The notes beneath the pieces were generated by a model, which had not been told where the DNA came from, did no database searches, and saw nothing but the letters and a program-made list of their open reading frames with translations. From Parahaliea maris (GTDB lineage: Bacteria; Pseudomonadota; Gammaproteobacteria; Pseudomonadales; Halieaceae): a stretch of 64,000 bases of DNA. Below, one piece after another: positions 1 to 64,000 of this stretch. The DNA lies in NCBI RefSeq assembly GCF_008064665.1, contig NZ_VRZA01000002.1, positions 620,001 to 684,000 of the forward strand, read 5' to 3'. Position 1 is the first letter of the stretch. Every line of letters begins with the position of its first letter. Position numbers and translations under genes: made by a program.

Positions 1-1830
1 AGTGTCCAGATCTGCCCGCTGTACGGCGGCCTGTCCCTGCAGCGCCAGCAGGCCGCGATCGAACCGGCCCCCGTGGGCCGGCGCAAGGTGGTGCTGGCGA
101 CCAATATTGCCGAGACCAGCCTGACCATCGACGGCATTGATACCGTCGTGGACAGCGGCCTCGAACGGCAGGCGCTGTTCGACACCGGCACCGGCGTCAC
201 CCGCCTGGCCACCCGCCGCATTTCCCGCGCCTCGGCGGAACAGCGCGCCGGCCGGGCCGGGCGCCTGCGCCCCGGTACCTGTTACCGCCTGTGGAGCGAG
301 GAACAGCAACGCCAGTTGGTACCTCAGGCGATGCCGGAGATCCTGCAGTCCGATCTCGCGCCCCTGGCGCTCCAACTGTTGGCCTGGGGAGTCCAGGACC
401 CGCGAGAACTCGACTGGCTCGACCCGCCCCCGGCGGGACCCTATGGCCAGGCCCTGGAGGTACTTCGCGTCTGTGATGCCGTGGTCAGCCCCGTACCGGG
501 TCAGTGGCAGCTGACACCCCACGGCGTTCGCCTGGCGCAGATGCCGCTGCACCCGCGACTGGCGCATATGTTGCTGCTGGGCTGTGATATTCACGCCGCC
601 GAGGTTGCCTGCCTGCTAGCGGCGCTGCTCGCCGAGCGCAATCCGCTGGCGGGGGAGGGCACCGACCTCAATCGCACTGTCTCCGTGCTGCTGGCAGAGA
701 GCCGCTGTCCGCCAGAACTGCAGGGCTGGTATCGCCGAACCTGGGAACAGGCCCGGCGCTACGCCAGGATCTCCAGCGCGATCCACAAACCCCGGGAGGT
801 GGCGTTGCCGGTGCCGGCCGCTGAGGCCACCGGAGTGCTGCTGGCCGCCGCCTACCCCGACCGGATAGCGCGCTTGCGCCCCGGTGGTGATGGCACTCTC
901 TACCAGTTGGCCAACGGACGCAGCGCACGGCTGCCTGCGGACGACTCCCTGTGCGGTGAACCCTGGCTGGCGGTGGCTGAAGCCGGCGGCCGACAGGGCG
1001 AACGCGACGACCGGATTTTCAGCGCGGTTCCGCTGGCCGAATCGGTGTTTGCGGGGCTTCTGGCCAGCCTGGTGGTGCAGCGGGACGAGGTAACCTGGGA
1101 CGAGCGCAGCGAACGCTTCCTGGCGCAACGCGTGTACTGTGTGGGTAACATCGAACTGCGCACCGAGACCCTGACTGACGTACCCGCCGAGGCGCGCGCC
1201 CAGACCCTGCTGGGCATGTTGCGCGCACGCGGGCTCGGGGTTCTGCCCTGGACGGCACCGCTGGCCCAGTGGCGGGCGCGGGTACAGCTGCTGCATCGCC
1301 AGGCTGCCGAGGCCGGGGGTGACAACCCCTGGCCGGACCTGTCCGACGAGGCCCTGCTGGCTTCCCTCGAAGAGTGGCTTTTGCCCTGGCTGGACGGTGT
1401 CCAGCGCCTGTCCGACTTCGGCCGGCTCGATCTCAAAACCATCCTGCAGGCGCGCCTGCCCTGGCCCCTGCCGCTGGAGCTGGAGCGCCTGGCCCCGGAG
1501 CGCATTGCGGTGCCTTCCGGTTCCAGTATCGCCGTGGACTACAGCCAGTCACCGCCAGTACTGGCGGTGAAGCTGCAGGAAATGTTCGGCTGCGAAGACG
1601 GGCCACGGATCTGCAACAACAGTGTCGCCCTGTGCATTCACCTGCTGTCCCCTGCCGGGCGCCCATTGCAGGTGACCACCGACCTGCGCAGTTTCTGGGC
1701 GAACGGTTACGTTGATGTGCGCAAGGAAATGCGCGGCCGTTACCCGAAACACCCCTGGCCGGAAGACCCGGTCAACGCCGCGCCCACCCGCCATACCCGG
1801 GCCCGGCAGGCGCGGGAGGAAGCCGGCTAG
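1..1830 (+). CDS. hrpB: ATP-dependent RNA helicase HrpB, C-terminal part (5' end outside window)
   Basis: DEAH-box type helicase of the HrpB family, a cytoplasmic nucleic-acid-dependent ATPase of uncertain physiological target. The frame is open from base 1, so the 609 visible residues are the C-terminal three quarters of a protein that is usually about 810-820 residues. The Walker A and DEAH motifs are therefore missing from view. Visible are helicase motif V (ATNIAETSLTIDG, about residues 32-45) and motif VI (QRAGRAGRLRPG, about residues 78-90), then the helicase-associated region, then the long HrpB-specific C-terminal domain. That domain ends in a basic, Pro-rich stretch with RYPKHPWPEDP, typical of HrpB. 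Its stop codon overlaps the stop codon of the convergent TonB receptor gene. Identification is secure. Confidence 0.95.
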   Translation, partial: SVQICPLYGGLSLQRQQAAIEPAPVGRRKVVLATNIAETSLTIDGIDTVVDSGLERQALFDTGTGVTRLATRRISRASAEQRAGRAGRLRPGTCYRLWSEEQQRQLVPQAMPEILQSDLAPLALQLLAWGVQDPRELDWLDPPPAGPYGQALEVLRVCDAVVSPVPGQWQLTPHGVRLAQMPLHPRLAHMLLLGCDIHAAEVACLLAALLAERNPLAGEGTDLNRTVSVLLAESRCPPELQGWYRRTWEQARRYARISSAIHKPREVALPVPAAEATGVLLAAAYPDRIARLRPGGDGTLYQLANGRSARLPADDSLCGEPWLAVAEAGGRQGERDDRIFSAVPLAESVFAGLLASLVVQRDEVTWDERSERFLAQRVYCVGNIELRTETLTDVPAEARAQTLLGMLRARGLGVLPWTAPLAQWRARVQLLHRQAAEAGGDNPWPDLSDEALLASLEEWLLPWLDGVQRLSDFGRLDLKTILQARLPWPLPLELERLAPERIAVPSGSSIAVDYSQSPPVLAVKLQEMFGCEDGPRICNNSVALCIHLLSPAGRPLQVTTDLRSFWANGYVDVRKEMRGRYPKHPWPEDPVNAAPTRHTRARQAREEAG

Positions 1831-4307
1831 AAATTGTAGCCCAGGGTGATGCCGTAGGTACGCGGCTCCAGCAGGAACTGGTTGGTGGCCAGACCGACAT
1901 TCTGGTCGCCCACGTACTGCCCGGTCACGTGGTCGTCGTCGTTGAGATTGCGGCCCCAGGCCTCTGCAAACCAGCTGCGCTCGGCACTGTAGAGTGTGAG
2001 GGTGGCGTTCCAGACGTCCCATGCGTCCACGGTGTCATTGGGTGTGTTGAACACCCGGGTGTAGAACTCGTCTTGCCAGTAATAGTTGGTGCCGGCTACG
2101 AGTTCCATGCCGTTGTCGAGGGGCCACGTGTACTGCACACCCAGGTTGACCGAGAACTCGGGCGCATTGGGCAACTGGTTGCCATCCAGGTTGGCCTCGA
2201 TACCGGCGCAGGTGAGTTGCCCCTCGGGGCAGCCGGGTCCGAAGTACAGGTTGGAGTTGACGGCGTTGGCGATGAAGTCGGTGGTTCCCATCTGGTTGAT
2301 GTCGGCGGGGTCCAGGCTGGTGCCGCCGTCCATCTCGGTATCCAGCCAGGCGATATTGGCGGTGATGCGCCAGTTGGTCGTGGGCAGCCAGGCCAGCTCT
2401 CCCTCAAAACCCTGTATGGCGGCGTCAAAGTTCTCGTTGAGGCTGGTCTGCTGGGTGATCTTGGAAATCTGCAGGCCTTCGTAGTCATAGTAAAAGTAGG
2501 TCAGGTTGGCCTGCAGGGTGTTCTCCAGCAGCCGCGACTTGATCCCGACTTCAAAGGCGTTGATGTACTCGGGGTCGAAATAGGCCAGTCCCGGGTTCTG
2601 TTCCAGTAGCACCGAGTCGGCAGAGATGGGGTTGAAGCCGCCGCTTTTGTAACTGCGCGACAGGGTGGCGTAGGCCATGATGTCGTTGTTGATATCCCAG
2701 GTGGCATTGAACTTGCCAGTAGGTTCTTCCCAGGTCCCGGCAAAATCGTTGTAGCCGCCGTCCTCGGCCATGGGGTTGTCGAGGAAGCCGAGGTAGACGG
2801 TGCGCTGCCGGGCACGTTTTTCCTCCTCGGTGTAGCGCAGGCCCAGGGTCAGGCGCAGTTTGTCCGTGGCCTGCCAGTACAGTTCGCCGAATGCCGCCCA
2901 GGTCTCGAGTTCATAGCTGAGGGTGTCGTTGTCGAACAGGCGCTGCTGTTCGGGAACGCCGAAGGTGGCGCCAAACAGCTCGAGCGCAGCGGAATACACG
3001 TAGTAGTGAACTTCGCTCTGGTAGTCGAGCCAGAAGCCGCCAACCAGGAAATTCCAGTCACCCTCGAAGTCAGACGCCAGGCGTATCTCCTGGCTGACCT
3101 GTTCCGGTGTGGTGGTGGAGCGGTCACTGGAATAGGCGCGGTCCACAGGAATGGGGCCATCGGGACCGCGATCCACGGTAACCGACACCGGCCAGGGTTC
3201 AGAGGCCACGGTAAAGTCGTAGTCGTTGCGGGCATTGAGGTCTGAGTGGTGATAGCCGGTCAGCCAGGTCAGGGTGAAGTTTTCAAAATCGTGTTCCACT
3301 TCGAAGGAGGCCATCCAGTCGTCCACTTCGTAGCGGGGCTTGAAGTCCAGGTGCTGTTTGCGCGGATCATCGTTGACCACTGAATTGACGAAATCATCGT
3401 CCGGGAAGTCGAGGCCGGTGACGCTGGCCACCAGGTTGTTCACCAGGAAGCCGGTTACCGTCGCGTTGCTGTGGGTACGCTGGTTGGCCAGGCCCGATGG
3501 CAGGCAGCCAATGATGCCGTCGGGGTCGCGCAGGCAGCGCTGGTTGCTGCCGCGCATGCGGGTGGAGTCCTCTTCCATGTAATTGACCACCAGGTTCACT
3601 TCGGTGCTCTCCCCGGACCACCGGGTGGAGGAACGCAGGGCGACCATGTCGCGGCCGTCGATGTCGCCTCCGCTAAAGGTGTTGTCGACGAAGCCGTCCC
3701 GCTGCAGGGAGAATAGTGAAAAGCGCTGGGAGAAGCTGTCCCCGAGGGGCAGGTTGAGAGCGCCCTTGACCTTGACGTGGTCGTAGTTGCCAACTTCCAG
3801 GTTGATATTGCCGCCTAACTCATCTTCCGGTTTGCGAGTGATCAGGTTGATAACGCCGGCGGTGGTGTTGCGGCCATAGAGTGTGCCCTGGGGGCCGCGC
3901 AGTACCTCGACCCGCTCGGCGTCGAAGAATTCCGTCTCGAAGATCCGGCCATTGTTGAGGTAGACCCCGTTGAAGTGGGTGCCGGCGCCGCTGTCGGCTG
4001 CGGCGCCGATGGCCTGGTTGCCGATGCCCCGGATCGATATGGCGGCGGTAGTGAAGTTGTCCTTGCTCATCAGCATGTTCGGTACATTGAACTGCATGTC
4101 GAGGGATTTACTGATCAGCGCCCGGTCCAGCTCGGTGCCGCTGAAGGCGGTCACGGCAATGGGCGTGTCCTGTATCGTGGTCGCACGCTTTTCGGCGGTA
4201 ACGATGATTTCTTCCAGCATGCCGCCACTCTGCGCCAGGGAGAGTGGAGACAGTGCAGCAGTCAGCAGACTGGCGACGAACGGTGCGCCGATTGAACCTC
4301 GGGACAT
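1827..4307 (-). CDS. TonB-dependent outer-membrane receptor (first of two)
   Basis: Outer-membrane active transporter energised by TonB-ExbBD; substrate unknown. The 826 residues start with a signal peptide ending near SLAQ, followed by the TonB-box-like segment LEEIIVTAEKR (residues 31-41). The plug domain carries the signature LRGPQGTLYGRNTTAG, and a 22-strand-type barrel ends in the aromatic terminus GYNF. I chose the ATG at 4305-4307. Longer in-frame starts lie inside ygiQ sequence and would put a long charged stretch before the signal peptide. No FecR/FecI pair, periplasmic binding protein or ABC transporter is adjacent, so the ligand cannot be read from context. This subfamily is greatly expanded in marine gammaproteobacteria and sphingomonads and is not restricted to iron. 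Confidence 0.9.
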   Translation of the reverse strand: MSRGSIGAPFVASLLTAALSPLSLAQSGGMLEEIIVTAEKRATTIQDTPIAVTAFSGTELDRALISKSLDMQFNVPNMLMSKDNFTTAAISIRGIGNQAIGAAADSGAGTHFNGVYLNNGRIFETEFFDAERVEVLRGPQGTLYGRNTTAGVINLITRKPEDELGGNINLEVGNYDHVKVKGALNLPLGDSFSQRFSLFSLQRDGFVDNTFSGGDIDGRDMVALRSSTRWSGESTEVNLVVNYMEEDSTRMRGSNQRCLRDPDGIIGCLPSGLANQRTHSNATVTGFLVNNLVASVTGLDFPDDDFVNSVVNDDPRKQHLDFKPRYEVDDWMASFEVEHDFENFTLTWLTGYHHSDLNARNDYDFTVASEPWPVSVTVDRGPDGPIPVDRAYSSDRSTTTPEQVSQEIRLASDFEGDWNFLVGGFWLDYQSEVHYYVYSAALELFGATFGVPEQQRLFDNDTLSYELETWAAFGELYWQATDKLRLTLGLRYTEEEKRARQRTVYLGFLDNPMAEDGGYNDFAGTWEEPTGKFNATWDINNDIMAYATLSRSYKSGGFNPISADSVLLEQNPGLAYFDPEYINAFEVGIKSRLLENTLQANLTYFYYDYEGLQISKITQQTSLNENFDAAIQGFEGELAWLPTTNWRITANIAWLDTEMDGGTSLDPADINQMGTTDFIANAVNSNLYFGPGCPEGQLTCAGIEANLDGNQLPNAPEFSVNLGVQYTWPLDNGMELVAGTNYYWQDEFYTRVFNTPNDTVDAWDVWNATLTLYSAERSWFAEAWGRNLNDDDHVTGQYVGDQNVGLATNQFLLEPRTYGITLGYNF

Positions 4308-4392
4308 AGGCCATACTCCATTTTTTATGATTAGAACTTTGAGTATGTTGCCAAAACTAGCAGACTGGCAGCGGACTGCAAGTACAAACTTG

Positions 4393-6609
<2,217 letters not shown>

Positions 6610-6783
6610 GGGGCAGGGGGCGTGCAGCGCCCGGCTGGAAAATGGGCGGGGATTATAACCGATCGGGGCCGCCTCTGCTTTGGCAATGCTACCACTGAAT
6701 GCGGGGGGCGGCTCATGGGCGCGCCTTGCCCTTGTGGCTATACTTCAGCGGCATCGCCGTCTTGCCGCAAGGATTTACAACCT

Positions 6784-7599
6784 ATGTCATACCGCCGTTC
6801 CCTCCGCTACCTCGCCATCACCCTGACCCTGACGGTCAGCCTTGCCTCGCAGGCCCAGGAAGGTGGTTCATCGGCGGATCTCGCCAAGCAACTGAGTAAT
6901 CCGGTCGCCTCCCTGATCAGCGTGCCAATGCAGATCAACTATGACAGCAATATCGGCCCTCGCGATGACGGCGAGCGCTGGACGACGAACATCCAGCCGG
7001 TGATTCCCGTCAGTATCGGCGAGGACTGGAACCTCATATCGCGCACCATTCTGCCGGTGATTTCACAGGAGGATATCTTTCCCGGTGCCGGCAGCCAGGA
7101 CGGCATCGGTGACGTGGTGCAGAGCGTCTTTTTCTCACCCAAGGCGCCCAGTGACAGCGGCTGGATCTGGGGGGTGGGCCCGGTGCTGCTGTTGCCAACC
7201 GGTTCCGACGACCTGCTGACCGCGGACAAGTGGGGGGCCGGTCCTACCGGGGTGGCCTTGAAACAGGTCGGGCAATGGACCTTCGGGGCGCTCGCCAATC
7301 ACCTTGTGGACTTCGCCGGAGATGATGACCGGGGCGACGTCAACAGTACCTTCGTTCAGCCTTTCATTGCCTATAACACACCCACGGCCACCACGATCGC
7401 GATGAATCTGGAGACCACCTATGACTGGGAGGCCGACGAGGCCAGCGTGCCGGTTAACCTGATGGTGAACCAGGTGCTCAAGTTTGGCGGGCAACTGGTC
7501 CAGGTGGGAGCGGGCGTGCGCTACTGGCTGGAAAGCACGGATGCGGGCCCCGAGGGCTGGGGCGGCCGCATCAATCTGGTATTGCTGTTTCCGAAGTAA
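6784..7599 (+). CDS. Outer-membrane beta-barrel protein, transporter-like (MetA-pathway/neuromedin U type)
   Basis: The 271-residue predicted protein has a clear signal peptide (MSYRRSLRYLAITLTLTVSLASQAQ). After that come alternating amphipathic stretches typical of a 12-strand outer-membrane barrel, for example VPMQINYDSNIG and RTILPVISQEDIFPG. It ends with a short hydrophobic strand (INLVLLFPK). The pattern of GPVLLLPTGSDDLLTADKWGAGP followed by LANHLVDFAGDD matches the uncharacterised transporter family related to phenol-degradation meta-pathway outer-membrane proteins. An AAGGA at 6768-6772 could serve as ribosome binding site. The gene lies between two TonB receptors but is transcribed the opposite way, so it need not be functionally linked. 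Substrate unknown. Confidence 0.7.
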   Translation: MSYRRSLRYLAITLTLTVSLASQAQEGGSSADLAKQLSNPVASLISVPMQINYDSNIGPRDDGERWTTNIQPVIPVSIGEDWNLISRTILPVISQEDIFPGAGSQDGIGDVVQSVFFSPKAPSDSGWIWGVGPVLLLPTGSDDLLTADKWGAGPTGVALKQVGQWTFGALANHLVDFAGDDDRGDVNSTFVQPFIAYNTPTATTIAMNLETTYDWEADEASVPVNLMVNQVLKFGGQLVQVGAGVRYWLESTDAGPEGWGGRINLVLLFPK

Positions 7600-7611
7600 G
7601 GCTCGAGCGGC

Positions 7612-10089
7612 CTAGAAGTGGAACAGGAAGTCCATGCCCACCATGCGCGGCGGGATACGCCAGCCGGTCAGTGAGCCGATGGCATCACCGTTGTCGCCGA
7701 ACACGGTGATGACCTCCTCGTCGAACAGGTTGGTGCTCCAGGCGCTGACTTCCCAGCGTCCCCCTTCGGGCAACAGGGTCAGGCGCAGGTTGGCCAGGTC
7801 GTAGGCGTCCACTTCGCGGGTTGGGTCGTTCAGGCTTTCTACCCGTTTGTCATTCCAGGTGTAATCGAACCGGGTCTGCAGGTCGCCGAAGTCACCCAGC
7901 GCCAGGGTGTACTCCAGGGCCAGGTTGACCTTGTTCTCTGGCGTGCCCACCCGCGGTTCGCCAGTCAGGTCGTCTTCTTCCGTTTCACCGGCGGCTTCGA
8001 TGATATCGAAGTCGGTGTACTCGGTTTTCAGCCAGCTGTAGTTCCCGCTGAGAGTCAGGTTCTCTGTAAGCAACCAGAACCCCTCCAGCTCCACGCCATA
8101 GCCTTCGGCATCGGCGTTGCGCAGGTTGTAGCTGGGAATGGGTTGCCCCAGCAGCTTCAGCTCCTGCAGATTGCTGTACTCGTAGAAGAAGGCCGCGGCA
8201 TTGAACTGCAGCCGTCCGTCGAGGTAGGCCCCCTTGGTCCCGAGTTCGTAGTTGATGACTTCCTCTTCATCGTAGGAGGTGTCGATGTCCGGACCGAAGT
8301 TCAGGCTGTTGAAACCGCCGGACTTGAAGCCGGTGGCTACACTGGCGTAGCCCATCACATCGTCGGTGAAGTGGTAGTCCAGCACCAGGCGGCCGGAGAT
8401 CGCGTCCCAAGTGTCGCTCTGGCTGGTGTCCAGCACTGGCTGGCCGTTGTTGTAAAACGCCAGGCCGAAATCGGCGCCGGCAATCTGGTTCTGGTACTGG
8501 GTGAACAGGTCGAAGGACTTGTCGTCGTAGGTGTAGCGCAGGCCACCGGTGAGGTTCATGCGGTCGGTGAGGCTATAGGTGGCATCGCCGTAGATGGCGT
8601 AACTCTCGAAGGTGCCGCTGCTTTCCACCGACTCGATCCAGTCTCCGCCGGCGGCGATGCGCGGGCCCACATCCCCCAATATCTGGAACAGGCCGAGCAC
8701 CGGGTTGGTCGATAGCCCGAAGTCCTCCAGGGTGCCCTGGTCATTGAGGAAGCTCCAGATGAAGGCGGAGCTGGCGATGCCGTCCAGACCCCGATCCTTC
8801 TGGACCTGGCGGTAGCTGGGGATGATTTCACCCACCTCCGAGTTGCTGAGCCCGGATAGCCCGTCGATCTCTTCCTGTGACAGGCCGGCAAGGGCGGAGA
8901 GGAAAGCCTGGGAAGTGGCCGAAGTAGAGTTGCGCAGGATTTCCGCCCAGGCGAAGGACTCCAGCGTACTCATCTTGAATTCCGCGGTGGTCAGGTGGTC
9001 TACGCTCTCCCGGGAGTAGGCCGCCCCGGCGGTCCACATCAGGCGTTCGGTGGCACCGGAGAAGCGGAATTCCTGGGAAAAGTATTCGTTGTCGTCGGGG
9101 TTGGAGGAGGCAAAGTAATAATCCGGATTGTTGGAGCCGTCCAGGTCTTCCAGCAGTTCGGTTTCGAACTGGCGCCAGCCGGTGATGGAGGTCAGGGTGA
9201 CGTCGCCGAGGTCGTGGTTGATTTCCAGCGAGGTGGAGAACATCTCCCGCTCTTCCTTGCTGACGAAATCGTTGGCAATCTTGCCGAACACGTCGAGCTT
9301 GCGGCCGGGGTTGGCACCCTCGAACACGCTGTTGATCTGGGTGAACTGGGCACCGCCGTGCTGGTCCATTTCGCTGTATTCGACACGCCACACCACCTCG
9401 GTGTTGGTGCCGGCATCCCACAGCAGGCTGGCACGGACGCCGTCGCTGCTCTGTTCGCTCTGGTCCGGGCCGGAAATGTTCTCCAGGAAGCCGTCGCGAT
9501 TGCGGCTCACGGCGAGCAGGCGTACGGCGACGGTTTCCGACAGGGGCGTGTTGACCATGAATTCGCCGTCGAGACGGCCGTAATCGCCCACCGTGAGCTT
9601 GGCCCGGCCCTCCTGCTCAAACACCGGCGGCTGGCTGATGATGTGGATGGCACCGCCGGTGGCGTTGCGCCCGAACAGGGTGCCCTGGGGGCCCTTGAGG
9701 ACCTCGACCCGCGAAATATCTGCCAGCGCGGCTTCGGCGCCGGCACCACGGGCGGCGTAGACGCCGTCGACATAGACCGCGACAGCGGGGTCGGAACCCA
9801 CCGTCCAGTCATTGGTCTGCACACCGCGGATGGTATAGGTCGGCTGCAGGGCGTTGTCGTTGTTCATTTCTACCCCGGGGGTGAAGCGGCCGAGGTCGGT
9901 GAGGTTGCGTGCAGAGAGCTTCTCCACCGTATTTTCGGTGAATACGCTGATGGAAATCGGCACGTCCATGACATTTTCCGCCCGTTTCTGGGCGGTCACG
10001 ATAACTTCTTCCAGCACGGGCTGGGCGTAGGTGGTGGTGGAGGCAGCGGCAATGGCAGCCGCCAGGGTCTGGCGAAATAATGGTTTCAT
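7612..10089 (-). CDS. TonB-dependent outer-membrane receptor (second)
   Basis: An 825-residue receptor with signal peptide (to about residue 22, TTYAQ), TonB-box-like LEEVIVTAQKR at about 26-36, and plug signature LKGPQGTLFGRNATGG. The barrel ends in the aromatic terminus MDFLFHF. The plug contains YVDGVYAARGAGAEAALADI, the classic DGVY segment. It shares its overall class with the receptor at 1827-4307 but is clearly diverged, so the two probably take different ligands. It is transcribed convergently toward the small beta-barrel gene ending at 7599, with 12 bases between. The 115 bp upstream contains only a weak dyad (10139-10151). The ligand cannot be inferred. Confidence 0.9.
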   Translation of the reverse strand: MKPLFRQTLAAAIAAASTTTYAQPVLEEVIVTAQKRAENVMDVPISISVFTENTVEKLSARNLTDLGRFTPGVEMNNDNALQPTYTIRGVQTNDWTVGSDPAVAVYVDGVYAARGAGAEAALADISRVEVLKGPQGTLFGRNATGGAIHIISQPPVFEQEGRAKLTVGDYGRLDGEFMVNTPLSETVAVRLLAVSRNRDGFLENISGPDQSEQSSDGVRASLLWDAGTNTEVVWRVEYSEMDQHGGAQFTQINSVFEGANPGRKLDVFGKIANDFVSKEEREMFSTSLEINHDLGDVTLTSITGWRQFETELLEDLDGSNNPDYYFASSNPDDNEYFSQEFRFSGATERLMWTAGAAYSRESVDHLTTAEFKMSTLESFAWAEILRNSTSATSQAFLSALAGLSQEEIDGLSGLSNSEVGEIIPSYRQVQKDRGLDGIASSAFIWSFLNDQGTLEDFGLSTNPVLGLFQILGDVGPRIAAGGDWIESVESSGTFESYAIYGDATYSLTDRMNLTGGLRYTYDDKSFDLFTQYQNQIAGADFGLAFYNNGQPVLDTSQSDTWDAISGRLVLDYHFTDDVMGYASVATGFKSGGFNSLNFGPDIDTSYDEEEVINYELGTKGAYLDGRLQFNAAAFFYEYSNLQELKLLGQPIPSYNLRNADAEGYGVELEGFWLLTENLTLSGNYSWLKTEYTDFDIIEAAGETEEDDLTGEPRVGTPENKVNLALEYTLALGDFGDLQTRFDYTWNDKRVESLNDPTREVDAYDLANLRLTLLPEGGRWEVSAWSTNLFDEEVITVFGDNGDAIGSLTGWRIPPRMVGMDFLFHF

Positions 10090-10204
10090 TGCGGGATGCT
10101 CTGTAACAGCGTTATTGGAGTTTATGGTCGTTATAGGTCGTCAATGTGACGCTTGCCAACATTCTACTGCCGGGTCTGTGCGATTCCTAGTCTGGGGCTG
10201 GACC

Positions 10205-11047
10205 TCAGTCGCCTTCCTGGTGCAGCGCAGGCAGGTCACTGCCGCAGTATTTGCAATAGCGCGCATCCAGGTCGTGCCCGGCGCGGGAGCACTGGCTGCA
10301 GTTGCGGGTGGTGAGGTGATTGCCGCGCAGGCCCGAGGCCAGTTCGGCGGTGATAATACCGGTGGGGACGGCGATGATCGCGTAGCCGATCAGCATGCCG
10401 GTGGCTGAAATCGCGCGGCCCAGGGCGGTTACCGGCACCACATCCCCGTAGCCCACCGTGGTGATGGTGACAATGGCCCAGTAGATGCTGATGGGGATGT
10501 TGGTGAAACCACTTTCCGGGCCCTCGACCACGTACAGCAGGCAGCCGAAGATCATGGTGATGATGATCATCATCGAGAAGAATACAAAGATCTTGCGTGC
10601 GGAGCGCCGCAGGGCCCCGGCCAGCATGTTGGCTTCGTTAAGGAATGCGATCAGGCGCAGCACCCGGAAGATACGCAGGATACGCAGTAGACGTACGATC
10701 AGCAGCGAGGCCGCCTGGGGGAAAAACAGGGCGATGTACGTGGGCAGAATGGCGCACAGGTCGACCACGCCGTAGATGCTCAGCACATAGGCCTTGCGAT
10801 TGGGGGAACACCAGATGCGCACCAGGTACTCCAGGGTAAAGAGTACGGTGAAGCCCCACTCGATCTGCCAGAACAGCCAGCCCCACTCAGCGTGCAGATC
10901 CCAGATGGAATCCAGCATGACAATCAGGACGCTGGTGAGGATGATCGCAATGAGGCAGATGTCGAACCACTTCCCGGCGGGTGTCTCGGTGCCGAAGATG
11001 ATCTCGTAGAAGATCTTCTGCCGCGGTGTGAGGGTGCGAGCGGTCAT
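10205..11047 (-). CDS. Voltage-gated-type ion channel with C-terminal zinc ribbon
   Basis: Inner-membrane six-helix cation channel, probably potassium. The 280 residues include S1-S4-like helices with an Arg-rich S4 (IVRLLRILRIFRVLRLI). The S5-pore-S6 unit has selectivity filter TTVGYGD, the K+ channel signature. After S6 comes a short tail with Cx2C-x11-Cx2C (CSQC ... CKYC), a zinc-ribbon-like module. I prefer the ATG at 11045-11047. A GTG 39 bases upstream would add 13 hydrophilic residues, and neither start has a strong Shine-Dalgarno. The gene stands alone between a TonB receptor and putA. Gating ligand, if any, is unknown. Confidence 0.85.
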   Translation of the reverse strand: MTARTLTPRQKIFYEIIFGTETPAGKWFDICLIAIILTSVLIVMLDSIWDLHAEWGWLFWQIEWGFTVLFTLEYLVRIWCSPNRKAYVLSIYGVVDLCAILPTYIALFFPQAASLLIVRLLRILRIFRVLRLIAFLNEANMLAGALRRSARKIFVFFSMMIIITMIFGCLLYVVEGPESGFTNIPISIYWAIVTITTVGYGDVVPVTALGRAISATGMLIGYAIIAVPTGIITAELASGLRGNHLTTRNCSQCSRAGHDLDARYCKYCGSDLPALHQEGD

Positions 11048-11260
11048 GTTGGGGTTCGCTGACTCCGGGTAGTTCCCAGCGGTCACTATAAGGCAGCGAA
11101 CCGGTGTTATGGAACTGTTACAGAAAATCCACCTGGCCGGTCATTGTGGCTTGTGATTCGCAGCAGGAACCCCCTGCATTGAAGCGCCTGCTTGCTGTGC
11201 CTGAGCGGGAGGCGCTGGCACACGCCATGAACGATTTCATGGCGCGTGCGGACTGACGCC

Positions 11261-14200
11261 TCAGGCGGGCATGGTCATCAGCGAGGCGTTACCGCCGGAG
11301 GCCGTGGTATCCACGCTGACGGTTTTCTCCAGCTGGGTCTGGCGCAGCAGGGTTTTGGGCGATACGCAGCTGATCAGCGGGATGATCGGGCCCTTGCGTT
11401 CGGCGAGCCTGCGCGCCACGGCGTGCAGGTGAGCACTCCGGGCGTGTACCAGTACACCGTCGCACAAGGGTGATTCCAGGGCCTGCTCGGTGCTGGCGAG
11501 AGGAGCCATCGTCAGCAGGCCCTCGGGCACGCCGGCGCCCTTCAGCGCATGGGCGATATCTTCCCACTCGGCCAGCAGTCCCTCGGAGACAAAGACAGAC
11601 AGGGCGTTGCCACCCACCAGCACTGACAGTATCGCCATCAGGTATTCGCCATTGTGGGCGGCGTCGTCCAGCAGGATGCTGAGACAGCCGCGGGCCTCGC
11701 GCTGCAGGGTGTTCAGTTCCCCGGTGGGGCCCGGCAGCACAGTGGGTTCGCCCAGGCACTCGGCGGCGTAGCGCAGCTGGCTGCGGGCGGCGCCCAGGGT
11801 GTCCTCGAGCATCAGTGGGTCCCGGGCGGCAGGGCGTTCGGCGTAGGTGGCGATAAATTGCCGCAGTACCGAGATGCGGTCGTTGAGTGAGCGCTCGGCC
11901 CAGGCTTTCTGCAGCGGTTTGCTGGCCCGTAATTCGCCGAGTACCGGGCGGCCTCCCGCAACCGGCAGGGGGCGCTGGTGTTCGGCGTTCTCGGCCTCTT
12001 CACCGGTGGTGACCAGGCGGCCCAGGTAGTCGGGGCCACCGGCCTTGGGGCCGGTGCCCGACAGGCCGCGACCGCCGAAGGGCTGCACCCCGACAATGGC
12101 GCCGATCATATTGCGGTTGACGTAAATATTGCCGGCACTGATGCGCTTTGCCGCATCTTCGCAGGCGTCCTCGATGCGGCTGTGGATGCCGAAGGTGAGA
12201 CCGTAGCCGGTCTGGTTGATCTGTTCGAGGACGTTGCGGAAGTCCTCGGCGCGATACCGAACCACGTGTACGACCGGCCCGAATACCTCCCGCTGCAGCA
12301 GCGAGAGGTTGCTGATCTCGTACAGGCGCGGGGCAAAGAAGGTGTGACCTTCGCCTTCCGGTGCATCACAGGCGTACAGCAGGCGGCCTGTGCCGTCGAG
12401 ATAGTCGACGTGTTCCTGCAGCCGGGCCTTGGCTTTGCTGTCGATCACCGGGCCGATATCCGTCGACAGCCAGGCGGGGTCGCCGATACGCAACTCGCGC
12501 ATGGCGCCAATGATCATGTCGATCACTTTGTCGGCGATTTCGTCCTGCAGGAACAGGACCCGCAGGGCGGAGCAGCGCTGGCCTGCGCTCTGGAACCCCG
12601 AGGTGACCACGTCGTCCACCACCTGTTCCGGCAGGGCGGTGGAATCCACCACCATGCAGTTCTGGCCGCCGGTTTCCGCGATCAGGGGCACCGGGGCATC
12701 GGGACGCTGGGCCAGCGCCTTTGCCAGCCAGGTGCCGGTTTCGGTAGAGCCGGTGAACATGACCGCCTTGATGCGGGTGTCAGGCACCAGTTTTTCGCCG
12801 ACCCGGGGGCCCGGGGCCACCAGCAGTTGCAGGGCATCCTCCGGCAGGCCGCATTCCCGCGCCAGTTCAATGGTGCGACAGGCGATGAGGCTGGTCTGCT
12901 CCGCCGGTTTGGCAATGACGGTATTGCCGGTGACCAGCGCGGCGCTGACCTGGCCGAGGAAAATGGCCAGGGGGAAGTTCCAGGGGCTGATGCAGAGCAC
13001 CACGCCCCGGGCGCTCAGGCCCTCGGCGGCGAAGTCGGCCTGTTCCGCGCGGGCGGCGTAGTAGCGGCAGAAGTCCACCGCTTCGCGCACTTCGGCAATG
13101 CCGTCAGGCAGTGATTTACCGGCCTCCTTGCAGCACAGGGCGATGAGTTCGTGACTGTTGGCTTCCAGTGCGTCAGCGAGGCGGCGCAGGATATCGGCCC
13201 GGTCACCGACGGGGCGCGCCGACCAGTTGGCGAACGCGGCATGGGTGCTGTCCAGGGCAGTTTCGATCTGTCGGTCATCGGCGAAGCTGACCTTGCCGAC
13301 CAGTTCGCTGTGATCGGCGGGGTTGCGAATCTCCACCACTTCGCCACCTTCGCGACCTTCGCTATAGTCCAGGGGCAACGTGTCCAGCCACTGATTCATC
13401 GCCACCCGGGCGGGCTCCAGCTCCAGCGGGTCGGTGAGGTCCATGCCCTCGGAGTTGGGGCGCTCTTCGCCGTAAAGGGCAAGCGGCAGGGGAATGTGGG
13501 GGTTGCGTTTGTCCTGCCACTGCCGCACCTGCTCCACCGGGTCTTCCAGCAGGGATTCCACCGGGATGTCCTCGTCCACGATGTTGTTGACGAAGGAGGA
13601 GTTGGCGCCGTTTTCCAGCAGGCGGCGCACCAGGTAAGCCAGCAGGTCGGCGTGTACGCCAACCGGCGCGTAGACCCGGCAGGGGACACCCTCACCCTCC
13701 ACGACCTGGTCGTAGAGGGCATCGCCCATGCCGTGCAGGCGCTGGAACTCGTAACCACTGCGGTCCTGGCTCATCTCCAGAATGGTGGCCACCGTGTAGG
13801 CGTTGTGGGTGGCAAACTGCGGGTAGATGGTATCGCGGTACTCCAGCAGCTTCGCGGCGCAGGCCTGGTAGGAGACGTCGGTAGACGGCTTGCGACTGAA
13901 CACCGGGAAGTCGTGCTCGCCCTCGACCTGGGCCAGCTTGATCTCGGTGTCCCAGTACGCGCCCTTGACCAGGCGCACCATCATCCGGCGGCCGACTCGC
14001 TGGGTCAGGGCCCGCAGCCATTCGATAACAAAAATGCCGCGTTTCTGGTAAGCCTGCACCGCGATGCCGAAGCCGTCCCAGTTGTCCAGTTCCGGGTCGG
14101 CGAACACCGCCTCGATGACATCCAGGGAAATGTCCAGCCGGTCCGCCTCCTCGGCGTCGACAGTGAAGCCGATGTCGTGTCGGCGGGCGGCGAGGGCCAG

Positions 14201-15028
14201 GGTCTTCAGCTTGGGTACCAGTTCGGTCATCACCCGGTCGCGCTGGGCGAATTCGTAGCGGGGGTGAATGGCGGAGAGCTTCACCGAGATGCCGGGGCTG
14301 TTGACCGGGCCGCGCCCGTTGGCCGCCTTGCCGATGACCTCAATGGCGTTCATGTAACTGTTGAAGTAGCGCTCGGCGTCAGCCATGGTGCGGGCGCCCT
14401 CGCCGAGCATGTCGTAGGAGTAGCGATAGCCCTTGGCTTCCTCCTCTTTGGCGCGCTCCACAGCATTGTCGATGGTGGTGCCCATCACGAACTGGGTGCC
14501 CATGATCTGCATGGCGTAGCGCACCGAAGCGCGGATCACCGGTTCGCCCATGCGCCCCATGGTCTTTTTCAGCAGGCCGAACTGTTCGCTCTTGTCCTCG
14601 TCGTTGTAGTTGACCATCTTGCCGGTCAGCAGCAGACCCCATGCAGAGGCGTTAACGAACAGGGATTCGGAGTTCCCCAGGTGGGCGCTCCAGTTGCCGT
14701 CGGCCAGCTTGTCGCGAATCAGGCGATCGATGGTGTGCCGGTCGGGGACCCGCAGCAGGGCCTCGGCCAGGCACATCAGGACCACCCCTTCCTCAGTGGA
14801 CAGGGCATACTCCTGGAGCAGGGCGTCCACGCCACCCTTACCGCTCTGCTCGGCGCGAATCTGCAGCACCAGTTTACGGGCGCGCTCCCAGGCGCGGCTG
14901 CGGGCGGCGTTGCTGATATCTGCCAGCGGCAGCAGGTGTTCGAGCACCGCGTTTTCGTCCTTGCGGTAAAACTCGCGCATTTCAGCGCGGATGGCGTCGG
15001 GAGCGGCCAGGGAGCCTTCCAGCAGCAT
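11261..15028 (-). CDS. putA: Bifunctional proline dehydrogenase / L-glutamate gamma-semialdehyde dehydrogenase PutA
   Basis: Oxidises proline to glutamate in two steps, with FAD in the PRODH barrel and NAD+ in the aldehyde dehydrogenase domain, connected by substrate channelling. The 1255 residues comprise an alpha-helical arm (1 to about 150), a PRODH barrel (about 170-480, with RLVKGAYWDTEIK and FATHNAYTVA), an ALDH domain (about 550-1000; ISPWNFPLAIFLGQ, catalytic Cys in GQRCSA at about residue 818), and a C-terminal degenerate ALDH-like domain. It begins directly at the arm, so the ribbon-helix-helix repressor domain of enteric and pseudomonad PutA is absent. The divergent Lrp-type gene at 15169 is the likely regulator. 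AGAGGA about 6 bases upstream of the ATG supports the start. Confidence 0.96.
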   Translation of the reverse strand: MLLEGSLAAPDAIRAEMREFYRKDENAVLEHLLPLADISNAARSRAWERARKLVLQIRAEQSGKGGVDALLQEYALSTEEGVVLMCLAEALLRVPDRHTIDRLIRDKLADGNWSAHLGNSESLFVNASAWGLLLTGKMVNYNDEDKSEQFGLLKKTMGRMGEPVIRASVRYAMQIMGTQFVMGTTIDNAVERAKEEEAKGYRYSYDMLGEGARTMADAERYFNSYMNAIEVIGKAANGRGPVNSPGISVKLSAIHPRYEFAQRDRVMTELVPKLKTLALAARRHDIGFTVDAEEADRLDISLDVIEAVFADPELDNWDGFGIAVQAYQKRGIFVIEWLRALTQRVGRRMMVRLVKGAYWDTEIKLAQVEGEHDFPVFSRKPSTDVSYQACAAKLLEYRDTIYPQFATHNAYTVATILEMSQDRSGYEFQRLHGMGDALYDQVVEGEGVPCRVYAPVGVHADLLAYLVRRLLENGANSSFVNNIVDEDIPVESLLEDPVEQVRQWQDKRNPHIPLPLALYGEERPNSEGMDLTDPLELEPARVAMNQWLDTLPLDYSEGREGGEVVEIRNPADHSELVGKVSFADDRQIETALDSTHAAFANWSARPVGDRADILRRLADALEANSHELIALCCKEAGKSLPDGIAEVREAVDFCRYYAARAEQADFAAEGLSARGVVLCISPWNFPLAIFLGQVSAALVTGNTVIAKPAEQTSLIACRTIELARECGLPEDALQLLVAPGPRVGEKLVPDTRIKAVMFTGSTETGTWLAKALAQRPDAPVPLIAETGGQNCMVVDSTALPEQVVDDVVTSGFQSAGQRCSALRVLFLQDEIADKVIDMIIGAMRELRIGDPAWLSTDIGPVIDSKAKARLQEHVDYLDGTGRLLYACDAPEGEGHTFFAPRLYEISNLSLLQREVFGPVVHVVRYRAEDFRNVLEQINQTGYGLTFGIHSRIEDACEDAAKRISAGNIYVNRNMIGAIVGVQPFGGRGLSGTGPKAGGPDYLGRLVTTGEEAENAEHQRPLPVAGGRPVLGELRASKPLQKAWAERSLNDRISVLRQFIATYAERPAARDPLMLEDTLGAARSQLRYAAECLGEPTVLPGPTGELNTLQREARGCLSILLDDAAHNGEYLMAILSVLVGGNALSVFVSEGLLAEWEDIAHALKGAGVPEGLLTMAPLASTEQALESPLCDGVLVHARSAHLHAVARRLAERKGPIIPLISCVSPKTLLRQTQLEKTVSVDTTASGGNASLMTMPA

Positions 15029-15168
15029 GGGGAGTCCTCTCGGATATCGGGTTTGAGATGCGGGAAGTGTAGTCAGTCAGCCGCAGAATGAGCTGGCTTT
15101 TTTGGGGTTTAAAGCGTACGAAATATGGCTAAAATGGAAAATTGCCGAATAAAGTTCTGGAGTGGTAA

Positions 15169-15651
15169 GTGGTAAAGGCCAAAGCGCGAGGTATGACGCC
15201 CATTGACCGCACAGATACGCGGATCCTGGCTATCCTGCAGGCGGAAGGGCGTATCTCCAATGTGGAACTGGCGCGACGCGTCAACCTGTCTCCCAGCCCC
15301 TGCCTCGAGCGGGTGCGGCGGCTGGAGGGCGCGGGCCTGATCCGCAGCTACGGCGCCAAGCTGGACGCCGCTGCATTGGGCTATGGCACGTCGGCCTTTA
15401 TTCAGGTCACCCTGGACCGCACGACCGCCGATGTCTTCGATCGCTTTCGCGACGCGGTGGTGCTGATCGACGCCGTGGCGGAGTGCCACATGGTGGCCGG
15501 TGGTTTCGACTATTTGTTGAAACTGCTTCTCGCCGACATGGAGGCCTATCGGGAAGTACTGGCCACGATTGTCGATTTACCCGGCGTCGCCCAGACCCAC
15601 ACCTACGTCGTGATCGAGGCCATCAAACAGGACAGTGGCGTTCCCCTCTAG
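15169..15651 (+). CDS. Lrp/AsnC family transcriptional regulator, probable putA activator
   Basis: The 160-residue protein has an N-terminal winged helix-turn-helix (DRTDTRILAILQAEGRIS then VELARRVNLSPSPCLERVRR, about residues 13-55) and a C-terminal RAM/effector domain (about 75-150). I chose the GTG at 15169 because GGAG lies 6 bases upstream; the downstream ATG at 15193 has no properly spaced site. It is divergent from putA with a 140 bp shared intergenic region. Lrp-type PutR/BkdR proteins next to putA commonly activate proline catabolism in response to proline. That role here is inference from position and from the lack of a DNA-binding domain in this PutA. Confidence 0.9.
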   Translation: MVKAKARGMTPIDRTDTRILAILQAEGRISNVELARRVNLSPSPCLERVRRLEGAGLIRSYGAKLDAAALGYGTSAFIQVTLDRTTADVFDRFRDAVVLIDAVAECHMVAGGFDYLLKLLLADMEAYREVLATIVDLPGVAQTHTYVVIEAIKQDSGVPL

Positions 15652-15726
15652 GTCTTGAAAACGTTCACGCGGCTGGCAAGCGGCGGAGGCGGGCGCTATC
15701 CTTCGCGCTTTGCCCCGGGAGAAACC

Positions 15727-17001
15727 ATGGCCAGTGCCGGCGCCGACCTGACTCAACTGCCTCTTATCCAGAGCGACGCTGTAACCCTCGGTCTGCTGGC
15801 CCTGTGCCTGGGCCTGGTGTTCTACACCGAGAACAGCAAGCATCCCGCCTGTGTGCGCTTCTACCGCTACGTGCCCTCGCTGCTGATCTGCTACCTGCTG
15901 CCCTCCATTCTCAATACCGCCGGCATCATCAGTGGAGAGCACTCCAGTATCTACTACGTCACCTCGCGCTTCCTGCTCCCGGCAGCGCTGGTATTGCTGA
16001 CCCTGTCCATCGATCTCAACCGCATCATTGCCCTGGGCCCCAAGGCCATCATCATGTTCCTCACCGGAACCGTGGGGATCGTCATCGGCGGCCCTATCGC
16101 CATCCTGCTGGTATCCATGGTCAGCCCGGAGACGGTCGGCGGGGCTGCACCCGACGAGATCTGGCGGGGCCTGTCCACCATCGCCGGCAGCTGGATCGGC
16201 GGCGGTGCCAACCAGACCGCCATGTACGAGATGTGGCAGGTCTCGGACGAGATTTTCCCCTCGATGATCGCGGTGGACATTATCGTCGCCAACATCTGGA
16301 TGGCGATTCTGCTGATCATGGCGAGCCGCGCCGAGGAACTGGATGAGAAGCGCGGGGCCAATACGTCAGCGATATACGAAGTGCGCGAGGCGGTCGAACA
16401 TTTCCACCGTCACCACGCGCGCATGCCGCACCTGCCGGACTTCATGCTGATGCTGGCGGTGGGCCTTGGCGTGATGGGCTTTTCTCACCTGCTGGCCGAC
16501 GCCATCGCCCCCTGGATCAGCAGCCACTATCCCGCCCTCGACAAGTTCAGCCTGGGCAGCCAGTTTTTCTGGCTGGTGGTCATCGCTACCACCATCGGCC
16601 TGGGCCTGTCCTTCACACCGGTACGCAAGCTGGAGGCGGCCGGGGCATCGCGCATCGGCTCGGTGTTCATCTATTTCCTGGTGGCCTCGATTGGCATGAA
16701 GATGGATATCAAGGCGATCGTGAATTACCCGGGTATTTTTGTGGTCGGGCTGATCTGGATTTCGATCCACGCGGGCCTGCTGTTGCTGGTGGCGCGGGTG
16801 ATCAAGGCGCCGACGTTCTTTATCGCGGTGGGGAGCCAGGCCAATGTGGGCGGTGCGGCCTCGGCACCGGTGGTCGCGGCGGCGTTCCACCCGTCGCTGG
16901 CGCCGGTCGGGGTGCTGCTGGCGGTGCTGGGGTATGCGCTGGGGACGTATGCGGCGTGGCTGTGTGCGGTGTTGATGCAGTTGGTGGCGCCGGTTGGGTA
17001 G
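15727..17001 (+). CDS. DUF819 family integral membrane protein (first paralogue)
   Basis: A 424-residue polytopic inner-membrane protein with about ten or more hydrophobic helices. Recognisable DUF819 features include SRFLLPAALVLLTLSIDL, the motif TIAGSWIGGGANQTAM in the first half, and GSQANVGGAASAPVVAAAF in the second half. The inverted-repeat-like fold and these GGxxN motifs resemble transporters, but no substrate is known for the family. The ATG at 15727 is preferred over an upstream in-frame start because CCGGGAG precedes it and the extra residues would be non-hydrophobic and charged. It follows the Lrp gene by 75 bases and may share its transcription. A second DUF819 protein is encoded at 28867-30033. 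Confidence 0.85.
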   Translation: MASAGADLTQLPLIQSDAVTLGLLALCLGLVFYTENSKHPACVRFYRYVPSLLICYLLPSILNTAGIISGEHSSIYYVTSRFLLPAALVLLTLSIDLNRIIALGPKAIIMFLTGTVGIVIGGPIAILLVSMVSPETVGGAAPDEIWRGLSTIAGSWIGGGANQTAMYEMWQVSDEIFPSMIAVDIIVANIWMAILLIMASRAEELDEKRGANTSAIYEVREAVEHFHRHHARMPHLPDFMLMLAVGLGVMGFSHLLADAIAPWISSHYPALDKFSLGSQFFWLVVIATTIGLGLSFTPVRKLEAAGASRIGSVFIYFLVASIGMKMDIKAIVNYPGIFVVGLIWISIHAGLLLLVARVIKAPTFFIAVGSQANVGGAASAPVVAAAFHPSLAPVGVLLAVLGYALGTYAAWLCAVLMQLVAPVG

Positions 17002-17075
17002 CTCTTTCTCCGGGTTTCGTCACTAGTGGCTGGCGTAGTTCGGTCAATGGTGACACTTCGTTCAGGTCATGAGGC

Positions 17076-17189
17076 GGCTGCCGTACGCGAGGGCCGCTAC
17101 GCGACACGCTACAAGCACGTCCATGTGCGCTCGACAGCGGCCATCCATGGCCGCTGACGGTCTCTCCGCGGCCCTCCCGTACGGCAGCC
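17076..17189. repeat. Palindromic repeat element, copy 1 (branched hairpin)
   Basis: An outer inverted repeat (17076-17097 with 17168-17189) matches at 21 of 22 positions. Inside lie two smaller hairpins with CC loops: GCACGT/ATGTGC (17115-17128, one G-T wobble) and the perfect 10-base CAGCGGCCAT/ATGGCCGCTG (17135-17156). Read on the minus strand, the core (GCCATGGATGGC, then CGAGCG, ACATGGACGT, CTTGTAGCG) lines up with the plus-strand core of copy 2. The two are therefore related elements in opposite orientation. The family looks like a REP/BIME-type dispersed repeat, but I see no transposase. Confidence 0.75.
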
Positions 17190-17273
17190 TTGGATTCTGA
17201 TATCGAACTTCGTTACTGGTTACGTGCCGTTGCCCGGAACGAAGTGGGAAAGGGCAGTTGAAGGGGTGAGCGG

Positions 17274-17363
17274 TGGGAGTGCATTTCCGGACCGTATGAG
17301 CCATGGATGGCGATTACGAGCGTACATGGATGTACTTGCAGCGAGTCCGGAAATGCACTCCCA
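17274..17363. repeat. Palindromic repeat element, copy 2 (branched hairpin)
   Basis: A perfect 19-base outer inverted repeat (17274-17292 with 17345-17363; TGGGAGTGCATTTCCGGAC) encloses two perfect small hairpins with GG loops. These are GCCAT-GG-ATGGC at 17300-17311 and GTACAT-GG-ATGTAC at 17322-17335. The core is homologous to copy 1 in inverse orientation, while the outer stems of the two copies share no sequence. Core conserved with outer stem variable is the pattern expected if stem pairing, not stem sequence, is selected. Confidence 0.78.
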
Positions 17364-17418
17364 TCGATCACGCCGCCACTGAGCTCGAAAGCTTCCCCCC
17401 AAACTAATAGCCGACGAC

Positions 17419-17901
17419 TCAAATAGCCTCAAACCGATTCGCATCGAGGTTCTTCACCACCCGATCCGCATCAAACACCTGCCCGTTCATCGCAATGTAG
17501 ACTCCCGGCGGCTTGCTCTGCACCGCGCCGATCGCGCAGCCGATATTGAATACCGCGTCGCTTTCCGCGAAAGCGGCCGGTTGCAGGGCGCCAGTGAGGA
17601 CAATGCGCTTGCCCGGGATGCCGGCGAGGGCCTTGGCCGTGGCCACCATACCGTCGGTGCCGTGGGTGATCAGGACGCATTCCTCCGTGCAGCGCTCCGC
17701 CAGCGTACGGATCTTCGCGCGGTCGGCGTCGTCCATGTCCAGGCTGTCCTTGCGCATGGCCGACTCCACCGTGAAGGCAAAACCCACACCCATCCGTTCC
17801 AGCAGCTCGCCGATGACCGGATCGCCTACCTGGTAGTCGCTCTTGGCGTCAAAATAGATCTTGTCGATGGTGCCGCCGGTGGTGATGATGTGGAGCTTCA
17901 T
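17419..17901 (-). CDS. Single-domain asparaginase-like protein
   Basis: The 160-residue protein corresponds to the N-terminal domain alone of type I/II L-asparaginases, which normally have about 330 residues. It keeps both catalytic signatures: TTGGTID at residues 7-13 (nucleophile Thr) and HGTDGM at about residue 79-84 (Thr-Asp pair). The second domain, which helps dimerise and close the active site in full asparaginases, is absent; a normal stop follows NRFEAI. Similar short proteins are known in proteobacteria, so this is probably a family form and not a truncation. Activity on asparagine is unproven. A TATAAT hexamer lies just upstream on this strand (17952-17957). Confidence 0.8.
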   Translation of the reverse strand: MKLHIITTGGTIDKIYFDAKSDYQVGDPVIGELLERMGVGFAFTVESAMRKDSLDMDDADRAKIRTLAERCTEECVLITHGTDGMVATAKALAGIPGKRIVLTGALQPAAFAESDAVFNIGCAIGAVQSKPPGVYIAMNGQVFDADRVVKNLDANRFEAI

Positions 17902-17951
17902 GGGCCTGTGTGCCTTTGCTTACGGGATCGCCGAAGGGGCGAAGAGGGCGC

Positions 17952-17957
17952 ATTATA
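17952..17957 (-). promoter_or_regulatory. Putative -10 box for the asparaginase-like gene
   Basis: On the minus strand this reads GCTATAATG, a perfect TATAAT about 50 bases upstream of the ATG. No convincing -35 hexamer is present at the usual distance, so this rests on one hexamer and its position. Confidence 0.35.
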
Positions 17958-17995
17958 GCGAGGGCCCTCCGGCCGGGGCCACCCTCTGGTCCGCA

Positions 17996-19468
17996 CTAGT
18001 CGAGAGCCGCTTCCAGCCGCTCGCACAAGGTGCTGAGAATCTGGATACGGGCGTAGTACTTGTCGTTACCCGCCACCAGCGTCCAGGGGGCGTCGGCGGT
18101 ACTGGTGTGGGCGACCATATCCTCCACTGCGAGTTCGTAGTCGCGCCACTTCTCGCGATTGCGCCAGTCCTCTTCGGTGATCTTGTACTGCTTGTGGGGG
18201 GTAGCTTCGCGCTCCTTGAAGCGTGCCAGCTGTTCCTCGGGGCTGATGTGAAGCCAGAACTTGCATAGCACGATGTCGTGCTCCACCAGTTGTTCCTCGA
18301 ACTGGTTGATTTCGTTGTAGGCCCGCTGCCACTGCTCGTGGCTGGCAAAGCCCTCCACCCGCTCCACCAGTACCCGGCCATACCAGGAGCGGTCGAAGAG
18401 GGTGGCACGGCCGTTACGCTGCAGGTTGCGCCAGAAGCGCCAGAGGTAGTGGTGGTCGCGTTCTTCGTCGGTGGGGGCGGCGTACTGTACGAGGTGGTAG
18501 AGGCGCGGGTCGATGGCGCCGGTTACCCGGCGGATGGCAGAGCCCTTGCCGGCGGCGTCCCAGCCCTCAAACACGGCGACGAAGGAGCGCTGTTGGCGGT
18601 GGGCCTTCCAGGCCAGGTCCTGCAGCCGGTTCTGGTAGTCGGCGAGCTGTTCCCGGTACTCTTTCTTGCCGAGGCGGGCTTGCGTGTCCACGGTATCCAG
18701 CACCGTTGGCTGGCCGCGGCTGATATTGGTTGGCACGGGAGGGGAAGGGGGGCTGTCCCGCCGCTCCGAGCGGGTTGCCATGGCGTCCAGCAGCAGTTCC
18801 CCCACAGCGATATCCCGGTAGCGCCGGTCCTCCGCTTCCACCAGGTGCCAGGGCGCGTTGCCGGTGTCGGTCTCGAGGAGCGCTTTTTGGGCATACTTGA
18901 GCACGGCCGGGTAGGCTTTCCACCAGGCCTTGGCGTCCGCCCCGACCCGGGGGTTCTGCTGCTGGATGGGCGCTTCCTCGGAGAGTTGCAGGCGCTGGGT
19001 TTCGCGGGTTACGTGGAGCCAGAACTTGACGATGAGGTAGCCGTCCGCGGTGAGCAGGCGCTCGAAGTCATTGATCTGGGTCAGGCGGTGGGCCTGCCGG
19101 GCCCGGTCCGGCTTGTCTTCCAGTGCCACCCGCAGCAGGCGGCTGTACCAGGAGCCGAGGAAAATCCCGATTTCCCCCCGGCGCGGCAGTGCGCGCCAGT
19201 AGCGCCAGTAGTGGGGACGCGATTCCTCCTCGTCGGAATGCATCCACAGGGCGTTGGTCTCGATACCCCGAGGGTCCATCCAGGTGTTGAGCTGGTGCAC
19301 CACGCTGCCCTTGCCGGCGCCGTCGACGCCCGCCATGACAACGATGACCGGTACCTGCTGCTGGGCCAGTTCGAACTGGTACTGGAGCAGCTGGTCCCGC
19401 AGAACCTGCTCGCGCTCGTCATAGCTGTCCTTGTCGAGGAACTTGCCTGTTTCCAGGGCTTCAAACAT
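17996..19468 (-). CDS. pap: Two-domain polyphosphate kinase 2 (polyphosphate:AMP phosphotransferase, Pap)
   Basis: Cytoplasmic class II PPK2 enzyme, expected to phosphorylate AMP to ADP with polyphosphate. The 490 residues are two fused PPK2 domains. The N-terminal one carries Walker A GVDGAGKGS (about residue 48) and a lid region GSWYSRLLRVALED. The C-terminal one carries GWDAAGKGSAI (about residue 305) and FDRSWYGRVLVERVEGF. In studied Pap proteins the C-terminal domain carries the activity, and the N-terminal copy here lacks the Asp-Arg of the lid (GSWYSR against DRSWYGR), which fits that picture. The gene is divergent from tamA. No ppk1 or ppx gene is in the window. Confidence 0.92.
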   Translation of the reverse strand: MFEALETGKFLDKDSYDEREQVLRDQLLQYQFELAQQQVPVIVVMAGVDGAGKGSVVHQLNTWMDPRGIETNALWMHSDEEESRPHYWRYWRALPRRGEIGIFLGSWYSRLLRVALEDKPDRARQAHRLTQINDFERLLTADGYLIVKFWLHVTRETQRLQLSEEAPIQQQNPRVGADAKAWWKAYPAVLKYAQKALLETDTGNAPWHLVEAEDRRYRDIAVGELLLDAMATRSERRDSPPSPPVPTNISRGQPTVLDTVDTQARLGKKEYREQLADYQNRLQDLAWKAHRQQRSFVAVFEGWDAAGKGSAIRRVTGAIDPRLYHLVQYAAPTDEERDHHYLWRFWRNLQRNGRATLFDRSWYGRVLVERVEGFASHEQWQRAYNEINQFEEQLVEHDIVLCKFWLHISPEEQLARFKEREATPHKQYKITEEDWRNREKWRDYELAVEDMVAHTSTADAPWTLVAGNDKYYARIQILSTLCERLEAALD

Positions 19469-19525
19469 AGCGGTACTCCATCACATCGCTCTCATCATAG
19501 CGTAGGCCGATAGCTGCCGGCTGGC

Positions 19526-19531
19526 TATAAT
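19526..19531 (+). promoter_or_regulatory. Putative -10 box for tamA-tamB
   Basis: A perfect TATAAT preceded by GGC, 26 bases before the GTG chosen for tamA, in the 89 bp divergent region with pap. No good -35 is visible at 16-18 bases upstream. The same GGCTATA context recurs upstream of other genes in the window. Confidence 0.4.
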
Positions 19532-19557
19532 CCACTGCCCGTGACAGGATTGTTTCT

Positions 19558-21396
19558 GTGAGCCCAGCCCGAACACCGCATTGTCCTGCCATTTTCCCCG
19601 GCCGCGCCGGGAGCCGCTCCGCTTGTCACGTGCCCACTGTCGTCCTGCGGTGTTTGCTGTGGCTGCTCTTCCTCGCCGGTTTCTTGCTGCTACCCGGCGT
19701 GGTGCTGGCGGCGAACCTCGAGTACCGCATCGAGGGCCTGGATAAAACCCAGCGCAACAATGTCAGGGCCTGGCTGGGGGAGGCGCCGAACTCGGTGGCC
19801 GAGCGCAGTGCCTTTGTCACCACCGTCCGCGACCGGGTTGAAAAGGGGCTGCAGGCACTCGGTTACTACGATCCCGATATCGACTTTACCCTCGACAAGT
19901 CGGTCGAGCCCTGGCAGCTGACGATAACTGCGACCGCGGGAGAGCCGGTCCACCTGGACGATTACGACCTGCAACTGCTCGGCGACGCCGCCGCGGACCC
20001 TGCTTTCACAGACTATCTGGCCAAGGCCCCCCTGCAGCCCGGCGATCAGCTGAACCACGATAGTTACGAGGCCATGAAGAAGGCGCTGCTGGATATGGCC
20101 CAGCGGCGCGGCTACTTCGATGCGCGCCTCACCCGCAAGCGGGTCGAGGTGGAAGTGGCGGCCAATTCGGCCCGTCTGATCCTGCATTTCGACAGCGGCC
20201 CGCGCTATCGATTCGGCCGCCTCCTGCACGATGGCCAGTACCTCACCGATGAGCAGTTGGCTGCGCTGCAAACCTTCAATCGCGGGGACCCTTTCGAGCT
20301 CGCCAGGTTGCAGGAGTTCCAGTCGCAGTTGCAACGCACGGGCTACTTCAGCGGCGTACTGGTCCGGCCGCAAATCGACGCCGTCGAGGGGCTGGAAATT
20401 CCCCTGGCCCTCGATCTTTCGTCTGCCAAGCGGCACAGCTTCGAAGTGGGCGTGGGTTACAGTACAGATACCCGGGAGCGGGTATCGCTGGTGTGGCGAA
20501 CGCCCCACGTCAACCGCTGGGGGCACAGCCAGGAGACCCGGCTGGAATACTCCAAGATCAATCCCAGCGGGCGGGTGACCTACAACATCCCCCTGACGCA
20601 TCCCCTGGATGATGTCCTGCAATTGCGTGCGCGCCTCGAGCAGAACGAGTATGGCGACATCGACAGCCACCAGACAGAGTTCGGTGTGCGCCGGGAGTTA
20701 CGCCGTGACAACTGGATCTATGGTATTTCCCTGCGACAGCTGAATGAGCGTTGGGATGTGGCCAGCCTCAGTCAGGATGACGACTACCTGCTGCCCGGTA
20801 TCAGTCTGGCCCACAAGTACCGGGTGGGCCCGCTGGTGAATCCCAGTCGCGGTCTCAGCCAGTTCTATCAACTGGAAGGGGGCAGCGACCAGGCCGGATC
20901 GGATATCGATCTGGTGCGGGCCTACAGCAAACTGGTGTATGTGCATGCCCTGGCTGGCACTCCGCACCGGCTGGTCGGTCGCCTGGAGGCGGGGGTGGTG
21001 TTTGTCTCCGACAGCCAACGTGATCAGCTGGCGCCATCCTTGAGTTTCTTCGCCGGTGGGTCCCAGAGCCTGCGCGGCTACAGTTACCAGAGCGTTGGCG
21101 AGGAAGTAAAGGTGACGCGCAATGACGGCACCACCAATACGCTCACGGTGGGGGGGGACCGCCTGCTGGTGGGTAGCCTGGAATACCAGTATCGCTTCCT
21201 GCCGGACTGGCGGGCCGCCGTGTTTGTCGACGCCGGTGATGCCTTTAACGCCGAGGATTTTTCACCCAACTACGGGGTGGGGGCGGGCGTCCACTACCTG
21301 ACCCCGGTGGGGGCGGTCAAACTGGAAGTGGCCAATAGCGTCAGCGAGGATGACCCCAGCTGGCGGGTGCATATCAACATCGGGGCGGAGTTTTGA
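19558..21396 (+). CDS. tamA: Translocation and assembly module protein TamA (Omp85 family)
   Basis: Outer-membrane component of the TAM complex, which with TamB helps insert certain outer-membrane proteins and supports envelope lipid homeostasis. The 612 residues contain a hydrophobic export signal (about 29-50, LLWLLFLAGFLLLPGVVLA) and three POTRA domains (about 52-280, starting ANLEYRIEGLDKTQR). A 16-strand Omp85 barrel follows, with the RGY motif (SLRGYSYQSVG, about residue 507), ending in the aromatic terminus INIGAEF. The GTG at 19558 has an AGGA 10 bases upstream. A GTG at 19630 would give a shorter, more typical signal peptide and is a real alternative. tamB overlaps its stop codon. 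Confidence 0.93.
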   Translation: MSPARTPHCPAIFPGRAGSRSACHVPTVVLRCLLWLLFLAGFLLLPGVVLAANLEYRIEGLDKTQRNNVRAWLGEAPNSVAERSAFVTTVRDRVEKGLQALGYYDPDIDFTLDKSVEPWQLTITATAGEPVHLDDYDLQLLGDAAADPAFTDYLAKAPLQPGDQLNHDSYEAMKKALLDMAQRRGYFDARLTRKRVEVEVAANSARLILHFDSGPRYRFGRLLHDGQYLTDEQLAALQTFNRGDPFELARLQEFQSQLQRTGYFSGVLVRPQIDAVEGLEIPLALDLSSAKRHSFEVGVGYSTDTRERVSLVWRTPHVNRWGHSQETRLEYSKINPSGRVTYNIPLTHPLDDVLQLRARLEQNEYGDIDSHQTEFGVRRELRRDNWIYGISLRQLNERWDVASLSQDDDYLLPGISLAHKYRVGPLVNPSRGLSQFYQLEGGSDQAGSDIDLVRAYSKLVYVHALAGTPHRLVGRLEAGVVFVSDSQRDQLAPSLSFFAGGSQSLRGYSYQSVGEEVKVTRNDGTTNTLTVGGDRLLVGSLEYQYRFLPDWRAAVFVDAGDAFNAEDFSPNYGVGAGVHYLTPVGAVKLEVANSVSEDDPSWRVHINIGAEF

Positions 21397-24300
21397 AGCG
21401 CCTGCTGACCTGGTTGCCGATGATGCTGGTGCTGGTGATCGGCCTGTTCTCGACGCTGCCGTTCACCCAGAGCGGCAGCCGGGCCGTGGTCCAGCTTGTC
21501 GACAGTTACACCCCGCTGGACATCGAGTTTACCAGCGGGCGGCTGTTCGGTACGTTCGCCCTGGGCTCGGTGCGGCTGGCTAGCGAAGGGCTCACCCTGG
21601 AACTCGAGGGGGTCGAGGCAGCGCTGCGACCGGTCTGCCTGGTGCAGGCCCAGCTCTGCTTTGACGGTCTCTCGGTAGCCGCATTGCGAGTGACAGCGGC
21701 GGCCTCTGGCGAGGCCGGCGATGACGCCGACGAGGACGTGGATACCACGCCGCTGGTGTTCCCGCTGCGCGTGCTGGCGCCAGAGCTTCAGGTGGCCAAC
21801 ACCAGGATTGAGTGGGACGGCGGCAGCTGGTCCCAGGGTCGGACCCTGCTGGGAGTTGTGGTGGAAACCACCGGTATCTACATCACCCGGGGTCGTGTAC
21901 GGGAGGCTCGGCTTGCGCTGGAGTCCGGTTCGGAGGCTGACGCCGGGCGCACCGAACTGCCCGCCCTGTGGTTGCCGTTCGAGCTCGCGGTCGATCAGCT
22001 GGAACTGGTCAGGCCCGGTTGGAGCCTGGCGGGACAGGCGGGCAGCCTGGACCGTATCAGCCTGCGCGGCCGCTGGCAGCAGGATCGCCTGGAGGTGGAA
22101 CAGGCCACGGCCGCGAGGGCAGCATGGGGACAGCTGGAACTTGGCGGTGAACTGCAGTTTGCCGGTAACTGGCCGCTGGAGGCCCGGCTCAGTGCGGTCC
22201 CGGATGCCGAACTGCCGGGTATCGCAGCGCTGCAGCCGGGCCCGCTGTCGCTGTCCGCCGGGGGCGACCTGGCGGCGCTGAAATTGAGCCTGAACAGTGC
22301 CGGCCCGCGCCGGCTACAGGTCCGCGGGACCCTGGATACCCTCGCGGGCGACCTGCCTTTCGATGCCCAGGCCCGGCTCGAGTGGGATGGCGAACTGACT
22401 CTGGGCAGCCTGCTCGAGCTGCCCCCTGAGCTGGGTCCGGTTCAGCTACAGGCGCCGCTGTCTGTCTCGGCCAAAGGCAACCTGGACCGGGTTGATCTGC
22501 TGCTGGCGGGCGTAGCGACTGGACTGGGTTACCAGGACCTCGCGCTGATTCTGGAAGGCCAGTGGCAAGAGGACTTGCTACGGGTCGACTCCCTGAGTGC
22601 GCGGGAACCCGGTGAGCAGGGCAGTACCTTGCTGGCGACAGGCAGTCTGGGGCTCGGGGCGGAAACGGCCCTGGATCTTCACCTCGCTACCCCGGGCCTC
22701 ACACTGCCCAACCTGAGTGAATACCTCTTTGGCCGCGTTGACGGCGAGCTGGCGCTCTCCGGGCGTTTTTCAGACCAGGGCTGGGCCGTCGATCTGCAGA
22801 ATGTCGAACTGAGCGGAGAAGTAAACGGGCTTCCAGCATCGGCAGCTGGCCACGTCCAGCTCGACAGTGAACAGTACCTCGCTGGCGGCCAGCTGGCGTT
22901 TGCCATCAATGACGCCCTGGGCACCCTGGAACCTGTGCCCGGTTCCCAGGACAGCCGTTTGCACCTGCGGGTGGGGGACCTGGGGCGCTGGCAGCCGGGG
23001 AGTCGCGGTGCCCTGGACCTGGTTGCCCGGCTGCAGTCCAGGGCCCAGCGCGGCAGCTTCGAACTCTCCGCGGAGGAACTCGGGTGGCAGGACCTGAGGC
23101 TCGAGCAGGGAACCGCCAGCGGTCGCTTTGACCTGGAGCAGGGGGGCAGTGTTGTCGCCGATATCGCGCTGCAGGAGATCCAGCAGGGAGAACTGACCAT
23201 CTATCGCAGCGATCTCGCCCTGACTGCCAGCAGCTCCAGGATGACCCTCGACTGGCAAAGCAGCGGCGACCTTGAGGGACTGCTGTCGCTTCAGGTCGCG
23301 CGAGAGGGGGATGCATGGCGCGGTAGTCTCGCCGCGACGGAGCTCCAGACTCCCGTTGGAGCCTGGACGCTGGCCGACAGCGCCGGGTTCACCTGGAAAG
23401 ATGATACCCTGACGGTCGACGCCCACTGCTGGCAGGCGAAGGCGACAGAACTTTGCTTGCGGGCCGGACGGTTCGGCAAGACTGGCGAGTTTTCCCTTGC
23501 CCTGGCGGGGGATGCGGGCCTGTTGGCGCGGTTCGCTGCAGAGGGAGTCCAGGTGGAAGGTGACCTGAACGGGGATATTCGTGCCAACTGGACTGAGACA
23601 ACACCGCTGCAGGTGGAGGCGGTGTTCAATCTCGAACACGGCCTGCTCAGCCAGCGGATCGAAGACACCATGGCCAGCTGGTCCTGGGACCTGTTGCGGG
23701 TAGAGGCCCGCAGTGCCCAGGGGAACACGGCAATTGATGCGATTTTGCAGCGCGATCAGCGCGACGTGTTGGCACTGCAGGCGACACTGGACGGGAACCA
23801 GGGCAGTACACTCAGCGGCCGTCTGCAGCTGCATCAGCTGGACCTGGCGGCCCTGCGGCCCTTTGTTCCCCAGCTGGTCCGACTGGAAGGCAGCCTGGAT
23901 GGTGAACTGGAGCTGGCGGGTAGCGCCACCGCCCCCGAGGGCCGCGGCAGCCTGTGGTGGCGGCAGGGGGCCCTGCAGTTACTGGAAAACCCGACCGCTG
24001 TGGAAGACCTCAATCTGCGCCTGGATGTGCTCGGCGACCGTGTGCTGGTGGACGGTCGTGGCCTGCTGGGCGGTGGTGAGCTAGCCGTGAATGGTACGCT
24101 CCGCGGCCTGCCAGACTGGTCGCTGGAGCTGGCCATCGAGGGCCGCAAGAACCGCCTGGTCTATCCCCCCAGCCTGGAAGTGGTGGTGAGTCCCGAGCTG
24201 CAGGTCAGCGCGCGCGCTGACCTGGTCTCCCTCAGCGGGCGGATTGCGGTGGAGGAGGGGTTGCTGGAGCAGGACCAGCTGCCAGAGGGCAGCGTGGAGC

Positions 24301-25070
24301 TGTCGCCCGATGTGGTCCGGGTGGACTACGCCGGCAACGTACTCGAGGACCAGCAGCCCTTCGACACCAGTATCGACCTACGCTTGGCAATTGCCGACAA
24401 ATTCCGTGTGCTCGGCAGCGGTCTCGACGCCACCGTCGGGGGCGATCTCGAGGTGCGCCAGCGTCCGGGCAGCCCGCTGCAACTCTACGGCAATCTCAAT
24501 GTGGTGGGCGGCGAGTTCCGCGCCTACGGCCAGCACCTGAAAATTCGCCAGGGCAGGGTGTCCTTTGCCGGGGTACCGGACAATCCGGAGCTGGACCTGC
24601 GCGCCGAACGGGAGATTTCCCTGGAACAGGTCACCGCAGGGGTGCGGGTGTCGGGCACCCTGGATGAACCGGCGCTCCAGGTCTATACCGACCCAGCGAT
24701 GTCCCAGGCCGAGGCGCTGTCCTACCTGGTCAGGGGGCGCGGCCTGGATTCCGGTGCCGACGCGGACGGCACCGCGCTGGCCTTGTCACTGGGCACCGGC
24801 ATCGTCAACCGCAGTGCGCTGGTGGAGGGCCTGAACAATCTGCCGGGGCTCAACCAGGTGGAGTTTGGCGCCGAGGGCGGCGCGGAAGACACGGCTGCCA
24901 CCGTCAGTGGCTACATCGGGGAGAGGATCTACCTGTCCTACGGGGTCGGGCTTTACGAACCGATCAATGTGCTGACCGCACGCCTGTACCTCTACACCCG
25001 CTTGTGGCTGGAGGTGGTGAGTCGCCTGGAAAGTTCGGTCGACCTGTATTACAGCTGGGATATTGATTGA
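21393..25070 (+). CDS. tamB: Translocation and assembly module protein TamB
   Basis: Inner-membrane-anchored AsmA/DUF490 family protein, 1225 residues, spanning the periplasm to TamA as a beta-taco lipid groove. It has an N-terminal membrane anchor (LLTWLPMMLVLVIGLFSTL) and long runs of beta-strand with repeating LxLxL patterns. The conserved C-terminal TamB domain begins around GQHLKIRQGRVSFAG and ends YLYTRLWLEVVSRLESSVDLYYSWDID. Translation probably starts at TTG 21393-21395, which overlaps the tamA stop (TTGA) and is preceded by GGCGGAG. This indicates translational coupling. The gene pair order is the conserved one. Confidence 0.93.
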   Translation: MKRLLTWLPMMLVLVIGLFSTLPFTQSGSRAVVQLVDSYTPLDIEFTSGRLFGTFALGSVRLASEGLTLELEGVEAALRPVCLVQAQLCFDGLSVAALRVTAAASGEAGDDADEDVDTTPLVFPLRVLAPELQVANTRIEWDGGSWSQGRTLLGVVVETTGIYITRGRVREARLALESGSEADAGRTELPALWLPFELAVDQLELVRPGWSLAGQAGSLDRISLRGRWQQDRLEVEQATAARAAWGQLELGGELQFAGNWPLEARLSAVPDAELPGIAALQPGPLSLSAGGDLAALKLSLNSAGPRRLQVRGTLDTLAGDLPFDAQARLEWDGELTLGSLLELPPELGPVQLQAPLSVSAKGNLDRVDLLLAGVATGLGYQDLALILEGQWQEDLLRVDSLSAREPGEQGSTLLATGSLGLGAETALDLHLATPGLTLPNLSEYLFGRVDGELALSGRFSDQGWAVDLQNVELSGEVNGLPASAAGHVQLDSEQYLAGGQLAFAINDALGTLEPVPGSQDSRLHLRVGDLGRWQPGSRGALDLVARLQSRAQRGSFELSAEELGWQDLRLEQGTASGRFDLEQGGSVVADIALQEIQQGELTIYRSDLALTASSSRMTLDWQSSGDLEGLLSLQVAREGDAWRGSLAATELQTPVGAWTLADSAGFTWKDDTLTVDAHCWQAKATELCLRAGRFGKTGEFSLALAGDAGLLARFAAEGVQVEGDLNGDIRANWTETTPLQVEAVFNLEHGLLSQRIEDTMASWSWDLLRVEARSAQGNTAIDAILQRDQRDVLALQATLDGNQGSTLSGRLQLHQLDLAALRPFVPQLVRLEGSLDGELELAGSATAPEGRGSLWWRQGALQLLENPTAVEDLNLRLDVLGDRVLVDGRGLLGGGELAVNGTLRGLPDWSLELAIEGRKNRLVYPPSLEVVVSPELQVSARADLVSLSGRIAVEEGLLEQDQLPEGSVELSPDVVRVDYAGNVLEDQQPFDTSIDLRLAIADKFRVLGSGLDATVGGDLEVRQRPGSPLQLYGNLNVVGGEFRAYGQHLKIRQGRVSFAGVPDNPELDLRAEREISLEQVTAGVRVSGTLDEPALQVYTDPAMSQAEALSYLVRGRGLDSGADADGTALALSLGTGIVNRSALVEGLNNLPGLNQVEFGAEGGAEDTAATVSGYIGERIYLSYGVGLYEPINVLTARLYLYTRLWLEVVSRLESSVDLYYSWDID

Positions 25071-25073
25071 GCG

Positions 25074-25093
25074 GGGGCGCCGGGTGGCGCCCC
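25074..25093. terminator. Stem-loop between convergent tamB and OmpA-lipoprotein genes
   Basis: A perfect 8-base GC stem (GGGGCGCC at 25074-25081 with GGCGCCCC at 25086-25093, loop GGGT), four bases after the tamB stop codon. There is no T-run on either side, so it is a weak candidate for intrinsic termination. Its place between two convergent stops is the main argument. Confidence 0.45.
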
Positions 25094-25118
25094 TCTGGTA
25101 GTGAGTAAGAACGGTGCG

Positions 25119-25766
25119 TCAGATCGCCTTGGGCAGGATGTATAGCTCGACCCGGCGGTTCTGGGAGCGGCCGGCGTCGGTGCCGTTGTCTGCAATGGGT
25201 TGGTCGGGGCCCATACCGTCGACCAGCATGCGCGAACGCCCGACGCTCCGGGTGACCAGGTAATCCGCCACGGAACCGGCGCGGCGTTCCGACAGGGTCT
25301 GGTTATAGGAGCGAGCGCCGGTGCTGTCGGTGTGGCCGGTGACGCGCAGGGTGGTGTCGGCGTACTTCGCCAGCACCGTCCCCACCGAATTGAGCACCGG
25401 GTAAAAATCCGAACGCAGGTTGTAGGAATCGGTCTGGAAAGTGATGTTGCCGGGCATGATCAGGCGCAGGTTGTCGCCTTCGCGCTGGACCTGTACCCCG
25501 GTGCCCTGCAATTGCTCTTTCAGCTTGGCTTCCTGCACATCCATGTAGGCGCCGACACCGGCACCCGCCAGGCCGCAACCCAGGGCGGCATTGCGGGCGT
25601 GCTTGCTGGATTCGATGGCGCCTACCAGGGCGCAGACGGCGGCGGCACCCGCGCCGTAGGTCGCAGCCTTGCTGGCCTGCTGTTCACCGGTGTAGGGGTT
25701 GGTGGTACAGGCGCTGAGCGCCAGCATGCCGGCCGCGGCCAGGGCAGTGTTTCTGAGAGTTCCCAT
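25119..25766 (-). CDS. OmpA-family lipoprotein (YiaD-like)
   Basis: A 215-residue outer-membrane lipoprotein. The signal peptide ends in lipobox LSAC (Cys at residue 20), followed by a Gly/Ala-rich segment (about 35-75) of the glycine-zipper type. A C-terminal OmpA domain (about 100-210) carries the peptidoglycan-binding signature TGHTDSTGARSYNQTLSERR. The Asp and Arg that contact diaminopimelate are present (HTDSTG; SERRA; later SQNRRVEL). It likely tethers the outer membrane to the cell wall. Two stable hairpins lie in its leader (25793-25832). Convergent with tamB. Confidence 0.9.
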   Translation of the reverse strand: MGTLRNTALAAAGMLALSACTTNPYTGEQQASKAATYGAGAAAVCALVGAIESSKHARNAALGCGLAGAGVGAYMDVQEAKLKEQLQGTGVQVQREGDNLRLIMPGNITFQTDSYNLRSDFYPVLNSVGTVLAKYADTTLRVTGHTDSTGARSYNQTLSERRAGSVADYLVTRSVGRSRMLVDGMGPDQPIADNGTDAGRSQNRRVELYILPKAI

Positions 25767-25792
25767 TGGTCTTGACTCCTTGTGACTTGTTG

Positions 25793-25832
25793 CGCAGCGG
25801 GCACAGCCCGCTGCGACCCGTTATCGCCGGGT
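25793..25832 (-). promoter_or_regulatory. Paired hairpins in the leader of the OmpA-lipoprotein gene
   Basis: A perfect 10-base stem with loop ACA (CGCAGCGGGC at 25793-25802 with GCCCGCTGCG at 25806-25815) is followed immediately by a 5-base stem (ACCCG at 25816-25820 with CGGGT at 25828-25832). Both lie 27-66 bases upstream of the start codon on the minus strand. They could shape the 5' untranslated region; no function is demonstrated. Confidence 0.4.
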
Positions 25833-25979
25833 TGAGGTGTTGGACAAGGGGCGTGACCAAAGGTTCGAACCCCTGATGAATTGCTCACGTAAAGTAGCGC
25901 CTTTGCGCCGCGTTTTGTAGTTTAATCCCCTGTTGTGACTAAATCACGGGCGACGCCCGGGACAAGGAGTGGATTAAGG

Positions 25980-26555
25980 ATGAGCGAACAGACCACCATC
26001 GACGGTATCGACTACGGCCCCCTGGCCGCCCTGCTGGGTATCTGGGAGGGAGACAAGGGGGTGGACCGCGCCCCGGAGCCGGATGGCGAGGAGCGCAATC
26101 CCTACTACGAGACCCTGACCTTTGTGGCCGCCGGTGATGTCACCAATTGCGAGGACCAGGTGCTGGCCGTGGTGCGCTTTCACCAGGTAGTCAGTCGCAA
26201 GTCCAACAACAAGGTGTTCCACGACCAGGTCGGGTTCTGGATGTGGGACGCGGCGACCGACACCCTCATGGAGACGTTCACCATTCCCCGCGGAGTGGCG
26301 GTGGTGGCCAGCGGAACCCTGGCGTCTCCGGCCAGCCTGGACGATGAACTCGTGTTCACGGTCGCCTGTGATGTCGAGGGCACCGGGATTGCCCAGTCCG
26401 ATTACATGTTCCAGAACGGCCGCACCACGGCCTTCACCCACACGATTACAGTCAAGGGCGACCAGATGCGCTACACAGAGTCCACCGTGCTGGATATCTA
26501 CGAAAAGCGCAGTTATGACCACAAGGACGTGAATACCCTGAAACGGGTGAGTTAG
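25980..26555 (+). CDS. Heme-binding beta-barrel (nitrobindin/THAP4-like, DUF1794) protein
   Basis: The 191-residue soluble protein is predicted to form a ten-strand lipocalin-like barrel. The diagnostic N-terminal motif is LLGIWEGDKG (about residues 17-26), followed by strand pairs ETLTFVAAG, EDQVLAVVRFHQVV, DQVGFWMWDAAT and METFTIPRGVAVVASG. Nitrobindins bind ferric heme and react with nitric oxide or peroxynitrite. The usual His ligand near the C-terminus may be AFTHTITV, but I cannot verify it. The ATG at 25980 is preferred over an upstream GTG because it begins the conserved domain more closely and AAGGAG precedes it. Its stop overlaps the next start by one base. Confidence 0.75.
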   Translation: MSEQTTIDGIDYGPLAALLGIWEGDKGVDRAPEPDGEERNPYYETLTFVAAGDVTNCEDQVLAVVRFHQVVSRKSNNKVFHDQVGFWMWDAATDTLMETFTIPRGVAVVASGTLASPASLDDELVFTVACDVEGTGIAQSDYMFQNGRTTAFTHTITVKGDQMRYTESTVLDIYEKRSYDHKDVNTLKRVS

Positions 26556-27676
26556 TGGACCCGCTGAGCCAGGGTGTACTCGGCGCGGCGCTGCCCCAGG
26601 CGAGTGCGCGCCGGCGCGAGGCGGCGACGGCCGGGTTGCTCGGCTTCCTGGCGGGCATGGCGCCGGATCTCGACGTCCTGATCCGTTCCAGCGAGGACCC
26701 GCTGCTGTTCCTCGAATACCACCGGCAGTTCACCCATTCCCTGCTGTTCATCCCGCTCGGGGGGCTGCTCTGTGCCCTGGTGTTGCACGGGGTGATCGGT
26801 AAACGGCGGGGCTTCGGCTTCGGGCGTACCCTGGCGTTCTGCACCCTCGGTTATGCCACCCATGCCCTGCTGGATGTGTGCACGACCTACGGCACCATGT
26901 TGTTCTGGCCCTTCAGCGATATGCGCATCGCCTGGAATACCGTGTCGATCATCGACCCGCTGTTCACGGTGCCGATCCTGTTGCTGGTGGTCATGGGGGG
27001 ATTGCGCAAACAACCGGTGCTGGCCCGCTACGCCCTGGTGTGGGCGCTGGCCTATCTCGGCATGGGCCTGTGGCAGCGCAACGAGGCGATAGCCATCGGT
27101 GAGCAACTGGCGGCCTCCCGGGGGCATGAGCCGGTTCGGCTGGAGGCCAAACCCAGCTTCGGTAATATCCTGGTGTGGAAGGTGGTCTACCAGACCGAAA
27201 GTGAGTTCTACGTGGATGCGGTGCGCACCGGTTTCTCGCCCCGTATCTACCCCGGGGATTCGGTACCCGTACTGAATCCCGCTCGGGACCTGCCGTGGCT
27301 GGAGCCGGGATCACAGCAGGCTGCGGACGTGGACCGGTTCAGCTGGTTCAGCAATGGTTATGTGGCCCTCGATCCGCGGCATGCGGACCGGGTTATCGAT
27401 ATTCGGTACTCGTTGCTGCCCAATGAGATCGCACCGCTGTGGAGCATCCAACTCGATCCGGCGGCGGGTGATGCATCCCACGTGGGCTATATCACCCACC
27501 GGGACGGCGGGGGGCGGCAGGGCAACGCCCTGTGGGCCATGCTGAGTGGCAACCCCGAGCTGGGCGATCCCCTGTCGGCGCTCGCGGACCGGCGTATCTC
27601 AGCCGGCCAGGACGGCCTTGGCAGCGGGCAGGGCCGCGCCAGTGCGGATGGCGGCACCCTGGCTCCCCAGGACTGA
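26555..27676 (+). CDS. DUF457/YdjM-type inner-membrane metal-dependent hydrolase
   Basis: The 373-residue membrane protein starts with the family's hallmark MDPLSQGVLGAALPQ. After that come GFLAGMAPDLDVLIR (Asp pair) and EYHRQFTHSLLFIP (His motif), then HALLDVCTTYGTMLFWPF, and about four hydrophobic helices to residue 175. The remaining half is a soluble, probably periplasmic domain. The annotation metal-dependent hydrolase rests on the conserved His/Asp residues and no substrate is known. The GTG start overlaps the preceding stop by one base, implying coupling with the nitrobindin-like gene. Its last 78 bases overlap the 3' end of the convergent aminotransferase gene. Confidence 0.85.
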   Translation: MDPLSQGVLGAALPQASARRREAATAGLLGFLAGMAPDLDVLIRSSEDPLLFLEYHRQFTHSLLFIPLGGLLCALVLHGVIGKRRGFGFGRTLAFCTLGYATHALLDVCTTYGTMLFWPFSDMRIAWNTVSIIDPLFTVPILLLVVMGGLRKQPVLARYALVWALAYLGMGLWQRNEAIAIGEQLAASRGHEPVRLEAKPSFGNILVWKVVYQTESEFYVDAVRTGFSPRIYPGDSVPVLNPARDLPWLEPGSQQAADVDRFSWFSNGYVALDPRHADRVIDIRYSLLPNEIAPLWSIQLDPAAGDASHVGYITHRDGGGRQGNALWAMLSGNPELGDPLSALADRRISAGQDGLGSGQGRASADGGTLAPQD

Positions 27677-28777
27677 CTCCAGTGCGGTGAGGCAGCTCAC
27701 CAGGTTGCGCTCGCGGCTGCTGTGACCCATGAGGCCGACCCGCCAGGTCTTGCCGGCGAGGGCGCCCAGGCCGGCACCGATCTCCAGGTCGAACTCGTTG
27801 AGCAGGGCGCTGCGCACCGCGGCGTCGTCCACACCTTCCGGAATGTTGACGGCATTCAGCTGGGGCAGGCGATGGGCTTCGGCCACTGCCATCGACAGCC
27901 CCATGGCTTCGAGGCCGGCCACCAGGGCAGCGTGGTTGCGGGCATGACGGGCCCAGGCGGCTTCCAGGCCTTCTTCCTGCAGCATCACCAGTGATTCGTG
28001 CAGGGCGTACATCGCATTGACCGGGGCCGTGTGGTGGTAGGCCCGTTTGGTGTTGGCGCCCCAGTAACCCATCACCAGTTGCATATCCAGGAACCAGCTC
28101 TGGACTTTGTGTTCCCGCCCGTTGATCCGCTCCACTGCCCGCGGGCTGAAGGTGACCGGGGAAATACCCGGCACACAGGACAGGCATTTCTGGGTGCCGG
28201 AGTAGACCGCGTCGGCACCCCAGCCGTCCACGTCCAGCTCGATACCGCCCAGGGAGGTGACGGTATCGACGATGCTGAGGGCACCGTGCTCACGGGCCAG
28301 GGCACAGAGGGCGGCCGCGTCGGAGCGCACACCGGTGGAGGTTTCCGCGTGGACAAAGGCCAGCAGGCTGGCGTCGGGGTGCTCGGCAAAGGCCTCGGCC
28401 ACCTTGTCGATACTGACCGGCTGGCCCCAATCGTCCTCGACCATGACCGCCGTGGCGCCACAGCGCTCGACATTTTCCTGCATGCGTCCGCCAAACACAC
28501 CATTGCGACAGACGATGACCTTGTCGCCGGGGGATACCAGGTTGACGAAGCAGGCCTCCATCCCCGCGGAGCCGGGAGCGGAAACGGGCAGGGTGAGTGC
28601 ATTATCCGTGCGGAAAGCGTACTGCAGCAGGGCCTTGATATCGTCCATCAGGCCCACGAACAGGGGATCCAGGTGGCCGAGCGTGGGGCGGGCCAGGGCG
28701 CCGAGTACGCGGGCGGGAACGTCGGAGGGGCCTGGACCCATCAGGGTGCGCTGGGGGGGATAGAAGCTCTGGCTCAT
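27599..28777 (-). CDS. Class V aminotransferase (alanine/serine-glyoxylate aminotransferase type)
   Basis: PLP enzyme of the AGT/SGAT family, 392 residues, usual length about 380-400. It converts glyoxylate to glycine with alanine or serine as amino donor. Seen are the N-terminal LMGPGPSDVPARVL, SAPGSAGMEACFVNL at the cofactor phosphate site, the Asp of SIVDTVTSLGG, and the Schiff-base Lys in YSGTQKCLSC at about residue 196. A C-terminal domain carries WRVGLMGHSSRERN. The exact donor cannot be set from sequence. The gene is divergent from the DUF819 gene at 28867; no glyoxylate-cycle gene is nearby. Confidence 0.92.
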   Translation of the reverse strand: MSQSFYPPQRTLMGPGPSDVPARVLGALARPTLGHLDPLFVGLMDDIKALLQYAFRTDNALTLPVSAPGSAGMEACFVNLVSPGDKVIVCRNGVFGGRMQENVERCGATAVMVEDDWGQPVSIDKVAEAFAEHPDASLLAFVHAETSTGVRSDAAALCALAREHGALSIVDTVTSLGGIELDVDGWGADAVYSGTQKCLSCVPGISPVTFSPRAVERINGREHKVQSWFLDMQLVMGYWGANTKRAYHHTAPVNAMYALHESLVMLQEEGLEAAWARHARNHAALVAGLEAMGLSMAVAEAHRLPQLNAVNIPEGVDDAAVRSALLNEFDLEIGAGLGALAGKTWRVGLMGHSSRERNLVSCLTALESVLGSQGAAIRTGAALPAAKAVLAG

Positions 28778-28866
28778 GGTGTGACTCTGTTGAACAAGTT
28801 GGGGGACGGCAACCCTAGCAGGTTTTTGATAGCGACTTAAGCGCGCGCCCTTTATAGTCCCTATCC

Positions 28867-30033
28867 ATGACAGTGATTTCAGCAGATAACGACCTTGCGC
28901 TCATGGCGGCGCTGTTTGCCATTGCCGGCCTGGCGTTTCGGCTGGAACGTACCCGTGTCGGGAGCCACCTCACCGGTACCGTAATCGCCATTCTGCTGGC
29001 CATCGCCGCGGCCAATCTCCGCCTTATCCCGCACAGTGCAAATGCCTACGATTTCGTGTTCCGCTACATGGTGCCGGTGCTGCTGCCGCTGTTCCTGTTC
29101 CAGGCGGACTTGCGTCGCATCCTGTTTGAATCCACCCGTACCACCATCGCTTTCCTGCTGGCCAGTGTCGGTACGGTGGCGGGGGTGACCGTGGCGGCGC
29201 TGGCGCTGGACCTCTCGGCCCTGGGCGCGGCCGCCGATCTTCCCGCCCACACCCGCGAGCCGGCGATTGCCGGGCTGTTCACCTCCACCTACATCGGCGG
29301 CTCTGTCAATTACGCGGCCCTCGGCGAGGTCACCGGGCTGAATGCCGATGCCTCGTTCTTTTCTGCGGCGACGGCCGCAGACAACCTGTTCAGCGCGGTC
29401 TATCTCGGGGTGCTTGCGCTGTTGCCGGGCTGGGCCTGGCTGGCGCGGCGTTTCCGGGCGCACGACGAAACCGGGGACTCAAAGGGGAGTGGCCGGCAGG
29501 AGGTAGTCACCGCGATGTCCCTGACCCAGTCTCTGGCGGTGGCGCTGGTGATCGTGGCGCTGGGCGACGCCATCGTGGCGGCACTCGGGTGGCAGGATTG
29601 GCGGTACGTGATCATCACGGTGCTGTCGCTGGCGTTTGCCACCGGCATGTCCGGCACGGCGAGCCGCCTGGCCGGGAGTTTCGAGCTGGGCGTGGGCTTC
29701 TCGTTCGTATTTTTTGCCGCCATTGCCGCCGGTGCCAACCTGGTGGCCATGGTCTCCGTGGCGCCGCTGTTGATCGCCCTGGTGCTGATCCTGCTCTCGG
29801 TGCATGCGCTGGTGACCCTGTTGCTCGGGCGCCTGTTCGGCCTCAGCCTGCCGGAACTGATCACCGCATCCAACGCCGCCGTACTGGGTGCCACCACCGC
29901 ACCCGCCCTCGCTGCCGCCAAGGGCTGGAACAACCTGGTGACCCCCGGGGTACTGGCGGGCGTGCTGGGCTATGCCCTGGGTACCTTCATCGGTACCCTG
30001 GTATTCAAATACTGGGGAATACTGCTGAACTAG
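28867..30033 (+). CDS. DUF819 family integral membrane protein (second paralogue)
   Basis: A 388-residue polytopic membrane protein. It shares with the protein at 15727 the family pattern: a receptor-like YMVPVLLPLFLFQADL helix, GLFTSTYIGGSVNYAALGE in the first half, and SNAAVLGATTAPALAAAKGW in the second half. Those are the positions of the GGxxN and GGxxxAP motifs in the family. Sequence similarity between the two copies is low, so they are old paralogues. Substrate unknown. A TATAGT at 28853-28858 sits just before the ATG, too close to serve unless the transcript is nearly leaderless. Confidence 0.85.
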   Translation: MTVISADNDLALMAALFAIAGLAFRLERTRVGSHLTGTVIAILLAIAAANLRLIPHSANAYDFVFRYMVPVLLPLFLFQADLRRILFESTRTTIAFLLASVGTVAGVTVAALALDLSALGAAADLPAHTREPAIAGLFTSTYIGGSVNYAALGEVTGLNADASFFSAATAADNLFSAVYLGVLALLPGWAWLARRFRAHDETGDSKGSGRQEVVTAMSLTQSLAVALVIVALGDAIVAALGWQDWRYVIITVLSLAFATGMSGTASRLAGSFELGVGFSFVFFAAIAAGANLVAMVSVAPLLIALVLILLSVHALVTLLLGRLFGLSLPELITASNAAVLGATTAPALAAAKGWNNLVTPGVLAGVLGYALGTFIGTLVFKYWGILLN

Positions 30034-30039
30034 GGCCGA

Positions 30040-30378
30040 TCACTTGACCGGCGGTGCGCTGGAAAACATCACCAGCAGGGTCATGTCCTCATCGATCTCG
30101 AAGAAACTGTGCTCGGTGGTGGCGCCGACATAGAGTACCGAACCCGGGCCCACCGCTTTCTCGCGATCACCGAGGCGCATGCGGGCCTTCCCTTCCAGCA
30201 CCATATAGACCTCGTCATCGTCGTGGTGGGACTGCATATCCTTGCTCCCGGCGGGCAGGAAATACAGGCCGCAACTCATGGCCGGTACCTTGAGAAATTC
30301 AAGGTATTGAACGGCTTCGCCACTGATCTTTTGTTTTACTTCGGCGAGGTCGAATACCTGCCACTGCTCCGACGTCAT
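30040..30378 (-). CDS. Small cupin-domain protein
   Basis: A 112-residue single-domain cupin. Motif 1 includes SHHDDDEVYMVLEGKARMRLGD (positions about 50-71) with two His and a Glu suited to bind a divalent metal. Motif 2 is GSVLYVGATTEHSFFEIDED with a His. The active metal site therefore looks intact. The reaction is unknown; such small cupins include dioxygenases, isomerases and effector-sensing proteins. It lies downstream of ppdK on the same strand, but the 108 bp between them holds an FNR/ANR-like site and a strong palindrome, so it may have its own promoter. Confidence 0.85.
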   Translation of the reverse strand: MTSEQWQVFDLAEVKQKISGEAVQYLEFLKVPAMSCGLYFLPAGSKDMQSHHDDDEVYMVLEGKARMRLGDREKAVGPGSVLYVGATTEHSFFEIDEDMTLLVMFSSAPPVK

Positions 30379-30439
30379 GCTGGGCTCCTTCTGCGATGGG
30401 CGCCCGGAAGGGCGCAGCCGTCAGTATCCCCGAGCCGGA

Positions 30440-30464
30440 CAAGTGACGCAATGCGCGTCACTTG
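30440..30464. promoter_or_regulatory. Perfect 10-base palindrome between ppdK and the cupin gene
   Basis: CAAGTGACGC (30440-30449), loop AATGC, GCGTCACTTG (30455-30464). It lies after the ppdK stop and 62-86 bases upstream of the cupin start. There is no T-run in the ppdK direction, so an operator or RNA stem is as likely as a terminator. Confidence 0.45.
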
Positions 30465-30475
30465 ATGCAGGTCAA
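30462..30475 (-). promoter_or_regulatory. FNR/ANR/DNR-type binding site candidate
   Basis: TTGAT-GCAG-GTCAA matches the FNR-family consensus TTGAT-N4-ATCAA at 9 of 10 defined positions and exactly fits the GTCAA half-site variant common in pseudomonad ANR/DNR sites. It is centred about 90 bases upstream of the cupin start on the minus strand, a workable distance for a class II activated promoter. It could instead act on nothing. Confidence 0.45.
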
Positions 30476-30486
30476 TGCAGTATGCC

Positions 30487-33093
<2,607 letters not shown>

Positions 33094-33200
33094 GAAAACT
33101 CCGGGTATTAACTGGCGATGGTAAGTGAGGGCGCGAGTATAAAGCCTCCGGGGGCGCTACGGGAGCGAACTGCTATAAAAAATTGTTTCAATATCAACAA

Positions 33201-33219
33201 CTTGTAGTCAAACTACAAG
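33201..33219. promoter_or_regulatory. Operator-like dyad 1 (TTGTAG-N5-CTACAA)
   Basis: Perfect palindrome: CTTGTAGT, CAA, ACTACAAG. Its centre TAGTCAAACTA fits the TNGT-N3-ACNA pattern typical of FadR-subfamily GntR regulators. It sits between ppdK and the FAD oxidoreductase gene. No GntR gene is in the window, so the regulator is unidentified. Confidence 0.55.
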
Positions 33220-33252
33220 CATGGCCGGTCACTGCCCCCTTAACCGCTCCAT

Positions 33253-33270
33253 CTTGTAGATTTACTACAG
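33253..33270. promoter_or_regulatory. Operator-like dyad 2 (TTGTAG-N5-CTACAG)
   Basis: Second copy of the same half-sites (GTAG, five bases, CTAC) beginning 52 bp after dyad 1, about five helical turns, so both would face the same side of the DNA. The centre TAGATTTACTA differs from the GntR-type pattern by one base. Confidence 0.5.
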
Positions 33271-33419
33271 TCTAGACGAGTGTCGCTCGCTGTAGCAGGT
33301 CGGTTGGAGCGGCTGCCATGCGAGCCGGGTTGCGTGGGCCGCTGGTCAGCGGATGGCCCGGGCCAGCCTTCGAAGGCATAATCAGATCCAATTCCCAGAC
33401 CACAGGAGAGTGAGGCCGG

Positions 33420-35345
33420 ATGAGCAGCAGGCGGCGCGATCGGGCACTTGGGCTGGACCGGCCCATGACCCGGCGGGACTTTATCAACGGCTCCCTTTCC
33501 GGTAGCGCCCTGTTGCTGTCGGGAATGACCGGCAGTCACAGCGCCGCCAGCGAGACCGTGGCAAGCCCGGGCGGTACGGTGGGCGCCAGCGGCAGTGATC
33601 CCTGGACCGGCTACGGTGGGGTGGGCGATTACGCCGGCGCCAACGGTAATACCTTCGGAGTGATGTCTGCCGCGCACCGGGTGCGCGACAAGACCTGGTC
33701 GCAACTGCCCACCGTCGATAGCCGTGAACACTATGACCTGATCGTCGTGGGCGGCGGTCCCGCAGGCCTGTTAGCGGCCTGGAAGTTTCAGCAACTCACC
33801 GGGGGAGATAAGCGCTGCCTGCTACTCGAGAACCACAGTATTTTTGGCGGCGCATCGCGACAGAATGACTTTCTGGTAGACGGCGTACACCTCAGCGGCG
33901 CCCAGGCTTCCAATGACTTTGCCGTGCCGGAGCCCGGTAGCGGAAGCCAGATGGACCGCCTGTTCAAGGAACTCGAACTACCGCGCGAATACAGCTTCGT
34001 CCAGGCCAGCGGTATCCGTCTGGCCACCGACAATTACACCAACATGGACGGTATCGGCGAGAACCTGGTCGATGTCGCCTACTATTTTTCCGATGACGGC
34101 AAGACACCTGTTTTTCATCGCAACATCTGGCAGGAGAACCTGCACGACACACCTTTCGGTCCCCGGGCGCGCCGCGATCTACTCGCCTGGCGCAGTCGTC
34201 CCGGTGATCGCCACGGTCTTGATGATCTCGCCCTGGACAACATGAGCTACCGCCACTTCCTGCAGGAGGTGAAAGGTTATGACAGTGCTGTGGTGGATAT
34301 GGCCAGGCCGCTGGTCGGACTGCTGACAGGGCTCAGTCCCGAGGCGGCGTCCGCCCGGGAGTCGAGCCATTTCGTGATGCAGCGCAGCGAAGGCATTCCT
34401 TCTTTTCCCGGCGGCAACAGCGCTTTCTCCCGTGCGGTTGTGCGCCAGCTGCTTCCCGGGGCTATCGGTGGGGCGGGTGAATTCGCCAGCCTGCTGGGCG
34501 GACCGGTCCGGTTCGACCAGCTCGACAGGGCAGGCCAGCCTACCCGGATTCGCCTGTCTTCCACCGTGGTCGAGGTGGCTCACCGCGGGGGCGGCTACGA
34601 GGGGCCGGTCGACGTGCGTTATGAGCGCGGCGGTCTGTTGCACCGTGCCACCGCCGGGCAGGTGATCATGGCCAGCGGCGGCTGGATCAACCGTCACCTG
34701 CTGGTGGACATGCCGCCGGAAATGTCTGCCGCCTACGGCGAGTTCCTGCACGCACCGGCGCTGGTGATCAATGTGGCCCTGCGTAACTGGCGGTTTCTCG
34801 AGCGACTGGGGGCCGGTGCCGTGCGCTGGTTTGACGATCACCGCCGGCTGGGCTTCTGCGGCAATATCCGGGCCCCGATGCAGGTTCCGGGTGACACCCC
34901 CCCTGTTGACCCGGGTCGGCCGGCGCTGTTCACCCTTTACATGGGGCTGTACCAGTGGGGCGGCTCGGATCCACGAACCCAGACCAGCGCCGGGCGCGCG
35001 CAGTTGTTCGCTACCAGCTATGCCGATTACGAGCGACTGGTGCGGGAGCAGATGAACGAGATGTTTGGACCACTCGGCTTTGATGCACGCCGCGATATAG
35101 CCGGTATTGTCCTCAACCGCTGGGGGCACGCGCGGCTTGCCCGGCCTCCGGGCTTTATGCTGCGCAGGGACGGTTCCGGGAACCCGCTGGACATCGTGAA
35201 GCGGGGCTATGGCCGCGTGCTGATCGCCCACTCGGAGTTGAACGGTGCCCAGAATGTCGCCGGGGCATTTGCCCACGGCGAACGGGCAGCGCGGCAGGCC
35301 GCGGAGCGGGCGGCCTTCGATAGCCCGCCGGCATCGGCACGTTAG
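33420..35345 (+). CDS. Tat-exported FAD-dependent oxidoreductase, spermidine-dehydrogenase-like
   Basis: The 641-residue flavoprotein is predicted to be exported folded: the N-terminus has a twin-arginine signal (TRRDFINGS at residues 17-25) followed by a weak hydrophobic region. The Rossmann FAD motif is VVGGGPAG (about 109-116), with an acidic Glu ending the second strand (CLLLENHSIFGG). The C-terminal FAD segment is SELNGAQNVAGAFAHGERAAR. Overall organisation matches the SpdH-type family of periplasmic polyamine dehydrogenases, in which the substrate amine is oxidised. Substrate here is unproven and the family is broad. The tail overlaps the convergent LLM gene by four bases. The twin dyads upstream suggest regulation. 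Confidence 0.75.
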   Translation: MSSRRRDRALGLDRPMTRRDFINGSLSGSALLLSGMTGSHSAASETVASPGGTVGASGSDPWTGYGGVGDYAGANGNTFGVMSAAHRVRDKTWSQLPTVDSREHYDLIVVGGGPAGLLAAWKFQQLTGGDKRCLLLENHSIFGGASRQNDFLVDGVHLSGAQASNDFAVPEPGSGSQMDRLFKELELPREYSFVQASGIRLATDNYTNMDGIGENLVDVAYYFSDDGKTPVFHRNIWQENLHDTPFGPRARRDLLAWRSRPGDRHGLDDLALDNMSYRHFLQEVKGYDSAVVDMARPLVGLLTGLSPEAASARESSHFVMQRSEGIPSFPGGNSAFSRAVVRQLLPGAIGGAGEFASLLGGPVRFDQLDRAGQPTRIRLSSTVVEVAHRGGGYEGPVDVRYERGGLLHRATAGQVIMASGGWINRHLLVDMPPEMSAAYGEFLHAPALVINVALRNWRFLERLGAGAVRWFDDHRRLGFCGNIRAPMQVPGDTPPVDPGRPALFTLYMGLYQWGGSDPRTQTSAGRAQLFATSYADYERLVREQMNEMFGPLGFDARRDIAGIVLNRWGHARLARPPGFMLRRDGSGNPLDIVKRGYGRVLIAHSELNGAQNVAGAFAHGERAARQAAERAAFDSPPASAR

Positions 35346-36226
35346 CGTCGGGCCAGCAAGTCGCTGAGGCGATCGATCTCGCTGAGGTCCGCCGTCGCCG
35401 GGACCAGGAACACCTCCTCACAACCCGCAGCCTCGGCATTGTCGAGGGCTTCGCGGACGGCGTCGGCGTTGTGGCGGTGGACCGACTCCGCCATCGCCCT
35501 GGCGATCTCCGGCCCGGCAATATCCAGGTAGTCATAGACATAATCGTGCAGGCGTTGCGCGCCGTTGTCCGCCAGCGAGTACCAGAAACCCCCGAGCCGA
35601 TAGGGCCTGCGTTCGCGCCCGGCCTCGGCCCAGGCCGTCTCGGCGACGGCGAAGGCATTGGCCAGTTCGGCCTGCTCCCCGTTGCCCGACCAGGCGTAGA
35701 GCCCGTCGGCCCACCTGGCGCAGCGGGCGATGCTCTTGGGGCCGAGGGCGCCTACCAGCAATTGAGGTCCGCCGGTGCGTGTAGGGGAGGGGCCGATGGG
35801 GCCGGCGCCCTCGATGATTTCTTCGCCGGCCCACACCCGGCGCATATCCTCGACTTGGCGATCCATGCGCTGGTAGCGGCCGCGCATGGTCTGGTGCAGG
35901 GCGGCGTAGTCCTGGGCCCGGCCGCCGTAACCGAGACACACCTGTTCAAAGCGTCCACCGGAGAGAATATCCATGGTGGCGATTTCCTTGGCGACGGCCA
36001 CGGCAGGGTGCATGGGCAGGACGTAGAGGGTCGGGGTAATTTTCACCCGTTGGGTGGCCACGGCAGCGGCGGCGAGCAGCACCCGCATGTCATAGGTCGG
36101 GCCGTGGACCCGCTCGCCACAGGACAGGCTGTGGAAGGGACCGTCGTCGACGCGTTGAAACCAGGCCAGGTAATCGTCGCGGGAGAGGCCGTCTTTCATG
36201 TAGGGCAGGCAGATGCCGATTTTCAT
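35342..36226 (-). CDS. Luciferase-like (LLM class) flavin-dependent oxidoreductase, first
   Basis: A 294-residue TIM-barrel flavoprotein of the bacterial luciferase/F420-reductase superfamily. Evidence includes the N-terminal strand MKIGICLPYM, ITPTLYVLPMHPAVAVAKEIATMDILSGGR (shown in part), and the LLVGALGPKSI strand that follows. The start at 36226 (MKIG) is chosen because AAGGGGAA lies 6 bases upstream and the strand is the family's first beta-strand; a start at 36256 would add ten non-conserved residues. Whether it uses FMN or F420 cannot be decided. It is divergent from a second LLM gene at 36419, with 192 bp between. Confidence 0.85.
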   Translation of the reverse strand: MKIGICLPYMKDGLSRDDYLAWFQRVDDGPFHSLSCGERVHGPTYDMRVLLAAAAVATQRVKITPTLYVLPMHPAVAVAKEIATMDILSGGRFEQVCLGYGGRAQDYAALHQTMRGRYQRMDRQVEDMRRVWAGEEIIEGAGPIGPSPTRTGGPQLLVGALGPKSIARCARWADGLYAWSGNGEQAELANAFAVAETAWAEAGRERRPYRLGGFWYSLADNGAQRLHDYVYDYLDIAGPEIARAMAESVHRHNADAVREALDNAEAAGCEEVFLVPATADLSEIDRLSDLLARR

Positions 36227-36418
36227 GGGTGTTCCCCTTGTTATCTTTGGCGGCATTATCGCGCGGCGGGGTCGTCAGGCGCGTTCAGCATGGTAAACCA
36301 GCCGGCTCCCGGTAGCGGGAATACCTCCCCTTTCCGGTCTCCTGCGACGGTCCTGCTGGGCGGCTGGCGGCCGCTGGGGTAACGTCGGTGCAAAAGATCA
36401 CCGCGCAGGACGCCCGCC

Positions 36419-37462
36419 ATGAAGATCGATGGCCCTCTGTATAGCCAACTGGAGAATGTGGCTGCCGAAGCGGCCCGCATGGCCGATCTCGGCTACGATG
36501 GCCTGTATACCCTGGAGGGCAGCAGCGACCCCTTCCTGCCCCTGGTGCTGGCGGCGCAACAGGCTCCCGGGCTGGATATCGCCACCGGCATCGCCGTGGC
36601 GTTTCCCCGCAATCCCCTGCACCTGGCCTACCAGGCCTGGGACCTGCAGCGCTACAGCGGTGGCCATTTCCTGCTCGGGCTGGGGTCCCAGGTGCGTGCC
36701 CATATCGAGAAGCGCTTCGGCGTGGACTTCGACCCACCGGCGCCGCGCATGCGCGACTACATCCTCGCGCTCAGGGCGATTTTCAGGTGTTGGCAGCACG
36801 CTGCGCCGCTCGATTACCAGGGGCGCTTCTTCCGCCACACCCTCATGACGCCCATGTTCAACCCGGGGCCCAATCCCCACGGGATGCCGCCGGTGCTGTT
36901 GGGGGCGCTGGGCCCCAGGATGACCGAAGTGGCGGGCGAGGTGGCAGACGGCCTGATTGTGCATCCCTTCAACAACCCGCCCTTCCTGGAACAGCAGGCA
37001 CTGCCGGCAGTGGCCAGGGGGCTCGAGCGGACTCGGCGCCACAGGGAGGATTTTATCCTCCAGATCAATGCCGTGGTGATTACCGGAGACTCCGACGCGG
37101 CAATACGCGCCGCCCGGGACAGCGTGCGGGGCCTGTTAGGATTCTATGCTTCGACGCCGGCCTACCGCCCGCCGATGGATGCCATCGGCAAGGGCCACCT
37201 GCAACCCGAGCTCAACCGCCTGAGCAAGGCCGGCGAGTGGGATGCACTGGCGGAATATATCGATGATGAATTCCTGGCCGCCTTTGCGGTGGAGGGCCCT
37301 CCCGAGTCCATCGCGGGGCAATTGATCGAACGCTATGGTGGCATGGCGGATCGATTGGCGCTGTATATACCCTATCAGGCGCCGGATAATGTCTGGCGGC
37401 GAATCATCACCGACCTCAAGCACGCAGGATCCGGAGGCGATCGAATTTGCCATAAACGGTGA
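36419..37462 (+). CDS. Luciferase-like (LLM class) oxidoreductase, second, F420-type family member
   Basis: A 347-residue TIM-barrel protein. First strand MKIDGPLYSQL, then ADLGYDGLYTLEGSSDPFLPL, and the family motif LGLGSQVRAHIEKRFGVDFDPP, which matches the TIGR03617-type F420-dependent group described mainly in mycobacteria. Also PPVLLGALGPRMTEVAGEVADGL. Gammaproteobacteria mostly lack F420 biosynthesis, so the real cofactor may be FMN. It is followed by the two acyl-CoA dehydrogenase genes on the same strand (73 and 14 bases apart), and probably forms an operon with them. Confidence 0.85.
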   Translation: MKIDGPLYSQLENVAAEAARMADLGYDGLYTLEGSSDPFLPLVLAAQQAPGLDIATGIAVAFPRNPLHLAYQAWDLQRYSGGHFLLGLGSQVRAHIEKRFGVDFDPPAPRMRDYILALRAIFRCWQHAAPLDYQGRFFRHTLMTPMFNPGPNPHGMPPVLLGALGPRMTEVAGEVADGLIVHPFNNPPFLEQQALPAVARGLERTRRHREDFILQINAVVITGDSDAAIRAARDSVRGLLGFYASTPAYRPPMDAIGKGHLQPELNRLSKAGEWDALAEYIDDEFLAAFAVEGPPESIAGQLIERYGGMADRLALYIPYQAPDNVWRRIITDLKHAGSGGDRICHKR

Positions 37463-37535
37463 CCGTTTCACGGCACTGGATTCCCCGATCCGGGAGCTAC
37501 ACTGTCCAACGACAATAAAAATTGGTGGGACAGCG

Positions 37536-38717
37536 ATGAAAATCCAGTTCACCCCTGAACAAATCGCCCTGCGAGATGAGTTGCGTGCCTACTTCAGGGA
37601 ACTGATGACCCCGGAGTTGCAGGCGGAGTGCGAACGCGACATGGGGGAGGGCGGCGGCCCCTTGTGGCGTGAGGCGTTGCGGCGGATGGGGCGCGACGGC
37701 TGGATCGGGCTTGGCTGGCCGGAGTCCCTTGGTGGCCGGGGCCTGACGCCGCTGGAGCAGTTTATCTTTGTCGAGGAAGTCATGCGGGCAGGGTATCCCT
37801 TCCCCTTCCTGACGACCGAATCGGTGGGGCCGATTCTCGCCGAGCACGGCAACTCCTGGATCCAGCGCGAGATCGTGCCAAAGATCCTGGCCGGCGAACT
37901 GCTCATCGCCATTGGCTACTCGGAACCGGGGGCGGGTACCGACCTCGCCAGTCTCAGGACCCGGGCCGAGCGTGACGGCGACGAGTGGGTGATCGACGGC
38001 CAGAAGATGTGGACCTCCCTCGCCCATTTCTGCGACTACACCTGGCTGGCGGTACGAACCGACCCGCAAGCGCCGAAAAAGCACAAGGGCATTTCCATGT
38101 TCCTGGTGCCGAACTCGGATCCCGGCTGGAGCGCGTCGCCCGTGCACACCCTGGGCGGCGTGCGCACCAACGCCACGTATTACGACAATATCCGGGTTTC
38201 CGACGACCACCGGGTGGGTGAGTTGCACGGAGGCTGGAAGTTGATCACCAGCCAACTCAACCGGGAGCGCCTCAGCCTGATCAATTTCGGCCCTTCCGCC
38301 GAGCTCTTCAATGCCACGGTGCGCTGGGCCCGGGAGGCCGAGCGGCCCGGGGGCGGGAAGGTCATCGATACGTCCTGGGTGCAGCTGAACCTGGCCCGCT
38401 GTCGCGCCGCCATCGAGTGCATGAAGCTGATCGTCTACAAGCAGTCCTGGGCCATGACGGAGGGCAACCTCGACATGGCCGATGCCTCCGCCGCCAAGGT
38501 GTTCGGCTCGGAGGCCTTTATCGAACTCTATCGCGCACTGGGCGAGGTTGTGGGCCATGCGGGGCTGCTGCGGGATGGCGACGGCTGTGACAGCGCCCGC
38601 CGCCTGGAGCGGCTCTACCGGACCGCATCGATCATTACCTTCGGGGGTGGCACCAACGAAATCCAGCGCGACATCATATCGGCCGCGGGGCTGTGGATGC
38701 CCCGCGCCAGTCGCTAG
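37536..38717 (+). CDS. Acyl-CoA dehydrogenase, first subunit candidate
   Basis: A 393-residue FAD enzyme of the acyl-CoA dehydrogenase family, which introduces an alpha,beta double bond into acyl-CoA. Domains are the N-terminal helices (to about 120), the middle beta-domain with FAD motif IGYSEPGAGTDLASLRTRAE and KMWTSLAHFCDYTW, and the C-terminal helices ending ITFGGGTNEIQRDIIS. At the position of the catalytic Glu in the typical YEGT motif this protein has Gly (FGGGT), as in several proteins of mycobacterial heteromeric FadE complexes. ATG 37536 is chosen for the preceding GGTGGGA and the conserved opening MKIQFTPEQ; longer frames run into the preceding gene. Confidence 0.9.
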   Translation: MKIQFTPEQIALRDELRAYFRELMTPELQAECERDMGEGGGPLWREALRRMGRDGWIGLGWPESLGGRGLTPLEQFIFVEEVMRAGYPFPFLTTESVGPILAEHGNSWIQREIVPKILAGELLIAIGYSEPGAGTDLASLRTRAERDGDEWVIDGQKMWTSLAHFCDYTWLAVRTDPQAPKKHKGISMFLVPNSDPGWSASPVHTLGGVRTNATYYDNIRVSDDHRVGELHGGWKLITSQLNRERLSLINFGPSAELFNATVRWAREAERPGGGKVIDTSWVQLNLARCRAAIECMKLIVYKQSWAMTEGNLDMADASAAKVFGSEAFIELYRALGEVVGHAGLLRDGDGCDSARRLERLYRTASIITFGGGTNEIQRDIISAAGLWMPRASR

Positions 38718-38731
38718 CGGAGGAGGCCGGC

Positions 38732-39865
38732 ATGGACTTTGGTTTCAGCGACGAACAGCGCGACATTCGCGAGCTGGCGCGGCAGATTTTCAGTGAACAG
38801 GTGACTGCGGACCGGCTGCGCGCCTACGACGAGTACGCCGAGCCACGCTTTGATCGTGATCTGTGGCAGATTCTGGTGGACGCGGGGCTGCCCGCCCTGG
38901 CGGTGGAGGAGCGTTACGGTGGCGGCGGCTTCGGCCTGATGGAACTGGGCTTGCTGCTCGAGGAGGCGGGGCGCAGCATCGCTCCGCTGCCCCTGGTGAG
39001 TCACTGCGTTGGCGGATTGCTGCCACTGCAACGCTTCGGCAGCGACGCGCAAAAAGAGCGCTGGCTCGCGCCGGCGGCACGCGGGGATGTCCTGTTGACT
39101 GCCGCGCTGGTGGAAGGTGGCAGTGGCGCTCATTGCCTGCCCGAGTTGACTACCGCCACCCGGGAAGGTGAAGAGCTGGTCCTGACAGGGCGCAAGTTGG
39201 CTGTGCCTTATGCATCCCAGGCGGATCGTATCCTCCTGGCGGCCCGGTGTGACAATGAGGTGGCATTGTGCTGGCTCGACCCGTCGAGCAGTGGGGTGCG
39301 ACTGGAGCCCTGCCAGGCGACCAGCTTCGAACCCCAGGCCCGCCTGGAACTGGAATCGGTGCGCATACCAGCGGCCGACGTACTCGCCTGGCAGGGAGGG
39401 GCGTCGCTGCTGGAATGGCTGGTCCAGCGGATGACCGTTGCACTGTGCTGTCACCAACTCGGCGTGGCAGACGCGGCGATGCGGATGGCGGCCAGCTACA
39501 CCGCAGAACGGCAACAGTTCGGCGTGCCGGTCGCTACCTTCCAGGCCGTGGGGCACCGCATGGCCAACTGCTATATCGATGTCGAATGCCTGCGACTGGC
39601 AGGCTACCAGGCCTGTTCCCTGCTGGCCGAAGAGCAGCCCGCCACGCTGGAGACCCGGATCGCCAAAGTGTGGGCCGGGGACGTTGGTCACCGGGTCAGC
39701 TACGCCACCCAGCACGTGCACGGGGGCATGGGCATCGATCGGGACTACCCCCTGTGGCGCTACTGCCTGTGGTTGCGTCACAACGAGATGACCCTCGGTG
39801 GCAGCAGCGCCCAGCTGGCGGCCATCGGTGCGGGGCTTGCCGCCGGAGAAGGACTGTTTGCCTGA
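38732..39865 (+). CDS. Acyl-CoA dehydrogenase, second subunit candidate (degenerate C-terminus)
   Basis: The 377-residue paralogue follows the first by 14 bases, with a strong GGAGGAGG ribosome site. Conserved openings are MDFGFSDEQRDIRELARQIF and LPALAVEERYGGGGFGLMEL. However, the middle FAD motif is reduced (ALVEGGSGAHC in place of a canonical xGAGTD). The C-terminal signature GTxEIQR is replaced by GGSSAQLAAIGAGLA. Loss of these residues in only one of two adjacent genes is the pattern of an alpha-beta heteromer in which one subunit supports and the other catalyses, as known for steroid side-chain dehydrogenases. That assignment is inference. Confidence 0.88.
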   Translation: MDFGFSDEQRDIRELARQIFSEQVTADRLRAYDEYAEPRFDRDLWQILVDAGLPALAVEERYGGGGFGLMELGLLLEEAGRSIAPLPLVSHCVGGLLPLQRFGSDAQKERWLAPAARGDVLLTAALVEGGSGAHCLPELTTATREGEELVLTGRKLAVPYASQADRILLAARCDNEVALCWLDPSSSGVRLEPCQATSFEPQARLELESVRIPAADVLAWQGGASLLEWLVQRMTVALCCHQLGVADAAMRMAASYTAERQQFGVPVATFQAVGHRMANCYIDVECLRLAGYQACSLLAEEQPATLETRIAKVWAGDVGHRVSYATQHVHGGMGIDRDYPLWRYCLWLRHNEMTLGGSSAQLAAIGAGLAAGEGLFA

Positions 39866-39958
39866 GGCGAGGCAGGCACAACGCCGGCTATTCAAATAGT
39901 GTGAACAGGCCCTGGCACTGCTTACCGTGGACGGAGGGCTGGGGTACACTAGCCGTCC

Positions 39959-40657
39959 ATGATGTCGCCCCCCACAGAATCCTATATCACAGCGCTGTTG
40001 CTGGCGCTGACGCTGGCGCTCGCCGGCTGCACCAGCACCGAGCCGAGCCTGAGCGGCAGCAGTCGCCAGCCGGTGGATTTTTCCGGCCACTGGGAGATGA
40101 ATTACGCCCAGAGTGACAATATCCAGGCGCGTCTGAATTCCCTGGTACGGGAGCTGCGCAAGCAGAGCGAGCGGCGCGGCGCTGCCCACGGCGAGGTCGG
40201 CGGGCCGGCGATCTCCATTGGCGGCACCAACAACGGGGCATCGGTCATCGGCCTGGCCCAGATGGCGGACATGATTACCCAGTCTGCGGTGGTTATCATC
40301 GACCAGGACGACGAGGGCATCCAGGTCAAGCGCGAGGGCAACTTCGCCCTGGACTGCCAGTTTGCCGGCCCCGACGCCTACCGGGTCGATTCACCCCTGG
40401 GCCGGGAGCTGTGCGGCTGGGACGGCCACCAGCTGGTGTTTACCCTGCTGTTGCCCGACGGCCTGAGTATCCGCCATCGCCTGACCCGCAGTGAGGACGG
40501 TCAGCAGTTGAACATCGCCACCACCGTGGTGTCCGACCAGGTGTCCTATCCCTTTACCCTGAACCGGGTGTTTACCCGTTTCGAGCCCGGCTCAGCCGGG
40601 TACCGCTGCGAGATGACGGTGACCCGTGGTCGGGTCTGTACCACGGAGGCTGAATGA
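39959..40657 (+). CDS. Predicted lipoprotein of unknown function, first
   Basis: A 232-residue protein with N-terminal hydrophobic segment ALLLALTLALAGC, giving lipobox LAGC and Cys at about residue 24. The mature part begins TSTEPSLSGSSRQPVDFSGHWEMNYAQSD and has no motif I recognise. FSGHWEMNYAQSDN resembles the starts of secreted beta-rich domains in which a GxW turn leads the first strand. Four Cys are present (including the lipobox), some late in the protein (RCEMTVTRGRVC), compatible with a disulfide. It overlaps the next lipoprotein start by four bases (ATGA), so the two are coupled. A second ATG three bases downstream is an equal start choice. Confidence 0.7.
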   Translation: MMSPPTESYITALLLALTLALAGCTSTEPSLSGSSRQPVDFSGHWEMNYAQSDNIQARLNSLVRELRKQSERRGAAHGEVGGPAISIGGTNNGASVIGLAQMADMITQSAVVIIDQDDEGIQVKREGNFALDCQFAGPDAYRVDSPLGRELCGWDGHQLVFTLLLPDGLSIRHRLTRSEDGQQLNIATTVVSDQVSYPFTLNRVFTRFEPGSAGYRCEMTVTRGRVCTTEAE

Positions 40658-41796
40658 AACCCCTGCTGTACCTGTGGCTGGCGATGCTGGCGGCCTGCGC
40701 CAGCCCGACCCCGGAAGTGAAGGGGCCGGATCCGCTTCCGGCACAGAGCGAATCCTGGCCGCCGCCCGTTGGCGCGGTGGTGTTGGACAGGGTCCCGGTG
40801 TCCGATGAAGAAGCGCTGGATGTCGGCCTGTCCGTGTTCGATCCCGGGCTGGCCGAGGATGTGACCTCCCATGGGACGCGCGGTATTTTTCCCGATATCC
40901 GGCGCGCCGAGGTGCGTTACCTGCCGGTCCTATTGCGACAGGCTCTGGTGGAGTCGGGCGCCTGGGGCGTGGTTCGTGTGCTGCCGGAGGCGGATCCAAC
41001 TGCGGAGGTACAGGTGGGAGCCACCATCCTCCATTCAGACGGCGAACGGCTGGTGCTGAGGGTGACGGCCAGGGATGCCGCCGGACGGGTGTGGCTGGAC
41101 GGTATCTATACCGATGTGGCTACGGCCGCCGATTACCCGGTCGCCGCCGGGGGCGATCCTTTCGCCGACCTCTACCGCCAGGTGGCCAACGACCTGCTGG
41201 CTGCACGCGGGGCACTTCCCGCCAGCGAGTTGCGCCAGCTCGGCACCGTCAGTGAGCTGCGCTACGCCGCCAGTCTGGCACCGGAGGCTTTCAGCGCTTA
41301 TGTCGCCACTGACAGCGACGGGATTTACCAGGTACAACGCCTGCCGGCGGACAACGACCCCATGTTGCTCCGCATAGGCCGCCTGCGGGAGCAGGAGTAC
41401 CGTTTCATCGATACGGTCGACGAGCAGTACCTCGACCTGCTGGAGAACATGCGCCCCACCTACGACCTGTGGCGCCAGTACGGCCGCGAGCAGGCTGAAT
41501 ACATCGCCGACTATCACCGGCGCCTGCAGGACCGGGACAGCGCGGGCCGGCGCGGTTCCTACGCGGCGCTGGAGCAGACCTACAACACCTTCCGCTGGAG
41601 CAAGATCCAGCAACAGGACCTGCAGGAACTGGCAGAGGGTTTCGATAACGAGGTGACGCCCACGGTGATGGACGTCAGTGGACGGGTGTTCCGCCTCAGC
41701 GGCAACCTGGGTGCCCAGTATCAGGAGTGGCGCGATATTCTGCGCCAGATATTTGCCCTCGAAACGGGCCTTCCGGTCGGGGACGGCGGCGGGTGA
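40654..41796 (+). CDS. Predicted lipoprotein of unknown function, second
   Basis: A 380-residue protein with lipobox LAAC (Cys at 15), so probably outer-membrane anchored. An N-terminal domain of about 35-170 (VVLDRVPVSDEEALDVGLSVF, VEVQ-like strands, LRVTARDAAGRVWLDG) looks beta-rich. The C-terminal half (about 200-380) is helical and charged (YDLWRQYGREQAEYIADYHRRLQDRD) with many Tyr. I recognise no named family. Coupled to the preceding lipoprotein by a 4-base overlap, and 46 bases before the HTH gene, so three genes may be one unit ahead of rlmKL. Inferred role: cell-envelope, unknown. Confidence 0.7.
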   Translation: MKPLLYLWLAMLAACASPTPEVKGPDPLPAQSESWPPPVGAVVLDRVPVSDEEALDVGLSVFDPGLAEDVTSHGTRGIFPDIRRAEVRYLPVLLRQALVESGAWGVVRVLPEADPTAEVQVGATILHSDGERLVLRVTARDAAGRVWLDGIYTDVATAADYPVAAGGDPFADLYRQVANDLLAARGALPASELRQLGTVSELRYAASLAPEAFSAYVATDSDGIYQVQRLPADNDPMLLRIGRLREQEYRFIDTVDEQYLDLLENMRPTYDLWRQYGREQAEYIADYHRRLQDRDSAGRRGSYAALEQTYNTFRWSKIQQQDLQELAEGFDNEVTPTVMDVSGRVFRLSGNLGAQYQEWRDILRQIFALETGLPVGDGGG

Positions 41797-41842
41797 GGCT
41801 GGCTATACTGGGAGTTCCGTTCACAGCCCCGAGACCCTGTCC

Positions 41843-42643
41843 ATGAGTGACGACAAGCCAGCCGGCCAGGAAAGCGCTTCCCTTATCGAGTCCCTGTTAC
41901 GCCTCAGCGGCCAGGTGGCTGGTGGTACCCTGGAGCTGGCTCGCAGCACCGCCACCCTGACCGCCATGTTCGGTGAGTCCTGGCTGCGACAGGCGCTCAA
42001 TGCCAGCCTTGAGCCCGAGCGCCTGGAGGCCATGGCCGAAGCCGGCCACTTCCTGCGCGACGCGCGGGAAACGGCCGGTATGACCCTCAAGGACCTGGCC
42101 GACAGCCTGGGCGTGTCGGACAAGCGTATTCTCGAGGATGTGGAAAGCGGTGAGCGCATCATGCCCCTGGAACTGGTATTGCGTTCCGCGTCGCTGCTGG
42201 CGCGGCACGACCCCATTCCCTTCCTCCTGAAGTTCATGCGCACCTACAATCCGGAACTGGAAAAGACCCTCGAGAGCTGGGGAGTCATGGCCCTGCCGCG
42301 CCAGTACGAGCGGGAGCGTCGCTTCATCAATCTCTACCGCAAGCACGATATCCTGCGTTCGTTTACCGACGCCGAGTTCCAGCGCTATCTCGAGTACATG
42401 GAAAGCTCGTCCAACCTGGTGCTGGAATTGATGGCGCGAGAGAAAGAGGCGAATACCCCTCGCTCGCGCAAGTCCGCAGGCCGCAAGGCCACGACTGCAA
42501 AGGCCGGTGGTGGCAAGACGAAGTCTGCAAAGGGCTCTCCGAGCGGGGCCAAATCACGAAAAAGCACTCCGCGGGAGGCCGCTCCGAAAAAGGCTGCCCC
42601 GCGGGCCAGCCGGTCCGGCACCGGGCGTAGCGAGGAGAATTGA
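41843..42643 (+). CDS. XRE-type helix-turn-helix protein with basic Lys/Ala-rich tail
   Basis: A 266-residue protein. Residues about 70-125 form a helix-turn-helix of the Cro/C1 type (FLRDARETAGMTLKDLADSL, then GVSDKRILEDVESGERIMPL). A helical segment follows (EKTLESWGVMALPRQYERERRFINLY). The last 60 residues are extremely rich in Lys, Ala, Ser, Pro and Arg (KSAGRKATTAKAGGGKTKSA), as in histone H1-like tails. The ATG at 41843 is preceded by a GGCTATACT at 41801-41809 that could be its -10. Its likely action is DNA binding with non-specific contacts by the tail. The stop codon overlaps the first possible start of rlmKL. Confidence 0.8.
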   Translation: MSDDKPAGQESASLIESLLRLSGQVAGGTLELARSTATLTAMFGESWLRQALNASLEPERLEAMAEAGHFLRDARETAGMTLKDLADSLGVSDKRILEDVESGERIMPLELVLRSASLLARHDPIPFLLKFMRTYNPELEKTLESWGVMALPRQYERERRFINLYRKHDILRSFTDAEFQRYLEYMESSSNLVLELMAREKEANTPRSRKSAGRKATTAKAGGGKTKSAKGSPSGAKSRKSTPREAAPKKAAPRASRSGTGRSEEN

Positions 42644-42645
42644 AT

Positions 42646-44889
42646 TTGAGTACCAACGGCCGTTCTGAGCAAGGCCGCTCCAGCAGCCATTTCGCCTGGT
42701 TTGCCACCTGCCCGAAGGGTATCGAGGCGTTACTGGCCCATGAACTCGACACCCTGGGTGCAACGGCCGTCCGCGAAACCGTGGCGGGTGTTCACTTCGA
42801 GGGGCCGCTGGCGGCGGGCTACCGGGCCTGCCTCTGGTCGCGCCTGGCCAATCGGGTACTGCTGCCCCTGGCCACGGTGGACGCAGGGGATGCGGACCAG
42901 CTCTATGCCGGCCTGAAGTCACTGGACTGGCGGGAGTGGCTGGAAGTTCGCCAGACCTTCGCCATCGACTTCAGCGGACAGAACCGCGCCATCCGCAACA
43001 CCCAGTTTGGCGCCCAGCGCAGCAAGGATGCCGTGGTTGACTGGTTTCAGGAACGTCTCGGCCGGCGGCCGTCGGTGGAGAAGCGCGACCCGGACCTGCG
43101 CTTCAACATTCGCCTGGCGAAGGATCGCGCCATGGTGGCCCTGGATATGGTGGGTGGCAGCCTGCACCGGCGCGGCTACCGCAGCGAGGCGGGCGCGGCG
43201 CCGCTCAAGGAAAACCTGGCCGCGGCCATCCTGTTACGTGCCGACTGGCCCGGTATGGCGGCACGGGGCGGGGCATTGATCGACCCCATGTGCGGGTCCG
43301 GGACCCTGCTGCTCGAAGGGGCAATGATGGCGGCAGATATCGCACCGGCGCTGGAGCGGCGGCGCTTCGGTTTTGAAGCCTGGCGGGGCCACAACGCGCC
43401 CCAGTGGCAGGCGATTCTCAGCGACGCCCGGGGCCGGGCGGAGCGGGGCAGGGCCCGCCAGTTGCCGGAGATTCGCGGCTATGATGCCGACGGCCGGGTT
43501 GTACGCCGGGCCCAGGAAAACATCGCCCGGCTGGGGCTGGAACGCAGTGTGCGGGTGGTGCGCAAGTCCCTCGCCGAGTTGCGCCGGCCGACGCACCTGC
43601 CCATTCCCGAGGGGCTGATTGTCTGCAACCCGCCCTACGGTGAGCGGCTCGGCGAAAAGGAGAGCCTGCGCTACCTGTACCGGGAACTCGGGGAGGCCAT
43701 GAAGCGCGAGTTCGGCGAGTGGCAGGCCGCGATATTCACCTCTGACATCGAGCTGGGCCGGGCCATCGGTTTGCGCAGTCACCGCCAGTACAAACTGTTC
43801 AACGGCGCCTTGCCCTCGAGCCTGCTGCTCTTCGAGCTCAGGGACAATCGCCTGACTGACCAGGCGCCCGCCTCCGCTGGTGCTGCGCAACCGGAAAACG
43901 CTTCGGGCAGTGAGCCGGCGGCCCCAGTCGCGCTGACAGAGGGGGCAACCATGTTTGCCAACCGCCTGCGCAAGAACCGGCGTCGCCTGAATGCCTGGGT
44001 CAAGCGCGAGGGCATCGAGTGCTATCGCCTCTACGACGCCGACATGCCAGAGTACGCGGTTGCGGTTGATCTCTACGGCTCCCGGGTGCACGTGGCTGAA
44101 TACCGTGCGCCCGCCGGTGTCGACCCGGACGCTGCCAGCCGCAGGCTGGATGAGGTGTTATCGGCTCTGCCGGAGGCGCTCGGCGTTGCTTCTGCCGATA
44201 TTGCCTGCAAGGTTCGACAGCGTCAGCGGGGCAGTGAGCAGTACACCCGCCAGGGTAGCCGGGGCGAGTATCTCAGTGTGCGGGAAGGGCAGGTGAAGTT
44301 GCTGGTGAACCTGCACGATTATCTCGACACCGGCCTGTTCCTCGATCACCGGCCGCTGCGCCAGCGCATAGCCGCTGAAGCCCGCGGCCGCGATTTCCTG
44401 AACCTGTTCTGCTATACCGGTGCAGCAACGGTGCACGCCGCCGTGGGTGGCGCGCGTTCCACCACCAGTGTGGACCTGTCCAACACCTACCTTGGCTGGT
44501 TGCGCAAAAACCTCGCGCACAATGGTCTGGCGGAGAACCGCAACCATATCGTGCGCAGCGACTGCCTCGCCTGGCTGCAGCAGGGCGGGGATGATTTCGA
44601 CCTGATCATGCTGGACCCCCCTTCGTTCTCCAATTCGCGCGCCGTGAAGGACAGCTTCGACGTGCAGCGCGATCACGACACGCTGGTCCGGGCGGCAATG
44701 TCCCGCTTGCGACCGGGGGGGCAATTGTACTTTTCCAATAACCGCCGGGGCTTCCGCCTCACCCCGGAACTGGCGGAGGAATTTGACTGCCAGGACATCA
44801 CCCGGGAGACCCTCGATCCGGACTTTGTCCGCAACCCGAAAATTCATGTCTGCTTCAGCCTGCGGCACCGTGGCGGCGGCCCGCAATGA
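42646..44889 (+). CDS. rlmL: Fused 23S rRNA methyltransferase RlmKL
   Basis: Methylates 23S rRNA G2445 (N2, RlmL part) and G2069 (N7, RlmK part). The 747 residues comprise a THUMP domain (about 10-160), a class I methyltransferase with DPMCGSGTLLLEGAMMA (about 209-225) and NPPYGERLG, and a second Rossmann methyltransferase with LNLFCYTGAATVHAAVGGA and LDPPSFSNSRAVKD. The start is a TTG; I chose 42646 because AGGAG lies 8 bases upstream. A TTG at 42640 overlaps the previous stop but is only 2 bases from that site. An upstream-coupled translation is likely. Confidence 0.95.
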   Translation: MSTNGRSEQGRSSSHFAWFATCPKGIEALLAHELDTLGATAVRETVAGVHFEGPLAAGYRACLWSRLANRVLLPLATVDAGDADQLYAGLKSLDWREWLEVRQTFAIDFSGQNRAIRNTQFGAQRSKDAVVDWFQERLGRRPSVEKRDPDLRFNIRLAKDRAMVALDMVGGSLHRRGYRSEAGAAPLKENLAAAILLRADWPGMAARGGALIDPMCGSGTLLLEGAMMAADIAPALERRRFGFEAWRGHNAPQWQAILSDARGRAERGRARQLPEIRGYDADGRVVRRAQENIARLGLERSVRVVRKSLAELRRPTHLPIPEGLIVCNPPYGERLGEKESLRYLYRELGEAMKREFGEWQAAIFTSDIELGRAIGLRSHRQYKLFNGALPSSLLLFELRDNRLTDQAPASAGAAQPENASGSEPAAPVALTEGATMFANRLRKNRRRLNAWVKREGIECYRLYDADMPEYAVAVDLYGSRVHVAEYRAPAGVDPDAASRRLDEVLSALPEALGVASADIACKVRQRQRGSEQYTRQGSRGEYLSVREGQVKLLVNLHDYLDTGLFLDHRPLRQRIAAEARGRDFLNLFCYTGAATVHAAVGGARSTTSVDLSNTYLGWLRKNLAHNGLAENRNHIVRSDCLAWLQQGGDDFDLIMLDPPSFSNSRAVKDSFDVQRDHDTLVRAAMSRLRPGGQLYFSNNRRGFRLTPELAEEFDCQDITRETLDPDFVRNPKIHVCFSLRHRGGGPQ

Positions 44890-45206
44890 CCGCCACGCTT
44901 GTTTGACACAAAACTGACATCCGCGACAGGTAAGGGCTTTCGGGTAAGTGTCTACAAACCCAGGTGCGTCGACTATCCACATCGTGGCAACGCACTGCCA
45001 CGAAAAAGGCTAATGACTAGTAGCTTGTGAAGTTCCGAATTTAACTTACTGAAAATTAACAGGAAAAAACTCGGCTCAGGCACTGGGGCCGGGAAGGTGC
45101 CGCTGTCAGGGTTCCAGTTTGGTTTCCGCCAGAATCCCGCTGTCCCCAAAGTTATCCACAGGCAGTCCTGTGGATAACCCGGGTTATTGCGGGCGGGTGG
45201 ATCGCT
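44890..45206. other. Intergenic region with DnaA boxes and AT-rich patch
   Basis: 317 bp without a gene between the ends of rlmKL and the reductase at 45207. It contains a DnaA-box-like CTATCCACA (44973-44981, 8 of 9 matches) next to a perfect 7-base inverted repeat (44983-44989 with 44996-45002). An AT-rich run (45031-45070, 11 of 40 G+C by hand count) follows, then a perfect palindrome of two head-to-head DnaA boxes (45151-45178). The layout resembles replication-origin architecture but dnaA, dnaN and gidA are not adjacent. Confidence 0.65.
45151..45178. promoter_or_regulatory. Two inverted perfect DnaA boxes (TTATCCACA)
   Basis: GTTATCCACAGG (45151-45162), spacer CAGT, CCTGTGGATAAC (45167-45178), a perfect 12-base palindrome. 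Each arm contains the exact consensus DnaA box: 45152-45160 and 45169-45177. Two perfect 9-mers in one 28 bp site are unlikely by chance in GC-rich DNA. It could also be read as a stem-loop after the convergent genes, but no T-run follows. Confidence 0.6.
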
Positions 45207-46232
45207 TCAGGTGGGGGCGGCGAGTTTTAGCAACTGCTTGCCCTGGTTGCGCCCATCAAACAGCCTCAGCAGGGTGTCGGGAATCCGTTCAAAGCCCTCC
45301 TGGATGTCTTCCCGCCAGGCAATTTCACCGGCCGCAACCCACGCTCCGAGGTCGGCGTAGGCGGCTTCGGCTTCCGCCAGGAAATCAATCACAATGAAAC
45401 CCTGCATGCGGATCCGGCGGGTCACCAGTTTCATCAGATTGTGAGGCCCGGGTGCAGGGTGCTCGTCGTTGTAGCCGGCAATAGCACCACAGAGCACGAT
45501 GCGGCCGAAGTCGGCCATTTGCTCGATGCCGGCTTCGAGCGTCTCGCCACCCACGTTGTCGAAGAATACGTCGATCCCCATCGGACAGCGGCTGGCCAGC
45601 TCCGCCGCCACGTCCTGGTGGCGGTAGTCGATGACCTCCTCGATCCGGCATTGCTCTCGCAACCACCGGCATTTGTCCTCGCCACCGGCAATGCCGATGA
45701 CCCGGCAGCCCTTGATGCGCGCGATCTGGGCGACCACCGAGCCAGTGGCCCCGGCGGCACCTGACACCAGCACCGTTTCACCGGCCTTTGGCTGGCCGAC
45801 CTTCAGCAGGCCGAAATAGGCCGTCAAACTGGTGGCACCGAAGACGCTCAGGGCCATCGCGGGGGGAGTGCCGTCGGGCAGGACCCGGGGCGGCATGGGC
45901 GAGGCGGGGTCACCGATACTGTACTCCTGCCAGTTGAGAATGCCCTGTACCAGGGCGCCCACCGGAATATCCGGATTTTCTGACGCGATAACCTGGCCGA
46001 CGCCACTGGCGCGCATGGGCTCCCCCAGCGGGACCGGAGGGAGATAGGAGGGTTCGTCTTCCACCCACCCGCGCATGGCGGGGTCGAAACTGAGCATGAG
46101 CGTCCTGATCAGTACCTGGCCGGCGGCCAGGTCGGGGCTTGGGAGAGGGGAGCTGACCAGTTCGAAATGCTCCGGACCGATCATCCCCTCCGGCCGCGCT
46201 TTCAGCAGCCACTGTCGGTTGCTCTGACTCAT
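45207..46232 (-). CDS. MDR-family NADP-dependent oxidoreductase (prostaglandin/leukotriene reductase-like)
   Basis: A 341-residue zinc-free medium-chain dehydrogenase/reductase, of the YncB/CurA and leukotriene B4 dehydrogenase group. These reduce the double bond of alpha,beta-unsaturated ketones and aldehydes with NADPH. Seen are the N-terminal catalytic fold (FELVSSPLPSPDLAAGQVLI; LSFDPAMRGW), the cofactor motif VSGAAGATGSVVAQIA (about 151-166) and GGEDKCRWL with a Lys suited to the NADP 2'-phosphate. FDNVGGETLEAGI is the family DNVGG signature. GGAAGGG precedes the ATG at 46232. Physiological substrate unknown. Confidence 0.93.
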   Translation of the reverse strand: MSQSNRQWLLKARPEGMIGPEHFELVSSPLPSPDLAAGQVLIRTLMLSFDPAMRGWVEDEPSYLPPVPLGEPMRASGVGQVIASENPDIPVGALVQGILNWQEYSIGDPASPMPPRVLPDGTPPAMALSVFGATSLTAYFGLLKVGQPKAGETVLVSGAAGATGSVVAQIARIKGCRVIGIAGGEDKCRWLREQCRIEEVIDYRHQDVAAELASRCPMGIDVFFDNVGGETLEAGIEQMADFGRIVLCGAIAGYNDEHPAPGPHNLMKLVTRRIRMQGFIVIDFLAEAEAAYADLGAWVAAGEIAWREDIQEGFERIPDTLLRLFDGRNQGKQLLKLAAPT

Positions 46233-46399
46233 CAAGGCCCTTCCTTTTTTTACTTGTTGGCAGCGGGGGCAGGGCGCCCCGGGAGAGGGTGGCATTACAG
46301 CACTGGACTGGTGGCACCGCCAGCGCGGGAATGACAGATTGCCTCCGGCTGTGTTGAAATCGGGGCTTTGGTCACAAAAATCGAACCGGTTCCGCTGCG

Positions 46400-46867
46400 T
46401 TGAAAACACTGTTGATCGTGTACCACAGCCAGAGCGGCGCCAGTGCCCGACTGGCCCGGGCACTGTGGCGCGGCGCCTGCGCCGAGGCTGTCGGCGACAG
46501 CAATCTGGTCGTTGTGCTGCGCCGGGCCTGCGACAGTGGCAGCGCCGAATTGCTGGAGGCCAGTGCCCTGGTGCTGGTGGGCGCGGAGAATTCCGGGGCC
46601 CTGAGTGGCGGCATCAAGGACTATCTCGACCGGGTGTTCTACCCCCTGATAGCCCACTCGCGGGTGCTGCCCTACGGTCTGGTGTTGTCGGCGGGAAACG
46701 ATGGCCGCAATGCCCTGCGGCAGGCGCGGCGGATACTGTCGGGTATCCCGTTTACGGAGGCGACCGAACCCCTCATCTGTCGCGGGCCGGTGACCGGGGA
46801 ACATCTTGGGGAATGCGAAGCGCTGGGTGAGGCACTGGTGGCCGGCCTGGCAATGGGGATATTTTGA
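46400..46867 (+). CDS. Flavodoxin-like FMN-binding protein / NAD(P)H oxidoreductase
   Basis: The 155-residue protein opens with MKTLLIVYHSQSGASARLARAL. The SQSGASAR segment is the FMN phosphate loop of flavodoxins and related NAD(P)H oxidoreductases. GAENSGALSGGIKDYLDRVFYPLI provides the isoalloxazine contacts typical of the flavodoxin-like/WrbA-related families. A TTG start is required because no ATG or GTG precedes the conserved first strand, and no good Shine-Dalgarno is visible, so the exact start is uncertain. It is divergent from the MDR reductase by 167 bp and 9 bases ahead of the thioesterase gene. Confidence 0.75.
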   Translation: MKTLLIVYHSQSGASARLARALWRGACAEAVGDSNLVVVLRRACDSGSAELLEASALVLVGAENSGALSGGIKDYLDRVFYPLIAHSRVLPYGLVLSAGNDGRNALRQARRILSGIPFTEATEPLICRGPVTGEHLGECEALGEALVAGLAMGIF

Positions 46868-46876
46868 TGGAGGAAC

Positions 46877-47365
46877 GTGAAGGTGAGCAGCGAACAGCAC
46901 GAAGCAGGGCCGGTACCCGAGGGCTTTGAACGGATGCCGACGGGCTTTGGTTACACTGACACCCTGCAGCCGTTCTATCGCCACGTCACTGCTGAAGAAG
47001 TGGCCTTTGGCCTCCACGTCTGTTCGCAACACGCCAACTCGATGGGTATCTGCCATGGCGGTGTTCTGATGACCATGGCGGATATTGCCGCGGCCTCAGG
47101 CGTCAATCACGCTCGAGGTGAACTGGGCGGCAGCCCGACCATCAATCTGTCGCTGGATTTCATCTCCGCCGGCAAGCTGGGGGACTGGCTGGAAGCCCGG
47201 ATCAGTGAGGTGACCGTCAAGCGCCGGTTCGGCTTCTGTAACGGTCTTATCTCGAACGAGCGCGGCATCGTGGCGCGCTTCAACGGCACTTTTTACCTCC
47301 CGGATCACGAGGGCATGTGGAAGGGTGAAAAGCGTCTGGGTGCACTCAGCCCCGCCGCGGACTAG
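46877..47365 (+). CDS. PaaI-type hotdog thioesterase
   Basis: A 162-residue protein of the hotdog-fold acyl-CoA thioesterase family. The catalytic signature is HGGVLMTMADIAAASG (about 57-72), where the His-Gly-Gly and the following Asp are typical of PaaI-like enzymes that hydrolyse acyl-CoAs. LEARISEVTVKRRFGFCNG forms the core beta strands. The GTG at 46877 is preceded by GGAGG at 4 bases. It follows the flavodoxin-like gene closely and likely shares a transcript. Its 3' end overlaps the convergent lysR gene by four bases. The natural acyl-CoA is not known. Confidence 0.9.
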   Translation: MKVSSEQHEAGPVPEGFERMPTGFGYTDTLQPFYRHVTAEEVAFGLHVCSQHANSMGICHGGVLMTMADIAAASGVNHARGELGGSPTINLSLDFISAGKLGDWLEARISEVTVKRRFGFCNGLISNERGIVARFNGTFYLPDHEGMWKGEKRLGALSPAAD

Positions 47366-48234
47366 GCGGCTTCGTTCGCCAGTTCCTCGATAAAGGCGCG
47401 CGCCGCCCGCGACAGGCTGCGCCCCCGGTGATAGACCACGCCCAGGGTACGTTGGATACGAATTCCCTCCACTTCCAGAGGTACCAGGGTGTGGTCGCAC
47501 ATGCTGCGCGGCAGCACGGTCCAGCCGAGACCGACCGTGGCCATCATGCGGATGGTTTCCAGGTAATTAGTGGCCATGGAAACCTGCAGCTTCAGCCCGT
47601 GGGTATCAAACAGCTTCTTCACAATCTGGCCGGTGTAGGTATTCAGCCCGGGGAGCACCGCGGGGTGTCGGGCCAGCTCTTCCAGCGGGCAGGATGTCAG
47701 CCGGGCCAGGGGGTGATCCCGGGCGACCATGACGTCGAGTGGGTCGGGCCACACCGGTTGGGTGATGACGCTGGCATCGGTGTCCGGGGCGAGCGTCACT
47801 ACCGCGAGTTCCGACTTGCCGTGGAGGATGAGGTCGTAGGCCTGCTCTGAGTCCATGAAGTCGATGTCGATCTGGACCTGGGGGAAGCCCTTGCTGAAAC
47901 GACTGAGAATGGGGGGCAGGCGGTGCAGGCCGATGTGGTGACTGGTGGCCAGTCGCAGTTCCCCCCCGACCTGCCCGGACAGGTCCCGCACCGCCTGCCG
48001 CGCCAGGTCCAGCTGTTGGATCACGGACTTGGCGTAGGGCATCAGGGCGTGGCCGGCCTCGGTCAGCCCCACCTGCCGGCCGATCCGGTCAAACAGCTGG
48101 CAGTCGAGTTGCTGTTCCAGTTGCGCCACGCGTTTACTGACCGCGGGCTGGGTGAGATGGAGTTTCTCGGCGGCATGGGAAAAGGACTGGTCCTCAGCGA
48201 CCTGGAGAAAGGCCTGCAGATTCTGGGTTTCCAT
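47362..48234 (-). CDS. LysR family transcriptional regulator, divergent from leuCDB
   Basis: A 290-residue LysR-type regulator: N-terminal winged helix-turn-helix (METQNLQAFLQVAEDQ then FSHAAEKLHLTQPAVSKRVA, residues about 1-60) and a C-terminal periplasmic-binding-protein-like effector domain (about 90-290). It is divergent from leuC with 143 bp between the start codons. A LysR gene in the same place next to leuC is found in Pseudomonas, which argues for a conserved role. Whether it responds to 2-isopropylmalate, as LeuO-like or LTTR regulators of leu operons do, is inference. Confidence 0.93.
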   Translation of the reverse strand: METQNLQAFLQVAEDQSFSHAAEKLHLTQPAVSKRVAQLEQQLDCQLFDRIGRQVGLTEAGHALMPYAKSVIQQLDLARQAVRDLSGQVGGELRLATSHHIGLHRLPPILSRFSKGFPQVQIDIDFMDSEQAYDLILHGKSELAVVTLAPDTDASVITQPVWPDPLDVMVARDHPLARLTSCPLEELARHPAVLPGLNTYTGQIVKKLFDTHGLKLQVSMATNYLETIRMMATVGLGWTVLPRSMCDHTLVPLEVEGIRIQRTLGVVYHRGRSLSRAARAFIEELANEAA

Positions 48235-48267
48235 ATGTATTCCAATCAGGAATCGAATAGATAAAAA

Positions 48268-48286
48268 TAATAAATTTGTTTTATTA
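48268..48286. promoter_or_regulatory. AT-rich dyad in lysR-leuC intergenic region, LTTR-box candidate
   Basis: TAATAAA (48268-48274), TTTGT, TTTATTA (48280-48286), perfect 7-base arms and an internal T-N11-A (48271 to 48283). This matches the general LysR-box format. It lies 34-52 bases upstream of the lysR start and about 90-110 upstream of leuC, a usual position for autoregulation plus activation of the divergent gene. Confidence 0.5.
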
Positions 48287-48377
48287 AAGTCTCAAGCGTA
48301 ACATCGCCGCCAGTTATCGTAGCTGCCCGAGGCATCTGCGCTATTGTGAACCACATCACCCGAGGGAGAACGCCCCG

Positions 48378-49811
48378 ATGGCCGGACAAACCCTGTACGA
48401 CAAACTCTGGCAACAGCATTTGGTAGAAAGCCGCGACGACGGTACTGGCCTGCTGTACATCGATCGCCACCTGCTGCACGAAGTGACTTCGCCCCAGGCC
48501 TTCGAGGGCCTGCGCCTGGCGGGGCGTCAGCCCTGGCGCCTCGATGCCAACCTGGCGGTGCCCGACCACAACGTCCCCACCGAAGCCGCCGAGCGCAGTG
48601 GCGGCGTGGCCGGGATCGTGGACCCGATCTCCCGCCTGCAGGTGCAGACCCTCGACGACAACTGTGGCGATTTCAAGATTGTGGAGATCCCGATCAACGA
48701 TCGCCGCCAGGGCATCGTCCACGTGGTTGGCCCGGAGCAGGGTGCCACCCTGCCGGGAATGACCGTGGTCTGTGGCGATTCCCACACCTCCACCCACGGC
48801 GCCCTGGGTGCCCTGGCCCATGGCATCGGTACCTCGGAAGTGGAGCACGTGTTGGCGACCCAGTGCCTGATTACCCGCAAGATGAAAAACATGCGGGTGC
48901 AGGTGGACGGAGCGTTGCAGCCAGGTGTCACGGCCAAGGATGTCGCCCTCGCCGTTATTGGCCGCATTGGCACTGCCGGTGGCACCGGCTATGCCATCGA
49001 GTTCGCCGGCGAAGTGGTGCGCAACCTCACCATGGAGGGGCGCATGACCCTGTGCAACATGTCGATCGAGGCGGGAGCCCGCGCCGGTATGGTGGCGGTC
49101 GACGACGCCACCATCGAGTATGTGCGCGGTCGAACCTACAGCCCCAAAGGCGAGCAGTGGGACCAGGCGGTCGCCGCCTGGCGCGAATTGCATTCTGATC
49201 CCGACGCGGTATTCGACGCCGAACTGACCCTGCGCGGCGAGGACATCCAGCCCCAGGTCACCTGGGGTACGTCTCCGGAAATGGTGCTTCCGGTAGACGG
49301 TGTGGTGCCGGACCCGGACGCCCAGGAAACCGCGACGGCGAAAGAGGCGGTGCGCCGTGCATTGCAATACATGGGCCTGAAGGCGGGCCAGCCGATCACT
49401 GACATCCGCCCGGACCGGGTGTTTATCGGCTCCTGCACCAATTCCCGCATCGAGGACCTGCGCGAGGCTGCTGCGGTGGTACGCGGCAGGAAAATTGCCG
49501 CCAGCATCAAGCAGGCACTGGTGGTGCCGGGCTCGGGTGAGGTGAAGGCCCAGGCCGAAGCCGAGGGGCTCGATCTCATCTTTATCGACGCTGGCATGGA
49601 GTGGCGCGAGCCCGGTTGTTCCATGTGCCTGGCCATGAACGCCGACAAGCTCGGTGCCGGCGAGCACTGCGCGTCCACCTCCAACCGCAACTTCGAAGGC
49701 CGCCAGGGCTTTGGCGGGCGCACTCACCTGGTGAGCCCGGCGATGGCCGCGGCCGCCGCGGTGGCCGGTCACTTTGTCGATGTTCGCAGCTTAACGGAGA
49801 ACCAGTCATGA
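48378..49811 (+). CDS. leuC: 3-isopropylmalate dehydratase large subunit LeuC
   Basis: Isomerises 2-isopropylmalate to 3-isopropylmalate with LeuD; 477 residues, typical of LeuC. The 4Fe-4S cluster ligands are [14 protein letters not shown] (Cys at about residue 353) and [10 protein letters not shown] (two Cys, about 413-416). The [20 protein letters not shown] segment is the conserved active-site stretch. ATG is preceded by GAGGGAG. It overlaps leuD by four bases (ATGA). Gene order leuC-leuD-leuB is the normal operon. Confidence 0.98.
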
Positions 49812-50455
49812 ACAGCTTTACCGTACACAGCGGGCTTGCCGCGCCGATGGATCGGGCCAATGTGGACACCGACCTGATCATCCCCAAGCAGTTCCTCAAG
49901 TCCATCAAGCGCTCGGGCTTTGGCCCCAACCTGTTCGATGAACTGCGCTATCTGGATGAAGGGCAGCCGGGCCAGGATTGCAGCACCCGTCCCCTGAACC
50001 CGGACTTTGCGCTGAACCTGCCTCGCTACGCGGGCGCCTCGGTACTGCTGGCGCGGGAGAATTTCGGCTGTGGTTCCAGCCGCGAGCACGCGCCCTGGGC
50101 ACTGGAGGATTTCGGTATTCGCTGCATTATCGCGCCGAGTTTTGCCGACATCTTCTTTAACAACTGCTTCAAGAACGGCCTGCTGCCGATTGCGCTGCCG
50201 GCGGATACCGTGAATCGCCTGTTCGAAGCGATGTACGCCAGCGAAGGCTACACCCTGGAGGTCGACCTCCCGGCGCAGGAGATTCGCACGCCAGACGGCG
50301 AGCGTATTCCCTTCAAGGTGGAAGCCTTCCGCAAGCACTGCCTGCTCAATGGTCTCGACGATATCGGCCTGACCCTGGAGAGCGCCGCTGCGATTCGCAC
50401 CTTTGAGGTGGGCCACCGGGAGCGTTCCCCCTGGCTGTTTGACACCATTGCCTGA
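49808..50455 (+). CDS. leuD: 3-isopropylmalate dehydratase small subunit LeuD
   Basis: The 215-residue swivel-domain subunit of isopropylmalate isomerase. Family motifs: [20 protein letters not shown] near the start and [19 protein letters not shown] (about 88-106), whose Ser-Arg-Glu-His residues bind substrate. ATGA start-stop overlap with leuC shows translational coupling. The next gene leuB begins 39 bases downstream. Confidence 0.98.
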
Positions 50456-50494
50456 AGAGCCCACTGAGACCCAACTGACCTGCGAGACTGTATT

Positions 50495-51574
50495 GTGAGC
50501 AAGAAAATCCTGATTCTCCCCGGCGATCACATCGGCCCGGAAATCATGGCGGAAGCCGTCAAGGTGCTGGAGCGGGTAGACAGCCTCTACTCACTCGACC
50601 TGCAACTGGACCACGCGTTGCTGGGCGGCGCTGCCCTGGATGCTACCGGCGTGCCCCTGCCGCCGGAGACCCTGGCCAAGGCCCGTGAGGCCGACGCGAT
50701 TCTGCTCGGCGCCGTCGGTGGCCCCGAGTGGGACAAGGTCGAGGCCGCGCGGCGCCCGGAGAAAGGCCTGCTGGGGCTGCGCTCGGAGCTGGAACTGTTC
50801 GGCAACCTGCGCCCGGCGTTGCTCTATCCGCAGCTGGCGGCCGCTTCCAGTCTCAAACCGGAGCTGGTGGCCGGGCTGGATATCCTGATCGTGCGCGAAC
50901 TCACCGGTGGTATCTATTTCGGTGAGCCCCGCGGTATCCGCACCCTGGAGAACGGTGAGCGCCAGGGTTACAACACCTACGTGTACAGCGAATCGGAAAT
51001 CCGCCGTATCGGTCACCTGGCCTTTTCCCTGGCCCGGCAGCGTGACAAGCGCGTGTGCTCGGTGGACAAGTCCAACGTACTGGAAGTGACGGTGCTGTGG
51101 CGGGAGATCATGGAAGAGGTCGCCAAAGACTATCCGGACGTCACCCTGTCGCACATGTATGTGGACAACGCCGCCATGCAGCTGGTGCGCGCACCCAAGC
51201 AGTTCGACGTGCTGGTGACCGGCAATATGTTTGGCGACATTCTCTCCGATGCCGCCGCCATGCTCACGGGTTCGATCGGCATGCTTCCCTCAGCCTCCCT
51301 GGACAAGGACGGGCGGGGAATGTACGAGCCCTGTCACGGCTCGGCGCCGGATATCGCGGGGCAGGGCATCGCCAACCCGCTGGCGACCATCCTCTCTGTT
51401 GCCATGATGCTGCGCTACACCCTGGACAAGCCAGAGGCTGCGGCGGCGATCGAGGCCGCTGTGAGCGACGTGCTGGACCAGGGCCTGCGCACCGCCGACA
51501 TCTGCGCGGAGGGTGATACCAGGGTATCCACCTCGGAGATGGGCGACGCAGTGCTGCGCGCACTGCAGTCCTGA
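50495..51574 (+). CDS. leuB: 3-isopropylmalate dehydrogenase LeuB
   Basis: NAD-dependent oxidative decarboxylase of leucine synthesis, 359 residues. Motifs include [17 protein letters not shown] at the start, [13 protein letters not shown] (about 133-145), and the metal and coenzyme region [26 protein letters not shown] followed by [15 protein letters not shown], here cited in parts. The start is GTG 50495; no strong Shine-Dalgarno is seen. It is 49 bases before asd, so an own promoter for asd is possible but not apparent. Confidence 0.98.
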
Positions 51575-51623
51575 TTCATTGCAGATGTATTCACTTTTTC
51601 ATTCAAGCTAACGGAACAAGACA

Positions 51624-52649
51624 ATGGCAGATTCATACGATGTAGCAGTCGTCGGCGCCACCGGTGCCGTCGGCGAAACCATGATCGAGATCCTCGAGCA
51701 GCGGGACTTCCCGGTGCGCAATCTCTATCCCCTGGCTTCCAGCCGCTCGGCGGGTAAGACGATCAAATTCAAGGGCAAGTCGGTGACCGTCACCGACCTG
51801 GCGGAATTCGATTTCAGCCAGGTACAGATCGGGCTGTTCTCTGCAGGCGGCAGTATCTCGGCGGAATTTGCCCCCAAGGCCGCCGCCGCGGGCTGTGTGG
51901 TGATCGACAACACCTCCCACTTTCGTCGCGACGAGGACATCCCGCTGGTGGTGCCCGAGGTCAACCCCGAGGCGCTGGCCGGCTATACCACGCGCAACAT
52001 CATCGCCAACCCCAATTGTTCCACCATCCAGATGCTGGTGGCGCTGAAGCCGATCTACGATGCGGTGGGAATCGAGCGCATTAACGTCGCGACCTACCAG
52101 GCGGTGTCGGGCACCGGCAAGGAAGCGATCGAGGAGCTGGCGGGGCAGACCGCGCGCCTGCTGAACGGTCAGGAAGCCGAGTGCGAGGTGTACCCGAAGC
52201 AGATCGCCTTCAACGCGCTGCCCCACATCGACACTTTCCAGGACAATGGCTACACCCGGGAGGAAATGAAGATGGTCTGGGAAACCCAGAAAATCTTCGG
52301 TGACGCCAGCATCCAGGTCAATCCGACCTGTGTGAGGATCCCGGTATTCTTCGGCCATTCCGAGGCAGTGCACATTGAAACGGTCGACAAGATCACCGCC
52401 GAGCAGGCGCGTGAGCTGCTGGCCAGCGCCCCCGGGGTGACCCTGGTGGACGAGCGTGCGGACGGCGGTTATCCCACGGCGGTCACGGAGGCCGCGGGCA
52501 AGGATCCGGTCTTTGTCGGTCGCATCCGTGAGGACATTTCCCACCCGCGTGGCCTGAACCTGTGGGTAGTGGCCGACAACGTGCGCAAAGGTGCGGCGCT
52601 CAATAGTGTGCAAATTGCCGAGAGCTTGATAGAGACCTATCTTGATTAA
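51624..52649 (+). CDS. asd: Aspartate-semialdehyde dehydrogenase Asd
   Basis: NADPH-dependent reduction of aspartyl phosphate to aspartate semialdehyde, the entry to lysine, threonine, methionine and diaminopimelate. The 341 residues include VVGATGAVGETMIEIL (NADP loop, about 8-23), the active-site Cys in NPNCSTIQ (about residue 133), YQAVSGTGKEAIEEL, and the conserved GHSEAVHIE (His). This is the gram-positive-type/USG-like class of Asd common in pseudomonads. It shares the leu operon block. A terminator-like stem follows at 52682-52728. Confidence 0.97.
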   Translation: MADSYDVAVVGATGAVGETMIEILEQRDFPVRNLYPLASSRSAGKTIKFKGKSVTVTDLAEFDFSQVQIGLFSAGGSISAEFAPKAAAAGCVVIDNTSHFRRDEDIPLVVPEVNPEALAGYTTRNIIANPNCSTIQMLVALKPIYDAVGIERINVATYQAVSGTGKEAIEELAGQTARLLNGQEAECEVYPKQIAFNALPHIDTFQDNGYTREEMKMVWETQKIFGDASIQVNPTCVRIPVFFGHSEAVHIETVDKITAEQARELLASAPGVTLVDERADGGYPTAVTEAAGKDPVFVGRIREDISHPRGLNLWVVADNVRKGAALNSVQIAESLIETYLD

Positions 52650-52681
52650 TACAGGGCTTCTCGACATACTTGGTTGAAATC

Positions 52682-52728
52682 GGGACTCCCGCAGGCGCCG
52701 GGAAGCGCCTCACATGGGGGTCCCTTTT
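52682..52728 (+). terminator. Rho-independent terminator candidate after asd
   Basis: A 9-pair outer stem (52682-52690 with 52716-52724; one G-T wobble) contains an inner perfect 6-base stem (AGGCGC 52693-52698 with GCGCCT 52705-52710), and TTTT follows immediately (52725-52728). It sits 33 bases after the asd stop, separating leuCDB-asd from fimV. Confidence 0.65.
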
Positions 52729-52865
52729 GTCTGCTGCAGCGCTCCACGGGGCCTTATTCAGGAGCCGGGGGCATTGCTCCCAAGTTGTAGCAGTTCGCGC
52801 CGCAATCGCGGCTTGCATAGGGGAACCGGCTTGGTTAAGCAGGTGCAGAATAATAAGGCTAGGGT

Positions 52866-55127
52866 ATGGCTAGGAAGCGGAAGTTAGCAGCAGTTTTATT
52901 CTCCCTGGGTTGTTTACAGGCAGGGTCTGTCTGGGCGCTCGGTCTGGGTGACATCACCCTTCAATCATTTCTCAACGAGCCTCTCAAGGCGAAAGTCGAT
53001 CTTCTCAACACTGGCGGTCTGCACGAAGACCAGATCAAGGTGAGATTGGCGACCTCGGACGATTTCGATCGAATGGGTGTCGATCGCGCCTATTTTCTGA
53101 CCGGTATCAAGTTTGAGGTCAAGGTCGGCGCCAACGGTCGCGGCCAGATTATCCTGAGTTCCGAAGATCCGGTGCTCGAGCCTTACCTGGACTTCATCGT
53201 CGAGACGCGCTGGCCCTCCGGGCGACTGCTGCGCGAATACACCGTACTGGTCGACCCGCCGGCCTTCGACAACACCACCGATGTGATCTCTGCCAGCGAG
53301 CGGGTAGAGGAAGTCGAGGGTATACCCGCTCCGGCAAAAAAAAAGACTGAGCCCGAAGTTACGACCGGTACCCGGGTCGGAGTAGGGCAGAAGTCCGATC
53401 TCGCCCCCGGCGAGATGCCGCAGCGCGATTTCAGCTCAGGCACCGCCGCTGCACCGGCGCCCGGTGCGCGCTACATGATTCGCCGTGATGAGAACCTGTG
53501 GGCCATCGCCAAGGCGGCGCGGCCTGAGGGCGCCTCGGTGCACCAGACCATGCTGGACATCCAGCGGCTCAATCCCGATGCCTTCATTGATGGCAATATC
53601 AACCGGATCAAGGCGGGTTACATTATCTACCTGCCCTCTGCCGAGGACATCAGTTCCGCCGACCTGGAAAAGGCTCTCGCCGAGGTAAAGCAACAGAATG
53701 AGGACTGGCGCGCAGGGCGCGCCTCTACCCCGGCTGCATCGTCCTCAGGGCCTTCACTGAAAATCTCCGCCAGCGAACCGGAACCCGGTGACGCTGGTTC
53801 TGCGGCGCGCAGTGGCACCGCATCACCCGGAACATCCCCCGGCGCCGATGCCGCAATGGAAAGCCTGGAGCGCTCGGAGCTGGAAAATGCCGAGTTACAG
53901 GGCCGTCTCGACGCCATGAGCGATCAGGTCGAGACCCTGGAAAATATTGTATCCGTCAAGGACGAACAGATAGCCGCCCTGCAGAAAGCCCTGCGGGAGG
54001 CCAATGTCGACGTCGATGGTGCGGACGGCGGGGTCGCCGGTGATGCTTCCGGCCTCGAAGCCGAGGGTGGCAGTGCTGCCCCTGTGCCGGTAGAAGAAGC
54101 GCCCGTGGAGGCCGCGGCCGAGCCGGAACCTGCCCCGGCTGCCAAGCCGGCTCCCAAGCCTGCGCCGCAGCCACCTGCGGATTCCGGCAGCTGGACTGAC
54201 AACCTCCTGTATCCCGGTATTGCGGTACTGGCCCTGATCGGTGGCCTGCTGCTGTGGCGGCGGCGCAAGTCAGCAGAAGAGGAAGCCGAGGCGGATCGGG
54301 ATGTGTTCGCCGGGGTGGAGCTCAAGGAGCAGGAGCTCGACGTTGACGATACGCCGGAACCGGCCACCGAAGTGGCGCCGGAACCGGCTCCCGCTGCTCC
54401 CGCGACCAACGAGGAGCGAGGGTACGGCCAACGCAAACACGACGAGTACGCATCGGATGTGGATACCGGTGACGCCCTGGCGGAAGCGGATATCTACATC
54501 GCCTACGGACGTTACCCCCAGGCGATCGAATTGCTGCGCAACGCGATTGGTGCCGAACCCGGCAACCCGGTGTTCCGCCTGAAGTTGCTGGAGCTCTTTG
54601 TGCGTACGGGACGCGAAGGTGACGCCCGTGAACAGCTGGCGGCCCTGCGCGAAATCGGAGACGACGAAGCCATCGCGAGCGCGGAGGCCGCCCTGGCCGC
54701 CGCCGATGACCAGACCGAGTTCGGTTCTGCCGCCACAGCTGCGGAGTCCAGCACCCCTACCGTGGGCAATCCCACTGGCGCCGCGCCATCCAGCTTTGAG
54801 GCTGCGCCGGAATTCGAGGAGAACGCCGCTACTGACGACGGTTTCAGCGACCTGGAAATCGAGGATGATTTTTCCGACCTCGACGACGATCTCGACCTCA
54901 GCAAGGACTTCGAGTCCAGCGACCCGGATGCAGAAGACGACGACGATGACGACGAACTGGTCTTCGCATCCGAGGGCAATCCTGTCGCCACCAAACTCGA
55001 TCTGGCGCGCGCCTACATCGATATGGGCGACGAGGCCGGTGCGCGGCAGATTCTGGAAGAAGTCCTGCAGGAAGGCTCGACTGATCAACAGCAGGAAGCG
55101 CAGGGGCTGATCGACCGGCTTGACTGA
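52866..55127 (+). CDS. fimV: FimV-type pole-organising protein with LysM domain
   Basis: FimV positions polar machinery such as type IV pili and regulators and binds peptidoglycan. The 753 residues comprise a signal peptide (LFSLGCLQAGSVWA), a conserved N-terminal FimV domain (GLGDITLQSFLNEPLKAKV to about 160), a LysM segment at about 198-255 (YMIRRDENLWAIAK), and coiled-coil and Pro/Ala/Glu-rich linker (about 335-440). One transmembrane helix at about 440-462 (GIAVLALIGGLLLWRRRK) and a cytoplasmic acidic part with TPR-like repeats follow. The C-terminal conserved domain is TKLDLARAYIDMGDEAGA. truA starts inside its last codons. Confidence 0.92.
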   Translation: MARKRKLAAVLFSLGCLQAGSVWALGLGDITLQSFLNEPLKAKVDLLNTGGLHEDQIKVRLATSDDFDRMGVDRAYFLTGIKFEVKVGANGRGQIILSSEDPVLEPYLDFIVETRWPSGRLLREYTVLVDPPAFDNTTDVISASERVEEVEGIPAPAKKKTEPEVTTGTRVGVGQKSDLAPGEMPQRDFSSGTAAAPAPGARYMIRRDENLWAIAKAARPEGASVHQTMLDIQRLNPDAFIDGNINRIKAGYIIYLPSAEDISSADLEKALAEVKQQNEDWRAGRASTPAASSSGPSLKISASEPEPGDAGSAARSGTASPGTSPGADAAMESLERSELENAELQGRLDAMSDQVETLENIVSVKDEQIAALQKALREANVDVDGADGGVAGDASGLEAEGGSAAPVPVEEAPVEAAAEPEPAPAAKPAPKPAPQPPADSGSWTDNLLYPGIAVLALIGGLLLWRRRKSAEEEAEADRDVFAGVELKEQELDVDDTPEPATEVAPEPAPAAPATNEERGYGQRKHDEYASDVDTGDALAEADIYIAYGRYPQAIELLRNAIGAEPGNPVFRLKLLELFVRTGREGDAREQLAALREIGDDEAIASAEAALAAADDQTEFGSAATAAESSTPTVGNPTGAAPSSFEAAPEFEENAATDDGFSDLEIEDDFSDLDDDLDLSKDFESSDPDAEDDDDDDELVFASEGNPVATKLDLARAYIDMGDEAGARQILEEVLQEGSTDQQQEAQGLIDRLD

Positions 55128-55965
55128 GTTTCTTTCCCCCGACCCGCTGCCACCCGGCGCCCGGGTGGCCTGCCGGGTCGAGTACGACGGCAGCCAATAC
55201 AACGGCTGGCAATCGCAACCCCACCTCGACGTCACCACGGTACAGCAGACCCTGGAAGCGGCCCTGAGCCAGGTCGCCAGCGCCCCGGTGCGCGTGCATT
55301 GCGCGGGTCGAACCGACACCGGCGTGCACGGTTACGGCCAGGTGGTCCACTTTGAGAGCCCGGCAGCGCGCAGCCCGAAGTCCTGGGTGCTGGGCGGTAA
55401 TGCCAACCTGCCATTCGATGTGCGACTGCACTGGGCGGTGCCAGTGGTAGAAGACTTTCACGCCCGCTTTTCCGCGATCTCACGCCGCTATCGTTACATT
55501 ATCGCCAATACACCGGTGCGCCCCGCACACCTCAACGGCCAGGTGACGTGGCAGCGTCGCCCGCTGGATGAAGGGCTCATGCAGCGGGAGGCCCAGTACC
55601 TGCTGGGCGAGCAGGATTTCAGCGCCTTTCGTGCCGCGGCCTGCCAGTCCACCAGCCCCAATCGCAATGTGCACGCGGTGAGTGTGCTGCGGAGGGGGTC
55701 GCTGGTGGTGATTGATATCGAGGCCAACGCCTTTTTGCACCACATGGTGCGCAATATTGCCGGCAGCCTGATGGCGGTGGGCAGCGGCCGCGCCGGGGCT
55801 GGCTGGATTGCCAGCCTGCTTGCCGGGCGCGACCGCACCCGGGCGGCGGATACCGCCCCGCCCGATGGTCTCTACCTTGTCGATGTCGGTTACTCCGCTC
55901 ATTTCGGCTTGCCCGTGACCCCGGAGGGGCCCCTGCTGGTGCAGGGGATGGGACTGGCTCTGTAA
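55120..55965 (+). CDS. truA: tRNA pseudouridine(38-40) synthase TruA
   Basis: Isomerises uridines 38-40 of the tRNA anticodon arm. The 281 residues are slightly longer at the N-terminus than E. coli TruA (270). The catalytic Asp lies in CAGRTDTGVHGYGQVVHF (about 60-75). ARFSAISRRYRYII and AFLHHMVRNIAGSLMAVG are other TruA blocks. The start TTG at 55120 overlaps the fimV end by eight bases. An internal start nearer the conserved VACRVEYDGSQYNGWQ is possible but not better supported. Adjacent to fimV as in Pseudomonas. Confidence 0.95.
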   Translation: MTEFLSPDPLPPGARVACRVEYDGSQYNGWQSQPHLDVTTVQQTLEAALSQVASAPVRVHCAGRTDTGVHGYGQVVHFESPAARSPKSWVLGGNANLPFDVRLHWAVPVVEDFHARFSAISRRYRYIIANTPVRPAHLNGQVTWQRRPLDEGLMQREAQYLLGEQDFSAFRAAACQSTSPNRNVHAVSVLRRGSLVVIDIEANAFLHHMVRNIAGSLMAVGSGRAGAGWIASLLAGRDRTRAADTAPPDGLYLVDVGYSAHFGLPVTPEGPLLVQGMGLAL

Positions 55966-56021
55966 AGACAGTCCGGCGCCGGGTCTGCTATCATTCTGCC
56001 CCCTGATCGAAGGTGCTTTCC

Positions 56022-56657
56022 GTGTCCCGAACACGAATCAAGATATGCGGTATTACCTCTGCGGAGGACGCGGTACAGGCCTGTGAAGCTGGCGCCGATG
56101 CCCTGGGGTTGGTGTTCTACCCACCCAGCCCGCGTGCAGTGAGTATCGCCAGGGCACGCGAAGTCGCGGCCGCGGTACCGCCTTTTGTACAACTTGTGGG
56201 CCTGTTCGTGAATGAGCGCGTAGAAACCATCGAGGAGGTCCTGTCGGAAGTGCCCCTGCATACCCTGCAGTTTCACGGCGACGAAGAGCCGGCGTTCTGC
56301 CGCCGCTTCCGTCGCCCCTGGCTCAAGGCGCTGAGGATGCGCGAGGGGGCAGACCCGGTTCAGGCTTGCCTCGCGTACAGCGAAGCCTCGGCCATCCTGC
56401 TCGACAGCTGGCAGGAGGGTGTGCCGGGAGGAACGGGCAAGACTTTCGACTGGAGCACGGCGCGTGGGGTTTTTTCCAGGCCAGTTGTACTGGCTGGCGG
56501 CCTCAATGCAGATAATGTGGGCAAGGGAATAGCCTTGCTCAAACCCGCGGCAGTGGATGTCAGCGGAGGTGTGGAAAGTGCGCCCGGCCGCAAGGACCCG
56601 GCCAGGGTTAAAGCCTTTATTGCGGCGGTACACGCCGCGGATGAGCAACAGGTGTAG
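56022..56657 (+). CDS. trpF: Phosphoribosylanthranilate isomerase TrpF
   Basis: Third tryptophan-pathway step, a (beta/alpha)8-barrel protein. The 211 residues contain the catalytic Cys in RIKICGIT (about residue 9), [27 protein letters not shown] and the catalytic Asp region [33 protein letters not shown] and [10 protein letters not shown] form the phosphate site. I chose the GTG at 56022 ([10 protein letters not shown]) because AAGG is 8 bases upstream; the GTG at 56013 overlaps that site. It ends five bases before trpB. Confidence 0.96.
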
Positions 56658-56662
56658 TAGCG

Positions 56663-57883
56663 ATGACAACAGAGATCGACAAAACCCTTTTTGACACGGT
56701 TCCCGATGCCGAGGGCCGATTCGGTGTGTACGGTGGCAAGTTTGTCGCCGAAACCCTGATGTCGGCCCTGGCCGAACTCGAGAGCCTGTACCGCAAGCTC
56801 TCGAACGATCCGGAGTTCCAGCGCGAGCTCGACGAGGATCTGGCCCACTATGTCGGCCGGCCGTCACCGCTGTATTTCGCCCGTCGCTGGTCCGAGCAGA
56901 TTGGCGGGGCGCGTATCTACCTCAAGCGCGAAGACCTCAACCATACCGGTGCCCACAAGGTGAACAACACCATCGGCCAGGCCCTGCTGGCCAAGCACAT
57001 GGGCAAGCGCCGGGTGATCGCCGAGACCGGCGCCGGACAACACGGGGTGGCCACTGCCACCATCGCTGCGCGCCTGGGACTCGAGTGCCAGGTGTTCATG
57101 GGTGAGGAGGACGTACGCCGCCAGGCGCTCAACGTCTATCGCATGAAATTGCTGGGCGCCGAAGTCATACCCGTCACTTCGGGTTCGAAGACCCTCAAGG
57201 ACGCGATGAACGAAGCCATGCGCGACTGGGTGACCAACGTCGACGACACCTTCTACATCATCGGTACCGTGGCCGGCCCGCATCCCTACCCGGAAATCGT
57301 GCGGGACTTCCAGTGCGTGATCGGCCGCGAGGCGCGGGCCCAGTCGCTGGAGCAGACCGGGCGCCTGCCGGATGCGCTGGTGGCCTGCGTCGGCGGTGGT
57401 TCCAACGCCATCGGCCTGTTCCACCCCTTCCTCAAGGATGACGGCGTGGCCATGTACGGGGTCGAGGCGGGAGGTCACGGTGTCGCTACCGGGGAGCATG
57501 CGGCGCCGCTGACGGCAGGTACCCCCGGCGTGCTGCACGGCAACCGGACCTACCTGATGCAGGACGAGGACGGCCAGATTCTGCACACCCACTCGGTGTC
57601 TGCGGGGCTGGACTACCCCGGTGTCGGTCCCGAGCACAGCTGGTTGAAGGATATCGGCCGCGTCCAGTACGTGGTGGCGGACGACAAGGAGGCACTGGAT
57701 GCCTTCCACACCCTGACCCGGGTTGAAGGCATCATGCCGGCGCTGGAAAGCAGCCACGCACTCGCCTATGCGGGCAAACTGGCGGCGGGCATGAGCCCCG
57801 ACCAGCACATCGTGGTCAACCTGTCCGGCCGCGGGGACAAGGACATTCATACCGTTGCCGAAATCGACGGCATTCAGTTTTAA
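56663..57883 (+). CDS. trpB: Tryptophan synthase beta chain TrpB
   Basis: PLP enzyme joining indole and serine to make tryptophan; 406 residues, of the TrpB1 type that partners TrpA. The Schiff-base Lys is in [16 protein letters not shown] (about 99). [29 protein letters not shown] (cofactor phosphate loop) and the C-terminal [10 protein letters not shown] are all present. It lies between trpF and trpA; the trpF-trpB-trpA trio is inserted before accD compared with Pseudomonas, which has only trpF there. Confidence 0.98.
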
Positions 57884-57893
57884 GGGGATAGTG

Positions 57894-58715
57894 GTGAGTC
57901 GTATTGCTGGACGTTTTCAGGAACTGGCCGCCCAGGGCCGCAAGGCGCTGATCCCCTACGTGGTGGCCGGTGACCCGGGGGTCGCCGTGACCGTACCGCT
58001 GATGCATGCGCTGGTGGAGGCGGGGGCCGACATTATCGAACTGGGGGTGCCGTTTTCGGATCCCATGTCGGAAGGTCCCACCATCCAGCTCGCTCACGAG
58101 CGGGCGTTGGCCAACAAGGTGCGCCTGCGGGATGCCCTGGACATGGTGCGGGCATTTCGCGAGCAGGACAGCACCACCCCCGTGCTGTTGATGGGCTATG
58201 CCAACCCTGTCGAGCGGATGGGGTACGCCGCCTTCGCCGACGCCGCCACGGCCGCTGGCGTAGACGCTCTGCTGACCGTTGATATCCCCCCGGAGGAGGT
58301 GGCGGGTGTCAACGCCGAGCTGCACCGGGTGGGGATGGACAACATCTTCCTTATTGCACCCACCACTCCGGATGCGCGCATTGCAACGATCACCGGGCAG
58401 GCCAGCGGTTTTATCTATTACGTGGCGCTGAAGGGCGTTACCGGCGCTGGACACCTCGATACCGCTGATGTGGCGGCCCATCTGGCCCGTATCCGGGAAA
58501 CCACGGATCTGCCCCTGGCGGTGGGTTTCGGCATCAAGGACGCGGCTTCGGCGCGCGCGGTGGCGGAGGTGGCCGAAGGCGTTGTCGTGGGCAGTGCTCT
58601 GGTCCAGCGTCTGGCTGAATCAGCCGCGGCGGGTGCCAGCAATGAGCAGACGATTGCCCACGCAGTGGAATTACTGAGTGAAATACGTCGCGGAATTGAC
58701 GGCGCTTCTTTCTAG
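57894..58715 (+). CDS. trpA: Tryptophan synthase alpha chain TrpA
   Basis: Cleaves indole-3-glycerol phosphate to indole and glyceraldehyde phosphate and passes indole to TrpB. The 273-residue barrel contains the catalytic Glu in [18 protein letters not shown] (about 48-65; the DP is part of the signature), a catalytic Asp region [10 protein letters not shown], and the phosphate site [25 protein letters not shown] cited in part. The start GTG 57894 has AGGGG 7 bases upstream; the adjacent GTG at 57891 is equally in frame. It begins 10 bases after the trpB stop. Confidence 0.97.
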
Positions 58716-58732
58716 TTACCAGCCCTGACGTT

Positions 58733-58738
58733 TATAAT
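58733..58738 (+). promoter_or_regulatory. Putative -10 box for accD-folC
   Basis: Perfect TATAAT 25 bases upstream of the accD ATG, in the 48 bp gap after trpA. A TTGACG at 58696-58701 is too far away (31 bases) to be its -35. This suggests accD can be transcribed apart from trpFBA. Confidence 0.4.
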
Positions 58739-58763
58739 TGCCGGCAATAAAGCGGGAGAAGCC

Positions 58764-59705
58764 ATGAGCTGGATAGACAAGATTCTGCCTTCCGGGGTGC
58801 GTAAGGAAGAGGGGAGCCGTCGCGCCAATGTGCCGGAGGGGTTGTGGACCAAGTGCGTGAAATGCGAGGCGGTCCTGTACCGGCCGGACCTGGAGCGCAA
58901 CGGCGACGTCTGCCCCAAGTGCGACCATCACATGCGGATCGGCGCCCGCCGTCGCCTCGACATCTTCCTCGACCAGGAAGGGCGAGAGGAAATCCTCAGT
59001 AATGTGGAGCCCGTGGACCGGCTCAAGTTCAAGGACAAGAAACGCTATCGCGATCGCCTCACCGCGGCGCAGAAGTCCACCGGCGAGAAGGATGCCCTGA
59101 TCGCCATGCGGGGCACGCTGCAGGGTATGCCGCTGGTGACGGTGGCTTTCGAATTCGCCTTCCACGGTGGCTCCATGGGTTACGCGGTGGGCGAGAAGTT
59201 CACCCGGGCGGCCCAGATCGCACTGGAGGAGGGCATACCGCTGGTCTGTTTCTCCGCATCCGGTGGTGCCCGCATGCAGGAAGCGCTTATCTCGCTGATG
59301 CAGATGGCCAAGACTTCCGCGGTGATCGAGCGCATGAAACTGGCTGGCGTGCCCTATGTCTCGGTCATGACCGACCCGATCTACGGCGGCGTCTCCGCTT
59401 CGCTGGCCCTGCTGGGTGACATTAACGTCGCCGAGCCTGATGCCCGCGCCGGGTTTGCCGGTCCCAACATCATCGAGCAGACCATCCGCCAGAAACTGCC
59501 GAAAGGGTTCCAGCGCAGTGAATTCCTGCTGGAACACGGCGCCATCGACATGATCGTGCATCGCAATGACATGCGCGACACGCTCGGTCGCCTGCTGGCC
59601 AAGTTCACTGCCCGCGAATTGGCGGACAGCGCACCCGTCGAACCGGAAGAGGTGGTCGAAGCGGTACTCGAAGAAGACCTGGAGTCCGCCCCGGACAATG
59701 ACTGA
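58764..59705 (+). CDS. accD: Acetyl-CoA carboxylase carboxyltransferase subunit beta AccD
   Basis: Carboxyltransferase beta subunit for malonyl-CoA synthesis, works with AccA in an alpha2-beta2 unit. The 313 residues begin with a zinc finger Cx2C-x15-Cx2C (CVKC ... CPKC, about residues 30-52), followed by the crotonase-type carboxyltransferase fold with [20 protein letters not shown] (about 171-190) and [16 protein letters not shown]. accA is not in the window. folC starts 8 bases before its stop, so the two are coupled. Confidence 0.98.
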
Positions 59706-61026
59706 CACCAGCCTCTCAGCCTGGCTGGGCCGGCTGGAGGCACTGCATCCCCGGGAAATCGACCTGGGCCTGGAGCGGGTCGGTGCCGTCGCCAAACGGC
59801 TCGGCCTGCTGCCGGTGGAAGTGCCGGTGGTGACCATTGCCGGTACCAATGGCAAGGGCTCGACGGCTGCGGCGCTCGAGGCCCTGTTGCTTGCGGCGGG
59901 GCGCAGTCCGGGCGTGTATACCTCCCCGCACCTCCTGCGTTACAACGAACGCATTCGCGTGGCTGGCAACGAGGCTGAAGACGCGGTGATCGTGCGCGCC
60001 TTCGAGGCAATCGACCAGGCGCGCGAGTCCATCTCCCTGAGCTATTTCGAATTTGCCACCCTCGCGGCGCTGTGGGTGTTTCGCGACGCCGGGGCAGACG
60101 TCCTGGTGCTGGAAGTCGGTCTCGGCGGCCGCCTCGATGCGGTGAACATTGTCGATGCCGATGTGGCGGTCATCACCGCTATCGGACTCGACCACCAGGA
60201 CTGGCTGGGTGACGACCTCGATACCATCGCGCGCGAGAAAGCCGGCATCCTGAGAGCCGGACGTCCGGCGGTGATCAGTGACAGCGCGCCGCCGGCCGGT
60301 CTTGCTGCCGCCGTGGCAGAGAGCGGGGCGACAGGCCTGTTCCTGGGTCGGGACTTTTTTTGTGACCGCTCTGGCAGTTTCTGCGACCTTTCAGACAGTG
60401 TCTCCGACCTTCCGGCGGGCTCCTGGCAGGCGCGTTTGCTGGGCGCGGACGGTCAGCACTACCGGCTGCCACCCCTGGAGGAAGGGGCCCTGCTCCCGGC
60501 CAATCTCTGCGGGGCTTTGCAGGCCTTGCAGCTACTGGGCCTGGATCCAGCGGCATTGGACGTTCCGGCCGTGTTGTCCGGGGTGCACCCCGTCGGGCGT
60601 CGCCAGCAGCGTAAGATAGCCGGACGGGACTACCTGCTGGATGTGGCTCACAACCCCCAGTCGATTCATAAATTAATTGAATATATCGATGCAAGTGATT
60701 GTAATGGAAAGACTATTGCAATTTTTTCTGCCATGAAAGACAAGGACTTGCCGGGGATGTTGCGCCCCCTGCACGGTTGTTTCGACGCCTGGTTCCTGGC
60801 GGACCAACCCGATAACCCTCGCGCTGCCACAGCCTCCGGGGTGGCAGACTTGCTGCGGGCGCAAGGCGAGTTCATGATCAGTGTCAGCAAGAATCTGCGT
60901 CAGGCGCTGCGCCGGGCCCAGAGCGTAACGGAAGCCGGCGACCGGCTGGTGATTTTCGGGTCGTTTTTTACCGTGGCAGCTGTGCTGCCGCTTTTGGACA
61001 GGGATGAGGACAGGGGCAGGGCGTGA
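59698..61026 (+). CDS. folC: Bifunctional dihydrofolate/folylpolyglutamate synthase FolC
   Basis: Adds glutamate to dihydropteroate and folates. The 442 residues contain [20 protein letters not shown] (P-loop, about 42-61), [28 protein letters not shown] and the linker-C-terminal domain with [13 protein letters not shown] (about 318-330). Two oddities lie inside it: a degenerate three-unit 7-residue repeat ([21 protein letters not shown]; 60361-60423) and an AT-rich patch around 60661-60740 (see findings). Neither breaks the frame or a recognised motif. It overlaps accD by 8 bases and dedD by 4 bases. Confidence 0.96.
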
Positions 61027-61661
61027 ATAACGTGCTCAAGCAGCGCCTGGTGGGCGCGTTGATCCTGGTGGCACTGGGCGTTGTGTTCTGGCCCATCATC
61101 TTCGTCGAACCGGAGTCGGCCCGGCAGGCGCCTGTGGTGCGGATGCCGCCGCCGCCCGCCATCGATACCACGCCCCTGGCCTCGCCCGACAAGGTCGGCC
61201 TGAGAGGTTCACCGCCGCTGGATGCCGATGACGGCCTGGCGGAGCCCAATCTGCCCGCCGCCCCCGACGCCAATGCCGTGTCGGTGCTGGTAGCCGACGC
61301 GGAACCCGAGGCCCCCGAGGCGGAGCCCGCCCCGGCGATTACTCCCCCCGACGACAAGGCGATTGCAGCGCGCGCCCGGGAGGAGCGTCCGGCCCAGCCG
61401 GAGATCGATGACCAGGGCATCCCTGTGGCGTGGACACTGCAAGTGATCAGCGTCAGCCGCAAGGAGGGGGCCGACCAGACCCTGCAGCGGCTCCAGGCGA
61501 TGGGCCACAAAGCCTATGTCAAAGTCGCCGAGGTCGAGGGGCGCAAGGTGTTCCGGGTCTATGTGGGCCCGAAATTCGAACGCGCCCGCCTCGACGACAT
61601 CAAGGCCGATGTCGATCGCCAGTTCGGCGTCAAATCCATGGTCAGGCGCTACTACCCTTGA
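61023..61661 (+). CDS. dedD: SPOR-domain cell-division protein DedD
   Basis: A 212-residue bitopic inner-membrane protein with a periplasmic SPOR domain that binds denuded septal peptidoglycan. One transmembrane segment (LVGALILVALGVVFWPIIFV, about residues 8-27), a long Pro/Ala/Glu-rich linker (about 30-135) and a C-terminal SPOR domain (about 140-212; AWTLQVISVSRKEGADQTLQ then GRKVFRVYVGPKFERA). GTG start overlapping the folC stop (GTGA). The gene order folC-dedD-cvpA-purF is conserved in gammaproteobacteria. Confidence 0.93.
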   Translation: MNNVLKQRLVGALILVALGVVFWPIIFVEPESARQAPVVRMPPPPAIDTTPLASPDKVGLRGSPPLDADDGLAEPNLPAAPDANAVSVLVADAEPEAPEAEPAPAITPPDDKAIAARAREERPAQPEIDDQGIPVAWTLQVISVSRKEGADQTLQRLQAMGHKAYVKVAEVEGRKVFRVYVGPKFERARLDDIKADVDRQFGVKSMVRRYYP

Positions 61662-61764
61662 GCCGGCGATCGCGCCATTGTTACCTTCACCGGGTCCCGG
61701 AAGCGGAATTGTCCCGGTGTTTTGGCGGCGGGTGCTCTGGTAGAATGCGCCCGCAACGGGACGG

Positions 61765-62301
61765 GTGGAACCCTTGGAATTGACGCAACTGACCTGGGTC
61801 GACTGGGCCATTCTGAGTATCGTCGGGTTGTCCACGCTGGTCAGCCTGTGGCGCGGCTTCACGCGCGAGGCCCTGTCGCTGCTGGGCTGGGTGGTGGCCT
61901 TTGTCGTCGCCAACCTGTTTGCCAGTGAGCTGGCTACCAGCCTCACCGGCTACATCAGCAATATCACCGCTCGCTACATTGCCGCCTGGCTGTTGCTGTT
62001 CATTGCCGTGCTGGTGGTGTTCGGCATTGTCAGCATGGTCATGTCGCAGCTGGTCAAGGCGACCGGACTCGGCGCCACCGACCGCCTGCTGGGTACGATA
62101 TTCGGTTTTACCCGTGGGGTGGTGATTGTCATGGTGCTGGTGTTCCTGATCCGCGAGCTGCTGCCGCCCAGGGATCAGGTCTGGCTCCACCAGGCCCATT
62201 TGATGCCCCAGGTGGACGCCCTGATGGACTGGGCCCGGGGCACCCTGTCACGCTTTGATACCGACAGTCTCTCGGCGCTCACGCCGGGTCAGTCGGTGTA
62301 G
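61765..62301 (+). CDS. cvpA: CvpA family membrane protein
   Basis: A 178-residue protein with four predicted membrane helices (VDWAILSIVGLSTLVSLWRG; ALSLLGWVVAFVVANLFAS; YIAAWLLLFIAVLVVFGIVS; GVVIVMVLVFLIRELL). The CvpA/colicin V production family is linked to envelope and biofilm functions but its molecular job is not settled. The FTREALSLLGW motif is typical. The start is uncertain: GTG 61765 is used here; a TTG at 61774 has GGTGGA 4 bases before it. It lies 42 bases upstream of purF, its usual partner. Confidence 0.93.
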   Translation: MEPLELTQLTWVDWAILSIVGLSTLVSLWRGFTREALSLLGWVVAFVVANLFASELATSLTGYISNITARYIAAWLLLFIAVLVVFGIVSMVMSQLVKATGLGATDRLLGTIFGFTRGVVIVMVLVFLIRELLPPRDQVWLHQAHLMPQVDALMDWARGTLSRFDTDSLSALTPGQSV

Positions 62302-62343
62302 GTTGGAACCCGCGGCGTACGCGCCGCAATGAGGAAGTGAAAC

Positions 62344-63867
62344 ATGTGTGGTCTGGTTGGACTGGTCGGGCACGGCAACGTCGCCCCGGATATCTACGAC
62401 GCCCTGACGGTTCTGCAGCACCGCGGGCAGGACGCAGCGGGTATCATGACCTGCAGCGCCGGGCGCTTTCACCAGCGCAAGCGTGAAGGCCTGGTGCGGG
62501 ACGTGTTCCAGCAGCACCACATGCAGCGCCTGCAGGGCCCGATCGGTATCGGTCATGTCCGCTACCCCACCGCCGGTAGCTCCGGCACTGCGCTGGCGCA
62601 GCCGTTTTATGTGAATTCCCCCTACGGTATTGCCCTGGCCCACAACGGCAATCTGACCAACGCCGAGCAACTGGCAAAGGAACTGTTCCAGGACGACCTG
62701 CGACACCTCAATACCGATTCGGACTCCGAGGTCCTGCTGAACGTGTTCGCCCACGAGATGCAGACCCTGGGCAAACTGAGCCCCAGCCCCGATGACATTT
62801 TCAAGGCCGTGGAGGCCGTCCACCGGCGTTGCCGCGGCGGCTATGCCGCAGTGGCCATGCTGGTCGATTACGGTGTGGTCGGTTTCCGCGACCCCAACGG
62901 CATCCGCCCCCTGGTGGTGGGTAAACGCGAGAGCGCCAATGGCGAGGAGTACATGGTGGCCTCCGAGAGTGTCGCCCTCGACGTGCTCGGCTACCAGTTG
63001 ATCGACGACGTCGCCCCGGGTGAGGCCGTCTTTATCGATAGCGAGGGCCGTCTGCACCGGCGCCAGTGCGCCGCGGAGCACGAACTCAAACCCTGCATTT
63101 TCGAACATGTCTACTTCGCCCGTCCCGACTCCCTGATGGACGGTATCTCGGTGTACAAGACCCGGATGCGCCAGGGCGAGGCACTGGCGCGCAAGATCCT
63201 GCGCGAGCGTCCCGACCACGATATCGACGTGGTGATCCCGATCCCGGATACCAGTCGCATTGCCGCCCAGTCCATGGCCCACGAACTGGGGCTCAAGTTC
63301 CGCGAAGGCTTCATGAAGAACCGGTATATCGGCCGCACCTTCATCATGCCCGGGCAGAGCCAGCGCAAGAAATCGGTGCGTCAGAAACTCAACCCGGTAC
63401 CGCTGGAATTCGAGGGCAAGAACGTGATGCTGGTGGATGATTCCATCGTGCGCGGCACCACCTGTCGGCAGATTATCCAGATGGCCCGGGACGCCGGTGC
63501 GAAAAATGTGTATTTCGCTTCCGCCGCACCACCGGTGCGCTATCCCAACGTCTATGGCATCGATATGCCATCCGCCACCGAACTGATTGCCCACGACCGC
63601 AGTGTCGAGGAAGTCGGGGAGCTGATTGGCGCCGACTGGCTGGTATTCCAGGACCTCGAGGACCTGGTGGAATGCTCCCGTGAGGGCAACGAGGCCGTGG
63701 ACGGTTTCGACTGTTCCGTGTTTAACGGGCAGTATATAACCGGTGATGTCGACCAGAACTACCTGAACCGGATCGAATCGCTGCGTAACGACGAGGCCCA
63801 GAGTGCCAGCCGTGCCCGCCTGCAGGAAGAGGGGGCGGTCGTCGGCCTGCACAACGACGCCAGCTGA
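62344..63867 (+). CDS. purF: Amidophosphoribosyltransferase PurF
   Basis: First committed step of purine synthesis, PRPP plus glutamine to phosphoribosylamine. The 507 residues begin MCGLVGLVG, so Cys2 is the N-terminal glutaminase nucleophile after Met removal. The glutaminase domain (to about 235) includes [13 protein letters not shown] and [12 protein letters not shown]. The phosphoribosyltransferase domain carries the PRPP motif [18 protein letters not shown] (about 361-378). The E. coli-type lineage without a 4Fe-4S cluster fits. A 6-base stem (62312-62327) precedes its ribosome site AGGAAGTG. Confidence 0.98.
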
Positions 63868-63875
63868 GAACAGAG

Positions 63876-64000
63876 ATGACAGACCAGCACGACAACGACC
63901 CCCTCGCGGGGGCCCATATTGAGACCCTGGCGGTACGCTCGGGTATCTCCCGCTCCCCGGAGGGCGAACACAGCGAGCCGATCTACACCACCTCGAGCTA
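63876..64000 (+). CDS. metZ: O-succinylhomoserine sulfhydrylase MetZ, N-terminal fragment (3' end outside window)
   Basis: Only 41 full codons are visible before the window ends. The reading is MTDQHDNDPLAGAHIETLAV followed by RSGISRSPEGEHSEPIYTTS, which matches the start of the cystathionine gamma-synthase-like PLP family, and particularly MetZ (TLAVR.G..R.PEGEH.EPI..TSS). The ATG is preceded by GAGAACAGAG and lies 8 bases after purF. purF-metZ adjacency is the Pseudomonas arrangement, which supports the call. The rest of the gene, including the PLP Lys, is not visible. Confidence 0.85.
   Translation, partial: MTDQHDNDPLAGAHIETLAVRSGISRSPEGEHSEPIYTTSS

Follow-up and report, generated by a model that had tools for sequence, protein, structure and literature searches.

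The non-coding gap between two convergent genes of Parahaliea maris, rlmL and an oxidoreductase gene, contains a group of DnaA boxes that is probably a Halieaceae variant of a DARS-type locus (DARS, DnaA-reactivating sequence). Its core geometry, an IHF-type site and matches to sequence models point to this assignment, and such an element would most likely promote the release of ADP from DnaA. It is classed as a variant rather than as a plain DARS member because its 8-bp spacer between boxes I and II departs from the spacing that the DARS cores share. The analysis started from a 64,000-nt stretch of contig NZ_VRZA01000002.1 (positions 620,001 to 684,000), here called the window, whose features are given in Table 1. 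Among named sequences, the closest to its rlmL comes from Parahaliea mediterranea (84% identity; Halieaceae, Cellvibrionales).

Table 1. Features of the element and its neighbouring genes in the P. maris window.
Feature	Position	Strand	Remarks
DnaA box I (TTATCCACA)	45169..45177	-	opposed to boxes II and III
DnaA box II (TTATCCACA)	45152..45160	+	exact match
DnaA box III, degenerate (CTGTCCCCA)	45140..45148	+	3 bp from box II
IHF-type site, degenerate (TAACTTACTGAAA)	45042..45054	+	2 mismatches to TAAnnnnTTGATW; 98 nt after box II
DnaA box IV (CTATCCACA)	44973..44981	+	171 nt after box II
Conserved block V (GGTAAGTGTCTACAAAC)	44943..44959	+	column conservation in the 50-sequence alignment
AT-rich stretch	45014..45070	.	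68% AT against 36% in the window; contains the IHF-type site
rlmL (23S rRNA methyltransferase)	42640..44889	+	Pfam UPF0020, RlmL_1st, THUMP, Methyltrans_SAM
Zinc-binding-dehydrogenase-type oxidoreductase	45207..46463	-	Pfam ADH_N_2, ADH_zinc_N

The palindrome consists of GTTATCCACAGG (45151-45162), the loop CAGT and CCTGTGGATAAC (45167-45178), a perfect 12-bp inverted repeat that encloses two exact TTATCCACA boxes. The original prediction had described it correctly in coordinates and sequence, along with the position of a further box (box IV here) and the AT-rich patch between the boxes; box III, the IHF-type site and block V were absent from it. When the minus strand is read, box I opposes boxes II and III, with spacers of 8 bp (I-II) and 3 bp (II-III), and beyond them follow the IHF-type site, the fourth box and the further conserved block. 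The best 50-mer of the AT-rich stretch is equalled by 0.15% of the 50-mers in the window. The IHF-type site has two mismatches, thus the case for IHF binding is weaker in this genome. Block V (17 bp) is strongly conserved and matches no known binding consensus, including that of Fis, to which it was compared by eye. In three loci of another family (L229, L231 and L233), half-sites of block V seem, again by eye, to be present in inverted order.

The window contains two matches to TTATNCACA, both in the palindrome (mean of 0.44 in 100 shuffles, 11 of which reached two). Two DnaA boxes in 64 kb are by themselves unremarkable; the rare feature is the tight opposed pair. The arrangement TTATCCACA-N8-TGTGGATAA has a single occurrence in the whole 4.85-Mb genome, which excludes a common genomic repeat, a possibility that had been raised for the palindrome. 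There are 38 TTATNCACA matches in the genome, against 22 for the reversed control, and arithmetic from these 38 gives a chance expectation of about 3e-4 opposed pairs per genome with a spacer of 5-8 bp.

The recharging of DnaA at DARS sites is known from E. coli. The DARS common core is described as three boxes, spaced alike at both DARS, with box I opposite boxes II and III (PMC5742627), and opposed DnaA molecules on boxes I and II are described as releasing ADP (PMC8682772, PMC5742627). DARS1, as measured in the E. coli bioD-uvrB gap, reads I(+)-5-II(-)-3-III(-). The window element shares its box order, its orientation, the 3-bp II-III spacing and the 12-mer CCTGTGGATAAC, and thereby has the three-box core with box I opposite II and III, albeit with a degenerate box III; its I-II spacer, however, is 8 bp rather than 5 bp. 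The DARS1 gap has no match to the IHF consensus with up to one mismatch, whereas most Halieaceae elements carry one. The E. coli rppH-mutH interval contains a trio with DARS1 spacing, presumably the DARS2 core, followed by IHF-type sites, and a second trio-like stretch downstream. As in DARS2, IHF-type sites lie on the box III side in the relatives (38 of 50 elements), while the site is weak in the window. The minus-strand IHF-type site of DARS2 comes 87 nt after box II, as opposed to 98 nt in the window, and a further DnaA box comes after 189 nt, as opposed to 171-183 nt in Halieaceae elements. DARS2 differs in its 5-bp I-II spacer and in the orientation of that further box, which is not the one of the Halieaceae box IV.

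The palindrome is conserved in relatives. Thirty Halieaceae rlmL loci were taken by gene, from the best 30 among 53 matching genomes. In 25 of the 30, an exact TTATCCACA occurs no more than 450 bp behind rlmL, and 25 of the 30 likewise have an element under the picking rule, namely the anchor TTATNCACA plus either CCCCA or an opposed box. Sixteen of these loci have the exact opposed pair with an 8-bp spacer and two have it with a 5-bp spacer; in 12 the pair is not exact. Among 51 non-redundant elements, which include 30 loci (L158-L187) fetched by means of the exact pair, the spacer is 8 bp in 36 and 5 bp in five, and 10 lack an exact partner. More widely, the exact opposed pair (spacer 4-10 bp) is found once each in 52 of 140 Halieaceae genomes (0 for the reversed control), and in genus g13 it is found in 0 of 57 genomes. 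Because of the picking rule and the pair-fetched loci, the invariance of box II, the counts for box III and the absence of compensatory changes are partly due to construction. This applies above all to box II, identical in all 43 rows of alignment A1 (see below), as these rows are anchored on it. Box III is CTGTCCCCA or CTATCCCCA in 29 of the 51 elements, with kindred variants in most of the others; it mostly reads CTRTCCCCA and lies 3 bp from box II.

Outside the three-box core, 38 of 50 elements have an IHF-type site with at most one mismatch at 96-100 nt beyond box II, and in 23 of them it is exact; in 200 shuffles the mean count was 0.27 and the highest 2 of 50. Box IV, with at most one mismatch, lies 169-184 nt after box II in 44 of 50. 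As box III gave no orientation for locus L164, this locus is left out of the 50-sequence alignment and the counts from it; counts of 51 include it. In this alignment, conservation takes the form of sharp blocks separated by unconserved spacers.

A model (R1) was built from alignment A1, whose 43 sequences comprise 27 of the 51 elements (including L032 of the window) and 16 of 24 loci from other families, with no E. coli sequence. In E. coli, R1 matches DARS1 (30.3 bits), DARS2 (19.4 bits), the second trio-like stretch (18.1 bits) and datA (17.0 bits), and it has no match in five control stretches. A second model, R2, also without E. coli, was built from 30 matches in 28 non-Halieaceae loci picked by R1; 30 such loci had been fetched, of which L253 and L273 were left out. 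It recovers the window element (29.0 bits, E 7.5e-8), DARS1 (34.1 bits, E 1.9e-9) and DARS2 (24.1 bits, E 2.5e-6), matches datA weakly (14.9 bits), and has a match with E up to 0.01 in 27 of the 30 Halieaceae rlmL loci. R2 is not fully independent of the window, since its loci were picked by R1 and R1 contains the window element.

Across 391 genomes of the order, the exact opposed pair with a spacer of 5-8 bp is found in 46, and its reversed control in none. Eight of the 46 are Halieaceae, all with the 8-bp spacer. For the other 38 genomes 47 exact pairs are listed, of which 46 have the E. coli 5-bp spacer and one has 6 bp. At an E-value cut-off of 0.01, R1 has matches in 382 of the 391 genomes, representing 135 of the 137 genera of the order, counts that rest on rough model E-values, contain some weak matches and were inspected for a subset of loci. 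A box III with at most two mismatches to TTWTNCACA is present on the better side in 19 of the 24 loci from other families, and on the other side in none; in nine (families f14, f16 and f45) the best IHF match is at 96-98 nt on the minus strand, and 9 of the 24 have a fourth box, an exact TTWTNCACA, at 201-204 nt from box I.

The P. maris genome (G000) has a second locus of this type. Besides the window, R1 finds one further locus (C18:79298-79436; L288 1501-1639), the other two matches being reverse readings of the two palindromes. This locus has the box order and the 3-bp II-III spacing of the window element and a further GTGCATAA box downstream; unlike the window element, it has a 5-bp I-II spacer, a Fis-type match at 63 nt and a weaker IHF match. 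A queD-family gene (Pfam PTPS) adjoins it, and in G035 the second locus likewise lies beside such a gene. Two well-scoring loci each are present in G002, G035, G013, G034 and G019, as well as in G200 from another family, while G036 has one, and G015 has one strong and one weak. All eight Halieaceae loci of this second type that were examined have the 5-bp spacer, so that, in spacing, the window element seems to be the derived one of the pair. In all eight the best Fis-type match in the scanned 41-90 nt starts at nt 63 (with 1, 1, 3, 2, 3, 4, 1 and 1 mismatches), and only two have an IHF match at 98 nt with at most one mismatch.

Fis-type matches are also found in other families. In the 20 of the 24 other-family loci that were scanned, the best match is at 62-64 nt in 14, with at most two mismatches in 10. 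Among the 51 rlmL-linked elements, L159, which has a 5-bp I-II spacer, is the only one with such a match (at most two mismatches at 62-64 nt), and the best match in the window, at 106 nt, has three mismatches, a level that 11% of shuffles attain; both results come from a scan that misses the known Fis sites of DARS2. For that E. coli control the best match has four mismatches, equalled by 85.5% of shuffles, and DARS2 activity is described as Fis-dependent (PMC4245941). In four loci of family f8 (L234, L236, L237 and L241), the opposed pair is accompanied by a Fis-type match at 62-63 nt, with no IHF-type site at about 97 nt.

On the chromosome, the Halieaceae element lies near the terminus. A dif pattern was searched with up to three mismatches and gave one match each in nine of 12 genomes; this site we take to be dif. 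In six Halieaceae genomes with dif and an rlmL-linked element on one contig (G000, G034, G035, G019, G022 and G027, the elements of G022 and G027 being without the exact pair), the two are about 225-318 kb apart, and in G015, which has a weak element, the distance is 197 kb. Measured along the dnaA-dif arm, the element sits at a fraction of 0.85 in G035 and 0.89 in G034. In other families the fraction is about 0.88 (G200), 0.69-0.70 (G360 and G393) and 0.28 (G301), some of the lengths being rounded, and for G322 and G391, in which the dif search had no match, the locus is at about 0.4 of the half-chromosome. As the place varies outside Halieaceae, the terminus-proximal position is a Halieaceae feature rather than a general one. 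In E. coli, the published map minutes give about 0.64 for DARS1 and about 0.42 for DARS2, the latter being mid-arm at 64.0 min (PMC4585315).

This position bears on the suggestion that the element is a chromosomal origin, main or secondary. The DnaA boxes and the AT-rich patch had led the original prediction to it; however, the element is close to the terminus, dnaA is on another contig (C17, the element being on C16), and the skew does not turn here. GC skew is positive throughout the window, and in G035, which is a single contig, 20 sampled values change sign at 2.15-2.25 Mb, next to dif (2.17 Mb) and away from the element (2.49 Mb). Neither the turn in skew nor the position opposite dif that would mark an oriC is seen. 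The refuting conditions named with the original prediction thus gave a mixed outcome, since the skew has no inflection here although the palindrome recurs in relatives and is not a widespread repeat. In addition, E. coli oriC has no match to R1 or R2, and in 11 dnaA loci of relatives (3 kb each, in which the whole oriC is not necessarily included) R1 gives at most partial matches of 15.9 bits. An origin can therefore be given almost no credence. Control of the adjacent genes by DnaA, also proposed originally, is not supported, as both neighbours converge on the gap and no sigma-70 promoter-like site was found. A transcription-terminator hairpin between the convergent genes would account for the 12-bp stem with its 4-nt loop and for the RNA fold z-scores (-2.8 for the plus strand, -5.0 for the minus strand), but it is very improbable. 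No terminator-like site, that is, a G+C-rich hairpin followed by a T run, was found, and there is no Rfam match up to E 1. Inverted repeats of at least 9 bp are made by the boxes in 18 of the 30 rlmL loci and by anything else in only two (L035 and L037), and the 12 loci without an exact pair have no substitute hairpin except in L037. In the A1 stem 95.9% of 387 cells pair and there are no two-sided changes; this absence of compensatory change is weak evidence, as most A1 rows were selected for exact boxes. The core is also carried among different genes in two other-family loci that were examined, whose surroundings differ from rlmL. An RNA element or terminator was rejected on these grounds, the repeat being box-made rather than conserved in its pairing.

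Two further alternatives retain the element as a site for DnaA. One is a datA-type site, where IHF-bent DNA would gather ATP-DnaA and speed ATP hydrolysis, or simply titrate DnaA. The IHF-type site lies between boxes II/III and box IV, in the way that DnaA boxes flank the IHF site of datA, which has the exact IHF consensus, and both models match datA weakly. Against this, those matches are partial, the best beginning at model position 16-18, past box I; the scanned datA gap has no opposed trio; four boxes would provide little titration; and E. coli datA is mapped at 94.6 min, near oriC at 84.6 min (PMC4585315), whereas the Halieaceae site is near dif. A datA-type site is thus unlikely. The earlier proposal of a datA-like site came close in so far as it meant a chromosomal DnaA-control site, but the layout fits the DARS core better than datA. 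The other alternative, less likely again, is a DnaA/IHF nucleoprotein site that kept the anatomy of a DARS while reactivation was lost in Halieaceae, and that has another terminus-related role; nucleoid organisation or a late-replication checkpoint would be examples. The changed I-II spacer, the frequent loss of the exact pair, the 5 bp kept by the second loci and the unexplained block V would be in agreement with this. However, most elements have box IV and the IHF-type site at fixed places, suggesting selection for a DnaA/IHF assembly, and no separate role was found.

The DARS-type reading remains the probable one, with the 8-bp I-II spacer, the degenerate box III, the two mismatches in the IHF-type site of the window, the inexact pair in 12 of 30 loci, its absence from genus g13, the incomplete independence of R2, the weak datA matches and the Fis scan that misses the DARS2 sites speaking against it. 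Under it, ADP-DnaA would bind boxes I and II, which oppose each other, as well as box III, the weaker one, and the opposed AAA+ domains would meet head to head, upon which ADP would be released. Apo-DnaA would then depart and take up ATP, restoring the initiator for the next round, and IHF at the central site would assist by bending the DNA. DnaA binding, IHF binding, ADP release and an effect on the timing of initiation are all predicted here from sequence. A more elaborate proposal is doubtful: DARS-type sites may be general in the order, with the task split in Halieaceae between a standard 5-bp, Fis-type site by the queD-family gene and a derived, Fis-independent 8-bp site behind rlmL. The 8-bp spacer would then impose another head-to-head arrangement of the DnaA dimer, and the late replication of the rlmL site would link DnaA recharging to the end of the round. 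This is made less likely by the failure of the Fis scan on DARS2 and by the varying position in other families.

In the literature, the DARS2 core is called specific to gammaproteobacteria related to E. coli (PMC4245941), a comparison of DARS covers eight species, Vibrio cholerae and Shewanella denitrificans among them (PMC8682772), and the range of DARS is given as E. coli-proximal beta- or gammaproteobacteria (PMC5742627). In the open-access literature, no title among the matches listed concerned DARS in Cellvibrionales or Pseudomonas. If the assignment is true, a DARS-type element in Halieaceae and their relatives would allow the DnaA nucleotide cycle to be tested at a greater distance from E. 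coli. One genome naturally has both the 5-bp and the 8-bp form, and these would provide a ready comparison of spacing with the DnaA dimer, and also one for chromosomal position as a timer of reactivation.

Locus L243 (genome G449, from another family) has nine exact TTATCCACA boxes within about 220 bp. G291 has three additional matches to the DnaA C-terminal domain besides dnaA (C2:107410, 336632 and 338871). On contig C12 of G377, exact DARS-type opposed pairs are located at 152709, 178562 and 250971, all within 100 kb.
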